Positions 1 through 64,000 of a DNA stretch of 64,000 nt are shown piece by piece. Below the pieces are notes generated by a model. That model searched no databases and was not told the origin of the DNA. It saw only the letters and a list, made by a program, of their open reading frames with translations. Position 1 is the first letter of the stretch. The number at the start of each line of letters is the position of its first letter. Source of the DNA: Acrocarpospora phusangensis (GTDB taxonomy: Bacteria > Actinomycetota > Actinomycetes > Streptosporangiales > Streptosporangiaceae); NCBI RefSeq assembly GCF_016862995.1, contig NZ_BOOA01000017.1:62001-126000 (forward strand), given 5' to 3'. The position numbers and the translations under genes were made by a program.

Positions 1-109
1 TGCCGTCCGAGCCGTACGATGAGACTTCGTGAGGGGTAGGAGCGGCGCCGATGGGGCGCCGGTGGTTCCCGAGGCGATTTCCGCGGGCGTTTTCGCGGAG
101 ATTCCGGCG

Positions 110-595
110 GTGGCCACCGCGGTGATTTCCCGGCGGGCCCTGCTCGGCGTCTCCGCCGGGCTGGCGCTCGTGGGCTGCGCGGCCACGCCCGCCACGGAGG
201 CGCCCGCCGCCGAGCCGCCCGACCCGCAGGTGGCGCTGCTCACCGGGGTGATCGCGGCCAAGGAGCAGATGGTCTCCCTCTACCAGCAGGCGACCCTGTC
301 GGACGCCCGGCTGGCGCCCGCGCTGCAGCCCTTCCAGCAGCGGCATCTGGCCCACCTGGCGGCGCTCCGCCGCCACCTGCCCGAGGACACGCCGTCCGTC
401 CCGCCCGGCTCGCCGGCCCCGGTGACCAGCACGGCCCCGGGAGTGTCGGTGGCCTTCCTGCGGGACGCCGAGCGCAAGGCCGCCGCCGGCCGGCCCCGGG
501 AGCTGACCGCCGCCTCGCCGGTCCTGTCCCAGCTGCTGAGCAGCATCGGCGCCTGCGAGGCGCTGCACGTCGCCGCGCTCGGGCGGCTGAAGTGA
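110..595 (+). CDS. Tat-type lipoprotein, ferritin-like (DUF4439 partner)
   Basis: Unknown function; a 161-aa exported lipoprotein. The N-terminus has the twin-arginine pair SRRALLG, a hydrophobic stretch and a lipobox LVGC, so it is probably exported by Tat and anchored to the membrane outer face. The mature part is helical (AAKEQMVSLYQQA, LQPFQQRHLAHLAALRRHL), the layout of a ferritin-like bundle, and it lies 7 bp before a DUF4439 gene. GTG at 110 is chosen because GGAG sits at 97-100 with 9-nt spacing. Upstream in-frame codons (from 29) look non-coding. Neighbours in actinomycetes are usually rimP/nusA and proS, which fits. The iron or redox role of such pairs is not established. Bases 1-109 show no gene. 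Confidence 0.75.
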   Translation: MATAVISRRALLGVSAGLALVGCAATPATEAPAAEPPDPQVALLTGVIAAKEQMVSLYQQATLSDARLAPALQPFQQRHLAHLAALRRHLPEDTPSVPPGSPAPVTSTAPGVSVAFLRDAERKAAAGRPRELTAASPVLSQLLSSIGACEALHVAALGRLK

Positions 596-602
596 GCGTG
601 AA

Positions 603-1076
603 GTGAGTAAGGCACTGGCCCGGGCGCTCGCCGCCGAATACGCCGCCGTGTACGCCTACGGCGTGATCGGCGCCAGGACCTCCGGCAACCTGCGGCTGCG
701 CGCGAACGCCGGCTTCGACGCCCACCGGGCCCGGCGGGACCAGCTCCGCACGCTGATCATCCAGCGCGGCGAGAAGCCGGAGGAGCCCGCCCCCACCTAC
801 CAGCTGCCCTTCGAGGTGGCCACGCCCGCGCAGGCGGTCCGGCTGGCCGCCCAGATCGAGGACGGGGTGCTGGCCGCCTACCTGGAACTGGCCGCCGACC
901 CCGACCCCGGCCTCCGCCAGCTCGCCGCCCAGGCCATGCAGGAATGCGCCCTCCGCGGGTACGGCTGGCGTCCCGCGATCCCGGCCTTCCCCGGCATGCC
1001 CGCCGCCGCCCAGGGCGGTCCGACTCCGGGCGTGACCGACCCGACGCCCGTGCCGCCCGCCACGATCGGCCAGTAG
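603..1076 (+). CDS. DUF4439 ferritin-like domain protein
   Basis: A 157-aa protein with a DUF4439-type ferritin-like four-helix core over residues 1-125 (LARALAAEYAAVYAYGVIG, AHRARRDQLRTLI, AAQIEDGVLAAYLELA), followed by a Pro-rich tail. Many ferritin-like folds bind di-iron through Glu and His. Here E11, H40 and E90 are suitably spaced, but metal binding is not proven. There is no signal peptide, so it is cytoplasmic. It starts 7 bp after the preceding lipoprotein gene and is probably co-transcribed with it. The GTG start has only a weak upstream purine run, consistent with translational coupling. Confidence 0.8.
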   Translation: MSKALARALAAEYAAVYAYGVIGARTSGNLRLRANAGFDAHRARRDQLRTLIIQRGEKPEEPAPTYQLPFEVATPAQAVRLAAQIEDGVLAAYLELAADPDPGLRQLAAQAMQECALRGYGWRPAIPAFPGMPAAAQGGPTPGVTDPTPVPPATIGQ

Positions 1077-1110
1077 TTTCGACACGGTCCCACGGGTAGT
1101 GGAAACCGTC

Positions 1111-1296
1111 ATGAGCTTCGGATTCCGCAAGACCATCAAGATCGGGCCGTTCCGGATCAACTTCTCCCGTGGCGGCGTGGGGCACAGCGTCGGCAAGGGC
1201 GGCGTGCGCTACACCAAACGCGCCGACGGCGGCCGGCAGGTCAGCGTCGACCTGCCGGGCGGCTTCTCCTGGCGCAAGGCGTTACGCCGCCGCTGA
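1111..1296 (+). CDS. DUF4236 small protein
   Basis: A 61-aa protein of the DUF4236 type: the opening MSFGFRKTIKIGPFRINFS and the following glycine-rich GGVGHSVG stretch are characteristic of that family. Function unknown. ATG at 1111 is preferred over GTG at 1099 because GTGGAAA lies 5-6 nt upstream and the family begins MSFxFRK. The third-last Leu is a TTA codon (1282-1284). It is convergent with proS, with a short hairpin between them. Confidence 0.8.
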   Translation: MSFGFRKTIKIGPFRINFSRGGVGHSVGKGGVRYTKRADGGRQVSVDLPGGFSWRKALRRR

Positions 1297-1315
1297 CCCG
1301 CCTGATCACCAAGTC

Positions 1316-1334
1316 CTCGCCGTCATCCGGCGAG
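1316..1334. terminator. Short hairpin between convergent DUF4236 gene and proS
   Basis: A 7-bp perfect stem CTCGCCG / CGGCGAG with loop TCATC sits in the 45-bp gap between two convergent stop codons. It lacks a T tract, so it is a weak terminator candidate. Confidence 0.4.
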
Positions 1335-1341
1335 AAGTGGT

Positions 1342-3081
1342 CTAGCGGGTGGCGGTGAGGACGTGGGTGACGGCTTCGGTGAGGGGGATTTCGGACTTGG
1401 TGCCGGTGGCGCGGTCGCGGAGTTCGACGATGCCCTGGGAGACGCCGCGGCCGACGATCAGGACCGTGGGCAGGCCGAGGAGTTCGGAGTCCTTGAACTT
1501 GACGCCGGGGGACACGCCGGGGCGGTCGTCGAGGAGGACGCGGAGGCCCTGGGCCTCCAGTTCCTCGGCGAGCCGGGTGGCCACCTCGATCTGGTTCTCC
1601 TTGCCGGTGCCGACGATGTGCACGTCGGCGGGGGCCACCTCGCGCGGCCAGACCAGGCCGAGCTCGTCGTGGCGCTGCTCGGCCAGGACGGCCACCGCGC
1701 GGGAGACGCCGATGCCGTAGGAGCCCATGGTGATCCGGATCGGCTTGCCGTCGGGGCCGAGGGCGTCGAGCTGGGCGGCGTCGGCGTACTTGCGGCCGAG
1801 CTGGAAGATGTGGCCGATCTCGATGCCGCGGTCGATGGACAGGCCTGAGCCGCAGACCGGGCAGGAGTCCCCGGCCCTGATCTCGGCGGCCTCGATCGTG
1901 CCGTCGGGCTCGAAGTCGCGCCCGGCGACCACGTGCACCGCGTGCTTGCCGGGCTCGTTGGCGCCGGTCACCCACTCGGTGCCGGCCACGACGCGCGGGT
2001 CGACCAGGTAGCGGATGCCGAGTTCCTTGAGCACCTGCGGGCCGATGTAGCCGCGCACCAGGCCGGGGTGCCTGGCGAAGTCCTCGGCCTCGAAGATGGC
2101 GGGCTCGCCCGGCGCGACGGACGCCTCCAGCCGCTTGAAGTCCACCTCGCGGTCGCCGGGCACCCCGATGATCAGGGTCTCCGGCTCCTTGCCGCCGGGC
2201 GTGACGACCTTGACGACCACGTTCTTGAGCGTGTCGGCGGCGGTGATGCCCAGGCCGTGCGCCTCGTTGAGGTGGTTGACCAGCGTCTCGATGGTGGGCG
2301 TGTTCGGGGTGTCGAGCACTTCGAGCGGGGCCCGCTCGGTGGCGGCCACGGCGGGCGCGGGCGTGGTGACCGCCTCGGCGTTGGCCGCGTAGCCGCAGTT
2401 GTGGCAGGCCACGAAGGTGTCCTCGCCGGTGGCGCTGGGGGCCAGGAACTCCTCGGAGGCCGAGCCGCCCATCGCGCCCGAGGTGGCGAAGCAGATCTTG
2501 ACGTCGATGCCGAGCCGCTCGAACGTCCTGATGTACGCCTCGCGGTGCTGCTCGTAGGAGCGCTTGAGGCCGTCGTCGTCGAGGTCGAAGGAGTAGGAGT
2601 CCTTCATCACGAACTCGCGCCCGCGCAGGATGCCCGCCCGGGGACGCGCCTCATCGCGGTACTTGGTCTGGATCTGGTAGAGCGTGACCGGATAGTCCTT
2701 GTAGGAGGAGTACTCCCCCTTGACCATGTCGGTGAACATCTCCTCGTGGGTGGGGCCGAGCAGGTAGTCGGCGCCCTTGCGGTCCTTGAGGCGGAACAGG
2801 GTGTCGCCGTACTCGGTCCAGCGGCCGGTGGCCTGGTAGTAGTCGCGGGGCAGCAGCGCCGGGAAGAGCACCTCCTGGGCGCCCATCCGGTTCATCTCCT
2901 CGCGCACGATCCTGGCCACGTTCTCCAGCACGATCTTGCCGAGGGGCAGCCAGGAGTAGATCCCGGGGGCCACCCTGCGGACGTAGCCGGCGCGCACGAG
3001 CAGCTTGTGGCTCGGCACTTCCGCGTCCGCCGGGTCCTCACGCAGGGTGCGCAGGAACAGGGTCGACATACGCAGTAGCAC
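1342..3081 (-). CDS. proS: Prolyl-tRNA synthetase (bacterial type)
   Basis: Charges tRNA-Pro with proline in the cytoplasm. At 579 aa it has the bacterial-type architecture. The class II catalytic core shows the motif 1 region, motif 2 ([19 protein letters not shown]) and a motif 3 region ([17 protein letters not shown]). A YbaK-like editing insertion lies between (about residues 230-390), followed by a C-terminal anticodon-binding domain ([11 protein letters not shown] to the end). GTG at 3081 is chosen since GAGGAG precedes it by 5 nt; the protein then starts [16 protein letters not shown], the usual actinobacterial N-terminus. An in-frame start at 3108 has no ribosome site. A 12-bp tandem duplication lies about 45 nt upstream of the start. 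Confidence 0.97.
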
Positions 3082-3124
3082 GGCTACTCCTCGGCTCGTC
3101 GTGATCATCGGGATCGTCGCGTTC

Positions 3125-3148
3125 GATGACGTACAGGATGACGTACAG
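3125..3148. repeat. Perfect tandem 12-bp duplication upstream of proS
   Basis: GATGACGTACAG occurs twice back to back (3125-3136 and 3137-3148), 44 bp upstream of the proS start, in its promoter or 5' untranslated region. No further copies are adjacent. It could be a regulator site pair or a recent slippage duplication. Confidence 0.9.
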
Positions 3149-3169
3149 GTTATCGATTGTCGCGCGAGA

Positions 3170-3853
3170 TTAGAGCGCGAGGACGAGCGCGCCGTACGAG
3201 CCGGAGTAGGTGACCGCGACCGTGAGCGCCCAGAGGCGGTGCAGCGCCTGGCGGCGGAAGACGGCCACGACGGTGAGCGCGAGCAGCGCCGCCGTGCTCA
3301 CCGCGGCCTGCCAGCCCTGGTACGGCTGGCCCTCCACGAGCTGCACGATCTCCTCGGCGGCCTCACCGAGGATGACCCCGGCGGTCATGCCGGTGGCGAG
3401 GACGCCCCACCGGTCCTGCCGCCTGCCCAGATAGGACAGCGGCCCGAGCGCGACCAGGGCGACGACCAGGATGTTGAGCCCCGAGGCTCCCCCGGCGAGC
3501 CCTTCGAAGGGCGAGATCCCGTGGACGGCCACGCTGGAGATGAGCTGGCCGACCAGGCTTCCGAACGCGGCCAGCGTGCCGTTCACCAGCGACCATCCGA
3601 TGCTCGCGGCGTGCCAGCCGACGATCACGGCCAGCGCCATGAAGATGTACGGATCGTAGATCGACAGCACCCAGCCGGGCACCGCGTCCGCGACGCCGCC
3701 GCCGATCCCGCCGAGGAAGGCGCCCATGAACAGCGACGCCAGCATGTACCACTGAATCCGCCGCTCCCGCCGGTCCAGGGCCAGGTACTCCTGATCGGGA
3801 CCGAATTCACCGGTCCCGCGGTCGCGGTTCATCTTGCCGAAAGCCCAGGCCAC
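3170..3853 (-). CDS. Integral membrane protein, unknown family
   Basis: A 227-aa protein with a charged 33-residue N-terminus and then about six hydrophobic segments ([69 protein letters not shown] and two near the C-terminus). I do not recognise the family and see no catalytic motif. GTG at 3853 has GGGGGA 5 nt upstream; ATG at 3832 is a possible alternative. A plausible promoter lies just upstream. It is transcribed alone toward proS, which starts 89 bp downstream of its stop on the same strand. Confidence 0.75.
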
Positions 3854-3888
3854 TCCTATCCCCCGATCGATACACGCGTGGCAGGTCG

Positions 3889-3917
3889 ATTGTATTCGGT
3901 CACCATTTGGCTACAAA
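3889..3917 (-). promoter_or_regulatory. Candidate sigma-70-type promoter of the membrane protein gene
   Basis: On the minus strand TTTGTA (3917-3912) and TACAAT (3894-3889) are separated by 17 bp, followed by a leader of about 30 nt to GTG 3853. The region is A/T-rich compared with its surroundings. Confidence 0.5.
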
Positions 3918-4047
3918 TAGCGACACTGTCGTATCGACCCGAGAGGAGGCCACCACTCCGCACTTCCTACTTTTAACAACGAACTGGTCGAAGCCATTCC
4001 AACTCGGTGCAAACATCGCAAAAAGGGCGATATGTCACATGCCGAGG

Positions 4048-4560
4048 TCAGCCGCCGAGGAGCTCTTCCCAGGGGCGGCGGGCGGAGGTGTGGTGGAGGG
4101 GATCGAGGGCCTGGGAGAGGCGCCAGAGGCCGGGGCGGGCGGCGGACCGGTGCAGGCCGAGCGGGTCCACGGCGTGCAGGACGACGGAGACGCCCAGGAC
4201 CTCCAGGGTGTGGTGGCCCGGGTAGTGGGACAGGTCGTCGAGCCCGGACTCGGTGAGCCGGGTCACCAGGAGCGCGGCCAGCTCGTGGGCGTACGGGCCG
4301 TCGCGCCACTCGATGTTCCAGGCGTCGTCGGCGCCGAGCCACCAGCTGAGGTCGCGGCAGGACTCCACGGCGTCGGCCTCGGCGGCCAGCGCGGCCATCA
4401 CCCGGCCGAACGCCTCGTACCGCAGGGCGTCGCTCTCCTCGTTGTCAACGTCCGAAGGGCGCGGGACGACGCCGGGCCTGGAGACGTCTCCGGGCCCCTC
4501 GGCGGCGCCGCCGCGCGGGTTTCGGGAGGGTTGCCGCCGCCTCTTCGCCCCAGAGCTCAC
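4048..4560 (-). CDS. Hypothetical protein, 170 aa
   Basis: Not recognised. After a basic, disordered-looking N-terminus (residues 1-40) it has a compact acidic helical region (SDALRYEAFGRVMAALAAEADAV) with several Trp residues (SWWLGADDAWNIEW). No signal peptide or membrane segment. The start is uncertain: GTG 4560 has no clear ribosome site and the first 35-40 codons could be untranslated. A longer plus-strand frame overlaps it, but its product is a Gly/Ala/Glu-rich shadow. It is divergent from the FprA-like gene. Confidence 0.55.
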   Translation of the reverse strand: MSSGAKRRRQPSRNPRGGAAEGPGDVSRPGVVPRPSDVDNEESDALRYEAFGRVMAALAAEADAVESCRDLSWWLGADDAWNIEWRDGPYAHELAALLVTRLTESGLDDLSHYPGHHTLEVLGVSVVLHAVDPLGLHRSAARPGLWRLSQALDPLHHTSARRPWEELLGG

Positions 4561-4734
4561 GGGAGACTACTGTGATCGCGCGCGGTACCCCACGCAACCC
4601 CCAATTCCCTCCGTACTCGGCCACGGAACGGCAAGTCCGCCGGGCGGAAAAGATCGGCGCGCCGCCGCGAGACGCCTCTGGCCCCGCGACATCGGATGGG
4701 TGAAGAATCTAAGCATCCGTTCTTGGAGGCTCTA

Positions 4735-6036
4735 GTGACGTTGCGTGTGGCGATCGTGGGCTCAGGACCCGCCGGGATCTACACCGCGGAGGCGTTGACC
4801 AAACAGTCCGCCGGGCCGGTCGAAGTGGACGTGCTGGAACGCCTGCCGACCCCGTACGGCCTGGTCCGGTACGGCGTCGCCCCCGACCACACCTCCATCA
4901 AGTCCATCGCCCACTACCTCAGACGCGTCCTGGAGACCCCCGGCGTGCGCTTCCTCGGCGGCGTGGAGCTGGGCGCGGACCTGTCCGTGGCGGACCTGCT
5001 CACCTGCTACGACGCGGTGGTCTACTGCACGGGCGCGATGGTCGACCGGACGATGGGCATCCCCGGCGAGGACCTGCCGGGCAGCGTGGCCGCCACCGAC
5101 TTCGTGAACTGGTACTGCGGCCATCCCGACGCCCCCGAGTTCACGCTGGACGTGGAGGAGGTGGCCGTCGTCGGGGTCGGCAACGTCGCCGTGGACGTGG
5201 TCAGGATCCTGGCCAAGCACGCCGACGAGCTGCGCGCCACGGACGTGCCCGAGCAGGTGCTGACCGCGCTGGCCGAGTCCCGGGTGAAGCGCATCCACAT
5301 GATCGGCCGCCGCGGCGCGGCGCACGCCAAGTTCACCCTCAAGGAGCTCCGCGAACTCGGCGAGCTGCTCAACGCCGACATCCTGACCTTCCCGGCCGAG
5401 GTGGCGGTCGAGGATCTGACCTCGCTGTCCCGCCAGATCCGCGGCAACGTGGACGTGCTCCAGTCCTGGGCCGCCCGCGCCCCGCAGGACCGTCCCCGCC
5501 GCCTGGAGGTCCGGTTCTGGCTGCGCCCGGTGGAGATCCTCGGCGTCTCCCGCGTCGAGGGCATCCGCCTGGAGCGCACCCGCCTGGAGGACGGCCGCGT
5601 GGTCGGCACCGGCGAGTTCGAGACGATCCCCGCCGACATGGTGCTGCGCTCGGTCGGCTACCGCAGCGTCCCGCTCCCCGGCGTGCCGTTCTCCGAGCAG
5701 ACCATGACCGTGCCCAACGAGGCCGGCCGGATCCGCGACCGGGAGTACGTGGCGGGCTGGCTCAAGCGCGGCCCGACCGGCGTGATCGGCACCAACAAGT
5801 CCGACGCCGCCGAGACCGTGCGCACCCTGCTGGCCGAGGTGGTGGCCCGGCCGGATCGGCCCGCGCTGGACGAGTTGCTGGCCGCCCGGGGCGTGACCCC
5901 CGTGACGTACACGGACTGGCTGGCCATCGAGGCGGCCGAGGAGAAGCTGGCCAGGACGCTGGACCGCGGGGAGAAGGTGAAGCTGGTCGGCCGCGCCGCC
6001 ATGCTCGACGCGCTCGGGCGGATCGGCCAGGGGTGA
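4735..6036 (+). CDS. fprA: FprA-type NADPH-ferredoxin reductase
   Basis: FAD-dependent reductase of the adrenodoxin-reductase/FprA family, expected to pass electrons from NADPH to ferredoxins that serve P450s or iron-sulfur enzymes. It is 433 aa. The FAD Rossmann motif GSGPAG is at 9-14, the PTPYGLVRYGVAPDH block typical of the family follows, the NADPH motif GVGNVA is at 147-152, and an Arg-rich NADP-phosphate site (IGRRGAAHAKFT) comes next. GTG 4735 is preceded by TTGGAGG at 5-6 nt; an upstream ATG at 4696 lacks one. Its stop overlaps the GTG of the next gene by 4 nt, so the two are translationally coupled, an odd pairing with a regulator. Confidence 0.9.
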   Translation: MTLRVAIVGSGPAGIYTAEALTKQSAGPVEVDVLERLPTPYGLVRYGVAPDHTSIKSIAHYLRRVLETPGVRFLGGVELGADLSVADLLTCYDAVVYCTGAMVDRTMGIPGEDLPGSVAATDFVNWYCGHPDAPEFTLDVEEVAVVGVGNVAVDVVRILAKHADELRATDVPEQVLTALAESRVKRIHMIGRRGAAHAKFTLKELRELGELLNADILTFPAEVAVEDLTSLSRQIRGNVDVLQSWAARAPQDRPRRLEVRFWLRPVEILGVSRVEGIRLERTRLEDGRVVGTGEFETIPADMVLRSVGYRSVPLPGVPFSEQTMTVPNEAGRIRDREYVAGWLKRGPTGVIGTNKSDAAETVRTLLAEVVARPDRPALDELLAARGVTPVTYTDWLAIEAAEEKLARTLDRGEKVKLVGRAAMLDALGRIGQG

Positions 6037-9000
6037 CCGGGCTGGAGATCCGCGTGCTGGGCCCGTTCGAGGTCCTGTCGGGCGGAGCTCCGGTGCCCCT
6101 GGACGGGCGTCCGCGCGAGGTTTTGGCCCTGCTGGCGGCGGAGGCGGGCCGCCCGGTGCGTACCGAGACGATCCTGCGCCGGCTCGACTTCGCCTCCAAG
6201 GGCAACCTGCAGTCGTCGGTGTCCCGCCTGCGGCGCGCGCTGCCCGGCGAGGCGGTGCTGACCGTTCCGCACGGGTACGCGCTGGCCGCCGAGGTGGACG
6301 CGGTCAGGTTCGCGGCCCTGGTGGTGCGCGCCAGGACGGCCGACGACCCGGCTCCGCTGCTGGCCGAGGCGCTGGAGTTGTGGCGGGGCGAGCCGTACCC
6401 GGACTTCGGGTTCCTGGCCGCGGAGCGGGCGCGGCTCGCGGCGCTGCACGGGGAGGCGGTGGAGCGCCGCAACGAGGCGCGGCTGGCCGCCGGGGAGGGT
6501 CCCGAGCTGGTCGCGGACCTGGAGGAGCTGCTGCTCCGGCATCCGACCAGGGAGCGCCTGTGGGGGCAGCTGATGCGGGCGCTCTACCGCTCGGGGCGGG
6601 TGGCCGAGGCGGCGCGGGCCTTCCAGCGGGCCAGGGAGGCGCTGCGCGAGGAGGGCCTGGAGCCGGGTCCCGAGCTGGCGGAGATCCAGCGGGACGTGCT
6701 CGCCCACGACTCGCGCCTGGTTCAGGGGGACACCTGCCCGTACAAGGGGCTGGCGCGGTTCGAGAAGGACGACGCGCGCTACTTCCACGGCCGCAGCAGA
6801 CTGGTCGCCAAACTGGTCGCGCATCTGTCGCGGGCGCCGCTGGTGGCCGTGGTCGGCCCGTCGGGCAGCGGCAAGTCCTCGGCCGTACGGGCGGGGCTGC
6901 TGCCGCGGCTGGCGGAGGAGGCGCTGCCGGGGTCGCGCGGCTGGCAGCAGATCGTGCTGACCCCCGCGACCACCGCCGACCTGGCCAAATCGCTGGCGGA
7001 GGCGCGGGAGCGGGCGGTCGTCTTCGTGGACCAGTTCGAGGAGGTCTTCACCGTCCTCACGGCCGAGCGGCGGCGGGCGTTCCTGGACACGCTGGTCTCC
7101 TGCCCGCACAAGGTCGTGCTCACCCTGCGGGCCGACTACTACGGCGGCTGCGCCGAGCACGACGAGCTGGCCAGGCTGGTCGTGGACGCGCAGGTGCTGG
7201 TCGGCCCGATGAGCGAGGCGGAACTGGCCGAGGCCATCGAGTCGCCCGCCGCGCAGGTGGGCCTCACCCTGGAGGACGGCCTGGTCGGCGCCCTGCTGGC
7301 CGACGTGCGGGACCAGCCGGGGGCGCTGCCGCTGCTGTCCACCGCGCTGCTGGACCTGTGGGAGCACCGCGAGGGCCGCCGCCTCACCCTGGCCGCCTAC
7401 CAGCGCTCGGGCGGGGTGCGCGGGGCCATCGAGCGGATGGCCGAGCGGGCGTACGCGTCGCTGACCGAGGCGGAGCGGCTGGTCGCCCGGTCGGTCTTCC
7501 TGCGCCTGGCCGAGGGCGGCGACCGGTTCGTCCGGCGGCGGCTGCCCGTCGGCGAGCTGGCCGATCCGGAGGCGCGCCGGGTGCTGGCGCTGCTGCTGGA
7601 CCGGCGGCTGCTGATCACCGACCAGGACGCCGTGGAGGTCGCCCACGAGGCGCTGCTGACCGAATGGCCGCGGCTGCGCGGCTGGCTGGAGTCCGACGCG
7701 GACGGCCGCGCGCTCCGCCGCCACCTGGCCCCGGCCGCCGCGGACTGGGCCGAGCGCGGGCGCGACCCCGCCGAGCTCTACCGGGGCGCGCGGCTCTCCG
7801 GCGCGCTCGACTGGGCCGCCGCCCACCGCGACCTGCTCACCGGCGTCGAGCGCGAATTCCTGGACACCTCGGCGGCCGAGGCGGAGCGGGAGTCGCGGAC
7901 CAGGTCCACCCGGCGGCTGCGCGCGATGGCGGTCTCCCTGGTGGCCGTGCTGATCATCGCCGCCATGGGCTGGACCCAGAAGACCGGCTCGGACGAGGCC
8001 CGGCTGATCGCCGACGCGGAGCGGCTCAGCGCCCAGGCCGTCAGCGACCCCGACCCGGCCAGGGGCGGGCTGCTGGCCGCGCAGGCCGTGCGCATGTACC
8101 CGTCCCCGCTGGCCCAGCGCAATCTGCTGGCCCTGCTGCTCGCCGGCCCGCGCCTGCTGCGCGGCACGCCGCCCTTACCCGAACTGGTCGGCGCGACCAC
8201 GCTCAGCGGCGACGGCCGCCGCCTGGCCGTCTCCTCCCAGCTCGGCCGGATCCAGGTGTACGACATCGCCACGCTGGCCCCCGTCGGCCCGCCCATCGAC
8301 GCCGGCCCCACCATGATCCGCCGCGTCTCCCTGGACCGCGAGGGCCGCCGCCTGATCACCATGAACCAGCCCAGCACCCCGGTCAGGATCTGGGACGTCG
8401 CCACGGCCACCCCCCGCGACCTGACCTCCCGCGCCGGCCAGGTCCCCGACACGGCCCTGTTCGTCGCCGGCGACGCGATCGCCGCCGTGGTCGGGGAGCA
8501 CGTGGAGATCTGGGCGGACGGCGCGGAGCGGGTGCTGCCCAACTCGGAGACCAACAGCGGCCTGGTCGTCAGCGGCGACCTCGCCCACCTGGCCGTGACC
8601 ACGGTGTCCGGCCGGATCCGCGTGCTCGACCTGCGCGGCCGGCTGCTCGGCGACCTGCCGGCCACCTCCGCCGAGACCCTGTCCCTCAACCGCGACGGCA
8701 CCGCTCTGCTGACCACCGCGATCGACCAGATCGTCCTGTGGGACGTGGCCGGCGGCCGGCCGGAGGGCCCGATCACGTACGACACGGACATCACCTGGGC
8801 CTCCTGGTCGGCCGGGGCGGACGAGGTGATCTCCGGCGACGGCCAGGGCCGGGTACGCGTCTGGGACGCGGCCACCCGCCAGCTCCTGCGCGACTTCCCC
8901 GCCGCCGGACGGGTGGCCGGCGCGGAGGTCGCCGAGGACGGCCGCACCCTGGTCAGCGTGGCCCTGGACGGCGTCGTCCTCACCTGGGACCTGACCGGCG

Positions 9001-9974
9001 AACGCGGCTTCGGCGCCCCCGTACGGCTCGGCTCCGGCGACCGCCTCGACGAGTTCCGTACGGCCTGGAATCCCGACGCGCTCTACGCCAGGGACGGGCA
9101 GGTCTGGCAGGTCGGCCTCACGCCGGGGTCGGCCGAGCGCGCGGTGGCCCCCTTCGAGGGGGAGGGCGGCGTCGTGGCGGGGGCGGGCGGGGGGAAGATC
9201 GCGGTGGCCACCGTGGACGGCGTGGAGGTGATCGGAGGGGTCAGGCGCAGGATCTTCAATCCGCTGGCGGCGCTCTCCTCCGACGGCGGCCGGTTGGCGA
9301 TCACCACCGCGCCGCACGACACGATCGCCGACCGGCCGGTGGTCGAGATCGTCGACACCGGGTCGGGCGCGACGCTGGCCACGGCCGGGTTGCCGGCCAA
9401 GGCGTCGGTCCTCGCGTACACGCCGGACGGCGCGAATCTGCTGGTCGGGATGGTGAACGGGACGGTGGCCGTGCTGGACGCGGGCGGGAAGCCGGTCCGG
9501 CCGCCGCTGGCGGTGGCGCGCGGCGACGCCGAGGTCACGGCGATCGGCTTCGGCCGGGACGGGCTGGTCGCGTTCGGCGCCGACGACGGGCAGCTGTCGC
9601 TGTGGGAGCCGGGGACGTGGGCGTCGCGCCGGGTGCTGGCGCGGACCCGGCCGGGGGCGTACCGGAGCGTCGCGCTCTCCCCCGACGGACGGTTCGTGGC
9701 CAGCAGCCAGGAGGACGGCCGGATCGCGCTGCACGAGCAGGCCACCGGGCTCCTCATCGGCACAACGCCGGGGCCGTACGACAACACGTCGAGGTTCCTC
9801 ACCTTCCGGGACGGCGCGCTGGTGAGCGTGTCCAGCGACCGGTCCGTGCACCGCTGGGACCTCGGCCTGGAGTCCGCCCGGCGGCGGGTGTGCGCGGTGG
9901 CCGGGCGCGATCTCAGCCCGGCGGAGTGGGATGTGTTCCTGCGCGGGTATCCGTACCAGCGGCAGTGCGGCTGA
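6033..9974 (+). CDS. Winged-helix/BTAD-STAND ATPase-TM-WD40 regulator
   Basis: A 1313-aa multidomain signalling protein. Residues 1-90 are an OmpR-like winged helix (IRVLGPFEVLSGGAPVPL) and 95-235 a BTAD tetratricopeptide-like domain as in SARP regulators. Residues 245-600 form a STAND NTPase with Walker A GPSGSGKSS (275-283), Walker B VVFVDQFEEVF (about 330-340) and the arm of the nSTAND1 type (TLRADYY, ALPLLSTALLDLWEH). Around 632-648 is one hydrophobic membrane segment (AVSLVAVLIIAAMGW). From about 715 to the end are WD40-like repeats (IWDVATA, LWDVAGG, VWDAATRQL, TWDLTGE, LWEPGTW, RWDLGLE). The DNA-binding end would be cytoplasmic and the propeller outside if the segment spans the membrane. 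One TTA codon lies at 8175. The ligand is unknown. Confidence 0.85.
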   Translation: MTGLEIRVLGPFEVLSGGAPVPLDGRPREVLALLAAEAGRPVRTETILRRLDFASKGNLQSSVSRLRRALPGEAVLTVPHGYALAAEVDAVRFAALVVRARTADDPAPLLAEALELWRGEPYPDFGFLAAERARLAALHGEAVERRNEARLAAGEGPELVADLEELLLRHPTRERLWGQLMRALYRSGRVAEAARAFQRAREALREEGLEPGPELAEIQRDVLAHDSRLVQGDTCPYKGLARFEKDDARYFHGRSRLVAKLVAHLSRAPLVAVVGPSGSGKSSAVRAGLLPRLAEEALPGSRGWQQIVLTPATTADLAKSLAEARERAVVFVDQFEEVFTVLTAERRRAFLDTLVSCPHKVVLTLRADYYGGCAEHDELARLVVDAQVLVGPMSEAELAEAIESPAAQVGLTLEDGLVGALLADVRDQPGALPLLSTALLDLWEHREGRRLTLAAYQRSGGVRGAIERMAERAYASLTEAERLVARSVFLRLAEGGDRFVRRRLPVGELADPEARRVLALLLDRRLLITDQDAVEVAHEALLTEWPRLRGWLESDADGRALRRHLAPAAADWAERGRDPAELYRGARLSGALDWAAAHRDLLTGVEREFLDTSAAEAERESRTRSTRRLRAMAVSLVAVLIIAAMGWTQKTGSDEARLIADAERLSAQAVSDPDPARGGLLAAQAVRMYPSPLAQRNLLALLLAGPRLLRGTPPLPELVGATTLSGDGRRLAVSSQLGRIQVYDIATLAPVGPPIDAGPTMIRRVSLDREGRRLITMNQPSTPVRIWDVATATPRDLTSRAGQVPDTALFVAGDAIAAVVGEHVEIWADGAERVLPNSETNSGLVVSGDLAHLAVTTVSGRIRVLDLRGRLLGDLPATSAETLSLNRDGTALLTTAIDQIVLWDVAGGRPEGPITYDTDITWASWSAGADEVISGDGQGRVRVWDAATRQLLRDFPAAGRVAGAEVAEDGRTLVSVALDGVVLTWDLTGERGFGAPVRLGSGDRLDEFRTAWNPDALYARDGQVWQVGLTPGSAERAVAPFEGEGGVVAGAGGGKIAVATVDGVEVIGGVRRRIFNPLAALSSDGGRLAITTAPHDTIADRPVVEIVDTGSGATLATAGLPAKASVLAYTPDGANLLVGMVNGTVAVLDAGGKPVRPPLAVARGDAEVTAIGFGRDGLVAFGADDGQLSLWEPGTWASRRVLARTRPGAYRSVALSPDGRFVASSQEDGRIALHEQATGLLIGTTPGPYDNTSRFLTFRDGALVSVSSDRSVHRWDLGLESARRRVCAVAGRDLSPAEWDVFLRGYPYQRQCG

Positions 9975-10041
9975 CCTGGGGGCAAGCGCTTCACAAGCGA
10001 TCGGTGAGCGATCCGCGAGCCGGTGCGGCTGCACTGGAGCC

Positions 10042-10467
10042 ATGCGAACGATTCTCGGTACAGCCCTCGGCCTGCTGATGATCGCGGCCCTCGCGCCGCC
10101 GGCGGCCGCCGCGCAGGCCCGGCGCGCGGTCACCGTCCACTCCGCCTGGGTCGCCGTTCCCTCCGGAAGCGCGCCCAAGCGCGACACCTTCACCTACACG
10201 CTGACCAGGCAGGGCTCGCGCCGCGTCCTGGACGGCACGCTCAGGGACCGCCACGGCGAGGGCTCCAGCGCGTACCTGTACATCTCCTGGAGCCCGCGCG
10301 AGAGCTGGGTCGCCTTCCACCCGGGCGAGTCCCGCGTCCACGCGCCGGGCAGCACGCACGTGACCGTGGAGTTCAACTCCCCCCGGTCGGTCAAGGTGCG
10401 GGTCTGCGACAAGGTGCAGACGGCCAGCCGGCCCGGCTGCGGCGCCTGGAAGACCGTGGTGGGCTGA
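10042..10467 (+). CDS. Small secreted protein, unknown
   Basis: 141 aa with a clear Sec signal peptide (MRTILGTALGLLMIAALAPP, then AAAAQA). The mature part is beta-rich (DTFTYTLTRQGSRRVLDGTL, SSAYLYISWSPRESWVAFH) with two Cys near the C-terminus that could form a disulfide. No family recognised. ATG 10042 has GGAG only 2 nt upstream, which is short, but the signal peptide fixes the start. Its stop overlaps the next gene by 1 nt, so it may be coupled to the LuxR regulator. Confidence 0.7.
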   Translation: MRTILGTALGLLMIAALAPPAAAAQARRAVTVHSAWVAVPSGSAPKRDTFTYTLTRQGSRRVLDGTLRDRHGEGSSAYLYISWSPRESWVAFHPGESRVHAPGSTHVTVEFNSPRSVKVRVCDKVQTASRPGCGAWKTVVG

Positions 10468-11609
10468 TGATCAGGTGGCCTTTCGTCGGCCGTGACGAGG
10501 AGCGCGCCGCTCTGGGAGCCGCCGCGCGGACGGGCGGGGCGCTGCTCACCGGCCCGCCCGGGGTCGGCAAGAGCGCCCTCGCGGCCTGCCTGCACGGCCT
10601 GCGCCTGAGCGGCACGGGTTCCGCCGTGCCGCTGGGGGCCTTCGCCCATCTGCTGCCCGCCGGCCCGCCCGCCGCGAACCTGTTCGCCTGGGCGGCCGAG
10701 CGGCTCGGCCCGCGCCCGCTGCTGATCGCCGACGACGCGCACCTGCTGGACGAGACCTCGGCCGCGCTCCTGCACCACCTGGCGACCCGCGAGCGGTCCG
10801 AGCGGGCCACGGTCATCGCGGTGACCCGATCGGGCGCCGATCTGCCCGCGCCGCTGCGCGCGCTCGGCCTGCCCCGCCTGGAGCTGTCGCCCCTCCGCCA
10901 GGAGCACGCCGGCCGCCTGCTCACGGCCGCGCTCGGCGACCGGGTGGACGGCGAGACCGTGCGCACGTTCTGGCGCGCCGCCGCCGGAAACCTGCGTTTC
11001 CTGCGCGAGCTCGTCAGCGCCGCCGTGGCCGCGGGGGCGCTGGCCCTGGTGGACGGGGTCTGGTGCTCGCGCGGCGGGCTGCCGCTCAGCCTGAGCCTGC
11101 GCGAGCTGGTCAGCGCCGAGATCGGCGACCTGGACGAGGAGGAGCGCGACGTGCTCGAGCTCGTCGCCGTGCACGAGTCGGTCGATGCCGGGATCCTGCT
11201 CGCCGGGGATCACCCCGACGCGGTCCACCGGGTCGAACGCCGCGGCCTCATCACCACCCGCCCGCGCGGCGGCGCCCTGCTCGTACGGCTCGCGCACCCC
11301 ATGTACCAGGCCGTGATCCGCGAATGGGTGGGCCCGCTCCGCGCCCGCCACCACATCCACCGCCTCGCCCCCGGCGACACCCCCGTGACCGGCCGCGAGC
11401 AGCAGGTCGGGCAGCTCGCCTCCTGGGGCCTGACCAACCGCGAGATCGCCGACTGGCTCGGCCTGTCCCACCGTACGGTCGGCAACCACCTGCACCGCCT
11501 GTACGCCAAGGTCGGCGTCAACGACCGCACCCACCTGGCCGGCGTCCTGAACCTCCTGAACGGCCTGAGCGCCGACATGCCGCCCGGGGTCTCCGCGTTT
11601 CCCCGCTGA
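10467..11609 (+). CDS. LuxR-family regulator with AAA ATPase domain (short LAL type)
   Basis: A 380-aa transcription regulator. The N-terminus begins with FVGRDEERAAL and a P-loop GPPGVGKSAL (about residues 27-36). A Walker B-like LLIADDAHLLDE follows, typical of the ATPase of LAL/MalT-like proteins. The C-terminal 60 residues are a LuxR HTH (PVTGREQQVGQLASWGLTNREIADWLGLS). It is much shorter than classical LAL proteins (about 900 aa), since the TPR middle is missing. ATG 10467 overlaps the previous stop codon by one base. The target genes are not evident; the adjacent aldolase-like gene follows by 24 bp. Confidence 0.88.
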   Translation: MIRWPFVGRDEERAALGAAARTGGALLTGPPGVGKSALAACLHGLRLSGTGSAVPLGAFAHLLPAGPPAANLFAWAAERLGPRPLLIADDAHLLDETSAALLHHLATRERSERATVIAVTRSGADLPAPLRALGLPRLELSPLRQEHAGRLLTAALGDRVDGETVRTFWRAAAGNLRFLRELVSAAVAAGALALVDGVWCSRGGLPLSLSLRELVSAEIGDLDEEERDVLELVAVHESVDAGILLAGDHPDAVHRVERRGLITTRPRGGALLVRLAHPMYQAVIREWVGPLRARHHIHRLAPGDTPVTGREQQVGQLASWGLTNREIADWLGLSHRTVGNHLHRLYAKVGVNDRTHLAGVLNLLNGLSADMPPGVSAFPR

Positions 11610-11633
11610 CCCGCGATCTGCCAGGATCGCCGG

Positions 11634-12785
11634 ATGGACACCACCCTGGGCCCGGTGGAGATCGCGGGATTCGCCGAGACCCACGGAGAACAGCAAGCCC
11701 GCTACCCGGCGCCGAACCTCTCCTGGCAGCCCGTGCACACCGTCTACGTGCCGGCCGACCGGCTGACCCCGGCGACCCCGGCCGACTGGGGCCGCGCCGC
11801 CGCGGACCTGCTGGCCCGCCACCTCCCCACCCCCGAGTCCTTCGCCGCCCTGTTCGGCCACGACGGCCTGCCCAGGGTGACGGCCAAGCTGGCGACCGAG
11901 CCGATCGAGGACCTGCGCGTGGACTTCGAGGACGGCTACGGCGTGCGGCCCGATGAGGACGCCGACACCGTGCGGGCGGCCGAGGCGATCGCCGCCATGC
12001 ACGCGGCGGGAGCCCTCCCCCGCCGCTGGGGCCTGCGGGTGAAGTCCTTCGCCGACGGCGACCCGGCCCGCTCGACCCGCACGCTGGACGGTTTCCTCAC
12101 CACCGTCATCCGCCATGTCGGCCATCTCCCGGCGGGCTTCACCGTCACCTTCCCAAAAGTGCTTATGTCCGCATATCTCGGGCAATTCGCGACATTTCTG
12201 GATGAATTAGAGCAAGGGCTGGGCTTGCCGTACCAGAGTCTGGGTTTTGAGATGCAGGTGGAGGCGCCGCAGACGCTGCTGTTCCTCGGCGAGGCCACCG
12301 CGCTCTCCGGCGGCAGGCTCAGGGCCGCGCATTTCGGGGTCTTCGACTACACGGCCGCCTGCGGGCTGTCCCCGCACGAGCAGCGTCTCGACCATCCGGC
12401 CTGCGACCACGCCCGGCATCTCATGCAGACCACGCTGCTCCCGGAGGGCGTCGAGCTCTCCGACGGCTCGCTGGCCGCCTCGCCCGCCTCCGACGACGGC
12501 GACGACGTGCGCGACCTCTGGCTGCGCCACTCCCGGCTGGTACGGCACTCGCTCACGCACGGCTTCTACCAGGGCTGGGACATGCACCCGTCCCACCTGG
12601 TCAGCCGCTACGCCACCAGCTACGCCTTCCACCTGCGCCACTACGAGGAATACCGGTCCCGCGTCCGGGCCTGGCGGGAGCGTCGCCAGGAGGGCGGGGT
12701 GATGGACGAACCCGCCACCGTGAAGACCATGACCGCGGCGCTGGTCCGCGCCGACCACTGCCTGGGCGGGCTAGGCGTCGAGTAG
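11634..12785 (+). CDS. CitE/HpcH-like aldolase-superfamily protein (DUF6986 type)
   Basis: 383 aa resembling the DUF6986 group of the phosphoenolpyruvate/pyruvate aldolase superfamily. RVDFEDGYGVRPDEDAD carries acidic residues placed like the Mg site of CitE-like lyases, and the second half has FEMQVEAPQTLL and AAHFGVFDYTAACGL (Glu/Asp ligands). No CoA-lyase partner is nearby, so the substrate is unknown. An A/T-ending codon patch at about 12160-12235 includes a TTA Leu codon (12207-12209, codon 192) in an otherwise G/C-ending gene. Its 3' end overlaps the convergent cutC gene by 15 bp. Confidence 0.75.
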   Translation: MDTTLGPVEIAGFAETHGEQQARYPAPNLSWQPVHTVYVPADRLTPATPADWGRAAADLLARHLPTPESFAALFGHDGLPRVTAKLATEPIEDLRVDFEDGYGVRPDEDADTVRAAEAIAAMHAAGALPRRWGLRVKSFADGDPARSTRTLDGFLTTVIRHVGHLPAGFTVTFPKVLMSAYLGQFATFLDELEQGLGLPYQSLGFEMQVEAPQTLLFLGEATALSGGRLRAAHFGVFDYTAACGLSPHEQRLDHPACDHARHLMQTTLLPEGVELSDGSLAASPASDDGDDVRDLWLRHSRLVRHSLTHGFYQGWDMHPSHLVSRYATSYAFHLRHYEEYRSRVRAWRERRQEGGVMDEPATVKTMTAALVRADHCLGGLGVE

Positions 12786-13448
12786 CCGCCGCCACTCCGC
12801 GACCCGGGCGCGCTGCACGGGCGACTCCCAGGACTCCCGCACCGCGCCGCCCACGTGGAAGGCCTTGACGCCGTAGTCGTGCAGCACCGGCACGTGCTCA
12901 CGCCGCAGGCCGCCGCCCGCCATGATCAGGGCGCCGTCCCCGGCCTCGGCGCGGGTGCGCAGGATCGGCAGCCCGCCGCCCACGCCCTTCGGCGATCCCG
13001 CCGACAGCACGGTGGCCAGGTTGGGCAGCAGCCGGACCGCCCGCCACCCCGCCTGCACGTCGGCGGCGTGGTCCACCGCGCGGTGGAAGGTCCACGGCAG
13101 CGGCGCGACCGCGTGGATCAGCGCCTCGGTGGCGCCCCGGTCCACGGCCCCCTCGCCGTCGAGGAAGCCGAAGACGAAGCCGGCCGCGCCCGCCTCGGAC
13201 AACTCCTTGGCGGACCGGCGCAACCGGTCCAGCTCGTCGGGGCCGACCGTGAAGCCCGCGTTGGACCGCAGCATGACCATCTGCGGAAGCGTGCACTCCT
13301 TGGAGATCGCGGCGACCGTCTCCGGGGCGGGGGTGAGCCCGTCCGCGGACATGTCCGCCACGATCTCCAAGCGGTCCGCGCCGCCTTCCTCGGCGGCCAC
13401 GGCATCGCGCACGTCCAGCGCGATCACTTCAAGCAGCGATCCGGTCAT
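12771..13448 (-). CDS. cutC: CutC family protein
   Basis: 225 aa TIM-barrel protein of the CutC family, historically linked to copper homeostasis although the biochemical role is unresolved. Diagnostic segments are the N-terminal LLEVIALDVRDAVAAEEGGA, ADRLEIVADMSADGLTP, FVFGFLDGEGAVD, TFHRAVDHA, VLSAGSPKG and the C-terminal IMAGGGLRREHV plus AFHVGGAVRES. ATG 13448 fits the family start although the ribosome site is poor; a frame extension to 13490 adds unsupported residues. Convergent with and overlapping the aldolase-like gene. Confidence 0.9.
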   Translation of the reverse strand: MTGSLLEVIALDVRDAVAAEEGGADRLEIVADMSADGLTPAPETVAAISKECTLPQMVMLRSNAGFTVGPDELDRLRRSAKELSEAGAAGFVFGFLDGEGAVDRGATEALIHAVAPLPWTFHRAVDHAADVQAGWRAVRLLPNLATVLSAGSPKGVGGGLPILRTRAEAGDGALIMAGGGLRREHVPVLHDYGVKAFHVGGAVRESWESPVQRARVAEWRRLLDA

Positions 13449-13510
13449 GGACCGAACATTATCGGGTCCGTTTGCGGGGCCGTACGGCATCCGCCCTGTT
13501 CAGCCCCGAG

Positions 13511-14128
13511 TCAGTGTGATAGCAGGGCCTTTTGCTTGGGGACATACGCGGTCAGATCGTGCAGACGGGCCGGCATGAAGCCGCCGCGCACCCCCGCCGG
13601 GCGTTCGAACAGGGCGCCGGAGGCCCGGTGCGGCAGGTCCACGGTGCGCACGTGCCGGAAGCGCTGCCCCAGGTAGTAGCGCTGGAGGCGGTCGTTGTCC
13701 TTGGAGCAGTCCAGCCGGACGTGGCGGCAGCCGGCGGCCAGGGCGCGCAGCCCCGCCCAGTCCAGTAACGCCTCGCCCACGCCGATTCCGGAGAAGGCCC
13801 GGTTGACGGCCAGCTTGTGCACGTACAGCGCGGCCTCCGGACGGTCGCCCGGCATCCAGAACTCGGCGTCGGCATTGTCGTCCAGCGCCATCACCCCGGC
13901 CAGGTCCGTTCCCTCGGCGCTCTGGGCGTCGAGCACGTACAGCACGCCGTCGCCGATGAGCGGCTCGATGCGCTCGGCCGGGAAGCCGTTCGCCGGCCAC
14001 TGCCGCACGCCGAGCGCGTTGAGCCAGCTGGCGGCGCTGGCCAGCAGTGCGAGCACGCCCGAAAGGTCGCCCGGGGTAGCCCTGCGGAGCGTGAGTTCTC
14101 CAGAGAGATTGAGGGTGTCAGAGCGCAT
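13511..14128 (-). CDS. GNAT family N-acetyltransferase
   Basis: 205 aa acetyl-CoA-dependent transferase. The fold is visible as LTLRRATPGDLSGVLALL (strand 1/helix 1), LYVHKLAVNRAFSGIGVGEALLDWA (strand 4 and the acetyl-CoA loop, here GIGVGEAL in place of the usual Q/RxxGxG/A), and CRHVRLDCSKDNDRLQRYYLGQRF (strand 5 and helix 4). The substrate cannot be inferred. ATG 14128 follows GAAAGGA by 6 nt. It is 62 bp upstream of cutC on the same strand, so the two may share a transcript. Confidence 0.85.
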   Translation of the reverse strand: MRSDTLNLSGELTLRRATPGDLSGVLALLASAASWLNALGVRQWPANGFPAERIEPLIGDGVLYVLDAQSAEGTDLAGVMALDDNADAEFWMPGDRPEAALYVHKLAVNRAFSGIGVGEALLDWAGLRALAAGCRHVRLDCSKDNDRLQRYYLGQRFRHVRTVDLPHRASGALFERPAGVRGGFMPARLHDLTAYVPKQKALLSH

Positions 14129-14365
14129 GACAGGTCCTTTCGTTGCTACGGGTGTCGTTGTGATTACGTAGAGTCACGGTTCGACGCCGCACGGCTTCCA
14201 GCCCAGATGGCGGCGAGAGGGGTTCACGAGGTCGTTAGGGGCGACCGGAAAGAGCGCCCGCGCGCGAGAAGGCGGGCGTGATATCGGCGGTTACGCCGTT
14301 TCTGGCACACGTCACCGCTGCCCCGAGCGCGGCCAGGGGGTCGCTCGCGGCGGCACCACGCGAAA

Positions 14366-14386
14366 GGCCGCCCTATCGGGGCGGCC
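14366..14386 (-). terminator. Rho-independent terminator of the GntR/UTRA gene
   Basis: A perfect 8-bp stem GGCCGCCC / GGGCGGCC with a 5-nt loop lies 10 bp after the GntR stop. On the minus strand it is followed by TTTCGCG, a short T run. Confidence 0.65.
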
Positions 14387-14395
14387 CGTGTTCGG

Positions 14396-15151
14396 TCAAT
14401 GACGTTCCAGCTCGTACCTGATCAGATGTTTGTCGGCGGGTAACACGGATACGGCGACACGGACGGGCACGTCCTCCTCGTCGTACCCAACTCGGACATA
14501 GACCACAACGGGGGTGCCCGGCTCCAGCTGCAACCGGGCGGATTCATCGGGTGTCGGCATACGTGCCGAAATATCGTCGATAACGCGGACTTGGGGGTGC
14601 CCGAGCTCCTCCAGCACCCGGTTCGCGCCCCGCTTGATGTCGCCGGGGCGCACGATCTCGGAGTCGCTCACCAGCTTCAGCGGGAAGTAGGAGTCGTTGG
14701 TGTTGTACGGCTGCCCGTCCACGAACCGCAGCCGACGCCGCACCACGGCGAGGGCCCGTTCCTCCACGAGCTCCAGCCGCGTGGCGATGTCCTCCGGCGG
14801 CTGGACGATCTGAACCTCGATGTTCTGATCGGCCTGGCGGCCCTCGGAGGTGACCGCGTACACGAACGAGTCGAAGCGGGGCCGGCTGTCGCCGCGCGGC
14901 AACAGCTCGTCCTGCGGGCGCATGAGCAGGGGGCGCCGTTCCCGGACGAAGGTGCCGCGCCGGCGCATCCGGAGGATGAGTCCCTCGTTCTCGAGCTCGC
15001 CTAACGCCAGGCGTACCGTGTTGCGGCTGACCTGGTGACCGTCCATGAGCTCGGTCTCGGTGGGGATCTGATCGCCGGGCCCGAATTCGCCCGAGTAGAT
15101 CGCCCGCCGGAGTTCGGAGGCCACCTGCTGGTAGAGCGACGATCGTGCCAT
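14396..15151 (-). CDS. GntR-family regulator with UTRA domain (HutC subfamily)
   Basis: 251 aa repressor-type regulator. Residues 1-70 are a GntR winged helix (LYQQVASELRRAIYSGEFGPG, SRNTVRLALGELENEGLI, GTFVRER). Residues 95-245 are a UTRA ligand-binding domain (ALAVVRRRLRFVDGQPYNTN, PGTPVVVYVRVGYDEEDVPV). The effector is unknown. ATG 15151 has GAGGG just upstream. It is monocistronic with its own terminator. Three copies of TTGGNACAA in the 5' region suggest autoregulation. Confidence 0.9.
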   Translation of the reverse strand: MARSSLYQQVASELRRAIYSGEFGPGDQIPTETELMDGHQVSRNTVRLALGELENEGLILRMRRRGTFVRERRPLLMRPQDELLPRGDSRPRFDSFVYAVTSEGRQADQNIEVQIVQPPEDIATRLELVEERALAVVRRRLRFVDGQPYNTNDSYFPLKLVSDSEIVRPGDIKRGANRVLEELGHPQVRVIDDISARMPTPDESARLQLEPGTPVVVYVRVGYDEEDVPVRVAVSVLPADKHLIRYELERH

Positions 15152-15170
15152 TTTCCCTCAATCCACCCTT

Positions 15171-15272
15171 TTGTGCCAACAAATCTAGACGATCTCGGTC
15201 TGACTTGGAACAACCACTTGACCTGACGGTGCGATCCGCGCATTATCCAAACGTTGGTACAAATCCATCCAA
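15171..15272 (-). promoter_or_regulatory. GntR gene promoter with three TTGGNACAA operator-like sites
   Basis: TTGGNACAA occurs as TTGTGCCAA at 15171-15179 (reverse orientation), TTGGAACAA at 15205-15213 and TTGGTACAA at 15254-15262. A minus-strand promoter candidate, TTGGAT (15272-15267) and GATAAT (15247-15242) with 19-bp spacing, places the third site in the spacer and the other two downstream. This arrangement fits repression by the encoded GntR protein. Confidence 0.5.
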
Positions 15273-15556
15273 TGGGGGTGCCCGGTGTCGGCGGTCCGTG
15301 CGCGTCACTCGTCGTCGCGCCACCCCGGTGAGGCAACGCGTTTACTGCGCTACGCGTTACAGCACCTGGGCCGGCACCACTGCCAACGCCACATTCGAGG
15401 TCCGGTCGAATCTGCCGAAGGCGGCCGGATCCCGCTGACTCCGCGCGACTAACGGCACGGACGACCCCATCCCTCGCCGGGGTCGTACGCGCCACGCCGG
15501 GGCGGTACGTGTCCTGGCGGGTCCCCCACGCCCGCCAGGACACGTAACCGTAGAAA
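15273..15556. other. Intergenic stretch with no recognised content
   Basis: Between the GntR promoter and the aminotransferase terminator I see no convincing reading frame, ribosome site, tRNA fold or repeat. Short frames here have neither a Shine-Dalgarno site nor codon bias. Confidence 0.5.
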
Positions 15557-15598
15557 GAAAAACGGCTCCCTCCCCGAACGGGAAGGAAGCCGTTTCGG
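15557..15598 (-). terminator. Strong terminator of the aminotransferase gene
   Basis: Stem AAACGGCTCCCTCCC / GGGAAGGAAGCCGTTT with loop CGAAC, one or two mismatches, 10 bp downstream of the stop at 15608. On the minus strand the hairpin is followed by TTTTTCTTTCT, a classic intrinsic terminator. Confidence 0.9.
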
Positions 15599-15607
15599 CT
15601 CTCGGAA

Positions 15608-16843
15608 TCAGCCGCGCGCCTTCTCCGCGCCGACCAGCCGCACACACGTGGCCAGACCGGTGATGGCCGCCTCCAGCTCCTCCAGATCCGGGTACGTGGG
15701 CGCGATCCGGATCGTCCGGTCGGCCGGGTCGTCCCCGTACGGATGGGTGGCTCCCGCCGGCGTCAGCGCGATCCCCGCCTCCGCGGCCTTCCGCACGACC
15801 TCCTTGGCGCACCCCTCCGGCACCTCAAGACTGATGAAGTAGCCCCCGACCGGGCTCGACCAGGTGGCCAGGCCGGTCCCGCCGAGCTCCTTGGCCAGGA
15901 TGCGGTCCACCGCCTCGAACTTCGGCCGGATCAGCTCCGCGTGCTTGCGCATGTGCTCGGCCAGCCCGTTCTCGTCCCGCAGGAAGCGCACGTGCCGCAG
16001 CTGGTTGACCTTGTCCGCGCCGATCGTGCCCTTGCCCAGGTAGCCCAGGTACCAGGCGACGTTGGCGGGCGAGGAGCCGAAGAACGACACCCCGCTGCCG
16101 GCCAGCGTCACCTTCGAGGTGGACCCGAAGACGAAGACCCGGTCGGGGTGGCCCGCCTCGGCCGCCAGCGCCAGCACGTCGGCGATCTCCACCGGCTGGT
16201 CGGTGAGGTGGTGCACCGCGTACGCGTTGTCCCAGAAGATCCGGAAGTCGGGGGCGGCGGCCGGCATCGCGGCCAGCCGGGCCACGGTCTCCGCGCTGTA
16301 GCTGACCCCGTCCGGGTTGCTGTACTTGGGCACGCACCAGATGCCCTTGACGCCCGCGTCGGCCGCGACCAGCCGCTCGACCTCGTCCATGTCGGGGCCC
16401 GCCGGGGTCATCGCGACCGGGATCAGCTCGATGCCGAACCGCTCGCACAGCGCGAAGTGCCGGTCGTAGCCGGGCACCGGGCAGAGGAACGTCACGCGCT
16501 CCTCGTCCGCCCACCGGCGCTCGCCGCCGACCGGGACGCCGAGCAGGCTGTACACGAGCGTGTCGTGCATCATCGCCAGGCTGGAGTTCCCGCCCACGAT
16601 CAGCTGGTCCGCCGGGACCTGCAGGGCGCCGCTGAACAGCGCCCGCAGCTCCGCGAGCCCCTGGAGCCCGCCGTAGTTGCGGGTGTCGCTGCCGTCCGCC
16701 GCCGTGTACGCGTCCCCCGGCAGCCGCAACAGCTCCGCCGACAGATCCAGCTGCGCCGACGACGGCTTCCCGCGGGTGAGGTCCAGCTTGAGGCCCTTCC
16801 CCCGCAGCTCCTCGTACTCCCGCCGCGCCTGCTCGATCTCCAC
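15608..16843 (-). CDS. PLP-dependent aminotransferase (class I/II, MocR-type fold)
   Basis: 411 aa pyridoxal-phosphate enzyme similar to the putative aspartate-aminotransferase group (Aminotran_MocR) without a regulator domain. Markers: LKLDLTRGKPSSAQLDLS near the N-terminus, YGGLQGLAELR, the substrate/PLP contact segment CVPKYSNPDG, WDNAYAVHHL, and the Schiff-base Lys244 in STSKVTLAGSG. GTG 16843 is favoured: GGAGG lies 8 nt upstream and family members begin about 20-35 residues before LDLTRGKP. An ATG at 16936 overlapping the thrS stop would extend the protein by 31 codons, but that stretch contains TTA, AGA, CTA and GTA codons unlike the rest and looks non-coding. The substrate is unknown. 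Located 3' of thrS, possibly cotranscribed. Confidence 0.85.
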   Translation of the reverse strand: MEIEQARREYEELRGKGLKLDLTRGKPSSAQLDLSAELLRLPGDAYTAADGSDTRNYGGLQGLAELRALFSGALQVPADQLIVGGNSSLAMMHDTLVYSLLGVPVGGERRWADEERVTFLCPVPGYDRHFALCERFGIELIPVAMTPAGPDMDEVERLVAADAGVKGIWCVPKYSNPDGVSYSAETVARLAAMPAAAPDFRIFWDNAYAVHHLTDQPVEIADVLALAAEAGHPDRVFVFGSTSKVTLAGSGVSFFGSSPANVAWYLGYLGKGTIGADKVNQLRHVRFLRDENGLAEHMRKHAELIRPKFEAVDRILAKELGGTGLATWSSPVGGYFISLEVPEGCAKEVVRKAAEAGIALTPAGATHPYGDDPADRTIRIAPTYPDLEELEAAITGLATCVRLVGAEKARG

Positions 16844-16932
16844 CGCTTCCGCCTCCACCCGTAGCCGCTGATTCGCTACGAAGAATAGACCTCTCGTTCG
16901 TAAAGCCGGGAAAGCACTGCCGCCCGGACGGC

Positions 16933-18144
16933 TCATTCCTCCCACAGCTCGGGCCGGCGCGTCCCGGCCAGAGCCGCGATCTTGCCGAGCGCCTCGCCGA
17001 CCGGCATCGGCGGCAGACTCCGGGACCCGCGCAGGCGCAGCGAGACGCTCCCGTCGGCGGCCTCCCGGGACCCGACGACCGCCTGGTACGGGGTCAGGTG
17101 CGCCGCCCGGATGCGCGCCGACAGCGAACCCTGGGCCGACACGTCGGCGCGCAGCCCGAGTTCGCGGCAGCGCCCGGCGAGCGCCTCGGCCGCCGGGATC
17201 TCCGCCTCCGAGACCGGCAGCACGACCACCTGGCGCGGCGCCAGCCAGGCCGGGAAGGCTCCGCCGTGCACCTCGATGAGGTGGGCGACCGCGCGCTCCA
17301 CGCTGCCGACGATGCTGCGGTGCACCATGACCGGCCGGTGCCGGCCGCCGTCCGGGCCGGTGTAGTGCAGGTCGAAGCGCTCCGGCTGGTAGAAGTCGAT
17401 CTGCACGGTGGACAGGGTGGACTCGCGCCCGGCGTGGTCGGCGATCTGAACATCGATCTTGGGCCCGTAGAACGCCGCCTCCCCCTCCTCCGCCTCGTAC
17501 GGCAGGCCGGCCTCCTTCAGCACCTCCTCCAGCAGCGCGCTCGCCCGCTCCCACAGCCCGGGGTCGGCCACGTACTTCCCGCCCGGCCCCGGCAGGGACA
17601 GGCGGTACCGCACCGGCCGGATGTCCATGGCGCGGTACGCGGCGGCGATCAGGTCGAGCGCGGCGCGGGCCTCGTCCACGGCCTGGCCGGGGGCGCAGAA
17701 GATGTGGGCGTCGTTGAGCTGGATGGCCCGCACCCGGGTGAGCCCGCCGAGCACGCCGGAGAGTTCGGCGCGGTGCATGCCGCCGAGCTCGGCCAGCCGC
17801 AGCGGCAGCTCGCGGTAGCTGTGGCCGCGGGCGCGGAACATCAGCGCGTGGTGCGGGCAGAGGCTGGGCCGCAGCACCACCTGCTCCCCGCCGAGGTCCA
17901 TGGGCGGGAACATGTCCTCGTGGTAGTGCGCCCAGTGTCCTGATATTTCGTACAGCTCGCGTTTGCCCAGGACGGGCGAGTACACGTGCCGGTATCCGGC
18001 CCGGCGTTCCACGTCCCTGACGTACTCCTCCAGCGCCAGCCGTACGGCGGCGCCGTCGGGCAGCCAGTACGGCAGCCCGGAACCGATCAGCGGGTCGGTG
18101 TCGAACAGGTCCAGCTCGCGGCCGAGCTTGCGGTGGTCGTACAT
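16933..18144 (-). CDS. thrS: Short threonyl-tRNA synthetase lacking TGS and editing domains
   Basis: 403 aa enzyme with only the class II catalytic core and the C-terminal anticodon-binding domain (from about 300, QVVVLPVSEAEIPAAEAL). Ordinary bacterial ThrRS has about 640 aa with N-terminal TGS and editing domains, absent here. The zinc ligands of ThrRS are matched by C96 (RPSLCPHH), H147 (NDAHIFC) and H275 (VMVHRSIVG). Motif 2 is SYRELPLRLAELGGMHR. Some conserved positions differ (LCPHH instead of NCPGH, IQLNDAH instead of FTQDDAH). Similar short forms are, to my knowledge, found in other actinomycetes as paralogs. ATG 18144 follows GAGGAG by 6 nt. Expression is probably controlled by the upstream threonine-codon leader and hairpins. 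Without editing it may mischarge serine; that is inference. Confidence 0.85.
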   Translation of the reverse strand: MYDHRKLGRELDLFDTDPLIGSGLPYWLPDGAAVRLALEEYVRDVERRAGYRHVYSPVLGKRELYEISGHWAHYHEDMFPPMDLGGEQVVLRPSLCPHHALMFRARGHSYRELPLRLAELGGMHRAELSGVLGGLTRVRAIQLNDAHIFCAPGQAVDEARAALDLIAAAYRAMDIRPVRYRLSLPGPGGKYVADPGLWERASALLEEVLKEAGLPYEAEEGEAAFYGPKIDVQIADHAGRESTLSTVQIDFYQPERFDLHYTGPDGGRHRPVMVHRSIVGSVERAVAHLIEVHGGAFPAWLAPRQVVVLPVSEAEIPAAEALAGRCRELGLRADVSAQGSLSARIRAAHLTPYQAVVGSREAADGSVSLRLRGSRSLPPMPVGEALGKIAALAGTRRPELWEE

Positions 18145-18187
18145 GACGGTCTCCTCGCGGAAGGGGGCGAGCGACCGGGGAACACGA

Positions 18188-18212
18188 AAGCCCGGGGCGT
18201 CGCCCCGGGCTT
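18188..18212 (-). terminator. Attenuator terminator hairpin in the thrS leader
   Basis: A perfect 11-bp stem AAGCCCGGGGC / GCCCCGGGCTT with loop GAC on the minus strand, starting 13 nt after the leader-peptide stop and 44 nt before thrS. It is followed by TCGTGTT, a modest T run. Its 5' arm can instead pair with the leader (18243-18234), giving an alternative fold. Confidence 0.75.
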
Positions 18213-18225
18213 GGCACATCAGGAA

Positions 18226-18279
18226 TCAGCGCGCCGGGACAACCTCCGGCGTCGTCGTCATGGCGGCTCGTCTGATCAT
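18226..18279 (-). CDS. Threonine-codon leader peptide of thrS (17 aa)
   Basis: The leader peptide reads MIRRAAMTTTPEVVPAR. The three central Thr codons are consecutive ACGs (18258-18250). ATG 18279 is preceded by AAGGTGAG (18291-18284) at 4-nt spacing, a better ribosome site than most genes here. A ribosome stalled for lack of Thr-tRNA would leave 18243-18234 (GTTGTCCCGG) free to pair with 18208-18199 (CCGGGGCGAC), which disrupts the terminator. With ample Thr-tRNA the ribosome reaches the stop and the terminator forms. GCCGG/CCGGC within the leader can form the 1:2 stem. This is the layout of ribosome-mediated attenuation. Confidence 0.8.
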   Translation of the reverse strand: MIRRAAMTTTPEVVPAR

Positions 18280-18333
18280 GCGGCTCACCTTAGCGACAAC
18301 ATCCGCTCCCCGCGAGCGTATTTCCCGCGCCTG

Positions 18334-18352
18334 ACCGACTGGTCGGTATGCT
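18334..18352 (+). promoter_or_regulatory. TetR-type palindrome overlapping a leaderless promoter
   Basis: ACCGAC-TG-GTCGGT (18334-18347) is a perfect 6-bp inverted repeat of a kind common among TetR operators. TATGCT (18347-18352) fits a -10 element exactly 6 nt before the SDR ATG, so the SDR mRNA is probably leaderless. The palindrome also lies in the divergent thrS leader promoter region. No TetR gene is adjacent. Confidence 0.5.
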
Positions 18353-18358
18353 TCCGTC

Positions 18359-19120
18359 ATGACTCTGTTCTCGGTGGCGGGCAAGACGGTCGTGGTGACC
18401 GGGGGCTCGCGCGGCATCGGCCGCATGATCGCGTCGGGTTTCCTGGACGCGGGGGCCACGGTCTACATCTCGGCCAGGAAGAAGTCCGAGCTGGACGCGG
18501 CGGCGGAGGAGCTCGGCTGCGTGGCGGTCCAGGCCGACCTGTCCACGGCCGAGGGGGTGGCCGCGCTGGTGGAGGCGGTCTCGGCCCGGGAGTCCAGGCT
18601 GGACGTGCTGGTCAACAACGCGGGCGCGACCTGGGGAGCGCCGCTGGCCGAATACCCGGAGAGCGCCTTCGACAAGCTCTGGAACATCAACGTGAAGGGC
18701 GTCTTCTACCTGACCCAGCAGTTCCTGCCGCTGCTGCGGGCCGCCGCCGGGCCGGAGGACCCGGCCCGCGTGATCAACATCGGCTCGGTGGACGGCCTGC
18801 GCGTGCCCGCCATGGAGAACTACGCCTACTCGGCGGCGAAGGCGGGCGTGCACATGCTCACCCGCCACCTCGCCCAGCGACTGGCCCGCGAGTCGATCAC
18901 CGTCAACGCGATCGCCCCCGGCCCGTTCGAGTCGAAGATGATGGCCTTCGCGCTCGACGACCCGGCCACCCGCGGCGCCATCGAGAGCCACGTCCCGCTC
19001 GGCCGGATCGGCCGCCCCGACGACATGGCAGGCGCGGCCGTCTTCCTGGCCAGCCGGGCCGGCGCCTACCTCACCGGGGCCGTCATCCCGGTCGACGGCG
19101 GCCTCTCAACCGGTGGCTAG
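18359..19120 (+). CDS. Short-chain dehydrogenase/reductase
   Basis: 253 aa NAD(P)-dependent oxidoreductase of the classical SDR family. Cofactor motif TGGSRGIG (14-21), NNAG (86-89), catalytic S143, Y157 and K161 (YSAAK), and a C-terminal GRIGRPDDMAGAAVFLAS / YLTGAVIPVDGG block. It resembles 3-oxoacyl-ACP-reductase-like and 'glucose 1-dehydrogenase' SDRs; the substrate is not predictable. No Shine-Dalgarno site precedes the ATG, but a -10 element is placed for a leaderless start. Its last 15 bp overlap the convergent ATP-grasp gene. Confidence 0.92.
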   Translation: MTLFSVAGKTVVVTGGSRGIGRMIASGFLDAGATVYISARKKSELDAAAEELGCVAVQADLSTAEGVAALVEAVSARESRLDVLVNNAGATWGAPLAEYPESAFDKLWNINVKGVFYLTQQFLPLLRAAAGPEDPARVINIGSVDGLRVPAMENYAYSAAKAGVHMLTRHLAQRLARESITVNAIAPGPFESKMMAFALDDPATRGAIESHVPLGRIGRPDDMAGAAVFLASRAGAYLTGAVIPVDGGLSTGG

Positions 19121-19927
19121 CATGTCGGCCAGCGCCTTGGCGAACATGTCGGGCGCGTCCAGCTCGGCCTCCAGGTAGAGGTACGGCTCGGTCAGCTCCA
19201 GCTCGATCAGCACCGGCTCCCCGTCCGGCATCCGCACCAGGTCCACCCGCGCGTAGAGCAGCTCCTCGGCGACCTGGCCCAGCACCTGCTCGGCCAGCTC
19301 GAACTGGTCGTCGTCGGGGTCGCGCAGCGAGTACCTGGTGAGCTCCGTAGCGGACGCGCTCACACCCTGGGGCGGGAGCATCGGGTTGCGCCGCACCGCG
19401 TGGCTGAACTGGCCGTTGAAGTAGAGGAGCGACAGCTCGCCCTCGTGCTCGACGGTCGGCAGGTAGGGCTGCACCATGATCGTGCGCCCCTGGCTCTCCA
19501 GTTCGACGGCGAAGGCCTCGGCCTGCTGCCGGTCCCGCGTCCTGATCGTGTCCCGCGCGCCCGCGGAGATGGCGGGCTTCACCACGTACTCGTCCCAGAC
19601 CGGGATGTCCACGGCGGTCCAGTGGGTCGGCACGATCGGCACGCCCAGGTCGCGCAGGTAGGTCTTGTCGGTGTTCCAGGTCAGCACGGTGGCCGGGTTG
19701 AGCAGCCGGGTGGCCGCGCCCGCCCGCCGGGCCCAGGCCGTGAACTCGTCCCGCCGGTGGGTGTAGTCCCAGGTCGAGCGGACCACCGCCGCGTCGAAGG
19801 AGGACCAGTCCGCGGCGGGATCGTCCCAGCGCACCGGAGCGCCCTCGATGTCGGCGCCCAGCCAGGCCGCGAGCACCGGCTCCCTCTCGTCGTCGGGGCC
19901 GTCCCAGGTGACGTACGCGACCTTCAT
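19106..19927 (-). CDS. ATP-grasp domain protein
   Basis: 273 aa. An N-terminal pre-ATP-grasp part (MKVAYVTWDGPDDEREPVLAAW) is followed by an ATP-grasp fold: lysine-bearing strands (YVVKPAISAGARDT), IMVQPYLPTVEHEGELSLLYFNGQFSHAV and the metal-binding end YARVDLVRMPDGEPVLIELELTEPYLY. This group is close to RimK/glutathione-synthetase-like ligases of unknown substrate in actinomycetes. ATG 19927 has AAGGAG 5 nt upstream; a longer frame to 20005 is unsupported. An inverted repeat lies in its leader. Confidence 0.85.
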   Translation of the reverse strand: MKVAYVTWDGPDDEREPVLAAWLGADIEGAPVRWDDPAADWSSFDAAVVRSTWDYTHRRDEFTAWARRAGAATRLLNPATVLTWNTDKTYLRDLGVPIVPTHWTAVDIPVWDEYVVKPAISAGARDTIRTRDRQQAEAFAVELESQGRTIMVQPYLPTVEHEGELSLLYFNGQFSHAVRRNPMLPPQGVSASATELTRYSLRDPDDDQFELAEQVLGQVAEELLYARVDLVRMPDGEPVLIELELTEPYLYLEAELDAPDMFAKALADMLATG

Positions 19928-19936
19928 GGCTCTCCT

Positions 19937-19967
19937 TGTTGTACTCACGATGCTCATGTGTACAACA
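19937..19967. promoter_or_regulatory. Inverted repeat TGTTGTAC-N15-GTACAACA upstream of ATP-grasp gene
   Basis: Perfect 8-bp arms at 19937-19944 and 19960-19967, starting 10 bp upstream of the ATP-grasp ATG. It is A/T-richer than its surroundings. It could be an operator (two half-sites about two helical turns apart) or an RNA stem near the ribosome site. Confidence 0.5.
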
Positions 19968-20022
19968 GCGGCGCGCGCCGGGCCCTTCCGGGTCCCGGCG
20001 CGCACGTCCCACCGGTCAGTCG

Positions 20023-20286
20023 TCAGTCGTCGAACCGGTAGGAGAGGCCGACGCTGCCCCCGCGGGTCGCGGTGCCCGCGATGCCGTTGATGTTGATCAC
20101 GTTGGTGGCACCCCTGCTGCCCACGTTGGTGGCGGCGATGTGGCCGAAGTTGTTGCCGGACTGGGCGGAGTCGCTGTTCCGGCTGGTGTTCTTCGTCCAG
20201 GTGTCGGCCTGGGCGGGGGCCGCCAGCAGGACGGCGCCACAGGTGGCGGCGAGGACGGCTCCGGTCGCGGCGATCTTCTTGAACAT
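20023..20286 (-). CDS. Small secreted protein, paralog 1 of a tandem pair
   Basis: 87 aa with a Sec signal peptide (MFKKIAATGAVLAATCGAVL ... AAPAQA|D). The roughly 60-residue mature part is rich in Asn, Ser, Gly and Thr, with DSAQSGNNFG and TNVININGIAGTAT. No Cys remain after cleavage. Its neighbour at 20346-20603 shares the signal peptide and the DSAQSGNNFG core. The composition and Gln/Asn-Gly spacing recall surface amyloid proteins (curli repeats, rodlins), but I cannot assign it to a named family. ATG 20286 has AAGGAG at 6-8 nt. Confidence 0.75.
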   Translation of the reverse strand: MFKKIAATGAVLAATCGAVLLAAPAQADTWTKNTSRNSDSAQSGNNFGHIAATNVGSRGATNVININGIAGTATRGGSVGLSYRFDD

Positions 20287-20345
20287 CTCGTCTCCTTAGT
20301 CAGTTCTGAGAGGGTTGCTCGGCCGTGCGATGACGCGTCGGGGGC

Positions 20346-20603
20346 CTAGTGGAAGATGTAGGTGACCGTGATGCTGCCGCCGGACGCGGTAGCGGCGACG
20401 CCATTGATGTTGTTGACGTTGGTGGAGCTGCCGGAGCCGGCGTTCCGGGCGACCACCCAGCCGAAGTTGTTGCCCGACTGCGCGGAGTCCCGGTTGGAGC
20501 TCCAGTTGTCGGTCCAGCTGTCGGCGTGCGCCGGGGCGGCGATCAGGCTCGCGCCGCAGGCGGCGGTGAGCAAGGCGCCGGTCACGGCGATCTTCTTGAA
20601 CAT
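20346..20603 (-). CDS. Small secreted protein, paralog 2 of a tandem pair
   Basis: 85 aa, signal peptide MFKKIAVTGALLTAACGASL ... AAPAHA|D, mature part with DSWTDNWSSN, DSAQSGNNFG and TNVNNINGVAATA. It matches paralog 1 at most positions of the mature core, so the two arose by tandem duplication. Each has its own AAGGAG ribosome site. The gap between them is 59 bp with no clear terminator, so one mRNA is likely. The C-terminus GGSITVTYIFH alternates hydrophobic residues as in a beta strand. Structural or surface role is inferred only. Confidence 0.75.
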   Translation of the reverse strand: MFKKIAVTGALLTAACGASLIAAPAHADSWTDNWSSNRDSAQSGNNFGWVVARNAGSGSSTNVNNINGVAATASGGSITVTYIFH

Positions 20604-20778
20604 CTCGCTCCTTGGGGTACGCCAGAGCCGCGAGCAGAACGGGGACGACGGGCCCAGCCGTCCGCATTCGTTGACTCCCGGTTGATCTGGCCGGTCAAAG
20701 CAATAGCGAGCATATAGCTGAGCGTTGCCGATTGATAGCTCTGAGTAGTCAAATCTTGATCGGGCGTGTCGGGAAAGG

Positions 20779-20817
20779 CTCAGGGACCACGCCCTCCACC
20801 TGGGCGTGGTCCCTGAG
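20779..20817 (-). terminator. Terminator after the GH3 gene
   Basis: A perfect 16-bp stem CTCAGGGACCACGCCC / GGGCGTGGTCCCTGAG with a 7-nt loop, about 30 bp beyond the GH3 stop at 20845. It isolates the GH3 gene from the downstream small-protein pair. Confidence 0.85.
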
Positions 20818-20844
20818 GTCTGGAAATGTCAGGGCGTATCCCCG

Positions 20845-22338
20845 TCAGGAGAAGGCGTCCACCTGACCCGTCAGCGTCTCGGCCGCCGCCTGCCCGCAGA
20901 CCCGCGCCGCGCCGTGCGTGGCGATGTGCGCCGCGCCCAGGTCGGTACGCCCCGGCAGGCCCATCTCCACCACGATGCCGTCCGGCCGCCGGGAGAGCAG
21001 GTGCGCCAGGGCGTCCATCTGCCAGGCGTGCCGGTGCGCGTCCCTGACCACGATCACCAGCGGCCGGTCCACGGCCTGCGCGAGCACGTCGGCGGGCAGG
21101 CCGTCGGCCAGCTCGGGCTCGTGCAGCCGGGTCACGGTGGTCCCCGGCAGCAGCTTGCCCAGCGGCTCCCCGACGCCCCACGGCATGCCCTTGTCGATCG
21201 CTAGGTTCATCTCCGGCGACAGCTCCACCACGTGCGGCGCCACCACCAGCGGCAGCAGGGTGCCGTCGTCCCGGCGCACCCGGACGGCCCGGCGCGCCGC
21301 GGCCAGCCCCACCGGCTCCCGGGTCGCCGGCGCCGCCCGCTCGGGACGCCAGGCGGCCAGCGTCCTGACCCGCGCGGCGGCGTCGGCCAGCCGCTCCTCC
21401 GGCAGCCAGCCCTCGAACACCGCGTCCACGATCGCGTCCCTGATCAGCTCGACGACGGCCTCGTCGGAGTTCTCGCCGCCCACGCAGATGGCGTCGGCCC
21501 CGGCCGCGATGGCCCGCGCGCTGGCCCCGCCGATGCCGTACGGGCCGGAGACCGCCGCCATCTCGATGCCGTCGGTGATGATCAGCCCCTCGAAGCCGAG
21601 GTCGCGCCGGAGCAGGTCGGTCAGGATGTGCGGGCTCAGCGTGGCCGCCAGCTCCCGGTCGTACGCGGACACGAGCAGGTGGCCGGTCATGATCGAGCGC
21701 ACGCCCTCGGCGATCGCGGCCCGGAACGGCCGGAGCTCGACCTCGTCCAGGTCCTCGCGGCTGCCCGCCACCACCGGCACGCTGTAGTGGGAGTCGACCG
21801 AGGTGTCCCCGTGCCCGGGGAAGTGCTTGGCGCACGCGGCCACGCCCGCCGACTGGAGGCCGCGCACCCACGCCGCGGTGTGCCGGGCCACCAGGGCGGG
21901 GTCCGCCCCGAAGGAGCGCAGGCCGATCACCGGGTTGTCCGCGTTGGAGTTCACGTCCGCGGCGGGCGCGAAGTCGATGGTGACCCCCGCCGCCGCCAGG
22001 TCCCAGCCGATGTCCCGGGCGACCGCCTCGGTCAGGGCCTCGTCGTCCACGACGCCGAGCGCGTAGTTGCCGGGCCGGGAGCTGCCCGTACGGGCCTCCA
22101 GGCGGGTCACCTCCCCGGCCTCCTCGTCGATGCCGACGACGATGTCGGGGTTCTCCGCGCGCAGCGCGGCCGTCAGCTCGGCCAGCTGGGCGGGCGTGTC
22201 CACATTGCGGGAGAAGAGGACCGCCCCGGCCAGGCCGTCGCCGAGGCGACGCCGCAGCCAGTCGGGGGGCGTGGTTCCCAGGAAGCCGGGGAACAGGACC
22301 GTGTCTGCCAGACGCAACAGCTCCGTGCTTCGCGTCAT
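20845..22338 (-). CDS. GH3 beta-N-acetylhexosaminidase (NagZ-like)
   Basis: 497 aa, cytoplasmic (no signal peptide). The NagZ-type signature KHFPGHGDTSVDSH (171-184) carries the Asp182/His184 acid-base dyad specific to GH3 N-acetylglucosaminidases. The nucleophile is Asp256 in IITDGIEMAAV. An extra C-terminal domain (about 345-497) makes it longer than E. coli NagZ (341 aa), as in Gram-positive forms. Predicted to remove terminal GlcNAc from chito-oligosaccharides or muropeptides. ATG 22338 is preferred; upstream codons to 22350 are unsupported. A 19-bp palindrome lies 32 bp upstream of the start. Confidence 0.88.
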   Translation of the reverse strand: MTRSTELLRLADTVLFPGFLGTTPPDWLRRRLGDGLAGAVLFSRNVDTPAQLAELTAALRAENPDIVVGIDEEAGEVTRLEARTGSSRPGNYALGVVDDEALTEAVARDIGWDLAAAGVTIDFAPAADVNSNADNPVIGLRSFGADPALVARHTAAWVRGLQSAGVAACAKHFPGHGDTSVDSHYSVPVVAGSREDLDEVELRPFRAAIAEGVRSIMTGHLLVSAYDRELAATLSPHILTDLLRRDLGFEGLIITDGIEMAAVSGPYGIGGASARAIAAGADAICVGGENSDEAVVELIRDAIVDAVFEGWLPEERLADAAARVRTLAAWRPERAAPATREPVGLAAARRAVRVRRDDGTLLPLVVAPHVVELSPEMNLAIDKGMPWGVGEPLGKLLPGTTVTRLHEPELADGLPADVLAQAVDRPLVIVVRDAHRHAWQMDALAHLLSRRPDGIVVEMGLPGRTDLGAAHIATHGAARVCGQAAAETLTGQVDAFS

Positions 22339-22369
22339 GCGGCACCGCACTTGGACATGCCCGAAATCT

Positions 22370-22388
22370 AATAGGAAACTTTCCTATT
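22370..22388 (-). promoter_or_regulatory. ROK-type operator palindrome of the GH3 gene
   Basis: AATAGGAAACTTTCCTATT is a perfect 19-bp palindrome (9-bp arms, central C). AGGAAA-N-TTTCCT cores of this kind are bound by ROK-family sugar-responsive repressors such as Streptomyces CsnR. It sits between the GH3 start and the stop of the upstream PhoD-like gene, so it most likely controls GH3 alone. Confidence 0.7.
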
Positions 22389-22411
22389 CGCTAGTGGGCT
22401 GACCTCCCATT

Positions 22412-23758
22412 TCACAGATCGGTTCGTTGAAGTTTGTTGCCGAGGACACGAAACCCCGCGGCCGTGACCACCGGCGCGGCGGGCTGGTCCACGAACGCGA
22501 CCGTCCGGTAGTCCACCGTGAAGTCCGACATCCCGGCCGTGACCACCAGGTAGCCGCGCCTGCCGTCGAAATACTTGAGGTGCGGGTTGAGCGCCAGCAT
22601 CGCGTTCCCGTCCGTGGCCGGCGGGCGGCTGGTGACCGAGCTCGTGACGAACTCCACCCCGCCGGCGAACTCCCCCGCCCAGGCGTTGTGCACGTCCCCG
22701 CTCAGCACCACCAGATCGCCGGTGACCGCCGCCAGCACCTTGGCCCGGCTCTCCGGGAAGCCGTCCCAGGCGTCGGTGCTGGGCGGTTCCAGCGGGAACT
22801 TGCGCGGCGCGAAGAAGAGCGCCTGCGCGATCACCTTCCACCGCGCCGTCGAGGTGCGCAGCCGGGTGGTCAGCCACTCCTGCTGCTCGGCCCCCAGCAT
22901 GTCCCGGCCCCGCCGGTACTGCCGCGCGTCCACGAACATGAAGTCCGCCACCCTGCCGTACGGCCGCCAGCGGTAGAACTGCAGGTTGTTCCCGACCGGC
23001 CGCACCCGCAGCGGCAGGTGCTCGTAGTACGCCTTGTACGCGGCGTTCCGCCGTTTCAGGAACGCGGACGCGCTCGACCCGTCCCCCGGCGAGAGGCCCG
23101 CGTAGTTGTCCCGCACCTCGTGGTCGTCCGGCATGGTGATCCACGGCGCGGCGGCGTGGGCGGCCTGGAGGTCCTTGTCCATCTGGTAGCGGGCGTACCT
23201 GCGCCGGTAGGCGGCCAGCGTCCTGCACTCCTCCGTCGACTCCAGCGGCCGGATGTACCGCCCCGGCTGCGGGTTGGCGGGCTTGCCGTACTCGTAGACG
23301 TAGTCGCCCAGATGGAAGATGACGTCCGGCCGCTCGTTGGCCAGGTGCCGGAGCACGGTGAAGAACCCGTGCTCGTACCGCTGGCAGGAGACGACCCCGA
23401 TCTTGATCGTCTCGGTGGAGTCCGCCGCGGGGGCCGTCTTGGTACGCCCGACGGGACTGGTGTGCCCGTCCACGCTGAACCGGTAGAAGTACTCCGTCCA
23501 CGCCCGCAGCCCGCTGACCCGCACGTGCACGCTGTGCGCCCAGTCCGGCTGCGCGGGAGCGTTCCCGGACTGGACGACACGGGTGAACGCCTCGTCCTCG
23601 GCCAGTTCCCAGCGCACGGTGAACGTCTGGTTCGGCATGCCGCCGGGCTTGCTCGCGTGCAGCGGCTCCACCGCGAGCCGCGTCCACAAGATCACCCCAT
23701 CGGGGGACGGTTCCCCCGAACCAACTCCAAGAGTGAACGGAAACCCTAATTTGGCCAT
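22412..23758 (-). CDS. PhoD-like phosphodiesterase/alkaline phosphatase
   Basis: 448 aa metallophosphoesterase of the PhoD family. FTLGVGSGEPSPDGVILWTRLA is the PhoD N-terminal domain entry; the metal-site segments VVSCQRYEHGF, FHLGDYVYEYG, ITMPDDHEVRDNYAG and VVLSGDVHNAW follow in order. Secreted PhoD enzymes carry a Tat signal before the first segment; here only seven residues precede it. The frame is open back to the tctA stop but has no start codon with a ribosome site. It is therefore either a cytoplasmic variant or a protein that lost its signal. It starts 57 bp after tctA on the same strand. Confidence 0.85.
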   Translation of the reverse strand: MAKLGFPFTLGVGSGEPSPDGVILWTRLAVEPLHASKPGGMPNQTFTVRWELAEDEAFTRVVQSGNAPAQPDWAHSVHVRVSGLRAWTEYFYRFSVDGHTSPVGRTKTAPAADSTETIKIGVVSCQRYEHGFFTVLRHLANERPDVIFHLGDYVYEYGKPANPQPGRYIRPLESTEECRTLAAYRRRYARYQMDKDLQAAHAAAPWITMPDDHEVRDNYAGLSPGDGSSASAFLKRRNAAYKAYYEHLPLRVRPVGNNLQFYRWRPYGRVADFMFVDARQYRRGRDMLGAEQQEWLTTRLRTSTARWKVIAQALFFAPRKFPLEPPSTDAWDGFPESRAKVLAAVTGDLVVLSGDVHNAWAGEFAGGVEFVTSSVTSRPPATDGNAMLALNPHLKYFDGRRGYLVVTAGMSDFTVDYRTVAFVDQPAAPVVTAAGFRVLGNKLQRTDL

Positions 23759-23815
23759 AGTGGGATCTTTGTCGAGCCCGGTGACGAGTGCGTACCGATT
23801 CGACAGAGAAACGGG

Positions 23816-25300
23816 TCAGCGGGCGAAGAGTCTCCGGAGCAGCGGAGTCAGCAGGGCGAGCGCGGCCAGCGCCAGCAGTACGGCGGCGACCGGGCTGGCC
23901 ACCAGCGTGCTCACGTCGCCCGCGCCGATGGCGAGCGCGCGGCGCAGCTGGATCTCGGCCATCGGTCCCAGGATCAGGCCGATCACGGCGGGCGCCACCG
24001 GCAGGCCGAACCGCCGCATCGCGAAGCCGAGCAGCCCGAGCAGGTAGAGCACCACCAGGTCCACCCAGGAGTTGTTCAGCGCGTACACGCCCAGCGCGGC
24101 GAACAGCACGATCCCGGCGTACAGGTACGGCCGGGGCACCCGCAGCACCCGCGCCCACACCGGGGCGAGTGGCAGGTTGAGCACCAGCAGCATGGTGTTG
24201 CCGATGAACAGGGACGCCACCATGCCCCACACCAGGGCCGGGTTGTGGTCGAAGAGCTGGGGTCCTGGCTGCAGGCCGTACTGCTGGAAGGCGGCCAGCA
24301 TGATGGCGGCCGTGGCGGAGGTGGGCAGGCCGAGGGTGAGCAGCGGCACCAGGGTGCCCGCGGCCGAGGCGTTGTTGGCCGCCTCGGGACCGGCCACGCC
24401 CTCGATGGCGCCCTTGCCGTACTCCTCCTTGGCGGGGCCTTTGGCCAGGCGTTTCTCCACCGCGTACGAGAGGAAGGTGGGGATCTCGGCACCGCCGCCG
24501 GGCAGTGCGCCGAAGGGGAAGCCGAGCGCGGTGCCGCGCAGCCAGGGCCGCCAGGAGCGGGCCCAGTCCGGGCGGCCCATCCAGGCGCGGCCCACCGGCA
24601 CCACCTCGGGCGGCGCGTGGCGCAGGCGGGAGGCCACGTAGAGCGCCTCGCCGAGGGCGAACAGGCCGACCGCGACGATCACCACGTCGATGCCGTCGAG
24701 CAGTTGCGGGACGCCCAGCGTGAGCCTGGCCTGCCCGGTCTGCTGGTCGATGCCGACCAGGCCGATGACCAGGCCCAGGCCGAGCGAGGCCAGGCCGCGG
24801 ACGACCGAGCGGGACAGCACCGAGGAGACCGCGGTGAAGGCCAGGATCGCCAGCGCGAAGTAGTCCTCGGGCCCGAAGGAGATCGCGAAGTCCACCACCA
24901 GGGGCGCGGCCACCACCAGCAGCGCGGTGGCGATCGTGCCGGCCACGAACGAGCCGATGGCGGCCGTGGCCAGGGCCTGGGCGGCCCGGCCGCGCCTGGC
25001 CATCTTGTTGCCCTCCAGGGCGGTGATCATGGAGGAGCTCTCGCCGGGCGTGTTGAGCAGGATCGAGGTGGTGGAGCCGCCGTACATGCCGCCGTAGTAG
25101 ATGCCGGCGAACATGATGAACGCGCTGGCCGGGGGCACGTTGAAGGTGATCGGCAGGAGCAGCGCCACGGTCATGGCGGGGCCGATGCCGGGCAGCACGC
25201 CGACGAGGGTGCCGAGGGTGACGCCCAGCAGCGCGTACAGCAGGTTGACGGGGGTGAGGGCGGTGGCGAAGCCGTCCAGGAGCAGGGTGAGCGAGTCCAC
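23816..25300 (-). CDS. tctA: Tripartite tricarboxylate transporter, large permease TctA
   Basis: 494 aa, about 12 membrane segments. Signature stretches [41 protein letters not shown] and [20 protein letters not shown] are those of TctA, the main channel subunit that couples citrate-like substrates to an ion gradient. GTG 25300 immediately follows the tctB stop with no gap, so the subunits are translationally coupled. It ends the tctCBA operon; the PhoD-like gene follows. Confidence 0.93.
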
Positions 25301-25831
25301 TCAGATCACCCCGTCCAGCAGGCCCGCGGGGAGGGTGACCCCGAGGCCCTTCACGAACGCCAGGTACGTCGCGACGGACAGCACGACCGCCACCGCGGCG
25401 GCCCGCAGCCGCTCCCGCGCGCCCAGCGCCAGCGCCAGGCCGAAGAAGAGCAGCGCCGCCGCGACCACCCAGCCGAGCAGGTCGAGCAGCCCGGCGAAGA
25501 GCAGGAAGATGACGCTGACCAGGCCGACGCCGCGCCAGTCCGCCGGGGCGGCCGCGTCCACGTCCTCGCTCTCCTCCGGGTCGCCGTGCCCGCCGCGCAG
25601 CACGTCGAGCACGTAGCAGACGCCGATCAGGATCATGGCCGACCCGACCAGCAGCGGGAAGAACCGGGGGCCGAGTCCGAGGGTGGAGGCCGCCGCCGTC
25701 ACGCCGGCGGTGCCAACGATCACGAAGACGCCGAGCCCGAGCACGGTCAGGGCGAGCCCCAGTTCGGGCCGGCGCCAGGCGGGGACGGCGTCACGGGTGA
25801 CGACGCCGTCCCGTTCGTCTGGGGTGGACAT
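25301..25831 (-). CDS. tctB: Tripartite tricarboxylate transporter, small permease TctB
   Basis: 176 aa with four hydrophobic segments (LGLALTVLGLGVFVIVGTAG, FFPLLVGSAMILIGVCYVL, VGLVSVIFLLFAGLLDLLGWVV, AAVAVVLSVATYLAFVKGLG), the size and topology of TctB. ATG 25831 overlaps the tctC stop by one base, and its own stop abuts the tctA start. Confidence 0.9.
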   Translation of the reverse strand: MSTPDERDGVVTRDAVPAWRRPELGLALTVLGLGVFVIVGTAGVTAAASTLGLGPRFFPLLVGSAMILIGVCYVLDVLRGGHGDPEESEDVDAAAPADWRGVGLVSVIFLLFAGLLDLLGWVVAAALLFFGLALALGARERLRAAAVAVVLSVATYLAFVKGLGVTLPAGLLDGVI

Positions 25832-26799
25832 CAGGACACGAGTCCCATTTCGGCGATGATGCCCTTGACCCGGCTCTGCTCGGCGGCCAGGAAGTCCGCG
25901 AACGGCTGGCCGGTCTGGAACGAGTCGATCCACCCGTTCTTGGCGACCGCGTCCTTCCAGGCCTGGCCGTCGTGCATCTTGGTGACCAGGTCGGTGAGGT
26001 TCTTCCTGGCCGCGTCGTCGAGGCCGGGCGGGGCGACGAAGCCGCGCCAGTTGGCCAGCTCGACGTCCAGGCCGCCCTCCTTCAGCGTCGGGGATTCGAG
26101 GCCGGGGACGCGGGCCGGGGCGGTGATGCCGAGGGAGCGCAGCTTGCCGGACTTGACGTGCTCGGCGAACTCGCCGATGCCGGAGATGCCGATCGACACC
26201 TTGTTGCCGAGCAGCGCGTTGAGCGCCTCGCCGCCGCCGGAGTGGGCGATGTAGTTGACCTGCTTGGGGTCGACGCCCGCCGCCTTGGCCATCAGGCCCG
26301 CCACGATGTGGTCGGTGCCGCCCGCGGAGCCGCCCGCCACCGAGACCTTCGCCGGGTCCGCCTTCCAGGCGGCGACCAGGTCGTTCAGGGTCTGGAACGG
26401 CGACTCGGCCGGCACCACGACGATCTCGTACTCCTCGGTCAGCCGGGCAATGGGGGTGACCTCGGCCAGGGTGACCTGGGACTTGTTCTGCTCGACCGCG
26501 CCGACCATGACCAGGCCCATGGTCATCAGCAGCCCGCCGTCGCCCTTGTCGCCGGCGAGCTGGGCCAGGCCGATGGTGCCGCCCGCGCCGGGCACGTTGA
26601 AGACCTCGACCTTCCTGGCGGGGTCCACCGACTTGATGGCCTGCTCGGCCGTACGGGAGGTCTGGTCCCAGCCACCGCCCGGCGCGGCCGGGGCCATGAT
26701 GCGCAGCGCGTTCGCCGCGGCACCCGTGTCCGATCCCGATCCGCACGCGGATACCGCCGCGATCACCGCCGCCAGGACGGCCAGCCTGCGCATACGCAT
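25831..26799 (-). CDS. tctC: Tripartite tricarboxylate transporter binding protein TctC
   Basis: 322 aa lipoprotein: signal [20 protein letters not shown] with the lipobox SAC. The mature protein has the Bug/TctC features, including [21 protein letters not shown] near the N-terminus and [18 protein letters not shown]. It captures a carboxylate (citrate-like) for TctBA. ATG 26799 is chosen over GTG 26805 because TTGGAG lies 5 nt before it. It heads the tctCBA operon and is divergent from the sensor kinase. Confidence 0.92.
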
Positions 26800-26884
26800 A
26801 ACCACTCCAACACCGTGAGAGAGAACGTGGTGAGGATGGTGGGCGGCCGCGGGAACGAAGTCGATGCTTCATGTGCTTGCCGTC

Positions 26885-26949
26885 GTATTGGTGGTATTGG
26901 TCACAGTGCCCGCGACCCGGCCGTTATCCGCCGCTGCGTATATTTCGCA
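26885..26949 (+). promoter_or_regulatory. Direct repeats and promoter between tctC and the sensor kinase
   Basis: GTATTGGT occurs twice in tandem (26885-26892 and 26894-26901, 9-bp period), a plausible binding site for the CitB-type regulator. TATATT (26939-26944), framed by TGCG and CGCA (26935-26938, 26946-26949), could be the -10 element of the kinase gene, 31 nt before its GTG. Confidence 0.4.
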
Positions 26950-26975
26950 GACATTGATCCCGGAGGTGAGAGGCC

Positions 26976-28595
26976 GTGCGACGGGTGACCAACGCCTCCC
27001 TGGGCACCCAGCTCTTCGTGCTCCAGATGGTCATCGTCCTGCTCGCCGTCGGCGGCACCGCGACCGTCTGGGCCCAGCACACCCGCCGCCAGCTCGACGA
27101 CCAGTACGGCCAGCGCGCCCTCGCCATCGCCCAGTCCGTCGCCGGCCTGCCCCAGGTGCGCGACGCCTTCCGGTACCCGCGCCCCGAGGTGCTGCTCCAG
27201 CCGATCGCGGCGGGCGTGCAGCAGGCCACCGGCGCGGACTACGTCGTCATCGCCAACCGCGACCAGATCAGGTACGCCCACCCCAACCCCGGCCTCATCG
27301 GCAAACGGCTGTCCACCGACGGCTCGGAGGTGCTGGAGACCGGCCAGACCTGGAGCGGCTTCCAGACCGGCACCCTCGGCCGCTCGGTCCGCGGCAAGGC
27401 GCCCATCTTCGACGCGTCGGGCCAGGTCATCGGCCTCACCTCGGTGGGCGTGCTGGAGCAGACCGTCGCCGAACAGCTCGGGGCGGCCCTCCCGCCGCTG
27501 TTCTGGACGGTGCTCGCCGTGCTCGTCGCCGGCTCCCTGGCGGCGGCGCTGATCTCGCGCCGGGTCCGGCGGCAGACCTTCGGCCTGGAGCCCAAGGAGA
27601 TCGCCGCCCTGCTGGAACAGCGCGAAGGCGTACTGCACGGCGTCAAGGAAGGCGTGCTGGCGCTCGACCTGTCCGGCAAGGTGACGCTGGCCAACGACGC
27701 CGCCAGGGACCTGCTCGACCTGTCCTCCGACGTGGTCGGGCGCGACCTGACCGAGATGCCGGTCTCGGACCGGGTCAGGGACGTGCTCGGCGGCGGCGAC
27801 CCCGGCGAGGACCGGATCGTGCTCCACCGCGGCGGCGTCCTCGTGCTCAACCGCACCCCGGTCTCCGTACGCGGGCAGCACCGCGGCTGGGTGGTGACCC
27901 TGCGGGACCGCACCGAACTCGTACGGCTGGCCCGCGAACTCGACGACGCCAGCACGACCACGGAGGCGCTCCGCGCCCAGGCGCACGAGTTCGCCAACCG
28001 CATGCACACCGTCGTCGGCCTGCTGGAGCTGGGCGAGCACGAGACGGCCGTGCGGTACATCACGCAGACGACCGAGGCCTACAGCCAGTACGCGCAGGGC
28101 ATCAGGGAGCGGGTGGCCGATCCCACGCTGGCGGCACTGCTGCTGGCCAAGGCGGCGGAGGCCGCCGAGCGGGGCGCGTCGCTGGTGGTGGCCGAGGAGT
28201 CGCGGGTGGAGGACCTGGCGGACCCGCGGGACGCCGTGCTCGTGGTCGGCAACCTGGTGGCCAACGCGATCGACGCGCTGGAGGGCACCGGCGGCACCGT
28301 CGAGGTGCTGGTCCGCACCGACCCGGCGGGGCTGCACGTGCGGGTCCGCGACTCCGGTCCCGGCATCACCCCGGACCTGGCCGAGGAGGTCTTCCGGGAG
28401 GGCTTCACCACCAAGATCGCCCATTCGGGGGCGCGCGGGCTCGGGCTCGCGCTGACCCGCCAGACCTGCCTGCGGCGGGGCGGCTGGGTGCGCCTGCACA
28501 ACACGGACGGCACGGACGGAACGGGCGGCGCGGTCTTCACGGCCCTGCTGCCGATGGCGGCGGCTAGCGGCGGGAGGCGAGATGATCAAGACTGA
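26976..28595 (+). CDS. CitA/DcuS-type sensor histidine kinase
   Basis: 539 aa membrane kinase. TM1 at about 11-32, an extracytoplasmic PAS/sCache-like sensor (33-170) ending in LGRSVRGKAPIFDASGQVIGLTSVGVL (the CitA-type carboxylate sensor signature), TM2 at about 175-195, and a cytoplasmic PAS (215-320). The phosphoacceptor His337 is in AQAHEFANRMHTVVGLLELG. The ATPase domain has an N box NLVANAIDAL and G boxes DSGPGI and GARGLGLAL. GTG 26976 has GGAGG 9 nt upstream. It is divergent from tctCBA, so it very likely senses a tricarboxylate and controls that transporter. Confidence 0.92.
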   Translation: MRRVTNASLGTQLFVLQMVIVLLAVGGTATVWAQHTRRQLDDQYGQRALAIAQSVAGLPQVRDAFRYPRPEVLLQPIAAGVQQATGADYVVIANRDQIRYAHPNPGLIGKRLSTDGSEVLETGQTWSGFQTGTLGRSVRGKAPIFDASGQVIGLTSVGVLEQTVAEQLGAALPPLFWTVLAVLVAGSLAAALISRRVRRQTFGLEPKEIAALLEQREGVLHGVKEGVLALDLSGKVTLANDAARDLLDLSSDVVGRDLTEMPVSDRVRDVLGGGDPGEDRIVLHRGGVLVLNRTPVSVRGQHRGWVVTLRDRTELVRLARELDDASTTTEALRAQAHEFANRMHTVVGLLELGEHETAVRYITQTTEAYSQYAQGIRERVADPTLAALLLAKAAEAAERGASLVVAEESRVEDLADPRDAVLVVGNLVANAIDALEGTGGTVEVLVRTDPAGLHVRVRDSGPGITPDLAEEVFREGFTTKIAHSGARGLGLALTRQTCLRRGGWVRLHNTDGTDGTGGAVFTALLPMAAASGGRRDDQD

Positions 28596-29268
28596 CCTGC
28601 GCAAGAAGGTGCTCGTCGTGGACGACGACTTCATGGTGGCCCGCATCCACGGCGGCTACGTGGCCAGGACGCCCGGCTTCACCGTCGTCAGCACCGCGCA
28701 CACCGGCCGGGCCGCCATCGCCGCCGTCGCCGAGCACGCCCCGGACCTGGTGCTGCTCGACATCTACCTTCCCGACATGTCGGGGCTCGACGTGTTACGC
28801 ACGATCCGCGGGCTGGCCCGGCCGGTGGACGTGCTCGTCATCACCGCCGCCCGCGACATCGGCACCGTACGCGCCGCCCTGCACGGGGGCGCCGTCAACT
28901 ACCTGATCAAACCGTTCACCGCGGGCGCGCTCGCCGACCGGCTCGCCCGTTACGCCGACACCCATCGGCGGCTCGCCCAGCTCGGGTCGCACGCCCGCCA
29001 GGAGGACGTGGACCGTCTCTTCGGCTCGGCCCTGGACAGCGCACCGCTGCCCAAGGGGTTGTCGGCCACCACGTGCGCGCTGGTCGTGGAGACTCTTCGC
29101 CGTACCGGGACCGACTTGTCGGCGACGGAGACCGCCGACCTCACCGGGCTCTCGCGGGTCAGCGCGCGGCGGTATCTGGAGCATCTCTGCGCGACCGGAC
29201 GGGCGGAGCTCCGGCCCCGCTACGGGACGGCGGGGCGGCCGGAGCACCGGTACCGCTGGACGGGGTGA
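28582..29268 (+). CDS. CitB-type response regulator
   Basis: 228 aa. Receiver domain (1-120) with acidic pocket D14/D15, phosphoacceptor D60 (LLDIYLPDMSG) and K110 (YLIKPF). The C-terminal DNA-binding helix-turn-helix is of the CitB/DpiA type (TDLSATETADLTGLSRVSARRYLEHL). It overlaps the kinase gene by 14 nt. Codon 72 is a TTA (28795-28797). Expected target: the tctC promoter. Confidence 0.92.
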   Translation: MIKTDLRKKVLVVDDDFMVARIHGGYVARTPGFTVVSTAHTGRAAIAAVAEHAPDLVLLDIYLPDMSGLDVLRTIRGLARPVDVLVITAARDIGTVRAALHGGAVNYLIKPFTAGALADRLARYADTHRRLAQLGSHARQEDVDRLFGSALDSAPLPKGLSATTCALVVETLRRTGTDLSATETADLTGLSRVSARRYLEHLCATGRAELRPRYGTAGRPEHRYRWTG

Positions 29269-29271
29269 CGT

Positions 29272-29868
29272 TCATCCCAGTTCGCGGAGGATCTGGGTGA
29301 CCACGGCGTCCGGGTCGCGGTCGTGGCAGTCGATCAGGGCCTGGGGCCAGCCGCGGGGTTCCAGGAAGCGGTGGACGTCGTCGTACAGGGCGAGTTCGCG
29401 GGCGGGTGAGCCCAGGCGTTCCAGGCGGGAGAGGCGGGGGCGTTCGCGCAGCCGGCGCTCCAGGACGGCGGGGTGGTCGCGCAGGTAGCAGGACAGGGTC
29501 GGCGCGGGCACGTGCGCGTTGTAGTGCCAGAGTTCGCCGAGCGGGATGCCGTCCAGTTGCTGGAGGGCGAGGGAGGACTGCGCGTACCGGTCGCTGATCA
29601 CGATCTGGCCGGCGGCCAGCGCGGGCCGGATCTCCTGGTCGAGGTGGAGCGTGCGGTCGGCGGCCACCGCCAGCGCGAAGGCCCGGCCGCTCCAGCGGTC
29701 CTCGCCCTCCCGGACGAGCCGGCCCAGCGGCGAGTCCGTCGGCTCGGTCGTCGTGTGCACGGCGAGGCCGCGTTCCCGCAGCCGCGCGGCCAGGCCCAGG
29801 ACCGCGGTGGATTTCCCCACCCCGTTGGGTCCTTCCACGACGATGAACAATCCTCTGATCCCGTCCAT
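29272..29868 (-). CDS. dTMP kinase-like protein (thymidylate kinase paralog)
   Basis: 198 aa P-loop nucleotide kinase. FIVVEGPNGVGKSTAVLGLA carries the P loop, TTEPTDSPLGRLVREG is the TMK family T-E-P segment, and SDRYAQSSLALQQLDG has the DR motif and base-binding region. Size fits TMK, but the LID region (LRERPRLSRLERLG) differs from the E. coli type, so another nucleoside monophosphate could be the substrate. ATG 29868 is the only start that places the P loop correctly. It is convergent with the response regulator, with stop codons 3 bp apart, and divergent from the peroxidase. Confidence 0.8.
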   Translation of the reverse strand: MDGIRGLFIVVEGPNGVGKSTAVLGLAARLRERGLAVHTTTEPTDSPLGRLVREGEDRWSGRAFALAVAADRTLHLDQEIRPALAAGQIVISDRYAQSSLALQQLDGIPLGELWHYNAHVPAPTLSCYLRDHPAVLERRLRERPRLSRLERLGSPARELALYDDVHRFLEPRGWPQALIDCHDRDPDAVVTQILRELG

Positions 29869-29968
29869 GATTCTCTGCCGCAGACCACGAATATGCTCGA
29901 AAGAGTCCCGGGAAAAACACCGCCTCACATTTCCCTTTCTTTCAGAAATTAAGCGGCGATCCTCCCGG

Positions 29969-30003
29969 ATACCCCTTAGGGGTTCTTTTCCATTAAGGGG
30001 TAT
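29969..30003. promoter_or_regulatory. CsoR-like palindrome region upstream of the peroxidase gene
   Basis: ATACCCC-TTA-GGGGTT (29969-29984) resembles the ATACCCC...GGGGTAT operators of the copper sensor CsoR. A second half-site makes a perfect 10-bp inverted repeat, ATACCCCTTA (29969-29978) and TAAGGGGTAT (29994-30003). It is about 100 bp upstream of the peroxidase start in the divergent region with the TMK-like gene. Confidence 0.4.
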
Positions 30004-30101
30004 ACGTCGCATCTGCTCCATTGACGGTAATTCGGCCCAGGACGAGTCTGGCGCCACACGCCGGGCGTACACGGGCCTTATCCGGCGGACAGGAGCAGAC
30101 A

Positions 30102-32378
30102 ATGCCATTTCCTCGTGCCGCGCGGCTGGGCGCCGCGCTCGTGGCCGCGGGAGCCGTCACGCTGACCGGGACTCCGGCCGCCCACGCGGTGGTGCCGTTC
30201 CCGGTCGCGAGCCTCAACGGCAGCGGCAACAACGTCGCCAACCCCACGTGGGGGCAGGCGAACACGCCGTACAGCCGGGTCGGGGCCGCCCGTTACGTGA
30301 ACGGGCTGAGCCAGCCGTTCGGCGGGCCGAACGTACGGAACATCAGCAACCGCGTCCACAACGACGCGAACCAGAACCTGTTCTCCGAACGGCGCGTCAC
30401 CCAATGGGGATTCACCTGGGGGCAGTTCATCGACCACACCTTCGGCCTGCGCGACGGAAGGGAACCCGGCGACCCCCAAGGGGAAACCGCCAATATTCCG
30501 TTCAGCACCTCCGACCCCCTGGAGGAATTCACCAACACCCTCGGCTACATCCCCTTCGTACGGTCGAATCCGGCGCCGGGCACGGGCGTGAGCAACGCCC
30601 GCCAGCAGACCAACACCAACAGTTCATACCTCAACGGATTCCCCGTGTACGGCCCCGACAACACGCGGCTGGAATGGCTGCGCACCGGACCGGTGGACGG
30701 CAACCTGGCCAACAACGGCGCCACGCTGCTGCTGTCCAACGGGTACCTGCCGCGCCGGGACGCCCGCGGAAACGCCGGCGCCGCGCCGGTCATGGAGCTC
30801 AACGGCCGACTGATCGGGCAGCCGGGCCGGGCGATGGTGGCCGGAGACGTACGGGCGAACGAGAACCTGTCCCTCACCGCGACCCAGACGCTGTTCGCCC
30901 GTGAGCACAACCGGATCGTCGCGCTCCTGCCCGGCGCGCTGAGCGAGGAGGACAAGTTCCAGATCGCCCGCCGGGTGGTCATGGCCGAGCAGCAGTACAT
31001 CACCTACAACGAGTTCCTGCCCGCGCTCGGCGTCGCCCTGCCGCGCTACACGGGCTACAACCCGGCCGTCAACGCGAACCTTGGCAACGAGTTCGCCACC
31101 GTCGGCTACCGCGCGCACAGCATGATCCACGGCGAGTTCGAGCTGGAGACCAACGCCTCCCGCTACTCGCAGGCCACCCTGGACGCGCTGGCGGCGCAGG
31201 GCGTCGAGGTCGCCGTGGACGGCGACGACGCGGAGATCGCGATCCCGCTGAACCTGGCGTTCTTCAACCCGGACCTGCTGGAGCAGGTGCAGCTCGGCCC
31301 GATGCTGCTCGGGCTCGGCCTGGAGTCGCAGTACAAGAACGACGAGCAGATCGACAACCAGCTGCGCAGCGTGCTCTTCCAGATCCCGGTGTCCGGCAAC
31401 CCCGAGTGCCTGGACGGGCCCGGCCTGCCGGAGTGCTTCAACGGCGTCGTGGACCTGGGCGCGGTCGACATCGAGCGCGGGCGCGACCACGGCATGCCGA
31501 CCTACAACCAGATGCGGCAGGCGTTCGGGCTGCCGCCGAAGGCCTCCTTCACCGCGATCACGGGCGAGGCCACCGACGCCTTCCCCGCCGACCCGCAGCT
31601 GACCGCCGGCAACGAGATCAACGACCCGGACAGCCTGGACACGCTCCAGCTGTTCGACATCGACGGCAACGCGGTCGACCTGAACGACGAGGACGCCGTC
31701 GAGGGCACCGCCACCCGCGAGGTACGCAGGACCACGCTGGCCGCGCGGCTGCGCGCGATCTACGGCGACGTCGCGAACGTGGACGCGTTCGTCGGCATGG
31801 TCGCCGAGCAGCACGTGCCCGGCAGCGACTTCGGCGAGCTCCAGCTGGCCATGTGGGCCCGGCAGTTCCAGGCCCTGCGGGACGGCGACCGGTTCTTCTA
31901 CGGCAACGACCAGGGGCTCACGTACATCAGGAACACCTACGGGATCGACTACCGGCGCACGCTCGGCCAGATCATCGACCTCAACACGGACCTGACCGCG
32001 GCCGACCTCAACCACAACGTGTTCCTGGTGCCCGAGGCCGACCTGCCCGCGCCGGCCTGTACGGTCGCCTTCACCCAGACGACCGAGTGGCCGGGGAACT
32101 TCCAGGTCAACATGACCATCACCAACACGGGCGCGACCCCCGTCAACGGGTGGGCGCTGCGCTGGGAGTGGGCCAACGGCCAGACCGTCAGCGAGCTCTG
32201 GAACGGGGTGGTCAGCCAGAGCGGCCGGAACGTGACGGTCACGAACACGGCCGCCAACGCCACGATCGCGCCGGGAGCCAGCCGGGGCGGCATCGGCTTC
32301 AACGCCCAGCGGGACAATTTCACCAACGCGAGACCGCCCAACTTCACGCTCAACAACCGCCGCTGCGCGACCGTCTGA
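30102..32378 (+). CDS. Secreted animal-type heme peroxidase fused to CBM2
   Basis: 758 aa. Signal peptide 1-29 (ending PAAHA|V). Residues about 45-640 are an animal-type (peroxidase-cyclooxygenase superfamily) heme peroxidase: distal Gln108, Asp111 and His112 in WGQFIDHTF, FAREHNRI in the middle, proximal His339 in GYRAHSMIHGEF, and DIERGRDHGMPTYNQMR. Residues about 653-755 are a CBM2 domain bounded by Cys (CTVAFTQTTEWPGNFQVN ... NNRRC) with several aromatic residues, expected to bind cellulose or chitin. The combination suggests peroxidase chemistry at a polysaccharide surface. ATG 30102 has AGGAG at 6 nt. The reaction and acceptor are unknown. Confidence 0.9.
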   Translation: MPFPRAARLGAALVAAGAVTLTGTPAAHAVVPFPVASLNGSGNNVANPTWGQANTPYSRVGAARYVNGLSQPFGGPNVRNISNRVHNDANQNLFSERRVTQWGFTWGQFIDHTFGLRDGREPGDPQGETANIPFSTSDPLEEFTNTLGYIPFVRSNPAPGTGVSNARQQTNTNSSYLNGFPVYGPDNTRLEWLRTGPVDGNLANNGATLLLSNGYLPRRDARGNAGAAPVMELNGRLIGQPGRAMVAGDVRANENLSLTATQTLFAREHNRIVALLPGALSEEDKFQIARRVVMAEQQYITYNEFLPALGVALPRYTGYNPAVNANLGNEFATVGYRAHSMIHGEFELETNASRYSQATLDALAAQGVEVAVDGDDAEIAIPLNLAFFNPDLLEQVQLGPMLLGLGLESQYKNDEQIDNQLRSVLFQIPVSGNPECLDGPGLPECFNGVVDLGAVDIERGRDHGMPTYNQMRQAFGLPPKASFTAITGEATDAFPADPQLTAGNEINDPDSLDTLQLFDIDGNAVDLNDEDAVEGTATREVRRTTLAARLRAIYGDVANVDAFVGMVAEQHVPGSDFGELQLAMWARQFQALRDGDRFFYGNDQGLTYIRNTYGIDYRRTLGQIIDLNTDLTAADLNHNVFLVPEADLPAPACTVAFTQTTEWPGNFQVNMTITNTGATPVNGWALRWEWANGQTVSELWNGVVSQSGRNVTVTNTAANATIAPGASRGGIGFNAQRDNFTNARPPNFTLNNRRCATV

Positions 32379-32380
32379 CA

Positions 32381-32446
32381 GACCCGCTGACGGACCCGCT
32401 GACGGACCCGCTGACGGACCCGCTGACGGACCCGCTGACGGACCCG
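32381..32446. repeat. 12-bp tandem repeat (GACCCGCTGACG, 5.5 copies)
   Basis: Five identical 12-bp units (32381-32440) plus GACCCG follow the peroxidase stop by 2 bp. The period is a multiple of three, and in a shifted frame it would encode repeated TDPL. It lies between convergent genes, directly before a hairpin. Copy number may vary between strains. Confidence 0.95.
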
Positions 32447-32474
32447 GGGCCGGCCACGACGCGTGGCCGGTCCC
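32446..32474. terminator. Hairpin between convergent peroxidase and LuxR-like genes
   Basis: Stem GGGGCCGGCCAC / GTGGCCGGTCCC (12 bp with one G-T pair) and a 5-nt loop, no T tract. It separates convergent stops at 32378 and 32481. Confidence 0.6.
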
Positions 32475-32480
32475 GGCCGG

Positions 32481-33356
32481 TCAGGAGCTCTCGTCCCGCG
32501 ACCAGTCCACCAGGCCGAGCCGATGCGAAATGATCAGAGCTTCCGACCTCGTCCTCGCGCCCAGCCGGAGAAAGAGCCTGGCCTGCACGCTCTCGACGGT
32601 CTTGGCGGTGATGCCCAGCCGCCGCGCGGTCTGCCCGATGGTGTGGCCGAGCGCGATCGAGTTCAGCACGTCCCGCTCGCGGGCGGTCAGCTCGGGCGGG
32701 TGGGCGGTGATGCCCGCCGTGAAGGCGTCCAGGCAGAGCGCCGTCATGGTGAAGTAGCCGCGGCACATCAGCGACAACATCCCGGACAGGTCCTCGGTCA
32801 CGTCCTCCCGCCAGACCAGGGCGCGGGCGCCGTGCCGTACCGCCTGGCCGACGGCCGCCACGTCGGGCGGGGCGGAGCAGACCACGAGGGTGGGCGCGCC
32901 GATGCCGGCCGGCAGGCGCCAGTCCTCCGGCTCCGGATCGATCAGCACGACGGCGACCGTGCCGCGCCGCCACTGGAGCCAGTGCGCGCCCGCGAAGTCC
33001 CGCAGCACCGCGAACGACTGCCCGGAGGCGACCAGCGTCTCCGACACCCGGTCCCGGCACGGACTCGGCCGCGCGTGCACGACCACCACTTCAGGCCGGG
33101 TACGGACGCTGTCCGGCACCGGCCGATGATGGTCGAAGAATCCCAGCTCGATGGCTCTGGCCACCGCGTGCGCCTGACTGACTACGCCTAGCTTGCGGTA
33201 GATGCCGCGTTTGCTCGCCTCGACGGCGCAGGTGGTGACGCCCAGCGTCTCCGCGATCCGCGCCGTGCTCAACCCGGACCCGAGCAGGTTGAGCACCGCC
33301 AGCTCCGGGGAGGTCATCGCGACCTCGGCTCCCGGTTTCTCCAACGTCTTGTCCAT
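32481..33356 (-). CDS. LuxR-like regulator with HTH domains at both ends
   Basis: 291 aa. Residues 15-72 read as a LuxR-type HTH (SPELAVLNLLGSGLSTARIAETLGV, then YRKLGVVSQAHAVARAIELG). Residues about 85-200 have a receiver-like alternation (EVVVVHARPSP, VAVVLIDPEPEDW, PTLVVCSAPPDVAAVGQAV) with no clear phosphoacceptor set. The C-terminus (about 222-285) is a second LuxR HTH (LTARERDVLNSIALGHTIGQ, then ARRLGITAKTVESVQARLF). Both HTHs look intact. ATG 33356 (or GTG 33362) has GGGAC upstream. It lies between the peroxidase and chitinase genes and is a candidate regulator of both; that is inference. Confidence 0.85.
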   Translation of the reverse strand: MDKTLEKPGAEVAMTSPELAVLNLLGSGLSTARIAETLGVTTCAVEASKRGIYRKLGVVSQAHAVARAIELGFFDHHRPVPDSVRTRPEVVVVHARPSPCRDRVSETLVASGQSFAVLRDFAGAHWLQWRRGTVAVVLIDPEPEDWRLPAGIGAPTLVVCSAPPDVAAVGQAVRHGARALVWREDVTEDLSGMLSLMCRGYFTMTALCLDAFTAGITAHPPELTARERDVLNSIALGHTIGQTARRLGITAKTVESVQARLFLRLGARTRSEALIISHRLGLVDWSRDESS

Positions 33357-33484
33357 GAGCACGTCCCGACCCCTGGGATGCGACCAGCTGGAAAATGACG
33401 CTTATGACGACTTATGTCAAGACATGATGTCATTGTGCAACATCGACCTGCGAAGATCCATGAACGCTTCACAATCATGGGGTA

Positions 33485-33515
33485 CGGCCGGGCCGCCTCT
33501 CCGGCGGCCCGGCCG
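33485..33515 (-). terminator. Terminator hairpin after the chitinase gene
   Basis: A perfect 13-bp GC stem CGGCCGGGCCGCC / GGCGGCCCGGCCG with loop TCTCC, 6 bp beyond the chitinase stop (33522). No T tract, as often in actinomycetes. Confidence 0.7.
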
Positions 33516-33521
33516 CTTACC

Positions 33522-35075
33522 TCATCGGCCCTGGAGCGACTTCACGTTGTCGCCGAAGGTCCAGTTCCTGGAGCCGTCCCAGTTGATCGACCAGGTCATC
33601 AGACCCTTCAGGCCGCCGTTGAAGGCGTTCCAGCTCTGGGACACCAGCGACGGCGTCATGTAGCCGCCGCCGGCCCCCGACTGGGCGGGCAGTCCGGGCA
33701 CCTGCTTGTCGTACGGCACCCGGATGGTCGTCCCCTGGATGACCAGGCCGTTGTTGAGACAGGTGGTCTGGGCGGTGAAGCCCTGGACGGTGCCGGCGGA
33801 GTAGGAGTCGCCGGAGCATCCGTACATGCTGCCGTTGTAGTACTGCATGTTGAGCCACCAGAGGCGGCCGTTGTCGGCGTACTTCTTGATGATCGGCAGG
33901 TAGGCGCCCCAGATGGAGCCGTAGGTGACGCTGCCGCCGGTGACGTACGCGGTCTCGGGGGCCATGGTGAGGCCGAAGTTGGACGGCATCTGGGCGAGCA
34001 CGCCGTCGATGATGCGGATCAGGTTGGCCTGGGAGGCCGACAGCTGGTTGATGTTGCCGCTGCCGGTCAGGCCGGTCTCGATGTCGATGTCGATGCCGTC
34101 GAAGTTGTACGTCCTGAGGATCGGCACGATCGTGGCCACGAAGCGGTCGGCCACCGTGCTCGAACTGAGGTCGATGCCCGCGGTCGCGCCGCCGATGGAC
34201 ATCAGGATCGTCGCGCCTGCCGCCTTGGCCGCGCACATCTCGGCCGGGGTGGCGACCTTGACGTTGGCGTCCATGCCGTCCTGCCAGAGGACCGTGCCGT
34301 CGGAGCGGATGACCGGGAACGCGGCGTTGATGACGTTGTAGCCGTGCGCCTTGATGCGGGCGTCCGTGATCGGGATCCACCCGAGCGGCGGGTGCACGCC
34401 GTTGATCGCGCCGTCCCAGTTCTCCCAGTAGCCCTGCAGGACCTTGCCGGCCGGCCGGGACTTCACCGCGCAGGTGCCCCCCGTCGGCGAGGGCGACGGA
34501 CTCGGGCTCACGCTCGGGCTGGGACTCGGACTCCGGCTGGGACTAGGGCTGGGACTCGGGCTCGGGCTGGGAGACGGTGACGGTGAGGCCGTGCCGCCCG
34601 GGCCGTCGAAGTTGACGTCGTCGGCGTAGTAGGTGCCCTGGCCGTACCAGCCGTGCAGGTAGACCACGGCGGAGGTCTGGCCCGCCGCAGTGGTGAACGA
34701 GAGCGTCAGCTGCTGATACGCCGCCGACGAGGTCCACGTGGACGGCCCGCCGTTCACGCCCAGGTAGACGTAGTTCCCGCGCACCCACGCGGACACCGTG
34801 TACGCGGTGCTCGGCCGCACGCTCACCGTCTGGGAGCATTTGGCGTTGTCCGACGCGCTCGCCGCGCCGGAGAGCGCCCGCGTGCCGGAACGGACCGGGG
34901 TCGTGACCACCGACCCGAGTCCACCGGTGCACGACCACGGCGAGAGCGCGCCGGTCTCGAATCCCGGATTCACCAGCAGATTGGCCGCGTACGCCGAGGT
35001 CTGCGACACCAGCACACCCAGCGCGGCCAGGAGTAACGCGGCGAGAGAGGCCAGCAGTCGGGGGGTTCGCTTCAT
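33522..35075 (-). CDS. Secreted GH18 chitinase with N-terminal CBM
   Basis: 517 aa. Signal peptide 1-30 (MKRTPRLLASLAALLLAALG ... SAYAA). Residues about 32-165 form a jelly-roll CBM (LLVNPGFETGALSPWSCTG ... YYADDVNF) of the CBM16/CBM4-9 kind. Next is a Ser-Pro repeat linker (about 170-205) and a GH18 barrel (about 210-517). The catalytic motif DGIDIDIE is at 326-333 with proton donor Glu333, followed by the substrate-binding MAPET and MQYYNGS segments. It hydrolyses chitin outside the cell. ATG 35075 has AAGGG about 6 nt upstream; a longer frame to 35168 is not supported. I found no full DasR site upstream. Confidence 0.93.
   Translation of the reverse strand: MKRTPRLLASLAALLLAALGVLVSQTSAYAANLLVNPGFETGALSPWSCTGGLGSVVTTPVRSGTRALSGAASASDNAKCSQTVSVRPSTAYTVSAWVRGNYVYLGVNGGPSTWTSSAAYQQLTLSFTTAAGQTSAVVYLHGWYGQGTYYADDVNFDGPGGTASPSPSPSPSPSPSPSPSRSPSPSPSVSPSPSPSPTGGTCAVKSRPAGKVLQGYWENWDGAINGVHPPLGWIPITDARIKAHGYNVINAAFPVIRSDGTVLWQDGMDANVKVATPAEMCAAKAAGATILMSIGGATAGIDLSSSTVADRFVATIVPILRTYNFDGIDIDIETGLTGSGNINQLSASQANLIRIIDGVLAQMPSNFGLTMAPETAYVTGGSVTYGSIWGAYLPIIKKYADNGRLWWLNMQYYNGSMYGCSGDSYSAGTVQGFTAQTTCLNNGLVIQGTTIRVPYDKQVPGLPAQSGAGGGYMTPSLVSQSWNAFNGGLKGLMTWSINWDGSRNWTFGDNVKSLQGR
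34497..34575. repeat. Low-complexity repeat encoding the Ser-Pro linker
   Basis: Imperfect 6-bp units such as GGGACT/GGGCTC encode alternating Ser-Pro in the chitinase linker. Prone to slippage. Confidence 0.8.
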
Positions 35076-35232
35076 GGAGGACCCTTCTGTCGCCCGGACA
35101 GCACACGTCACCGGGCATCGACATAGCGATGAGGTTGCGAGGCCACGGTGACTAAGGCTCGCGAGCAACAGTTGCCCGAATTATCTTCCAAGATCATGGT
35201 TAATGTCCATAACGAACTCACGCCCTGAGACC

Positions 35233-35613
35233 ATGGAGGGCATGATCATCCCCGGCCCCCTGGTCCCCGACGGCGGCGGCTACCGCCACTCCTACGAGAT
35301 CACCCCACCCACCCGCCTCGTCTTCGTCTCCGGCCAGATCCCCGTCGCCCCCGACGGCACCCTCCCCACCGACTTCGCCACCCAATGCCGCCAAACCTGG
35401 GCGAACCTGGCCCACGCGCTTGCTCAGCACGAAATGGACCTCTCCAACCTCGTGAAGGTCACCACATTCCTGTCCGACCGCGCCCACCGCGCGGAGAACT
35501 CCACCATCCGCCGCGAAGTCCTGAACGGCCACACCCCCGCCCTGACCGTGATCATCGCCGACATCTTCGACGACGCCTGGCTCCTGGAAATCGAAGCCAT
35601 CGCCGCAGGCTGA
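35233..35613 (+). CDS. RidA-family (YjgF/YER057c) protein
   Basis: 126 aa RidA-like protein, a family of enamine/imine deaminases acting on PLP-enzyme byproducts. Conserved elements: LVFVSGQIPVAPDGTLP, WANLAHALAQHEMDLSNLVKVTTFL, and ALTVIIADIFDDAWLLEIEAIA. The usual catalytic Arg in the TRTCV segment is not visible, so it may belong to a non-deaminase subgroup. The start is uncertain: ATG 35233 is chosen, 35242 and 35203 are alternatives, and the 35203-35232 stretch has non-coding-like codons (ATA, TCA). It is convergent with the GntR gene. Confidence 0.8.
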   Translation: MEGMIIPGPLVPDGGGYRHSYEITPPTRLVFVSGQIPVAPDGTLPTDFATQCRQTWANLAHALAQHEMDLSNLVKVTTFLSDRAHRAENSTIRREVLNGHTPALTVIIADIFDDAWLLEIEAIAAG

Positions 35614-35624
35614 CGGCGGCCAGG

Positions 35625-36359
35625 TCAGCCGGAGTCGGCGTCGAAGTTGAGTTCGGAGGTGACGCGGTAGCGGTCGCCGCGGTAGATGGAGCGGGTGAAT
35701 TCGACGATTCTGCCGTTCACGTCTCGGGTGGTGCGTTCGACCATGAGGGCCGGGAAGTGTTCGGGGACGTGGAGGAGTTCGGCTTCGGTCTCGTCGGTGA
35801 CGGTGGCCTCGATGGTCTGGACGGCGCTGCGGACGTCGACGCCGAAGCGTTCGCGGAGGAAGCGGTAGAAGGAGCCGGATTCCATGTCGGCGGGGGCCAA
35901 GCCGTCCACGAGGGCGTGGGGGAGGTGGAGGCGTTCGATGGCCATGGGCTCGTCGTCGACCACGCGGAGCCGTACGACACGGAGGACGGGGGCGGCGGGG
36001 GCGAGCTGGAGGCGGCTGGCCAGCTGGGGGCCGGCGGGGGCGGAGCCGAACTCGAGGATGCGGCTGGCCCAGTGGCCCTCGGCGGGCGGGGCGTAGAACG
36101 ATCCACTGGGGGTGGCGGCGAGGGCCTGGGTGACGCGGTGGGGGCCGGTGAAGGTGCCTCGGCCGTGCTCGCGGACGAGCTGGCCGGAGCGGACCAGGTC
36201 GTCGATGGCGGCGCGGAGGGTGGGACGCGAGACGCCGAGCTCCTTGCACAGGTCGCGTTCCGAGGGGATGGCCTCGCCCGGCTTCTTGTCCGCGATGAAG
36301 TCGAGCAGGAAGTCGCGCACTCGGTCGCGTTTCAGCCCGGCCCGCATGTTCAGAGTCAC
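35625..36359 (-). CDS. DasR-like GntR/HutC-family regulator
   Basis: 244 aa. GntR winged helix 10-75 (RDFLLDFIADKKPGEAIPSE, VSRPTLRAAIDDLVRSGQLV, GRGTFTG) and a UTRA sensor domain (100-240: RVVRLRVVDDEPMAIERLHL ... EFTRSIYRGDRYRVTSEL). The YRGDRY ending and the position divergent from a sugar ABC transporter with a GH20 match the dasR-dasABC arrangement of Streptomyces. Phosphorylated amino sugars are the expected effectors (inference). GTG 36359 has AAGG at 7 nt, inside an operator-like repeat, so autoregulation is likely. Confidence 0.85.
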   Translation of the reverse strand: MTLNMRAGLKRDRVRDFLLDFIADKKPGEAIPSERDLCKELGVSRPTLRAAIDDLVRSGQLVREHGRGTFTGPHRVTQALAATPSGSFYAPPAEGHWASRILEFGSAPAGPQLASRLQLAPAAPVLRVVRLRVVDDEPMAIERLHLPHALVDGLAPADMESGSFYRFLRERFGVDVRSAVQTIEATVTDETEAELLHVPEHFPALMVERTTRDVNGRIVEFTRSIYRGDRYRVTSELNFDADSG

Positions 36360-36367
36360 AATCTGAC

Positions 36368-36481
36368 CTTACCAGCTTCTGACCAGTTGGCTGTGTTAAC
36401 GGTTGATAACGGGTCTTGACTGGCCAACTGGTTAAGACCACTCTACTCGGAGCAGGCAGATTTCTTACCAATATCTGACCA
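36368..36481. promoter_or_regulatory. Operator cluster between DasR-like gene and ABC operon
   Basis: A direct repeat CTTACCANNNTCTGACCA occurs at 36368-36385 and 36464-36481, flanking the divergent promoters. ACTGGTTAAGACCACT (36427-36442) matches 14 of 16 bases of the DasR dre consensus as I recall it. Perfect 10-bp inverted arms ACCAGTTGGC (36382-36391) and GCCAACTGGT (36423-36432) overlap these. One site abuts each start codon, which fits coordinated repression. Confidence 0.65.
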
Positions 36482-36493
36482 CCGGGAGTACCA

Positions 36494-37762
36494 ATGAGGT
36501 CCCGCTTCCTTACCGCTTCGGCGGTGCTGGCGCTCGCCGCCGGCCTGACCGCGTGCGGATCCACGTCAGAACCCACCACTCCTAACGCCGACGCGGGCCC
36601 GGTCAAACTGACCGTCTGGGTCATGCGGGACAGCTTCACCGACGGGGTCGTCAACCGCTTCAAGACCGACTTCGAGGCGACTCACCAGGGCACCACCCTG
36701 GACATCCAGATCCAGGAGTGGGACGGCATCGGGCAGAAGGTGACCAGCGCGCTGGCCAGCAACGACGCGCCCGACGTGATCGAGGTCGGGAACACCCAGG
36801 TGGCCGAGTACGCGGCCAGCGGCGGCGTCAGGGACCTCACCGACAAGGTCGCCGAACTGGGCGGCACGGACTGGATCCCCGGCCTGGCCGAACCCGGCAA
36901 GATCGACGGCCGGCAGTACGGGATCCCGTGGTACGCGGCCAACCGGGTCGTGATCTACAACAAGGAGCTGTTCGAGAAGGCCGGGGTCGCCGCGGCGCCG
37001 AAGACCCGGGACGAGTGGATCGACATCACCACCAAGCTCAACAAGGGCGGCACCCAGGGCATCTACCTGCCCGGCCAGAACTGGTACACCCTGGCCGGCT
37101 TCATCTGGGACGAGGGCGGCGACCTGGCGGTGAAGGAGGGCGACCAGTGGAAGGGCACCCTGGACACGCCGCAGGCCATCGCCGGCATCGGCTTCTACCA
37201 GAAGCTCCAGGCGCTCGGCGAGGGCCCGCGTGACTCCGACGAGGCCAAGCCGCCGCAGGCCGACGTCTTCGCCAAGGGCGACGTGGCGCAGCTGATCTCC
37301 TCCCCCGGCGGCGCCACCGCCATCGAGAAGGCCAACCCGGCGCTGGCCGGGAAGCTCGGCTTCTTCCCGATCCCCGGCAAGACGGCCGACAAGCCGGGCG
37401 CGGTCTTCACCGGCGGCTCGGACCTGATCATCCCGGAGGCGTCCAAGAACCCCGACGCCGCCTACGAGGTCGTGAAGGCGCTGGCCGGCGAGAAGTTCCA
37501 GCTCGACATGGCCAAGGAGATGTCGTACGTGCCGAACAAGGCGTCCTTCGCGAACGTGCTGGCCGGCAGCGAGGGCGCGGCGGCCATGGCGATCGGCGCC
37601 ACCAACGGCCACGCCACCCCGAACTCCGCCAACTGGGCGGCGGTCGAGGCCAAGAACGTCATCAAGGAATACATGACGAAGATCCTCACCGGTGGCGACC
37701 CCGCGACCGAGGGCGCCGCGGCGTCCCAGGTCATCACGGACATCCTCAACACCAAGTCCTGA
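36494..37762 (+). CDS. Sugar ABC transporter binding lipoprotein (DasA-like)
   Basis: 422 aa family 1 solute-binding protein. Lipoprotein signal MRSRFLTASAVLALAAGLTAC with lipobox LTAC. The mature sequence has KLTVWVMRDSFTDGVVNRF, DAPDVIEVGNTQVAEYAASG, YGIPWYAANRVVIYNKELFEKAG (typical block) and GGSDLIIPEASKNPDAAYEV. Predicted to bind chitobiose, GlcNAc or a similar oligosaccharide, based on the GH20 and chitinase neighbours. ATG 36494 has GGGAG at 6 nt. First gene of the operon. Confidence 0.9.
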   Translation: MRSRFLTASAVLALAAGLTACGSTSEPTTPNADAGPVKLTVWVMRDSFTDGVVNRFKTDFEATHQGTTLDIQIQEWDGIGQKVTSALASNDAPDVIEVGNTQVAEYAASGGVRDLTDKVAELGGTDWIPGLAEPGKIDGRQYGIPWYAANRVVIYNKELFEKAGVAAAPKTRDEWIDITTKLNKGGTQGIYLPGQNWYTLAGFIWDEGGDLAVKEGDQWKGTLDTPQAIAGIGFYQKLQALGEGPRDSDEAKPPQADVFAKGDVAQLISSPGGATAIEKANPALAGKLGFFPIPGKTADKPGAVFTGGSDLIIPEASKNPDAAYEVVKALAGEKFQLDMAKEMSYVPNKASFANVLAGSEGAAAMAIGATNGHATPNSANWAAVEAKNVIKEYMTKILTGGDPATEGAAASQVITDILNTKS

Positions 37763-37841
37763 CGAGGAGAACTCCGGCCCGTCCATCCCCCCGGGTGGGC
37801 CGGTCCCTCCTGTCCGAACCCCACGACCTCCGAGGAACGCC

Positions 37842-38810
37842 GTGTCCGCACCGCCCGTGGTCGCCTCCCGTCAGGACAGTCCCGCGCCGCCCGTCGTGCA
37901 CCGGCGGCCGCGACGGTCCCGGCTGGCCGGAGTCTGGCCGTACCTGCTCGTCGCCCCGACCGTGCTCGGGGCCGCGTACCTCCTGCTCTACCCGCTGCTG
38001 CGCAGTGTGGTGATCTCCTTCCAGCACTTCCGGACCGGCGAGCTGATCCGTGGCGGGGCGGCCTTCGTCGGTCTGGAGAACTACCAGGAGGTCCTCGGCA
38101 GCGACGAGTTCTGGTCGGTGGTCGGGCGGACCGTCCTGTGGACGGCCGTGAACGTCGTCCTGATCATGGTGATCTCCACCCTCGTCGCGTTGATGATCGC
38201 CCGGCTGCGTAAACGCCTGCAGCTGGCCGTGATGAGTGCGCTGGTGCTCACCTGGGCGACGCCGGTCCTGGCGGCGACCACCATCTTCCAGTGGTTGTTC
38301 CAGTCGAGGCTGGGCGTGGTCAACTGGCTGCTGGCCACGCTCGGCTTCGAGTCCTTCCGGGGCTACACCTGGTTCGCGGACGGCACGTCCACGTTCGTCA
38401 TCCTGGTGGCCCTCGTCGTCTGGCAGTCGGTGCCGTTCGCGGCGCTGACCCTCTACGCCGGCCTCACCACGATCCCGGCGGAACTGTACGAGTCGGCCAG
38501 GATCGACGGCGCGACCGGCTGGCAGATCTTCAGGAACGTCACCTTCCCGATCCTGCGGCCGCTGTTCGGGCTGATCACCTCCCTCGAGGTGATCTGGGTG
38601 TTCAAGTGCTTCGCCCAGATCTGGGCGATCAGCCGCGGCGGCCCCGACGGCGCGACCACCACCCTCCCCGTGTACGCCTTCCAGGTCGCCCAATCCCTCC
38701 ACAAATACGACTTGGGCGCGGCCATCTCCACGCTCACCGTCCTGATCCTGGTCGCCTGCCTGGTCACGCACCTGCGGCGGATGCTCCGGCACGAAGGAGA
38801 GCAGCTGTGA
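37842..38810 (+). CDS. Sugar ABC transporter permease 1 (DasB-like, MalF type)
   Basis: 322 aa with six membrane segments after a Pro/Arg-rich N-terminus. The EAA loop reads YESARIDGATGWQIFRNVTFPIL, the docking site for the ATPase. GTG 37842 follows GAGGA by 5 nt. It overlaps the next permease by 4 nt (GTGA). No ATPase gene is in this operon, so an MsiK-type multitask ATPase encoded elsewhere is expected. Confidence 0.92.
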   Translation: MSAPPVVASRQDSPAPPVVHRRPRRSRLAGVWPYLLVAPTVLGAAYLLLYPLLRSVVISFQHFRTGELIRGGAAFVGLENYQEVLGSDEFWSVVGRTVLWTAVNVVLIMVISTLVALMIARLRKRLQLAVMSALVLTWATPVLAATTIFQWLFQSRLGVVNWLLATLGFESFRGYTWFADGTSTFVILVALVVWQSVPFAALTLYAGLTTIPAELYESARIDGATGWQIFRNVTFPILRPLFGLITSLEVIWVFKCFAQIWAISRGGPDGATTTLPVYAFQVAQSLHKYDLGAAISTLTVLILVACLVTHLRRMLRHEGEQL

Positions 38811-39631
38811 GCCTGCGACGCCTCCCCCTCACCCTGGCCGCCCTGTCGGTCCTGGTCGTCTCGGTCTTCCCCGTCTACTGGATGGTGGTGACGGCGTTCA
38901 AGCCGACCAGGGACATCCAGGCCGACACCCCGACGTTCTGGCCGTCCCACCCGACGCTCGACCATTTCGCCACCGCCGTGAACGCGGACGGGTTCGGCCT
39001 GTTCTGGCGCAACAGCCTGCTGGTCACCGTCAGCGCGGTGCTGGCGGCGCTGGTCGTGGCGCTGCTCGCCGCGTTCGCGGTGGCGCGGATGCGGTGGCGG
39101 GGGCGGCGCGGGTTCATCCTGATGGTCTTCATCGCCCAGATGGCGCCCTGGGAGGCGCTGCTGATCTCGATGTTCATCATCGCCCGCGACACCGGCATGC
39201 TCGACAAGCTGTCCATGCTCAGCCTGATCTACTTCATGGCGACGCTGCCGTTCACCATCGTCACGCTGCGGGGCTTCCTCGCGGCGATCCCGCCGGAGCT
39301 GGAGGAAGCCGCCCAGATGGACGGCGCCAGCCGGGTGGTCGCCTTCCGGCGGGTCGTCTTCCCGCTGCTCGCGCCCGGCCTGATGTCCACCTCCCTGTTC
39401 GGCTTCATCACGGCGTGGAACGAGTTCGCCTTCGCCAACGCGCTGATCATCAAGAACCAGGACGACCGCACGCTCCCCGTCTGGCTGTCCTCCTTCAGCA
39501 ACATCTTCGGCACGGACTGGGGCGCCACGATGGCCGCCGCCACCCTCTTCATGCTGCCTGTCCTGCTCATCTTCCTCGTCCTGCAGCGCCGCGTGACCTC
39601 CGGGTTCACGGCCGGCGCGATCAAGGGCTGA
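38807..39631 (+). CDS. Sugar ABC transporter permease 2 (DasC-like, MalG type)
   Basis: 274 aa with six membrane segments. It begins SLRRLPLTLAALSVLVVSVFP and has the EAA loop LEEAAQMDGASRVVAFRRVVFPLL. GTG 38807 overlaps the preceding stop, and AAGGAG lies 7-8 nt upstream. It pairs with the DasB-like subunit to form the channel. Confidence 0.92.
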   Translation: MSLRRLPLTLAALSVLVVSVFPVYWMVVTAFKPTRDIQADTPTFWPSHPTLDHFATAVNADGFGLFWRNSLLVTVSAVLAALVVALLAAFAVARMRWRGRRGFILMVFIAQMAPWEALLISMFIIARDTGMLDKLSMLSLIYFMATLPFTIVTLRGFLAAIPPELEEAAQMDGASRVVAFRRVVFPLLAPGLMSTSLFGFITAWNEFAFANALIIKNQDDRTLPVWLSSFSNIFGTDWGATMAAATLFMLPVLLIFLVLQRRVTSGFTAGAIKG

Positions 39632-39649
39632 CCTGAAAGGGATCTCCAC

Positions 39650-40939
39650 GTGATAATTCCGCGGCCGAGGAAACTCGCCGTTCTCGGGGGCACTGTCGCG
39701 TACGACCCTGAGCGCGTCCGGCTCGCACCGCCAGACCCGGACCTCGGACCCGAGGGCTACCGTCTGGACGTCTCCCCCACCGCCGTCGACCTCACCCCCG
39801 GCGGCGACGCCGGCCTCTTCTACGCCCGCCAGACCCTCGCCCTGTACGGCGAAGCGCTCCCCCTCGGCACCATCGAGGACCGGCCGAAGTTCCCCTGGCG
39901 CGGCCTCATGCTCGACGTCTCCCGGCACTTCATGCCCGTGGACTTCGTCCGGCGGCTGATCGACCTGCTGGCCCTGCACAAGCTCAACGTGCTCCAGCTG
40001 CACCTGACCGACGACCAGGGCTGGCGGCTGGAGATCAAACGGCATCCCCGGCTCACCGAGGTGTCCGGCGAGCATTACACGCACGACGACGTCCGGGAGC
40101 TCGTCGCGTACGCGGCGGAGAGGTTCGTGCGGATCGTCCCGGAGATCGGGCTGCCGGGGCATGTGCAGGCGGCGCTGGCCGCGTACCCGCATCTGGGCAA
40201 CGATCCGGGCCGGCAGCTCGCGGTCTGGGACACGTGGGGCATCAGCCCGCACACCCTCAACCTCGAAGAGTCCACGATCACCTTCTTCGAGGAGGTCCTG
40301 GACGAAGTAATCGAGATATTTCCGGATGAGTACGTGCATGTGGGCGGGGACGAATGCCGTCCCGGCGAGTGGGAGCGCACGCCGCGCGCCCAGGAGCGCA
40401 TCCGCGAACTCGGGCTCCCCGGCGCGCACGCGGCCCGGACCTGGATCACCACGCGGATGGCCGAGCATCTGCGCAGGCGCGGACGCCGCCTCGTCTACTG
40501 GCACGAGAAGGCGGACGGCCCCCGGGGCGCGACCACGATGACCTGGCTCGACGAGCAGAGCGGCCCGCTCGCCGCGCTGGAGGGCCGCGACGTCGTGCTG
40601 GCCCCGCACACCCGGACCTACCTCGACTACCCGGTCGAACCGGAGCCCGGCCCGTTCGCCCCCGACCGCGTCCTCAGCCTGTCCCACACCTACCGCTTCG
40701 ACCCGCCCCCCGCCCCGCCCGGCGCGGAGGGCCGGATCCTCGGCGTGCAGGCCCAGCTTTGGACCGAGTACATGCCCACCCCGGCGGACGTCGAGCGGCA
40801 GGCCTTCCCGCGCCTGTGCGCCTTCGCGGAGGTGGCCTGGGGCTCGTCCGGGGACTACGCCGGTTTCCTCCGGCGACTCGACCCGCACCTGGCCCGGCTG
40901 GCGGCCCAGGGCGTGCACGTCGGGCCGCTCATTCCTTAG
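39650..40939 (+). CDS. Intracellular GH20 beta-N-acetylhexosaminidase
   Basis: 429 aa without signal peptide. GH20 catalytic pair Asp234-Glu235 in YVHVGGDECRPGEW; other family blocks are FPWRGLMLDVSRHFMPVDFVRRLID, HLTDDQGWRLEIK, RIVPEIGLPGHVQAALAAYP and VQAQLWTEYMPTPADVE. Cleaves terminal GlcNAc from imported chito-oligomers. It is placed 18 bp after the DasC-like permease, like the N-acetylglucosaminidase gene downstream of dasABC in Streptomyces. GTG 39650 follows AGGGAT by 6 nt. The N-terminal GH20b domain is shortened. Confidence 0.93.
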   Translation: MIIPRPRKLAVLGGTVAYDPERVRLAPPDPDLGPEGYRLDVSPTAVDLTPGGDAGLFYARQTLALYGEALPLGTIEDRPKFPWRGLMLDVSRHFMPVDFVRRLIDLLALHKLNVLQLHLTDDQGWRLEIKRHPRLTEVSGEHYTHDDVRELVAYAAERFVRIVPEIGLPGHVQAALAAYPHLGNDPGRQLAVWDTWGISPHTLNLEESTITFFEEVLDEVIEIFPDEYVHVGGDECRPGEWERTPRAQERIRELGLPGAHAARTWITTRMAEHLRRRGRRLVYWHEKADGPRGATTMTWLDEQSGPLAALEGRDVVLAPHTRTYLDYPVEPEPGPFAPDRVLSLSHTYRFDPPPAPPGAEGRILGVQAQLWTEYMPTPADVERQAFPRLCAFAEVAWGSSGDYAGFLRRLDPHLARLAAQGVHVGPLIP

Positions 40940-40971
40940 ACCTCGGGGGACTCTCAGATCGAAAGGAAAGA

Positions 40972-42393
40972 ATGTTGTCCAGAAAGAAGTGGTTAGCCGG
41001 CGGACTGGTGTCCGCCCTCGTCCTCATCGGCCTGGTCGCACTGCCGGCCAGCGCCGCGACATCGGTCCGCCTGCAGTACAAGACGAGCGCCTCCGGCGCG
41101 ACCGCCGACCAGGTGGAACCGTGGTTCAACCTGATCAACAACGGCACCACGGCGATCCCGCTGAGCGGCGTCAAGCTCCGCTACTACTTCAAGGCGGACT
41201 CGGCCTCCCAGCAGTACCGCTTCGCCTGCTCCTGGGCGGTCGTGTCGTGCTCCACGATCACCGGCACCTTCGGCACGATCTCCCCCGGCACGGCCACCGC
41301 CGACCGGTACCTGGAGATCGGCTTCACCTCCGGCACCCTGGCCACCGGCGCGCAGACCAGTGACATGCAGCTGCGCTTCTACCGGGCCGACTGGCAGCGC
41401 GTCACCCAGAGCGACGACTACTCCTTCGGCACCAACACCTCCTACCTCGACTGGACCAAGGTGACCGTCTACCAGAACGGCACCCTGCTCTGGGGCACCG
41501 CGCCGAGCGGCGGCAACCCGTCGCCGTCCCCGTCGCCGACGGGCGGCTCGCCGTCGCCCTCCCCCAGCGGTCCCCCGCCGGGCGGCTCCGGCGTCGTCTT
41601 CGACGACTTCAACTACGCCGACGCCAACGACAGCACGATCACCGCGCACCACTGGACCATCCGCACCAACCAGGGCGGCCCCGGCATCCCCGGCGCGACC
41701 TGGCCGCAGGGCAACATCTCCTTCCCGGTCGTCTCGGGCACGAACAAGGCGCTCCAGCTCAAGTCGGTCACCGACGGCACCTCGGCGGGCACCCAGCAGT
41801 CCGAAGTGCTGCACCAGCGCAAGTTCCTGGAGGGCACGTACGCGGCCCGAGTCAAGTTCTCGGACGCGCCCGTCAGCGGCCCCGACGGCGACCACATCGT
41901 GCAGACCTTCTTCACGATCACCCCGCTCAACCAGGACCTCGACCCCAACTACAGCGAGCAGGACTTCGAGTACCTGCCCAACGGCGGCTGGGGCGAGCCG
42001 GCCAACATCATGTACGCCACGTCCTGGGAGACCTACCGCAACGAGCCCTGGCTGGCCGTCAACACCCACACCGCCAACCGGATCAGCTACGACGGCTGGC
42101 ACGACCTGGTCCTCCAGGTCTCCGGCGGTCAGATCAAGTACTACATCGACGGCGCGCTCTTCGCGACGCACGGTGACATCTACTACCCCGAGACCGTGCA
42201 GTCGGTGAACTTCAACCTGTGGTTCATCAGCGGCGGCCTGCTCGGCAGCTCGACCCCCCGCACGTACGTGCAGCAGGTCGACTGGTTCTACCACTCCAAG
42301 AACGAAGTCGTCGCGCCCGCCGAGGTGCTCAACCGGGTGAACTCCTACCGGTCCTCCTCGACGCGCTGGGTGGACACCGTGCCCAGCGCCTGA
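40972..42393 (+). CDS. Secreted CBM3-GH16 protein
   Basis: 473 aa. Signal peptide about 1-28 (WLAGGLVSALVLIGLVALPA, SA|A). A CBM3-like cellulose-binding module covers about 30-175 (VRLQYKTSASGATADQVEPW, PLSGVKLRYYF). A Ser-Pro-Gly linker spans 182-208. The C-terminal 260 residues resemble a GH16-type concanavalin fold with the candidate catalytic triad pattern E-x-D-x-E in SEQDFEYLPNGGW. It is probably a beta-glucan-active hydrolase, but the fold assignment rests on this motif. AAAGGAAAG precedes ATG 40972. Leu8 is a TTA codon. It could be the last gene of the ABC operon (32-bp gap). Confidence 0.78.
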   Translation: MLSRKKWLAGGLVSALVLIGLVALPASAATSVRLQYKTSASGATADQVEPWFNLINNGTTAIPLSGVKLRYYFKADSASQQYRFACSWAVVSCSTITGTFGTISPGTATADRYLEIGFTSGTLATGAQTSDMQLRFYRADWQRVTQSDDYSFGTNTSYLDWTKVTVYQNGTLLWGTAPSGGNPSPSPSPTGGSPSPSPSGPPPGGSGVVFDDFNYADANDSTITAHHWTIRTNQGGPGIPGATWPQGNISFPVVSGTNKALQLKSVTDGTSAGTQQSEVLHQRKFLEGTYAARVKFSDAPVSGPDGDHIVQTFFTITPLNQDLDPNYSEQDFEYLPNGGWGEPANIMYATSWETYRNEPWLAVNTHTANRISYDGWHDLVLQVSGGQIKYYIDGALFATHGDIYYPETVQSVNFNLWFISGGLLGSSTPRTYVQQVDWFYHSKNEVVAPAEVLNRVNSYRSSSTRWVDTVPSA

Positions 42394-42402
42394 TCATCCG
42401 GT

Positions 42403-42435
42403 ACGGCTCGCGCGTATTCGGGGCGCGCGAGCCGT
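42403..42435. terminator. Bidirectional terminator after CBM3-GH16 gene
   Basis: Perfect 12-bp stem ACGGCTCGCGCG / CGCGCGAGCCGT with a 9-nt loop between convergent stops at 42393 and 42440. Confidence 0.85.
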
Positions 42436-42439
42436 CCCC

Positions 42440-43147
42440 TCAGCCCGGCACGTTCTTGAGCGCCTCCCGCCGTGACAGCCCGCTGATGCCGTGGCTGTCG
42501 ACGTAGCGCACGACCTCCCGCGGGTCGGTCTTGGCGTATTCGCGCAGCGCCCAGCCGATCGCCTTCCTGGCGAAGAACTCGGTGTCGGACAGGCTGGGCT
42601 CGATGCAGGCGTAGAGCAGCCCGAGGTCGGTCTGCTCCCGGAACCTGTTCTGGCACAGGATCGCGGTGCGCCGCTTCCACAGATCCGGGTCGCTCGCCCA
42701 CTCCAGCACGGTGGCCTTCATCGTCTCCGGGAACAGCCGCAGCAGCGTGCCGACGCGGTGCACGGCCAGCTCGTCCACCAGGTCCCACCAGGCCCCGGTG
42801 ACGATCATCTCCTCGTACATGGGCAGCGTGTAGAGGGTCTGCCAGTCGCGGTACAGGCGGGAGCCGGTCAGCTCGATCGCCGCGTACCGCTCCTCGCGGT
42901 ACTCGGCCTCCCGCCACAGGGTCAGCACGGCCTTGCGCCACTCTGGCGCCGACCCCAGCCGGTGCGCCGCGAACACCTTCTTCAGCACGGTCCTGCGGGT
43001 GCCGGACTGCACCCCCAGGAACGGCAGCTCCGACTTCATGTACGCGCGCATCGCGGGCGCCTTGACCGGGTCCGCCACCTCGGCCAGCGCGTCCCGTACG
43101 GCCTCGACGAGGCTCTTGCCCCGGTCACTCATGCGCTGGCCGCTCAT
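42440..43147 (-). CDS. DNA alkylation repair protein, AlkD family
   Basis: 235 aa HEAT-like repeat protein of the AlkD family of DNA glycosylases that excise alkylated purines. Characteristic stretches: AYMKSELPFLGVQSGTRRTV, AYREERYAAIEL-like (AEYREERYAAIELTG), TGAWWDLVDELAVHRVG, DPDLWKRRTAILCQ and FFARKAIGWALREYAKTDP. ATG 43147 overlaps the TetR stop (ATGA), so the two are coupled. ATG 43132 is an alternative start. Confidence 0.88.
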   Translation of the reverse strand: MSGQRMSDRGKSLVEAVRDALAEVADPVKAPAMRAYMKSELPFLGVQSGTRRTVLKKVFAAHRLGSAPEWRKAVLTLWREAEYREERYAAIELTGSRLYRDWQTLYTLPMYEEMIVTGAWWDLVDELAVHRVGTLLRLFPETMKATVLEWASDPDLWKRRTAILCQNRFREQTDLGLLYACIEPSLSDTEFFARKAIGWALREYAKTDPREVVRYVDSHGISGLSRREALKNVPG

Positions 43148-43839
43148 GCTCTCTGGCTGGTACGGTCCCCGGTGGCGAGGCCGTCGAACAGGACGGTGAC
43201 GTAGTGCTCGGCCAGCCCGGCCGGGTTGAGCCGCCCGCCGGTGCGGAACCAGCGCACCGCCACCCAGATGGTGTCGCGGATCATGCGGTAGGTCAGCTTC
43301 GGGTCGACGTCGCCGCGGAACTGGCCGACGGCCTGGCCGCGCTTGATCTGCTCCACCCACATGCGCTCGACCTCGTCCTCGGCCTTCACCAGGTAGTCGA
43401 ACCGGCCGCCGGGCAGGGTGCGCAGGTAGTTCCAGTCGTTCTGCATGACGGTGATCGCGGCCCGGTGCGGTTCGAGGGTGGCGAACCCGATCCGCACCAT
43501 CTCCGACAGCACCGCGCGCGGGTCCGCGTCGGAGTGGAGCGCGGCCCGGTAGCGCGAGACCAGGTCCTCCAGGAACGTGCGCAGCACCTCGTCGACGATC
43601 GACTCCTTGGAGTCGAAGTGGTGGTAGAGGCTGCCGGACAGGATGCCCGCCTCCTCAGCGATCTCGCGCACGGTGGTGGCCTGGAAGCCCTTGCGGGCGA
43701 ACAGCTCCGCCGCGAGCCGCACCAGATGATCCCGTCGCTCCGAGGCCGACCCCGCCGCCCCGGCCCCCCGCCGCCCACCACCCTGCCGCCTCACCGGGGC
43801 GGTCATGCCGGCGTTCTTTCGCTGATTCACGCCCTCCAT
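43144..43839 (-). CDS. TetR-family regulator (KstR2/FadR-like)
   Basis: 231 aa. Helix-turn-helix at about 30-75 (LVRLAAELFARKGFQATTVR, EIAEEAGILSGSLYHHFDSKE). The C-terminal domain has AITVMQNDWNYLRTLPGGRF, similar to acyl-CoA-sensing TetR proteins such as KstR2. ATG 43839 has GGAGG at 6 nt; downstream ATG 43806 is possible. A KstR2-like operator lies about 75 bp upstream. Coupled to the AlkD-like gene, an uncommon pairing. Confidence 0.85.
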   Translation of the reverse strand: MEGVNQRKNAGMTAPVRRQGGGRRGAGAAGSASERRDHLVRLAAELFARKGFQATTVREIAEEAGILSGSLYHHFDSKESIVDEVLRTFLEDLVSRYRAALHSDADPRAVLSEMVRIGFATLEPHRAAITVMQNDWNYLRTLPGGRFDYLVKAEDEVERMWVEQIKRGQAVGQFRGDVDPKLTYRMIRDTIWVAVRWFRTGGRLNPAGLAEHYVTVLFDGLATGDRTSQRA

Positions 43840-43913
43840 TATGAGCCTCCGAACAACGGCTTGTTCACGCAACCCAACGACGAGTCGCCTGCTCATGCCA
43901 TGTTCCATGCCTG

Positions 43914-43927
43914 ACCAAGCGCTTGCT
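43914..43927. promoter_or_regulatory. KstR2-like operator upstream of TetR gene
   Basis: ACCAAGCGCTTGCT fits AnCAAGnnCTTGnT, the motif reported for mycobacterial KstR2. Located upstream of the minus-strand TetR gene, so autoregulation is plausible. Confidence 0.55.
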
Positions 43928-43947
43928 AACAAACGGAACAAGGTTCT

Positions 43948-43975
43948 GCGCGACCGGTCCCGGAACCGGTCGCGC
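43948..43975 (-). terminator. Terminator after the aldehyde dehydrogenase gene
   Basis: Perfect 11-bp stem GCGCGACCGGT / ACCGGTCGCGC with a 6-nt loop, 12 bp downstream of the stop at 43988. On the minus strand it is followed by AGAACCTTGTT. Confidence 0.75.
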
Positions 43976-43987
43976 GACCTCCGTACG

Positions 43988-45385
43988 TCAGGCCGGGCGG
44001 AAGGAGTCGCGGGCCTCGGGGGCGGCGTGTTTGATCATCAGGTGGCGGACGACGGAGTACTCCTGGACGGCCTCCTGGCTCATGTCCTTGCCGAAGCCGC
44101 TGCCCTTGACGCCGCCGTGGGGGGCCTCGGAGGCGATGGGCAGGTGGTCGTTGATCCAGGTGACGCCGACGTCCAGCTGGTGGGCGACGCGGAGGGCGCG
44201 GGCCACGTCGGTGGACCAGACGGAGGAGGCCAGGCCGTAGGGGGTGTCGTTGGCCAGGCGTACGGCCTCGTCCTCGGTGTCGAAGGGGAGGGCGACCAGG
44301 ACCGGGCCGAAGATCTCGCCCTGGACGATCTCGCTGGACTGGTCGGCATCGGCGATCAGGGTGGGCGGGTAGAAGAAGCCGGGACCGTCGATGGGCTTGC
44401 CGCCGAGCAGGACGCGGCCGGAGGCGCGGCTGACGAAACCGTGCACGCGGTCCCGGTGGGCGGCCGAGATGAGCGGGCCGATGTCGGTCTCCTCGGACCA
44501 GGGGTCGCCGGGGCGCACCTGCCGCATGGCGGCGTGGAGGGCTTCGACGGCCTCGTCGTACCGGGATCTGGCGATGTAGACGCGGGTGGCGGCGGTGCAG
44601 TCCTGGCCGGTGTTGTAGGTGGCGCCCATGGTCACGCCGAAGGCCATGTCCGCCAGGGAGGCGTCCTCGAAGACGATGGCCGGGGCCTTGCCGCCGAGTT
44701 CGAGGTGTACGCGCTTGAGGCCGTCCACGGCGCCGCTCATCACGGCCTTGCCGGTGGCGGTGGAGCCGGTCACGCCGACCATGTCCACGCCGGGGTCGGT
44801 GACCAGGGCCTGGCCGACCTCGGCGCCGCCGGTGACGACCTGGAGGAGGTTCCCGGGGGCGCCCGCCTCGGCCAGCAGGGCGGCCAGCCGCAGGGTGGTG
44901 CGCGGGGTCGCGGGCGCCGGCTTGATCACCACGGCGTTGCCGGCGGCGAGGGCGGGGCCGACCTTCCAGACCCCCATGATGAACGGGAAGTTCCACGGCG
45001 CGATCGAGCCGACCACGCCGATCGGGCGGCGGATGAGGGCGGAGGTGTAGCCGGCGCTGAGCACGCCCGCGCCGGTGCCGTCCAGGGAGCGGGCCGCGCC
45101 GGCGAAAAAGCGCAGGTTGTCGACGGCGAAGGGGAGTTCGCCGTCGCGGAAGACGGCGGCGGGTTTGCCGGTCTCCTCGACCTCCAGCCGGGTGAGCTCC
45201 TCGGCGTCGGCCTCCACCAGGTCGGCCAGGCGCAGCAGGAGCCTGGCCCGTTCGGCGGGGGTGGTGTGCCGCCACTCCTCGAAGGCGGCGCGGGCGGCGC
45301 GGACCGCCGCCGAGACTTCCGCGGGAGTGCTGTCAGGGACCTCGTCGACGGGTTCTCCGGTGGCGGGGTTGATGAGGATGGTCAT
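43988..45385 (-). CDS. Aldehyde dehydrogenase (aminobutyraldehyde type)
   Basis: 465 aa NAD(P)-dependent aldehyde dehydrogenase. Catalytic Cys263 in YNTGQDCTAATRV, general base Glu229 in LELGGKAP, cofactor loop GVTGSTATGKAV, and the N-terminal ATGEPVDEVPDSTP. The GQDCTAATR context is that of gamma-aminobutyraldehyde/betaine-aldehyde dehydrogenases. With the PuuB-like oxidase upstream (36-bp gap) and pot transporter nearby it probably acts in putrescine or related amine breakdown. ATG 45385 has AAGGA upstream. Confidence 0.9.
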   Translation of the reverse strand: MTILINPATGEPVDEVPDSTPAEVSAAVRAARAAFEEWRHTTPAERARLLLRLADLVEADAEELTRLEVEETGKPAAVFRDGELPFAVDNLRFFAGAARSLDGTGAGVLSAGYTSALIRRPIGVVGSIAPWNFPFIMGVWKVGPALAAGNAVVIKPAPATPRTTLRLAALLAEAGAPGNLLQVVTGGAEVGQALVTDPGVDMVGVTGSTATGKAVMSGAVDGLKRVHLELGGKAPAIVFEDASLADMAFGVTMGATYNTGQDCTAATRVYIARSRYDEAVEALHAAMRQVRPGDPWSEETDIGPLISAAHRDRVHGFVSRASGRVLLGGKPIDGPGFFYPPTLIADADQSSEIVQGEIFGPVLVALPFDTEDEAVRLANDTPYGLASSVWSTDVARALRVAHQLDVGVTWINDHLPIASEAPHGGVKGSGFGKDMSQEAVQEYSVVRHLMIKHAAPEARDSFRPA

Positions 45386-45421
45386 CCGGGTGGTTCCTTA
45401 CCTGGTTCAAGGTTCTGACGT

Positions 45422-46789
45422 TCAACTGTCGAAACCGATGCCGAATCGGTCCAAAACGCGCAGCCAGGGCCCTCGGCGGCCCTCGTTCTGGTCGGCGCGG
45501 GCCAGCGCGCGGCGGGTGAACTCGACCACCGGCCAGCGCAGCGGCTCCGGCGGGAACGGCACGGGATGCCGCCGGACCATGCGCAGACCCGTCCTGGGAG
45601 TGTCCCTGCGGGCGAGCAGGTCCAGCCCGACCAGCGCCCCGAAGCGGGACGCCCCGACGCCGAGGCCGGTGTAGCCCAGCGCGTACGCCACCCGCCCGCC
45701 GAGCGCGGTGCCGAAGAACGGGGTGAAACGGCTGGTGGAGTCGATCATGCCGCCCCAGCGGTGGGTGAAGCGCAGGCCCCGCAGCTGGGGGAAGGTGTCG
45801 AAGAAGTGGCGGGCCAGGAGCTGGTGCGACTCCGGGCGCTGCTCGGTTCCGGCGCCGCGGAAGTTGTAGACGGCGTCGTAGCCGCCCCAGAGGATGCGCT
45901 GGTCGCGGGTGAGGCGGTAGTAGTGGAACTGGTTGCCGCCGTCGGTGACGCCCTGCGCCTCCGGCCAGTTCAGGGAGGCCCGCTGCCCGGCGTCCAGCGG
46001 TTCGGTGACGAGCACGTAGTCCCAGACCGGCAGGACGAAGTTGCGCAGCCGGCGCAGCGGGGCCGGGAACGCGTTGGTGGCCAGCAGGACCTGGCGGGCC
46101 GTCACGACGCCGCCCGGGGTGCTCACCCGTACGGCCGCGCCGGCCTGGGTCAGCCCGGTCACCGGGGTGTTCTCGTAGACGCGTACGCCCAGGTCGCCGG
46201 CGACCCGGCGCATGCCGTACGCGAGTCCGGCCGGATCGACCAGGCCGCCGTTGCCCCGGATGCGCAGCCCCGCCAGATACGTCGGCGAGGCCACGTCGGC
46301 GCGCATCTCCTCGGGGCCGAGGAAAGTGACGTCCTCGCCGTACTCGCGGTGGAGCTTCTCGGCCCGGCGGAGGTCCTCCACCTGGTGCGGCGCGACGGCC
46401 ACGCTGGTCTTGCCGACCAGGCGCAGGTCGGCGTCGATGCCGTGCTCGGCCACGAACGCGGCGATCTCCGCCAGGTTCTCCCTGCCGAGCGCCAGCAGCA
46501 GTTCCAGCTCCCCCGGCCAGCGGTGCGCGCCGTGGGTCAGGCCGTGGGTCAGCGAGTCGGAGATGAAGCCGCCGTTGCGGCCGCTGGCCCCGAACCCGGC
46601 CGTGTGCGCGTCCACCAGCACCACGTCGCAGGCCGGGTTCTCGCGCTTGGCGAGCACCGCGGCCCACAGTCCCGTAAAACCCGCGCCCACGATGAGCAAA
46701 TCCGCAGTAGTACGGCCGTGCAAAGGTGGGTATGCCGCAGGAGTTTGGCCATCCGTCCAGAAGACCCGGGGAGCCGCATCCTTGATCAC
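45422..46789 (-). CDS. FAD-dependent amine oxidase, PuuB-like (DAO family)
   Basis: 455 aa flavoprotein. FAD motif DLLIVGAGFTGLWAAVLAKR and the substrate-side GASGRNGGFISD resemble gamma-glutamylputrescine oxidase and glycine/D-amino-acid oxidases. LLATNAFPAPLRRLRNFVLP and ALGYTGLGVGASRFGA complete the family pattern. It would convert an amine to an aldehyde for the downstream dehydrogenase. GTG 46789 follows AAAGGAG by 6 nt; a frame reaching 47515 is a fortuitous extension. First gene of the two-gene operon. Confidence 0.88.
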   Translation of the reverse strand: MIKDAAPRVFWTDGQTPAAYPPLHGRTTADLLIVGAGFTGLWAAVLAKRENPACDVVLVDAHTAGFGASGRNGGFISDSLTHGLTHGAHRWPGELELLLALGRENLAEIAAFVAEHGIDADLRLVGKTSVAVAPHQVEDLRRAEKLHREYGEDVTFLGPEEMRADVASPTYLAGLRIRGNGGLVDPAGLAYGMRRVAGDLGVRVYENTPVTGLTQAGAAVRVSTPGGVVTARQVLLATNAFPAPLRRLRNFVLPVWDYVLVTEPLDAGQRASLNWPEAQGVTDGGNQFHYYRLTRDQRILWGGYDAVYNFRGAGTEQRPESHQLLARHFFDTFPQLRGLRFTHRWGGMIDSTSRFTPFFGTALGGRVAYALGYTGLGVGASRFGALVGLDLLARRDTPRTGLRMVRRHPVPFPPEPLRWPVVEFTRRALARADQNEGRRGPWLRVLDRFGIGFDS

Positions 46790-46814
46790 CGCGTCTCCTT
46801 TCCACCCATGTTTG

Positions 46815-46830
46815 TTGAATCGTGATTCAA
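46815..46830. promoter_or_regulatory. 16-bp palindrome between amine oxidase and TetR genes
   Basis: TTGAATC-GT-GATTCAA, perfect 7-bp arms, 25 bp upstream of the oxidase start and 71 bp upstream of the TetR start. A typical operator for a divergently encoded TetR repressor. A weaker relative (11 of 16) appears at 50401-50416 before the potB/kinase divergent genes. Confidence 0.7.
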
Positions 46831-46900
46831 ATACCCATCGAGTTCCTACGTCAAGACCTGCGAGACTAGTTGTGAGATCGTTCAGACCGGGGCGGGTGTC

Positions 46901-47566
46901 ATGACTCAGCGCAAGAGCAAGGCCGATCGGCGGATCGAGCTGATCGACGCGGCGCGGCGCGCGATGATCCAGCACGGTGCGGAGGGTGTGCATCTGAACC
47001 AGATCGCGGAGGAGGCGGGGCTGACCTCGGGCGCGGTCCTCTACCACTATCCCGACCTTCGTGACCTGCTGATCGAGGCGCACCACGCGGGCATGGAGCG
47101 CTTCTACGAGCAGCGCATGAAGAAGATCAACGGTATCGCGGACCCGGCCCAGAAGCTCATCGTGACGATCCGCTCCGGCCTCCCCCAGGGCCCCGACGAC
47201 GCGGGCGTGCGCCTGCTCTGCGAGCTCGGCGGCGCGGCCGGCCGCAACCGCGTCTACGGCACACTCCTCACCACCCTGTACGACCGCCAGGTGGCCATGT
47301 ACCAGACCATCCTGGAGGTCGGGGCCGCCCAGAACGCCTTCACCCTCGCCCAGGACTCCGAGACCATCGGCCGCAACCTGGTCGCCCTCGAAGACGCGTA
47401 CGGCTACCGCATCATCGCCCGGCACCACACCATCGGCGCCGACGAGGCCGTGGAGCTGATCCTCGGCTACGCCCGCATGGCCACCGGCCACCCGCTCAAG
47501 GCGGCCGTCCCGCACCGCACCACGGCGACCCGCAGGCCGTCCGTGCCGCGCGTCCAGAGCGCCTGA
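46901..47566 (+). CDS. TetR-family regulator of the amine module
   Basis: 221 aa. HTH at 12-60 (RRIELIDAARRAMIQHGAEG, HLNQIAEEAGLTSGAVLYHYPDL), similar to BetI-like regulators. The ligand domain is unrelated to obvious known sequences. Divergent from the oxidase-dehydrogenase operon and convergent with potA, it probably represses one or both. The start ATG lacks a clear ribosome site. Confidence 0.88.
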   Translation: MTQRKSKADRRIELIDAARRAMIQHGAEGVHLNQIAEEAGLTSGAVLYHYPDLRDLLIEAHHAGMERFYEQRMKKINGIADPAQKLIVTIRSGLPQGPDDAGVRLLCELGGAAGRNRVYGTLLTTLYDRQVAMYQTILEVGAAQNAFTLAQDSETIGRNLVALEDAYGYRIIARHHTIGADEAVELILGYARMATGHPLKAAVPHRTTATRRPSVPRVQSA

Positions 47567-47609
47567 AACCCCGGGGGCGCCCCGAGAAGAGGCGACCCCG
47601 GGGGATTTC
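47565..47609. terminator. Bidirectional terminator between TetR and potA
   Basis: Arms GAAACCCCGGGGGCGCC and GGCGACCCCGGGGGATTTC pair with small bulges around a loop of about 9 nt. T and A runs lie at the ends. Stops at 47566 and 47610 flank it. Confidence 0.8.
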
Positions 47610-48644
47610 TCAGGCGGGCACGAGCACGGCGTCGTCGGGGTTCCAGAACAGCCCGACGGGCGCGCCCGGGGCGATCCTGGCGGGCCCCTGGGTGGCCGCC
47701 AGCACCTTGCGGTCGTGCCCCGGCACGTCCACCGCGATGTGCGAGACGCCGCCGAAGAAGCTCACGTCCACCACGGTCCCGTCGGCCGCTCCCCGGCCGG
47801 GCTCGCCGAGCCTGACCCGCTCGGGGCGGACGGCCAGCACCGCGAGCCCGTTCGGCAGGTCGGGCTTGCACGGCAGCGGGCCGAGGCCGGGCACCTCGAA
47901 GCCGGTCGCGGTGACCGTGCCGGTGAAGAGGTTGTTGGCCCCGATGAAGTCGGCCACGAAGCGGGTGCGCGGACGGTCGTACAGGGCGATGGGGGCGTCG
48001 ATCTGCTCGATCCTGCCGTTGTCCATGACCGCGATCCGGTCGGCCAGCGACATGGCCTCCTCCTGGTCGTGCGTGACGACCACGAAGGTGATGCCGACCT
48101 CGTGCTGGAGCCGCTTGAGCTCCAACTGCATCTCGGCCCGGACCTTCTTGTCCAGCGCGGACAGCGGCTCGTCCAGCAGCAGCATGCGGGGGCGTTTGAC
48201 GATGGCCCTGGCCAGCGCGACGCGCTGCTGCTGGCCGCCGGACAGCTGGCCGGGCCGCCGGCCGGCCATCGTGTCCAGGCCGACCTTCTCCAGCACCTCG
48301 CCGACCCTGGTCCTGATCTCGTCCTTGGGCAGGCCCTCGCGCTCCAGGCCGTACGCGACGTTCCTGGCCACCGTCATGTGCGGGAACAGGGCGTAGGACT
48401 GGAACATCAGGTTGACCGGCCGCCGGTGCGGGGGCTGGCGCAGCAGGTCGGCGCCGTCGAGGCGGACGGCGCCGCGGTCCGGCCACTCGAAGCCGGCCAG
48501 GATGCGCAGCAGCGTGGTCTTGCCGCAGCCGGACGGCCCGAGCAGGGCGAAGAACTCACCCTGCCGGATGTCGAGGCTGACCTGGTCCAGGGCCACCACG
48601 TCCCCGAACTTCCGGGAAACTCCCTCGATGGAAAGCAGCGTCAT
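47610..48644 (-). CDS. potA: Spermidine/putrescine ABC transporter ATPase PotA
   Basis: 344 aa. Walker A LLGPSGCGKTTLLRIL, Q loop FQSYALFPHMTV, signature LSGGQQQRVALARAIV, Walker B LLLDEPLSALD, His switch VVTHDQEEA and a C-terminal TOBE domain (VRPERVRLGEPG ... HIAVDVPG). Start ATG 48644 overlaps the potC stop (ATGA). Polyamine-type by family and by linkage to the amine oxidase module; the exact substrate could be another cationic amine. Confidence 0.9.
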   Translation of the reverse strand: MTLLSIEGVSRKFGDVVALDQVSLDIRQGEFFALLGPSGCGKTTLLRILAGFEWPDRGAVRLDGADLLRQPPHRRPVNLMFQSYALFPHMTVARNVAYGLEREGLPKDEIRTRVGEVLEKVGLDTMAGRRPGQLSGGQQQRVALARAIVKRPRMLLLDEPLSALDKKVRAEMQLELKRLQHEVGITFVVVTHDQEEAMSLADRIAVMDNGRIEQIDAPIALYDRPRTRFVADFIGANNLFTGTVTATGFEVPGLGPLPCKPDLPNGLAVLAVRPERVRLGEPGRGAADGTVVDVSFFGGVSHIAVDVPGHDRKVLAATQGPARIAPGAPVGLFWNPDDAVLVPA

Positions 48645-49417
48645 CTGAAAGACTCCGTCAGTCGGGTCATCCGCTGGACGGCGATCACGGCGGTGAAGCT
48701 GACCACCAGCAGGATCGTCGCCAGGGCGTTGATGTCGGGGGTCACGCCGAACCGGATCATCGAGTAGATCACCATCGGCAGGGTGGGCTGGGTCGGCTCG
48801 GCGGTGAAGAAGGCCAGCACGAACTCGTCGAGGGAGAACGTGAAGGCCAGCAGGGCTCCGGCGGCCACGCCCGGCATCAGGCCGGGCAGCGTGATCCGCA
48901 GGAAGGTGGCGACCGCGCCCGCGCCCAGGTCGCGGGAGGCCTCTTCGAGGGACATGTCCATGGAGGCCAGGCGCACCCGGACGACGACGGCCACCAGCGG
49001 GATGCCGAACGTCAGGTGGGCCAGCAGCACCGAGTGCAGGCCCAGGGTGAACTGCACGGTGGAGTAGAAGATGATCAGCCCGACCGCCAGCATGAGCTCC
49101 GGCAGGATGGCGGGGAGCGTGCCCAGCGCCTCCAGGATCTTGGAGCGGGTGTAGCGGGCCAGGCCGACCGCGAGCATGGTGCCGACCACGGTGGCGATCA
49201 CCGTGGTGGACACGGCCACGATCAGCGTGTTGACCAGGCCCTGCAGCACGTTGTCGTTCTGGGCGAGCGTGCCGTACCACTTCAGGCTGAAGCCCTCGAA
49301 GCTGAACGGCGCGTCGCTGGAGTTGAACGACATCACCACCATGACCGCGATGGGCACGTAGAAGAACAGGTACGTGAGCCAGAGCGGCGCGTAGATCGCC
49401 CGGTTCCGCCTACGCAT
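48641..49417 (-). CDS. potC: Spermidine/putrescine ABC permease PotC
   Basis: 258 aa with six membrane segments. PotC-type opening (LTYLFFYVPIAVMVVMSFNSS) and EAA loop MDMSLEEASRDLGAGAVATFLRITLPGLMPG. It overlaps potB by 8 nt and potA by 4 nt. Confidence 0.9.
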   Translation of the reverse strand: MRRRNRAIYAPLWLTYLFFYVPIAVMVVMSFNSSDAPFSFEGFSLKWYGTLAQNDNVLQGLVNTLIVAVSTTVIATVVGTMLAVGLARYTRSKILEALGTLPAILPELMLAVGLIIFYSTVQFTLGLHSVLLAHLTFGIPLVAVVVRVRLASMDMSLEEASRDLGAGAVATFLRITLPGLMPGVAAGALLAFTFSLDEFVLAFFTAEPTQPTLPMVIYSMIRFGVTPDINALATILLVVSFTAVIAVQRMTRLTESFR

Positions 49418-50303
49418 TGCGCACCCTCCTGGAGGCCACCGCCTGGGCGATGAGCAGGATGAACGTGATCACGATCATGACCAGGGAGAGCGTCGCGCCG
49501 AACGGCCAGTCGCGGGCCTTCAGGAACTGGTCCCTGATCATGTTGCCGAGCATGATCGCCTTGCCGCCGCCCAGCAGTTCGGGCACCACGTAGTTGCCGA
49601 AGCTCGGCACGAACACCAGCACCGCGCCGATCAGCGCGCTGGGCAGGGTGAGCGGCAGCGTCACGCTGAAGAACGTGCGGGCCGGGCTCGCGCCCAGGTT
49701 GGCGGAGGCCTCCCGCAGCCGGGGGTCGAGCTTCTCCACGGCCGAGTAGATCGGCAGGATCATGAGCGAAAGGTAGCCGTACAGCAGGCCGAGCACGATC
49801 GTGCCCTCGTTGTAGAGGAGGTCGAGCGGCTCGTCGATCAGGCCGATGCCGGTGAGCGCGCCGTTGACCAGTCCTGGGCCGGACAGCAGCACGATCCAGG
49901 CGTAGATGCGGATCAGGAAGTTGGTCCAGAACGGCAGCATGATCGCGAGCAGGGCGATGGTCTTCCAGCGCGGCGGCAGCTGCGCGATCGCGTACGCGGC
50001 CGGGTAGCCGATGAGCAGCGCGAGCAGGGTGACCGTGCCGGCGATGACGAAGGAGTCCCCGATGACGCCCAGGTAGAGGGGGTCACTGAGGCGTTCGAAG
50101 TTCTCCAGGGTGAACTCGTAGACGACCCCCCCGAAGCGTCCGCGCGGGAAGAACATGTACGTGAGCATCAAGATCATGGGCACGATGGCCAGCACGATCA
50201 GCGCGATCAGCCCAGGCGTGAGAAAGAACGCCGCGGCCGCGGCCCTGCCCCAGCCACGCGGCCTCCGGGACGTCTCAGAAGCCTTCGTGAGGTTTCCGGA
50301 CAA
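49410..50303 (-). CDS. potB: Spermidine/putrescine ABC permease PotB
   Basis: 297 aa with six membrane segments and EAA loop KLDPRLREASANLGASPARTFFSVTLPL. TTG 50303 is used; GGGAG lies about 6 nt upstream. It is the first gene of potB-potC-potA. No binding protein (PotD) gene follows or precedes in the window, unlike most pot operons. Confidence 0.88.
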   Translation of the reverse strand: MSGNLTKASETSRRPRGWGRAAAAAFFLTPGLIALIVLAIVPMILMLTYMFFPRGRFGGVVYEFTLENFERLSDPLYLGVIGDSFVIAGTVTLLALLIGYPAAYAIAQLPPRWKTIALLAIMLPFWTNFLIRIYAWIVLLSGPGLVNGALTGIGLIDEPLDLLYNEGTIVLGLLYGYLSLMILPIYSAVEKLDPRLREASANLGASPARTFFSVTLPLTLPSALIGAVLVFVPSFGNYVVPELLGGGKAIMLGNMIRDQFLKARDWPFGATLSLVMIVITFILLIAQAVASRRVRNA

Positions 50304-50424
50304 GCGGCGCTCCCTTCCTGATGATTCGCGAGTGTTGCAGGAGAACTCAACTTAGACAAGACTTTGCCGGGCACGGTGAGCTTTACATTTGTGTTTCTTG
50401 TTGAAGCGACGTTCAGGAGTAGAC

Positions 50425-51498
50425 GTGGACACTCCGCAGTGGCGGCTGTCGGCGACGGCCACCCTGATCCCGGGGCTCCCGATCGAACCGGGGCTCTCGG
50501 AATCGCTCCTGCGCGCCCTTGCCGACGCGCCGGAGCCCTTTAAGGTACAGAGGATGCGTCCCCTTCCACCGGTTCCGGCCGGAGAACGGGTGATTGAAGC
50601 CGATCAGACCAACCACTCGGTGATCGTAGGCGAAACCGTAGTGGTTAAGTGGTTTGAGAGGCCTTCTGGGGATTCGCCGGCTCCTGAGGTGTTCGCGCAC
50701 CTGGCGGAGGTGGGGTTCGAGCGGATCGCCCGGCCGTACGCGGCGGTGTTCCGCGGGGAGGACCTGCTGGCGCTGGTGACCGCCTACCTGCCCGAGGCCG
50801 TGGACGGCTGGCAGTGGTGCGTCGACGAGGCCGTCTCCGGCGGTACGGCTTTCGCCGCCGAACTCGGGCGCATGACGGCGGAACTGCACCTGGCCATGGC
50901 GACGCCCTCGCGCGTGCTGCCGGAACCCGTACGGACGGCGGCGCCGGCGTGGAGCGGCCGGGCGGCCGAGGCGCTGGCGGAGGCGCTGCGCCTCACGGAG
51001 GACGCCGAGGATTCCGCCTGGCTGGCGGCGCACGAGGCGGATCTGCGGCGGGAACTCGCGCCGCTCGAGGTGGCCGGGGACACGCCGGTGCTGCGCATTC
51101 ACGGGGACCTCCACGCGGGGCAGGTGCTCCGGTGGCGGGACGGCTTCGCGATCATCGACTTCGACGGGAATCCGACGGTTCCGGGGGCGGCGCCGTACCA
51201 GCCGGCGGCTCGGGATCTCGCGCAGCTGACCACGAGTCTGGAGCATGTGGCGCAGGTGGCCGTGAAGCGGCGCGGGGCCGATCCGCAGGCGATGGCGGCC
51301 TGGGCGTGGACGACGCGAGAAGCCCTCGAAGCCGCTTATGTCGGGACATTGGCGGAGGCGGGGCGTTCGGAGCTGCTGGACCGGTCGCTGCTGCGGCCGT
51401 TCGAGGTCGAGCAGCTGTGCCGTGAGCTGATCTACGCGGGCCGGCATCTGCCGCGCTGGCGGTACGCGCCCATGGGCGTGCTGCGGACCTGGTTCTGA
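50425..51498 (+). CDS. Sugar kinase of the maltokinase/aminoglycoside phosphotransferase fold, probable glucosamine kinase
   Basis: 357 aa. Eukaryotic-kinase-like fold: VIVGETVVVKWFERP carries the ATP-binding Lys, the Brenner-like loop is LRIHGDLHAGQVLRW (about 224-238) with catalytic Asp, and AIIDFDGNP holds the metal Asp. Actinobacterial glucosamine kinases have this maltokinase-like form and are often next to a SIS isomerase gene, as here (17-bp gap). It would convert glucosamine to GlcN-6-P. GTG 50425 follows AGGAG by 5 nt; an upstream TTG at 50389 is not needed. Maltokinase is the alternative, but no TreS/GlgE genes are near. Confidence 0.75.
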   Translation: MDTPQWRLSATATLIPGLPIEPGLSESLLRALADAPEPFKVQRMRPLPPVPAGERVIEADQTNHSVIVGETVVVKWFERPSGDSPAPEVFAHLAEVGFERIARPYAAVFRGEDLLALVTAYLPEAVDGWQWCVDEAVSGGTAFAAELGRMTAELHLAMATPSRVLPEPVRTAAPAWSGRAAEALAEALRLTEDAEDSAWLAAHEADLRRELAPLEVAGDTPVLRIHGDLHAGQVLRWRDGFAIIDFDGNPTVPGAAPYQPAARDLAQLTTSLEHVAQVAVKRRGADPQAMAAWAWTTREALEAAYVGTLAEAGRSELLDRSLLRPFEVEQLCRELIYAGRHLPRWRYAPMGVLRTWF

Positions 51499-51515
51499 GT
51501 CGAAAGGGTGTGGGG

Positions 51516-52472
51516 ATGGACGCGGCGTTGTACCTGGCGGATCTGGAGGCGAAGCCGGAGGCGCTCGCCGGGCTGGCCGACGCGCTGCACGGCCTGTACG
51601 CCGAGGTGCCCGCCACCGCCCGGCGGGTGCTCTTCCTGGGCATGGGCAGCTCGCGGTACGCGGCCGGAGTGGCGGCGCTGCGGCTGCGGTCGGCCGGCAT
51701 CGACGCCGTGGCCGAGTACGCGTCGGCGGCGGCGAGCTATCCCGCCGATCCGGAGACCCTGGTCGTGGCGATCTCGGCCTCCGGGGGCAGCCGGGAGACG
51801 CTGGACGCGGTCGAGCGGTACCGGGGCCGGTCGCGGGTGGTCGCCCTGACCAACAAGGACGGCTCCGCCGTGACCGAGGGCGCGGACGCCGTGCTGCCGA
51901 TGCTGGCCGGGCCCGAGGACGGCGGCGTCGCCTGCCGGACATTCCAGCACACGCTGGCCCTGCTCCTGGGGCTCGCCGACCACCTGACCGGCACAGATAC
52001 CGATATTTCGGGACTTGTGCGGCGGGCGGCGGAGGCGAGCGCCGATCTGCTCGACCGGCGCGGCGCGTGGCTGGAGGAGGCGGTCGCGCTGCTGGACGGG
52101 CCACACGGCGTCTACACGGTCGCCCCCGCCGAACGCCTCTCCTCCGCGCAGCAGTCCGCGCTCATGTTCCGCGAGGGCCCGCGCCGCCAGGCCGACGCCT
52201 GCGAGACCGGCGACTGGGCGCACGTGGACGTCTACCTCACCAAGACCTACGACTACCGCGCCCTGTTCTTCCCCGGCTCCCGCTACGACGAGCAGGCCAT
52301 GGACTGGATCCGCCAGCGCGGGTCCACGGTCCTGACCGTGGGCGGCGACCTCCCCGGTCAGGCCGCGTCGATCCGCTACCGCCACGACGACGACGCCGAC
52401 GTGGCCCTGCTCACCGAAACCCTGGTCGCGGAACTGATCGCCGCGACCTACTGGCGGCAGACCATTGGATAG
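51516..52472 (+). CDS. SIS-domain sugar isomerase/deaminase (GlmS C-terminal-like)
   Basis: 318 aa with two SIS domains (about 30-165 and 190-315): VLFLGMGSSRYAAGVAALRL and VVAISASGGSRETLDAV bind the phosphosugar; ACRTFQHTLALLLGLADHL and SALMFREGPRRQADACETG (GlmS-like E-R/K/E region) follow. No glutaminase domain. Probably interconverts GlcN-6-P and Fru-6-P. ATG 51516 has AAAGGG at 7 nt. Coupled by position to the preceding kinase. Confidence 0.82.
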   Translation: MDAALYLADLEAKPEALAGLADALHGLYAEVPATARRVLFLGMGSSRYAAGVAALRLRSAGIDAVAEYASAAASYPADPETLVVAISASGGSRETLDAVERYRGRSRVVALTNKDGSAVTEGADAVLPMLAGPEDGGVACRTFQHTLALLLGLADHLTGTDTDISGLVRRAAEASADLLDRRGAWLEEAVALLDGPHGVYTVAPAERLSSAQQSALMFREGPRRQADACETGDWAHVDVYLTKTYDYRALFFPGSRYDEQAMDWIRQRGSTVLTVGGDLPGQAASIRYRHDDDADVALLTETLVAELIAATYWRQTIG

Positions 52473-52475
52473 CAT

Positions 52476-52481
52476 TACTGT
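52476..52481 (+). promoter_or_regulatory. -10 element for a leaderless MerR gene
   Basis: TACTGT lies exactly 6 nt before the MerR ATG and there is no Shine-Dalgarno site in the 15-bp gap, which suggests a leaderless transcript starting at 52488. The surrounding GATAGCATTACTGTCTAATC is an imperfect palindrome. Confidence 0.4.
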
Positions 52482-52487
52482 CTAATC

Positions 52488-53120
52488 ATGCGGATCTCCC
52501 AGCTCAGCGCCGAATCCGGGGTGCCGATCCCGACGATCAAGTACTACCTGCGCGAAGGTCTGCTCCCCCAGGGCGAGCAGACCTCGGCCACCCGCGCCGA
52601 GTACGGCCGGGCCCACCTCCGCCGCCTCCGCCTGATCCGCGCCCTGCTGGAGGTCGGACGGCTCCCCGTCGCCGCCATCCGCAAGGTGATCGACGCGGTG
52701 GACGACGAGACCATGGGCGTGCACCAGATGCTCGGCACCGCCCACTACGCGCTCAGCCCCGACATCGAACCCCACGAGGAGACCCAGGACTGGCAGGAGG
52801 CCCGCGAGATGGTCGACCAGCTCCTCGCCGACTACGGCTGGCAGGTCGAACCCCGGGCCCCCGCCCGCGAGGAACTCGCCCAGGCCATCGTCACCCTGCG
52901 CACCCTCGGCGCGTCCCCGACCCTCGCCGACCTCGCGCCGTACGCGTCGGCCGCGCAGACCCTCGTCCAGACGCACGAGATCCACCAGATCCCCTTCGAC
53001 GCGCCGCGCGAGACCACGGTCGAAGCCCACATCATCGGCACCGTCATGTACGGCCGCGTCCTGGACACCATCCGGCGCCTCGCCCAGGAGTCCGAATCCG
53101 CCAGAATCCTTAGCACGTGA
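52488..53120 (+). CDS. MerR-family regulator
   Basis: 210 aa. N-terminal MerR HTH (MRISQLSAESGVPIPTIKYY, LREGLLPQGEQTSATRAEYG) and dimerisation helix (HLRRLRLIRALLEVGRLPVA). The long C-terminal region (75-210) has no Cys cluster, so it is not a metal sensor; it may bind a small molecule. It follows the SIS gene by 15 bp and could control the amino-sugar pair or the downstream STAND gene. Confidence 0.88.
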   Translation: MRISQLSAESGVPIPTIKYYLREGLLPQGEQTSATRAEYGRAHLRRLRLIRALLEVGRLPVAAIRKVIDAVDDETMGVHQMLGTAHYALSPDIEPHEETQDWQEAREMVDQLLADYGWQVEPRAPAREELAQAIVTLRTLGASPTLADLAPYASAAQTLVQTHEIHQIPFDAPRETTVEAHIIGTVMYGRVLDTIRRLAQESESARILST

Positions 53121-53154
53121 ACCGTATGTTCTTGAGGAACGCTGAGGAGCTGTC

Positions 53155-56100
53155 GTGGCGGAGCAGTTCAGCTATGCCGAAGCGGTGCGGGTGCTCGGCG
53201 GTGAGACTCGGACGCTCCGGGCTTTGGACAAAGTGCTCGGCGGCGTCCTGCTGGGGGCCGCCGTCGTCCCCGGTGTACGCGAGGTGGCGCTCAGCCTCTT
53301 CGACGCCAAGGCGGAGGCGATGCGGCTCGGGCACGAACTCATCGGCTCCCTCCGCGAGAAGGTCACCGGCGTCAGCCGCCAGACCAGAACAGAGCGCCTG
53401 CACGCGGCGCACGCGATCATCATCACCACCGCCTTCTTCGAGGCATTCGACGATCTCGAATTGCCGTTCAGCCTCTCGGACCTGCGACTGACGTACGCCG
53501 ACAAGCGAATAATCGTCCCCGAGGGTGCCGACAAGCGGACGATCGTACCCGCGAACATCACGCTGCACTTCTGGCTGGAATCGAGCGACGCGTTGCCGAT
53601 GTCCGAGGACGCCTCCGGAGTGCTGTTCCGCCGCCAGCGCATGACTTACTCGCGCGCCTCCTTGTCACTACTCGGCTTCATGGAAGACCTGGCCGTCTGG
53701 GACGAACTCAACGCCGCCCAGCAAGCCACCGCGAAGTCGGAAATCACCAAGTTGCCGCACTTCGCCGCCCACCGGTACCAGGAGATGTTCCGGCGGCTGG
53801 CCACCGATTTCCCGGAGTTCTCCTTCTGGGCGGACCAGCGCGAGCATCACGAGACCCAGGAGCAGATCCGCCATGGCCTGGGCGGCCTGAACGCCATGCT
53901 CACCGCCGTCGCCTCCGGCCGGATCCCCCCGCCCAAGCTGCGAAGCATCCTCGCGCTGAACCAGGCGGCACCTGCTCGCCCGATCAGCCCGACCGACGAC
54001 CGGCCCGGCGGTCTGACCCTGCCGACGCTGGCCGACGGATACGTGAACCCGCGGTTCCGGCTCATCGACAAACCGTCGGATCTCAGCCTGGAACAGTCCT
54101 GGGCCGACCAGCCCGTCCGGGACGATCTCCAGCGTCTGCTGGCCGGCTTCGTGACGTCGGTGTCCGCGGTGCGGGCGCCTTTGCTGATCCTCGGTCAGCC
54201 CGGCGTGGGGAAGTCGGTCCTGACCCAGATGCTGGCCGCTCGATTACCCGCCGCCGACTTCCTGCCCGTACGCGTTCCGCTCCGCCAGGTCCCCGCCGAC
54301 GCCGGCATCCAGGAGCAGATCGAGGCGGCCGTCCGCGTCACCACCGGCGAGGCCCTGAGCTGGCCCGATCTGGCCCGATCCGCCGACGGCGCGCTTCCGG
54401 TGGTGCTGCTGGACGGCCTCGACGAACTCCTTCAGGCCACCGGCGTCAACCGGGCCGACTATCTGATCCAGGCCCAGGAGTTCCAGCGGCGCGAAGCCGA
54501 ACTCGGCCGCCCGGTCGCCGTGATCGTCACCACCCGGACGGCGGTGGCCGACCGCTGCCGCCTGCCCGCCGAATCCGTCGCCATCCGCCTGGAGCCGTTC
54601 TCCGACGCCCAGGTCAAATCGTGGATCGACACCTGGAACCGCACCAACGCCGGCCTGTTCGCGAGCGCCGGCCATCGGCCGCTCTCCCCCGACGACGTGC
54701 TCGCCCATCCCGAACTCGCCGAGCAACCCCTGCTCCTGCTCATGCTCGCCCTGTACGACGCCGACGCCGAGACCGGCCGGAGGCTGCCCGACTCCACCGA
54801 CCTCAGCCTCGGCGACCTGTACGAACGGCTGCTCCGCCGTTTCGCCGACCGCGAGATCGAGAAACACGAGCCCGGGATCTCGCCCGAGCGGCGCGCGGCG
54901 GCGGTCGAGGGGGAGCTGCTGCGGCTCTCCGTCGCCGCGTTCGCCATGTTCAACCGGGGCCAGCAGTGGGTCACCCAGGCGGAACTCGACCGCGACCTGA
55001 GTGCGCTGATCCCGGAACCGCCCGCGGCCGGGGTTGGGTTCCAGCGTCCGCTGACCGCCGCCCAGAACGTCATCGGCCGGTTCTTCTTCATCCACCAGGC
55101 GCGGGCGCTACGCGAGTCCGAGGAACTGAGCACCTACGAGTTCCTGCACGCCACCTTCGGCGAGTACCTGATCGCGCGGCTGGTCCGGGACCTGGTCCGC
55201 CAGGCGGCCGAGCGGGAGGCGCTGACCCGGGCGGGCGCGCTGGGCGGCATGCTCGGCGCACCTCCCGAGCCGGGTCCGTTCGGCGCGCTGCTCTCCTTCG
55301 CCGTCCTCTCGGTCCGCACGTCGATCCCTCAGTTCCTCGGCGACATGGGCGTATCCACCGACCAGGTGAGACCGTTCCTCCTGCGCCGGTTCCAGGAGGT
55401 CTATTTCGGCGCGGAAGCCACCCGCTCGGCCTATGAGCCCTTACCGCTGCCGGCCGTTCAGCGCATCGCCCGCCAGACGGCCAACCTGGTCCTGCTGGTG
55501 ACCGTGCTGACCGGTCCGGTCACCGCCGCGGAGCTCTTCGGCGACGGCTCGGCGTCGGTGGGGCACTGGCAGCCGCTCGTCGACCTCTGGCGGTCGGGGA
55601 CCCACCACGACGAATGGCCCAGCCTGGTGGCCACGCTGGGCATCGTGCGTTCCTGGGCGGACGGCGACCGGACGCTGACCGTGTACTGGAAGGGCTCGCA
55701 CCAGGTGCTCCCCGTCAGCATCCAGCGCGACCAAGGGTCGGTGGGCAATCGGCAGATCATCTGGGAGGCGGAGGACACGCTCCTGTGGGCGCACAACAGG
55801 CCTCCGGACACAGGCGGGCACGGCTGGCAAGTCGGCCCCGCTCACACATCCTTGGACACCGGAGCCGGACGTGCGGTGATCTACGAGGTCTTCACCCCGC
55901 TCTACACGTATCTTCGCGAAGCGGTGACCTCCTTCGCCGACACCGGGGACGGTCACTCGATCTCGCTGTTCACCGCTCTCAACGATCTATGGCTTCCGGG
56001 CCTGCGCAGTTCTTACTTCAACCGTCCCGCGCTCGTGACTGCCTATTCGCGAGCCTTCGAGATGATCGCCCGATTCTCCGGTTCCTCGACCGCCTTCTAT

Positions 56101-56514
56101 CTACACGAAGTCCTCAGCCGACTCGCCGTGGACCTGCCGAACCTGTCCCCGGCAGAGGCGCGTGAACTCCTGTCCGACATGAAAGGACGCTTCCAGCTCG
56201 GCGAGTCCGAAAGTCACCTGATAGCCAGATGCGCGCTCGACCTGGTGGCACGCGACCGAGTCCAGCTGGAGTTCCTCGGCGACGTCCTGTACCAGCTGGA
56301 CCTGCCCGCGTGGGCGTACCTGGAGGCGGCGGTCACCCTCATGGAGCTGGAGATCGACCCGTCCGAGGTTCCCGCGACCGCCTTCGACGTCGTACGCCGG
56401 TTGCGTCCCGACCAGATGGACGAGATCGAACGCGACCATCCGCACCTGTTCCACCGCGCCCGCCGCATCATCCGCGCCGACGGCGGACGCTTCCGGCTCG
56501 TCTGGCCGGGCTAG
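53155..56514 (+). CDS. NNH7-NACHT STAND ATPase (NLR-like)
   Basis: 1119 aa. Residues 1-260 match the actinobacterial NACHT N-terminal helical domain 7 pattern (FSYAEAVRVLGGETRTLRAL, SLFDAKAEAMRLGHELIGSL, LHAAHAIIITTAFFEAFDDL). The NACHT NTPase spans about 335-520: Walker A GQPGVGKS (347-354), Walker B LLDGLDE (418-424) and VTTRTAVADRCR as sensor 1. Residues 540-700 look like the winged-helix/helical part (EFLHATFGEYLIARLV). The C-terminal 400 residues are helical and without known repeats, the presumed sensor. Bacterial proteins of this build include antiphage NLRs, but others are developmental. GTG 53155 follows GAGGAG by 5 nt. Two TTA codons (54244, 55441). It overlaps the convergent methyltransferase by 4 bp. 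Confidence 0.85.
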   Translation: MAEQFSYAEAVRVLGGETRTLRALDKVLGGVLLGAAVVPGVREVALSLFDAKAEAMRLGHELIGSLREKVTGVSRQTRTERLHAAHAIIITTAFFEAFDDLELPFSLSDLRLTYADKRIIVPEGADKRTIVPANITLHFWLESSDALPMSEDASGVLFRRQRMTYSRASLSLLGFMEDLAVWDELNAAQQATAKSEITKLPHFAAHRYQEMFRRLATDFPEFSFWADQREHHETQEQIRHGLGGLNAMLTAVASGRIPPPKLRSILALNQAAPARPISPTDDRPGGLTLPTLADGYVNPRFRLIDKPSDLSLEQSWADQPVRDDLQRLLAGFVTSVSAVRAPLLILGQPGVGKSVLTQMLAARLPAADFLPVRVPLRQVPADAGIQEQIEAAVRVTTGEALSWPDLARSADGALPVVLLDGLDELLQATGVNRADYLIQAQEFQRREAELGRPVAVIVTTRTAVADRCRLPAESVAIRLEPFSDAQVKSWIDTWNRTNAGLFASAGHRPLSPDDVLAHPELAEQPLLLLMLALYDADAETGRRLPDSTDLSLGDLYERLLRRFADREIEKHEPGISPERRAAAVEGELLRLSVAAFAMFNRGQQWVTQAELDRDLSALIPEPPAAGVGFQRPLTAAQNVIGRFFFIHQARALRESEELSTYEFLHATFGEYLIARLVRDLVRQAAEREALTRAGALGGMLGAPPEPGPFGALLSFAVLSVRTSIPQFLGDMGVSTDQVRPFLLRRFQEVYFGAEATRSAYEPLPLPAVQRIARQTANLVLLVTVLTGPVTAAELFGDGSASVGHWQPLVDLWRSGTHHDEWPSLVATLGIVRSWADGDRTLTVYWKGSHQVLPVSIQRDQGSVGNRQIIWEAEDTLLWAHNRPPDTGGHGWQVGPAHTSLDTGAGRAVIYEVFTPLYTYLREAVTSFADTGDGHSISLFTALNDLWLPGLRSSYFNRPALVTAYSRAFEMIARFSGSSTAFYLHEVLSRLAVDLPNLSPAEARELLSDMKGRFQLGESESHLIARCALDLVARDRVQLEFLGDVLYQLDLPAWAYLEAAVTLMELEIDPSEVPATAFDVVRRLRPDQMDEIERDHPHLFHRARRIIRADGGRFRLVWPG

Positions 56515-57317
56515 AGCAGGCCGACTCCGCTGTAGCCGTCCACGCCGGGGAGGGCGGGGAGGCGGGGAGAGGCGGGGTCGGGGCGCCAGTCGTCGGTGGA
56601 GACGAGGCCGGGTTCCGCGAGGGTGAAACCGTCGAAGAAGCGGAGGATCTGGGTGTGGGAGCGGGGGCGTACGGCGCCGGCGGTGGTGCGGGTGTAGACG
56701 GCGGTGCCTTCGGCCAGCTGGGATTCGTCGAGGTCGCCGTAGGAGAGGTGGCTGATGACGATGGCGCTGCCGGGGGCGAGGTGGTCGCGCAGGGTGTTGA
56801 CGATGGTCTCGGCCAGGTCGTCTTCGGGGATGAAGTGGAGCACGGCCAGGAGAAGGACGCCGACGGGCCGGCTCAGGTCCAGGTGGGCGTGGACGCGCGG
56901 GTCCTTGAGGATGGCGAGCGGTTCGCGGAGGTCGCCGTCCAGGACGATGGTCTGCTGGTTGTCCTCCAGGATGGCCCGGCCGTGGGCGAGCACGATGGGG
57001 TCGTTGTCGATGTAGACGATGCGCGACTCCGGGTCGGCGCGCAGCGCGACCTCGTGCACGTTCTCCTGGGTGGGCAGCCCGGCCCCGATGTCGAGGAACT
57101 GCCGGATCCCCGTGCCCGCCAGGAAGTTGACCGCCCGGCTGAGGAACCGGCGGTTGGCCTGGACGCCTTCGCGCACGTTCGGCGTCAGCTCGATGATCTT
57201 CGCGGCGGCGGCCCGGTCGGCGGCGAAGTTGTCCTTGCCACCCAGGAAGTAGTCGTACATCCGGGCGACGCTCGGAATGTTCGGGTCAATCCCTGTCGGT
57301 GCCTGCTCCGACTCCAT
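56511..57317 (-). CDS. SAM-dependent methyltransferase, DUF574 family
   Basis: 268 aa, close to the DUF574/Methyltransf_19 proteins abundant in actinomycetes. PSVARMYDYFLGGKDNFAAD is the hallmark N-terminus; QFLDIGAGLPTQENVHEVA is the SAM motif I; VYIDNDPIVLAHGRA is motif II; VGVLLLAVLHFIPE is motif IV. Substrates of this family are unknown. ATG 57317 has GGGGGA upstream. Convergent with the STAND gene. Confidence 0.92.
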   Translation of the reverse strand: MESEQAPTGIDPNIPSVARMYDYFLGGKDNFAADRAAAAKIIELTPNVREGVQANRRFLSRAVNFLAGTGIRQFLDIGAGLPTQENVHEVALRADPESRIVYIDNDPIVLAHGRAILEDNQQTIVLDGDLREPLAILKDPRVHAHLDLSRPVGVLLLAVLHFIPEDDLAETIVNTLRDHLAPGSAIVISHLSYGDLDESQLAEGTAVYTRTTAGAVRPRSHTQILRFFDGFTLAEPGLVSTDDWRPDPASPRLPALPGVDGYSGVGLL

Positions 57318-57392
57318 CGATCCCCCAAGATCGGACTTACATTGACGATCTTAACGTACCTAAGAATGTGAGTATTTATCGTCTTATCGGAG

Positions 57393-58613
57393 TTATATCC
57401 GACCGGAAGCCATGTCCATGAGCCGGACCAGAACCTGCCCCCCGGACACCCGTACGCCGTCGTGCTCCCACTCGTTGGTGACCCAGGTACGCACGTTGCC
57501 CACCCGCCGGGCCGTCTCCAGCGAGAGCTCCGCGTCCACGTACATGTCGTCGTGGTAGACGGCCGCGAAGACGGGGACCTCGTTGGCGGCGAGCCGTACC
57601 GGATCGTAGAGGGGCGGCCAGCCGGTCCGGGCGGCGAGCCGGTCGGCGGCGGGCTTGAAGGGGCGCAGCGCCCGGATGTCGTCGAACATCCAGGGATAGA
57701 TCATTTCCCCGGTGAAGGCGGGGACGGCGGCGTCCTCGGCGAACTCGGCGGGGAGCAGGCGGGCGGCGGACCAGGCGGTGGCCGGGCCCTGGGAGTAGAT
57801 GGACTCGTGCAGGACCGCGTAGAGCGGGTTGTCCGCGAAGCTCGTCTCGGTCAGGCACTGCTGGAGGAAGCCGTCGGTGAGGCCCTCGTCGAGCAGCCAG
57901 TGCAGGCGTTGCGCGCCGTCGCCGGTGCCGAGCATCATGCCGAGCGTCTGGAAGCGGCGCACGGTGAGACGGTCCCCGTCGGGCAGCCGTACGTCGCGGG
58001 TGCGGAGTTCGCCGACGATGGCTTCGATCCTGGCGACGTCGCCGGGGAACCGCGCCAGGTAGCGGCGGTATTTGTCCAGTACGCGGGGATACGTACGCGC
58101 GTAGACGTCGTCGGCCGTCGCGTCCAGACCGGCCAGTCCGCCCGTGACGAAACACCTGCGCAGACCCTCGGGAGCCTGGGAGAGGTACGTCAGCGTGATG
58201 AAACCGCCGTAACTCTGGCCGAGCGTGTCCCACGGACCGGCGCCGAGCCGCCGCCGGATCAGCTCCGCGTCGGCGACGATCGCGTCCGCCCGGAAGTGGT
58301 GCAACTGGTCGGCCAGGTCGCGCCGCCGCCCGGTGACGGGAGTGCTGCGGCCGGTGCCGCGCTGGTCCAGCAGGAGCACCCGGTGGGTGCGCAGGGCGTG
58401 CCCGAGCCATCCGTCCGCCGAGGTGGGACGGGGGGACTTGCCGCCGGGACCGCCCTGCAGGAACAGCAGCCACGGCAGGTCCTCGCCGCGCCGGGCCGGG
58501 TCCACCGCCTCGCGCGCGAACACCTCGATCGCCTGGCCGCCCGGGTTGCCGTGGTCGAGCGGGACGGTGAACGTGTGGTCGGTGAGCGCGACACCCGGGA
58601 GCAGAACGGTCAT
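57393..58613 (-). CDS. Alpha/beta hydrolase, peptidase S33 (prolyl aminopeptidase-like)
   Basis: 406 aa. Oxyanion region LLFLQGGPGGKSPRP, LLLDQRGTGRSTPV, nucleophile Ser134 in LGQSYGGFITLTYL, and the catalytic His in NEWEHDGVR. This matches the proline iminopeptidase subgroup of S33. No signal peptide, so cytoplasmic. ATG 58613 is preferred over TTG 58643. Divergent from the lipoprotein gene. Confidence 0.9.
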   Translation of the reverse strand: MTVLLPGVALTDHTFTVPLDHGNPGGQAIEVFAREAVDPARRGEDLPWLLFLQGGPGGKSPRPTSADGWLGHALRTHRVLLLDQRGTGRSTPVTGRRRDLADQLHHFRADAIVADAELIRRRLGAGPWDTLGQSYGGFITLTYLSQAPEGLRRCFVTGGLAGLDATADDVYARTYPRVLDKYRRYLARFPGDVARIEAIVGELRTRDVRLPDGDRLTVRRFQTLGMMLGTGDGAQRLHWLLDEGLTDGFLQQCLTETSFADNPLYAVLHESIYSQGPATAWSAARLLPAEFAEDAAVPAFTGEMIYPWMFDDIRALRPFKPAADRLAARTGWPPLYDPVRLAANEVPVFAAVYHDDMYVDAELSLETARRVGNVRTWVTNEWEHDGVRVSGGQVLVRLMDMASGRI

Positions 58614-58678
58614 TGCGCCAAGGTACCCGTTAGCGGAGGTCAACCCTGCTGTAAGCGGACTGGCCCAAAATCGGGGAC

Positions 58679-59575
58679 ATGACGCTCTCTCCCACCGTCT
58701 CTCCCACCGCCTCCCGCCTGGCGAAGGCGGCCGCCGCCGTCGCCGTGGTCAGCCTTGCCCTGCTGGGCTGCGGCCCGGCCGCCACCACCCCCAGCGCCGA
58801 CGAAGCCGCCCCCGAGGTGGTCAGCGTCGCCAGCCAGGACCCGACGGAAGCCGCCCAGCCCGAAGCCTCCACCGAACCCACTGAAACCACGCAACCCGCC
58901 GAGGAGGCCGCGGCCGGCGCCACCGTCCAGCCCGGCGGCACCCTCGTCGACGGCAGCGTCGTCTCCGCCGAGCTCACCCGAGCCGGCCAGAAAGACGTGT
59001 ACGTCATAGACCTGGGCGAAGCCCGCGAGTTCTACGTAGCCGACATGAACGGCACCACCGACATGCAGTTCCAGGCCTTCGCCGACGTCGACGACGAACC
59101 GGTCGGCCTGCCCAACCTCAGCCTCTCCTTCGGCACCTGGGTCTTCAAGCTCACCAAGGCCGGCACCCACCGCCTGGAGGTCTGGGGAAACAACAACACC
59201 ATCGGCAAGTACGGCTTCCGCATCGCCACCGTCAAACCCCGCAGCTTCCCGGTCGCCATCGGCATGAAGATCGGGGAAGGGAGCCCGGCCGGAGCGGGCC
59301 GCCTGGACGTCTCCGGGCGCATCGACCGGTTCGAGTTCGACTCCGACGGCGCGACCGCCGTCAAGGTGGTCGGCGGCGCGGGCGCGTGCACGGCCATCCA
59401 GCTGGAGCTGGTGGACGCGGCGCAGGCCGACATCGCCAACGCCCGGCAGCCGGTCCCGCTCTGCGGCGACTTCGACATGCCGCTCTCCAACGGCGACGGC
59501 AAGTACGCGCTGATCGTGCGATCCAACACGGCGAAGACGGGCGCGTACGCGTTCGAGCTGGTCCGGGGCGGCTGA
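58679..59575 (+). CDS. Lipoprotein with acidic Thr/Pro-rich linker, unknown
   Basis: 298 aa. Signal ending in VVSLALLGCG (lipobox), then an acidic Pro/Thr/Glu linker to about residue 82, then two beta-rich modules (83-185 and 190-298: LTRAGQKDVYVIDLGEAREF; RLDVSGRIDRFEFDSDGAT) resembling bacterial pre-peptidase-like C-terminal domains. Function unknown. Placed between a hydrolase and a Ser/Thr kinase gene; convergent with the kinase, 5 bp between stops. Confidence 0.78.
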   Translation: MTLSPTVSPTASRLAKAAAAVAVVSLALLGCGPAATTPSADEAAPEVVSVASQDPTEAAQPEASTEPTETTQPAEEAAAGATVQPGGTLVDGSVVSAELTRAGQKDVYVIDLGEAREFYVADMNGTTDMQFQAFADVDDEPVGLPNLSLSFGTWVFKLTKAGTHRLEVWGNNNTIGKYGFRIATVKPRSFPVAIGMKIGEGSPAGAGRLDVSGRIDRFEFDSDGATAVKVVGGAGACTAIQLELVDAAQADIANARQPVPLCGDFDMPLSNGDGKYALIVRSNTAKTGAYAFELVRGG

Positions 59576-59580
59576 GACGG

Positions 59581-61095
59581 TCAGGATCGGCGGCGCAGCT
59601 CCCCCCGGTAGGTGAGGGAGCCGCCGCCCTCCTGACGCTCGTACAGCAGCGTGTCGCCGCCCGCGAACGTGAGGGTGATGTCCCCGCCCACGCACGTGCC
59701 CACCTGCTCCATGGTGAGGTCGATCGCCTTCCCCCGGTTCCTGGTGACCCGCAGCGCCTGCTTGCACCCGTCCGTGACCGCGAGCCCGGCACGATCGCCC
59801 TCCGCCAGGGCGATCGTGACGCTGTAGATCACCTTCCGGCGGTCCTGGGAGACGACGTCTCCCGCCCACGTCCCCGCGAAGCCCGCGGTCACGACGCTCC
59901 CCACGGCGGACGGCTGCTCCGGCCCGGGAGTCTCCGGCGCGGTCGCGCCCGTCTCTCCGTCACCCGATCCCGCGCCCGCGTTGTCCACCTCAGCCGCGTC
60001 CACCTCAGCCGCGTCCGGGTGGGCGGCTCCCGGATCGCGGGTCTGCTCACTCAACGCCGGCCCAGGGGATTCCCCGGAGCCGCCGGGGATGCCCTGGACG
60101 ACCAGGAAGGCGGCCACGGCGACCGCCGCCAGCGCACCCGCCAGCACGGCGATCCCCCGCGGGAACGGCCGCCGCGCCGCACCCGGCGCCGTCGTGTCGG
60201 GCGTGACCGGACGCGGCAGCGGGGCCGTCGGACCGGGCCAGGCCGTCCCTGCGGATCGTGGGGTCACCGCCGCGCGACCCGGCCCGGCCATGGCCGGCAC
60301 CCCGGGATCCACCAGGCGGATCATCAGCTCCTTCGCGGTCGGCCGCTGCCCGGGATCCTTCGCCAGGCAGTCCCGCAGCACCGGCAGGAGGCGCTCCGGC
60401 ACCCCGTCCAGGTCCGGCGGCGAGCTCAGGATGCGGTGGAACACGGCCGCGATCGTGTCGTGCCCGAACGGCGCCCGCCCGTTCGCCGCGAACACCATCG
60501 TCGCCGCCCACGCGAACACGTCCGCCGCGGCCGACGCCTGCACGCCCCGCAACTGCTCCGGCGCCATGTACGGCGGCGTCCCCGCCAGCACCGACGGCGC
60601 GGTCTCCGCGTCCAGCGGGCGCGCGATCCCGAAGTCGACCACCCGGGGGCCGTCCGGACCGAGCAGCACGTTGCCCGGCTTGAAGTCCCGGTGCACGATC
60701 CCGGCGGCGTGGATGGCGGCGAGCGCCGAGGCCGTGCCGACCGCCAGCCGGTCCAGGTCGCCGTCCCGGAGCGGACCGCCCGTCCTGACCCTCTCGTGCA
60801 GCGAGGGGCCGGGCACGAACTCGCTCACCACGTAAGGTTCCGGGCGGTCCAGCTCGGCGGCCAGGACGCGGGCCGTGCAGAACGGGGCGACGCTGCGGGC
60901 CGACTCCAGCTCCCGGGCCAGCCGCCGCCGCGTCACCGGATCCGTGCCGCCCTTGAGCACCTTGATCGCGACCCGGTCGCCCGCGGGCGACCAGCCCTCG
61001 TACACGATGCCCTGGCCGCCTTCCCCGAGCCGCGCGACGACCTCGAACTCGCCCAGCTTGCGCGGGTCGGCGGGCTCCAGTGGCCCTGCGCTCAT
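59581..61095 (-). CDS. Membrane Ser/Thr protein kinase (PknB-like)
   Basis: 504 aa. Kinase domain 13-265: Gly loop GEGGQG (24-29), VAIK Lys45, catalytic HRDFKPGN (Asp137), DFG 154-156 and TPPYMAPE. A Pro-rich juxtamembrane linker follows, TM at 314-334, then an acidic linker and an extracellular beta-rich domain (about 390-504: FAGTWAGDVVSQDRRKVIYS) with two Cys. No PASTA repeats. ATG 61095 has AGGAGGA at 6 nt; a longer frame to 61233 is unlikely. Confidence 0.92.
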   Translation of the reverse strand: MSAGPLEPADPRKLGEFEVVARLGEGGQGIVYEGWSPAGDRVAIKVLKGGTDPVTRRRLARELESARSVAPFCTARVLAAELDRPEPYVVSEFVPGPSLHERVRTGGPLRDGDLDRLAVGTASALAAIHAAGIVHRDFKPGNVLLGPDGPRVVDFGIARPLDAETAPSVLAGTPPYMAPEQLRGVQASAAADVFAWAATMVFAANGRAPFGHDTIAAVFHRILSSPPDLDGVPERLLPVLRDCLAKDPGQRPTAKELMIRLVDPGVPAMAGPGRAAVTPRSAGTAWPGPTAPLPRPVTPDTTAPGAARRPFPRGIAVLAGALAAVAVAAFLVVQGIPGGSGESPGPALSEQTRDPGAAHPDAAEVDAAEVDNAGAGSGDGETGATAPETPGPEQPSAVGSVVTAGFAGTWAGDVVSQDRRKVIYSVTIALAEGDRAGLAVTDGCKQALRVTRNRGKAIDLTMEQVGTCVGGDITLTFAGGDTLLYERQEGGGSLTYRGELRRRS

Positions 61096-61159
61096 GCGGA
61101 TCCTCCTGCGGGTACGGCCCACCCACCGTAACCTGCTCCGGCCATGCTCACGCCGGTGG

Positions 61160-61951
61160 TCAGTAGATCCCCGCCGCCCGCCCGGCGCTCCCGGTCCCGC
61201 CCCTGGCGGCATCCAGATTGCCCCGTACGGCACCGCTCAGCAGCGACGAGTCCGTCCCCACCGTGATCATGGTGAAGCCCTGCTCCGCGTAGCGCGCGGC
61301 CTCCTCGCCGCTGCCGCAGTGGATGCCCGCCGCGATCCCGTTCTCCAGGCAGACGGTCCTGATCCCGTCGACGACCTCGGTGAAGCGCGGGTCCGGCGGC
61401 GTATGGCCGGGCCGCAGGCCGAGCGAGAGGGAAAGATCGCTGGGGCCGATGTACAGCGCGTCCACGCCCGGCACGGCCGCGATCTCGCGCACGTTCCCGA
61501 TCCCGTCGGCCGTCTCGATCATGAGGATGCACGCCTGGTCGGCCAGCGTCTCGGGGTCGGTGCCGCCCAGGACCCCGCCGGTCCGTACGGGCCCCCAGGA
61601 GCGGTCGCCGTGCGGCGGGAAACGGAACGCCCGCGCGGCCCTGGCCGCCTCCTCGGCGTTGCCGACCATGGGGACCACCACGCCCCGGGCGCCCGCGTCC
61701 AGGACCTGCATGATGCGGTTGGGCTCGTTCCAGTTGACCCGCGCGACGGGGATCGAGCCCCCCGCCTCGACGGCCTGCATCATCGTCACCCCGGCGGCGA
61801 GGTCGATCAGGCCGTGCTGGAAGTCCAGGCAGCAGTAGTCGGGGCCCTGCCGGGCGATCAGCTCGGCGGAGACGGAACCGGGCACCGTGCACCAGACTCC
61901 GTAGGTCACCTCTCCGGCCCGCCAGCGCCGGATCAACGGGTTGTCGCTCAT
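61160..61951 (-). CDS. HpcH/HpaI-family class II aldolase
   Basis: 263 aa metal-dependent pyruvate aldolase. His46 (CLDFQHGLID), Arg71 (VARVNW), metal ligand Glu146 (LMIETADGI) and Asp in YIGPSDLSLSLG match HpaI/GarL. It likely cleaves a 4-hydroxy-2-oxo-acid to pyruvate and an aldehyde. ATG 61951 follows GAGGAG by 5 nt. It stands alone between two kinase genes. Confidence 0.9.
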   Translation of the reverse strand: MSDNPLIRRWRAGEVTYGVWCTVPGSVSAELIARQGPDYCCLDFQHGLIDLAAGVTMMQAVEAGGSIPVARVNWNEPNRIMQVLDAGARGVVVPMVGNAEEAARAARAFRFPPHGDRSWGPVRTGGVLGGTDPETLADQACILMIETADGIGNVREIAAVPGVDALYIGPSDLSLSLGLRPGHTPPDPRFTEVVDGIRTVCLENGIAAGIHCGSGEEAARYAEQGFTMITVGTDSSLLSGAVRGNLDAARGGTGSAGRAAGIY

Positions 61952-62207
61952 CGTTCTCCTCACGTGTCCCACGGGAAGTACATCCGAAAGTGGGCCCGGG
62001 GTCCTAATTGGGACACTCTGGGTAATTGCCGGGGGAGCACGCGGAGCGGTCCTACAGCCGTTAGAGCGCTGTCATACCCGTTCGGTTTGCAGCGAATAGG
62101 TGACATTTCTACTCCGGTGACAAGCTGGCGAGTAGGTGAGACCTTCGTATGAGTACACGGCGTTAGATGGATCTCCGCGCCGAGTGCCGTAGGAGGGGGC
62201 TATTTCG

Positions 62208-64000
62208 GTGAGCGACTGGACTGTTCCCGGATATCGGGAAATAAGGGAACTCGGCGTCGGGGGAAGTGGACGGGTCGTCCTGGCGACCTATGAGTCCACG
62301 GGCGCGTTCGTGGCGATCAAGTATCTGAGCGAACGGCTGCGCGTCGACCCCGAATTCCTGGCGGGCTTCCAGCGCGAGGCCCGGCTGATGGTGGAACTCC
62401 AGGACGCCAACATCGTCAAACTCTACGAATACGTGCAGTCCCCGTACGGCGACGCCGCCATCGTGATGGAGCTGGTGGACGGCGTCCCGCTCCGGCGCAT
62501 CCTGGCCGAGCACGGCACCACCAGCCCGGAGGCGGCGCTGGTCGTGCTCAAGGGCTCCCTGCTCGGCCTGTCCAGCGCGCACGCGCAGGGCATCGTGCAC
62601 CGCGACTACAAGCCCGAGAACGTGCTCATCCAGGCCGACGGCACCAGCAAGCTGGCCGACTTCGGGATCGCCACGCACAGCGGGGAGGCGGGGGTTCCGT
62701 CGGGGACGCCGTCGTACATGGCGCCCGAGCAGTGGGCCGCCAGCCCGGCCAGCCCGGCCACCGACGTGTACGCGGCGACCTGCGTGTTCTTCGAGTGCCT
62801 GACGGGGCGCAAGCCGTACCGGGCCGACCATCTGGCGGGGTTACGGCACCAGCACCAGCACGCGCCGATCCCGACCATGGAGGTGCCGTCGTCGGTGCGC
62901 GCCCTGGTCGGCAGGGGCATGGCGAAGAACCCGATGGACCGGCCGCCGACCGCGCGCGCCTTCGTCGCCGACCTGGAGGCGGCGGCCGTCGCCGCGTACG
63001 GCACCGACTGGGAGGAGCGCGGCAGGCGGCACCTGGCCGAACTGGCGACGCTGCTGGCGCTGCTGTTCCCGCTGGCGCGGCCGGCCTCGCCCCCGCAGGT
63101 GGGGACCTCGCTGGCGCGGACCGTGCTGTCGGACCGGCTCGGGCACTTCGCGCCGCGGTTCGCCATCGGCGGGTCGCTGGTGGCCGCGCTGGTGATCGCC
63201 GTGCTGGTCGCCTCCAACGGGGCGACGCCGGTGTCGGAGGGCACCACGCTGCGCCCGCCGCAGAGCCAGTCGGCCGAGCCGGCCCCGCCCACCGTGGAGC
63301 CGACCGAGGAGGCCACCGATCCGGTCGAGCCGACCACCGAGAGCGTGACGGATCCGACGGACGAGGCCACCGAGACCCCGATCGCGCAGCCGCCGGCTCC
63401 CCCCACGACCACGCCCACCGCGGCGCCCCCGGTGACGCCCACGGTGACCGCGACGGCCACGGTCACGCCCGCGCCGCTGAAGGTGACCGGGCTGGCGATC
63501 TCGTCCTTCGACGGGCAGTCGGCCTCGCTGCGGGTACGGGCGTCGGCCGCCCGGCGGGTGTCATTACGGGTGATCTTCGCGGAGGGGCCGGACACCGGCC
63601 ATCTGGTCGCGCGTCCCGCGCAGATCATTCCGCTCGCGGGGGCGACGACGTACACGCCGGTGGTGCAGGACGCGTTCACCGCGCCCGCCTGCGGCAAGTC
63701 CGTCTACCGCAGGATCACCATCGCGACCGCGCCGAAGGCCGGCCCGGTGAGCAAGACGACGCAGGTCAAGGGCCCGGCCTGCCCGCCGCCTGCCGTGCAG
63801 AGCGTGACGATCTCCAGCTGGGACGGCAAGGCCGCCGGCCTGGAGGTCAAGACCGACGGCCCGGGACCGGCCAAGGTGACGGCGGTCTTCGCCCGGGACG
63901 GCAAGCCGGTGCAGACCAAGTCTGCGAACATCTCCGGCAAGACGACGTACCCGTTGAACGTCACGGGTGATCTGGGCGAGGTCGACTGCGACAAGACGGC
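62208..64000 (+). CDS. Membrane Ser/Thr protein kinase, 3' end outside window
   Basis: 597 codons present, open at the right edge. Kinase domain 8-265: Gly loop GVGGSG (16-21), VAIK Lys38, HRDYKPEN (Asp133), DFG 151-153, TPSYMAPEQW. TM about 318-336, then a Pro/Thr/Glu linker to about 425 and two repeated extracellular modules (LAISSFDGQSASLRVRAS; VTISSWDGKAAGLEVKTDG) of about 100 residues each. GTG 62208 follows AGGAGG by 11 nt, rather far. TTA codons at 62841 and 63564. Confidence 0.9.
   Translation, partial: MSDWTVPGYREIRELGVGGSGRVVLATYESTGAFVAIKYLSERLRVDPEFLAGFQREARLMVELQDANIVKLYEYVQSPYGDAAIVMELVDGVPLRRILAEHGTTSPEAALVVLKGSLLGLSSAHAQGIVHRDYKPENVLIQADGTSKLADFGIATHSGEAGVPSGTPSYMAPEQWAASPASPATDVYAATCVFFECLTGRKPYRADHLAGLRHQHQHAPIPTMEVPSSVRALVGRGMAKNPMDRPPTARAFVADLEAAAVAAYGTDWEERGRRHLAELATLLALLFPLARPASPPQVGTSLARTVLSDRLGHFAPRFAIGGSLVAALVIAVLVASNGATPVSEGTTLRPPQSQSAEPAPPTVEPTEEATDPVEPTTESVTDPTDEATETPIAQPPAPPTTTPTAAPPVTPTVTATATVTPAPLKVTGLAISSFDGQSASLRVRASAARRVSLRVIFAEGPDTGHLVARPAQIIPLAGATTYTPVVQDAFTAPACGKSVYRRITIATAPKAGPVSKTTQVKGPACPPPAVQSVTISSWDGKAAGLEVKTDGPGPAKVTAVFARDGKPVQTKSANISGKTTYPLNVTGDLGEVDCDKT

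Follow-up and report, generated by a model that had tools for sequence, protein, structure and literature searches.

The window, a stretch of 64,000 nucleotides from Acrocarpospora phusangensis, carries on its minus strand a −10 box TAAGGT (18292-18287), a leader open reading frame (ORF; 18279-18226), a hairpin (18212-18188), and thrS (18144-16933), in that order. The product of thrS is a threonyl-tRNA synthetase (ThrRS) of 403 amino acids with catalytic and anticodon-binding domains only. The genome also encodes a full-length ThrRS on another contig, and the short form is a second copy beside this housekeeping synthetase, as expected of an auxiliary enzyme. No TTT leader with a −10 box was found in the stretch around the full-length gene (L208).

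The leader ORF, MIRRAAMTTTPEVVPAR*, runs from ATG to TGA over 17 codons and includes three ACG (Thr) codons (18258-18250), the arrangement of a leader-peptide attenuator, in which a short ORF with a cognate codon run precedes the gene. Strand 1, CGCCGG (18251-18246), pairs with CCGGCG at 18237-18232 (−10.8 kcal/mol). This partner lies in strand 2 (18243-18232), which can instead pair with strand 3: GTTGTCCCGG (18243-18234) and CCGGGGCGAC (18208-18199) form a duplex of 10 bp including two G-U pairs (−17.1 kcal/mol). The terminator-like hairpin 3:4, AAGCCCGGGGC-GAC-GCCCCGGGCTT, has 11 bp (−22.8 kcal/mol), and its top (18206-18200) is also complementary to 18170-18164 in segment 5 (18177-18164). 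Segment 5 can pair with this top (3:5) or with segment 6 (GCGAGGAGACCG, 18158-18147), which contains GAGGAG, the Shine-Dalgarno of thrS. In the window, helix 5:6 reads CGGTC-G-CTCGC / GCGAG-GA-GACCG (−15.0 kcal/mol) and covers the gene's Shine-Dalgarno, as in a translational attenuator; 2:3 and 3:5 overlap. The 11-bp GC hairpin, the 10-bp 2:3 pairing with two G-U pairs, and the GCCGG/CCGGC stem, all given in a preliminary description of this DNA, were verified base by base. The fold of the leader region had a z score of −2.7 against its own shuffles, 3 of 200 of which were equally good.

A ribosome covers ~13 nt beyond its A site. With this footprint, a ribosome whose A site holds the first ACG would have its edge at ~18245, covering strand 1 and not most of strand 2, and a ribosome at the UGA would reach ~18215, covering strand 2 and not strand 3. 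By sequence and coordinates, the mutually exclusive stems 1:2, 2:3, and 3:4 are positioned to suit these ribosome positions. A T-box or other Rfam RNA was rejected because the window had no Rfam match at the gathering score; the six weak matches in 18050-18400 included no T-box. A scan for promoters and terminators by its own consensus found none.

Conservation of the leader and its start

A first sample combined a contig scan (best 80 of 457 loci) with a scan of 200 family genomes. TTT..AR* was present upstream of thrS in 94 of the 95 distinct loci; for L079, the one locus without it, the upstream sequence is limited to 155 nt. The wider sample added 40 further family loci and phylum loci, with L002, L003, L121, and L123 left out. 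When leader candidates were picked by preferring TTT and then a TANNNT box, a leader was present in 158 of 159 loci, and 143 loci were distinct. At least three consecutive Thr codons were found in 142 of the 143 distinct loci (three in 140, four in one, and five in one), the one exception being L145 with only two in a row. Among the 11 phylum loci (L113 to L123), nine had a leader, and L121 and L123, being full-length forms, were omitted. L118, L119, L120, and L122 (51-57% identity) have very different leaders, yet retain a Thr run and a GC hairpin. A chance ORF was rejected because the leader is conserved across relatives. The preliminary description had named missing conservation of leader codons and stems in close relatives as the observation that would speak against it; both are conserved, and its 17-codon ORF with three ACG codons before a short thrS is borne out by the coordinates and by these relatives.

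A covariance model (R1) was built from 47 of the 94 leaders, chosen for variety. In the sample of 200 family genomes, every one of the 76 genomes that encode a short ThrRS (E ≤ 7.5e-154) had an R1 match (E ≤ 2.7e-11), as judged from two tables compared by eye, and six further family genomes had an R1 match at that cut-off. The thrS ORF of four of these six is shortened (L188 in G190), frame-changed (L189 in G059), cut by the contig end (G041), or decayed (L191 in G123); L188 and L189 still carry the leader, and in L191 the leader has decayed together with thrS. When R1 was applied to a phylum sample of 396, six genomes, including that of the window, matched at E < 1e-10. R1 is lineage-bound; the distant leaders of L118, L119, L120, and L122 gave no strong match.

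Three further leaders were found in other settings, two of them (L235 and L161) related to each other. The leader of L192 (G188) starts with MKRAAMTTTPETT.. and has no recognisable thrS within the next 2 kb. L235 (G055) and L161 (G082) carry MQRFVETTAPDLSGVWLLS and TTTPDSSGAWLLR, respectively; the L161 leader precedes a ThrRS at 51% identity, and no ThrRS was found in the first 1 kb downstream of L235.

The Thr runs of the 143 loci comprise 431 codons, of which 424 are ACG, and Thr usage in the 46 long ORFs of the window was 31% ACG and 65% ACC. Since the last ACG overlaps strand 1 and the first two do not, the ACG run possibly reflects a preference for one isoacceptor. In the tail GTC CCG GCG CGC TGA, third positions were nearly invariant among the 136 loci with that tail length. 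L136 provides a natural test of RNA versus peptide: it has one base fewer after the Thr run, so its tail lies in another frame (TTTPEVSRRAD*) with the RNA tail kept, which indicates that the RNA, and not the peptide end, is retained. These data bear on whether ribosome stalling is caused by the peptide TTTPESVPAR as such, for instance together with an inhibitor, so that the peptide sequence is sensed rather than Thr-tRNA. Such arrest would account for a peptide whose conservation in most relatives extends past the Thr codons, but it is very improbable, given that the residue after TTTPE varies widely while third codon positions are conserved, that L136 has another C-terminus, that leaders of full-length thrS read TTTPG.SRR, and that distant leaders keep little but the Thr run.

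We also examined the start of the leader. In the window, TAAGGT ends 7 nt before the ATG, and AAGGTGAG before the ATG resembles a ribosome site; the preliminary description had indeed assigned a good ribosome site here. TANNNT ended 6 or 7 nt upstream of the leader start in all 143 distinct loci, a count somewhat favored by the preference for TANNNT in choosing candidates. An earlier count in 94 loci accepted the first in-frame start that had a TANNNT no more than 16 nt away; the spacing was 7 nt in 84 loci, 6 nt in 8, and 5 nt in 2. Across the 143 loci, TGCTA-CGT at −16 to −8, followed by C at −1, stood out as the strong signals ahead of the start. A Shine-Dalgarno-like motif preceded the leader start in only 6 of 143 loci, on which ground a real ribosome site at the leader was rejected; for thrS such a motif was found in 141 of 143, a number biased by the fact that the thrS start was picked partly by motif. 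In Streptomyces lividans, thrL is described as a leaderless start by RNA-seq (PMC8079986, as far as its text was accessible). The conserved TANNNT box, the rarity of the Shine-Dalgarno-like motif, and the leaderless start in S. lividans together led us to interpret the supposed ribosome site as a −10 box belonging to a leader promoter. The leader is probably translated leaderless, with transcription starting at or beside its ATG.

Predicted pairing of the hairpin, segment 5, and the thrS ribosome site

Covariation was evaluated in an alignment of 86 loci (77 of the 111 listed and 9 added by hand). For helix 3:4, 93.3% of cells were paired compared with 31-65% in slid positions, and seven pairs were changed on both sides. 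The percentages for 3:5 and 5:6 were 91.8% (slid, 45-53%) and 83.3% (slid, 40-58%), respectively. Cells changed on both sides numbered 41 for 3:5 compared with 3-13 when slid, and 33 for 5:6, hardly above the slid positions with up to 30. In these 86 loci, none of 500 shuffles reached the percentage paired or the covariation score of 3:4, 3:5, or 5:6; the count of pairs changed on both sides was not above that in shuffles for 3:5 (235 of 500) or 5:6 (286 of 500). The locus-by-locus shuffle, swap, folding-model, and T-run analyses used 140 of the 143 loci (L116, L161, and L039 dropped). When hairpin tops were swapped, the own downstream region gave stronger pairing than the median foreign one for all 24 kinds and was within the best 10% for 17; in the 5:6 swaps, the own pair was within the best 10% in 68 of 140 loci. 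Helix 3:5 was matched by at most 5 of 100 shuffles in 106 of 140 loci, and that of the window itself is weak, being matched by 11 of 100. The downstream fold had a median z score of −1.9, with 61 of 140 loci below −2. Pairing 2:3 was invariant in close relatives. Among 16 more distant leaders (those of full-length thrS described below, except for L193, a short form), 2:3 was within the best 5% of shuffles in three and 1:2 in one; among 10 other leaders, each was so in five. A hairpin at the place of strand 1 was drawn in 26 further or deep loci and was seldom better than shuffles.

Covariation across relatives supports the predicted helices 3:5 and 5:6. Because the two are mutually exclusive, they suggest that control acts on translation, either in addition to transcription or in its place. 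The three-stem logic of trp-type attenuation that the preliminary description proposed is retained in part: 1:2, 2:3, and 3:4 are conserved and fit the ribosome positions, but the scheme is incomplete, having missed the segments at 18177-18147 that form 3:5 and 5:6.

Transcription attenuation could in principle act by itself, with 3:4 as an intrinsic terminator, 2:3 as the antiterminator, and no part for segments 5 and 6. Attenuators of this kind have been described for leuS and trpS of Streptomyces (Seliverstov 2005, PMC1262725, accessible in part). In the window, 2:3 (−17.1) and 3:4 (−22.8) come closest in energy, a forced 2:3 lying 4.2 kcal/mol above the free optimum, compared with a median of 13 kcal/mol over the loci, and the last G-C pair of the stem is followed by TTTCGTGT. 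Against this, the T run is weak in most relatives. At least five T in the 8 nt after the 3:4 stem were found in 2 of 140 loci; when counted after the last G-C pair, 20 of 126 loci had at least five, including the window (5 of 8). The terminator of the preliminary description is a possible one, with a strong hairpin and, in most loci, a weak T run. In addition, an RNA that ends at the hairpin would have no use for the covarying helices 3:5 and 5:6, which are located farther downstream. Control by transcription only is unlikely on these grounds. The lack of a T run was dropped as proof against termination: with leaders rich in aromatic residues (see below) as comparison, the mean number of T in 8 nt was 3.71 versus 4.25, and since this measure failed to separate the aromatic leaders, for some of which the hairpin strand is ambiguous, no claim is made from it.

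In equilibrium folding models, the Shine-Dalgarno was equally covered in all states (median unpaired, 0.40, 0.40, and 0.39). The on state would therefore have to be kinetic, and the opening of the Shine-Dalgarno is a step that we infer.

A candidate attenuator for a spare ThrRS

The conserved leader, its codons, the −10 box, and helices 3:4, 3:5, and 5:6 come from the comparison of relatives. Considering them together, we regard it as fairly probable that the locus is a ribosome-mediated attenuator responding to threonyl-tRNA, with an auxiliary, editing-less ThrRS as its target. Transcription would begin at or beside the leader ATG, and the leader would be read leaderless. When Thr-tRNA is plentiful, the ribosome would get to the UGA and mask strand 2, whereupon hairpin 3:4 would form, segment 5 would sequester the thrS Shine-Dalgarno (5:6), and thrS would be off; 3:4 may additionally stop part of the RNA polymerases. 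When Thr-tRNA is scarce, the ribosome would stall at the ACG run and mask strand 1, strand 2 would pair with strand 3, and the opened hairpin top would take segment 5, leaving the Shine-Dalgarno free and allowing thrS to be made. Strand 3 would thus have strands 2, 4, and 5 as possible partners, and segment 5 would have 3 or 6. Judged from the sequences, the short thrS is very probably switched on when charged threonine tRNA runs short. We infer that the leader is translated and that the system responds to threonine, as well as the sequence of steps and how control is divided between transcription and translation.

The ThrRS of Escherichia coli binds the leader of its own mRNA, and the short ThrRS might likewise bind its structured leader, with the Thr codons being secondary. 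A stable structure does adjoin the Shine-Dalgarno here. Nevertheless, such autoregulation would leave the conserved Thr run and leader start unexplained, and the short ThrRS is without N-terminal domains; we give it hardly any weight compared with sensing of threonyl-tRNA by the leader ribosome.

More tentatively, and with doubts outweighing confidence, we propose that a six-strand attenuator is widespread in Actinomycetota, with a leaderless Thr leader that would control thrS translation through a Shine-Dalgarno mimic in the top of a terminator-like hairpin, the mimic and the Shine-Dalgarno competing for one anti-Shine-Dalgarno segment. It would act on short and, with other sequences, full-length thrS, and supply the cell with a spare ThrRS that can be induced, possibly as protection from natural inhibitors of the enzyme. 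If this is true, many actinomycetes hold a spare, editing-less ThrRS induced by falling Thr-tRNA charging, and one RNA couples the translation of a leaderless leader to a mimic of the Shine-Dalgarno. The scarcity of T after the hairpin would then make sense, antibiotic producers would have an inherent defense against inhibition of ThrRS, and the charging of Thr-tRNA could be followed with a natural reporter.

The inhibitor lead was followed at the borrelidin site. Resistance to borrelidin arises from changes at H309 and L489 of E. coli ThrRS (PMC4389257, in its accessible part). Alignments at the place of E. coli L489 (human L567) showed Q in all but three of the 129 short loci (126, counted with duplicates), and L in 11, Q in 8, and E in 1 of 20 distinct full-length ThrRS. 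Short and full-length forms were set by identity for this comparison (<50%, full-length) and then recounted, because L193/L174 is one short form below 50% identity and the own full-length copy appears as both L002 and L208. The two copies of this genome read Y-Q (short) and N-L (full-length) at this place. The residue was rejected as a mark of the short form, since Q also occurs in 8 of the 20 full-length enzymes. A role of the short ThrRS as a spare against natural ThrRS inhibitors is possible as a lead from sequence comparison.

Related systems and other leaders

A spare synthetase under attenuation has, by analogy, a precedent in trpRS1 of Streptomyces coelicolor. Vecchione and Sello reportedly showed by experiment in 2010 that this auxiliary synthetase is controlled by ribosome-mediated attenuation; unlike the present case, it concerns tryptophan, is experimental, and is tied to indolmycin resistance. 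Canestrari and colleagues are said to have described in 2020 leaderless polycysteine leaders of mycobacterial cys operons, which share the leaderless short ORF, the run of a single codon, and attenuation in Actinobacteria, but sense cysteine and precede operon genes rather than a synthetase. In Bacillus subtilis, a second ThrRS gene is reportedly under a T-box RNA (Putzer, 1992); there are again two ThrRS genes and RNA control by tRNA charging, but no leader peptide.

The closest known case is thrL-thrS of S. lividans TK24 (SLIV_19412, SLIV_19410), in which a Thr-containing leader, MKRVRPFLETTPGFVPAR*, with a VPAR end like most leaders here, precedes thrS, is leaderless by RNA-seq, and is followed by one hairpin without a uridine-rich stretch (PMC8079986). 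The present leaders share the thrL form M(K/Q)R..TTP..VPAR before thrS with one hairpin, their leaderless start being deduced from the −10 box. The S. lividans leader differs in having two Thr codons, and the accessible part of that paper describes no 3:5 or 5:6 helices, family, or mechanism. A Thr leader on an actinomycete synthetase, which the preliminary description had considered notable, is thus less novel than thought, as leaders on thrS, leuS, trpS, and alaS of S. lividans were published in 2021 (PMC8079986); to the extent that its text was accessible, the helices 3:5 and 5:6 go beyond the published description. Besides S. lividans, no Thr leader on an actinomycete thrS was found in the open-access literature as accessible, subscription papers being outside this scope. 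In the leuS and trpS attenuators of Streptomyces, too, a leader peptide precedes a synthetase gene, and the actinobacterial LEU element brings together Leu codons, a pseudoknot, and the leuA Shine-Dalgarno (PMC1262725). These systems concern other amino acids, with no thrS structure reported in the accessible part of the paper, and the pairing partner of the Shine-Dalgarno in the LEU element is the codon run itself.

Some full-length thrS genes of other genera are preceded by weaker R1 matches, whose leaders follow a TANNNT box and are of the form M..V.ETTTPG.SRR..*. In many of these, the hairpin top GGGAGCGA can pair with a downstream TCGCTCCC, and in some the Shine-Dalgarno region GGAGCGACC resembles the hairpin top. 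In swaps among 14 of the 16 listed (L206 and L220 not included), the own 3:5 ranked within the best 10% for 8 leaders and the own 5:6 for 6 (median z, −0.35). Among 18 full-length thrS genes, a TTTPG.SRR-type leader was found in none of 10 from genomes with a short thrS and in 4 of 8 others, although three of these four genes had been picked by their R1 match.

The Thr model also led to Phe/Trp/Tyr-rich leaders (for example, MQRKFWRFYGYRP..LR*) with a GC hairpin and, in several, a T run (L201-L205, L207, L232-L234, L240, L241, and L244). These look like aromatic amino-acid leaders, and, judged by its start, the gene that follows probably encodes a DAHP synthase.

Two further observations concern the minus strand of the window. 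Two similar adjacent ORFs of 87 and 85 amino acids (20023-20286 and 20346-20603) both start with MFKKIA and have a likely signal peptide and Asn-rich bodies. A weak ThrRS match with 27% identity at 2584-2970 (contig positions 64584-64970) lies inside an open frame of 651 amino acids, which probably encodes another class II synthetase.
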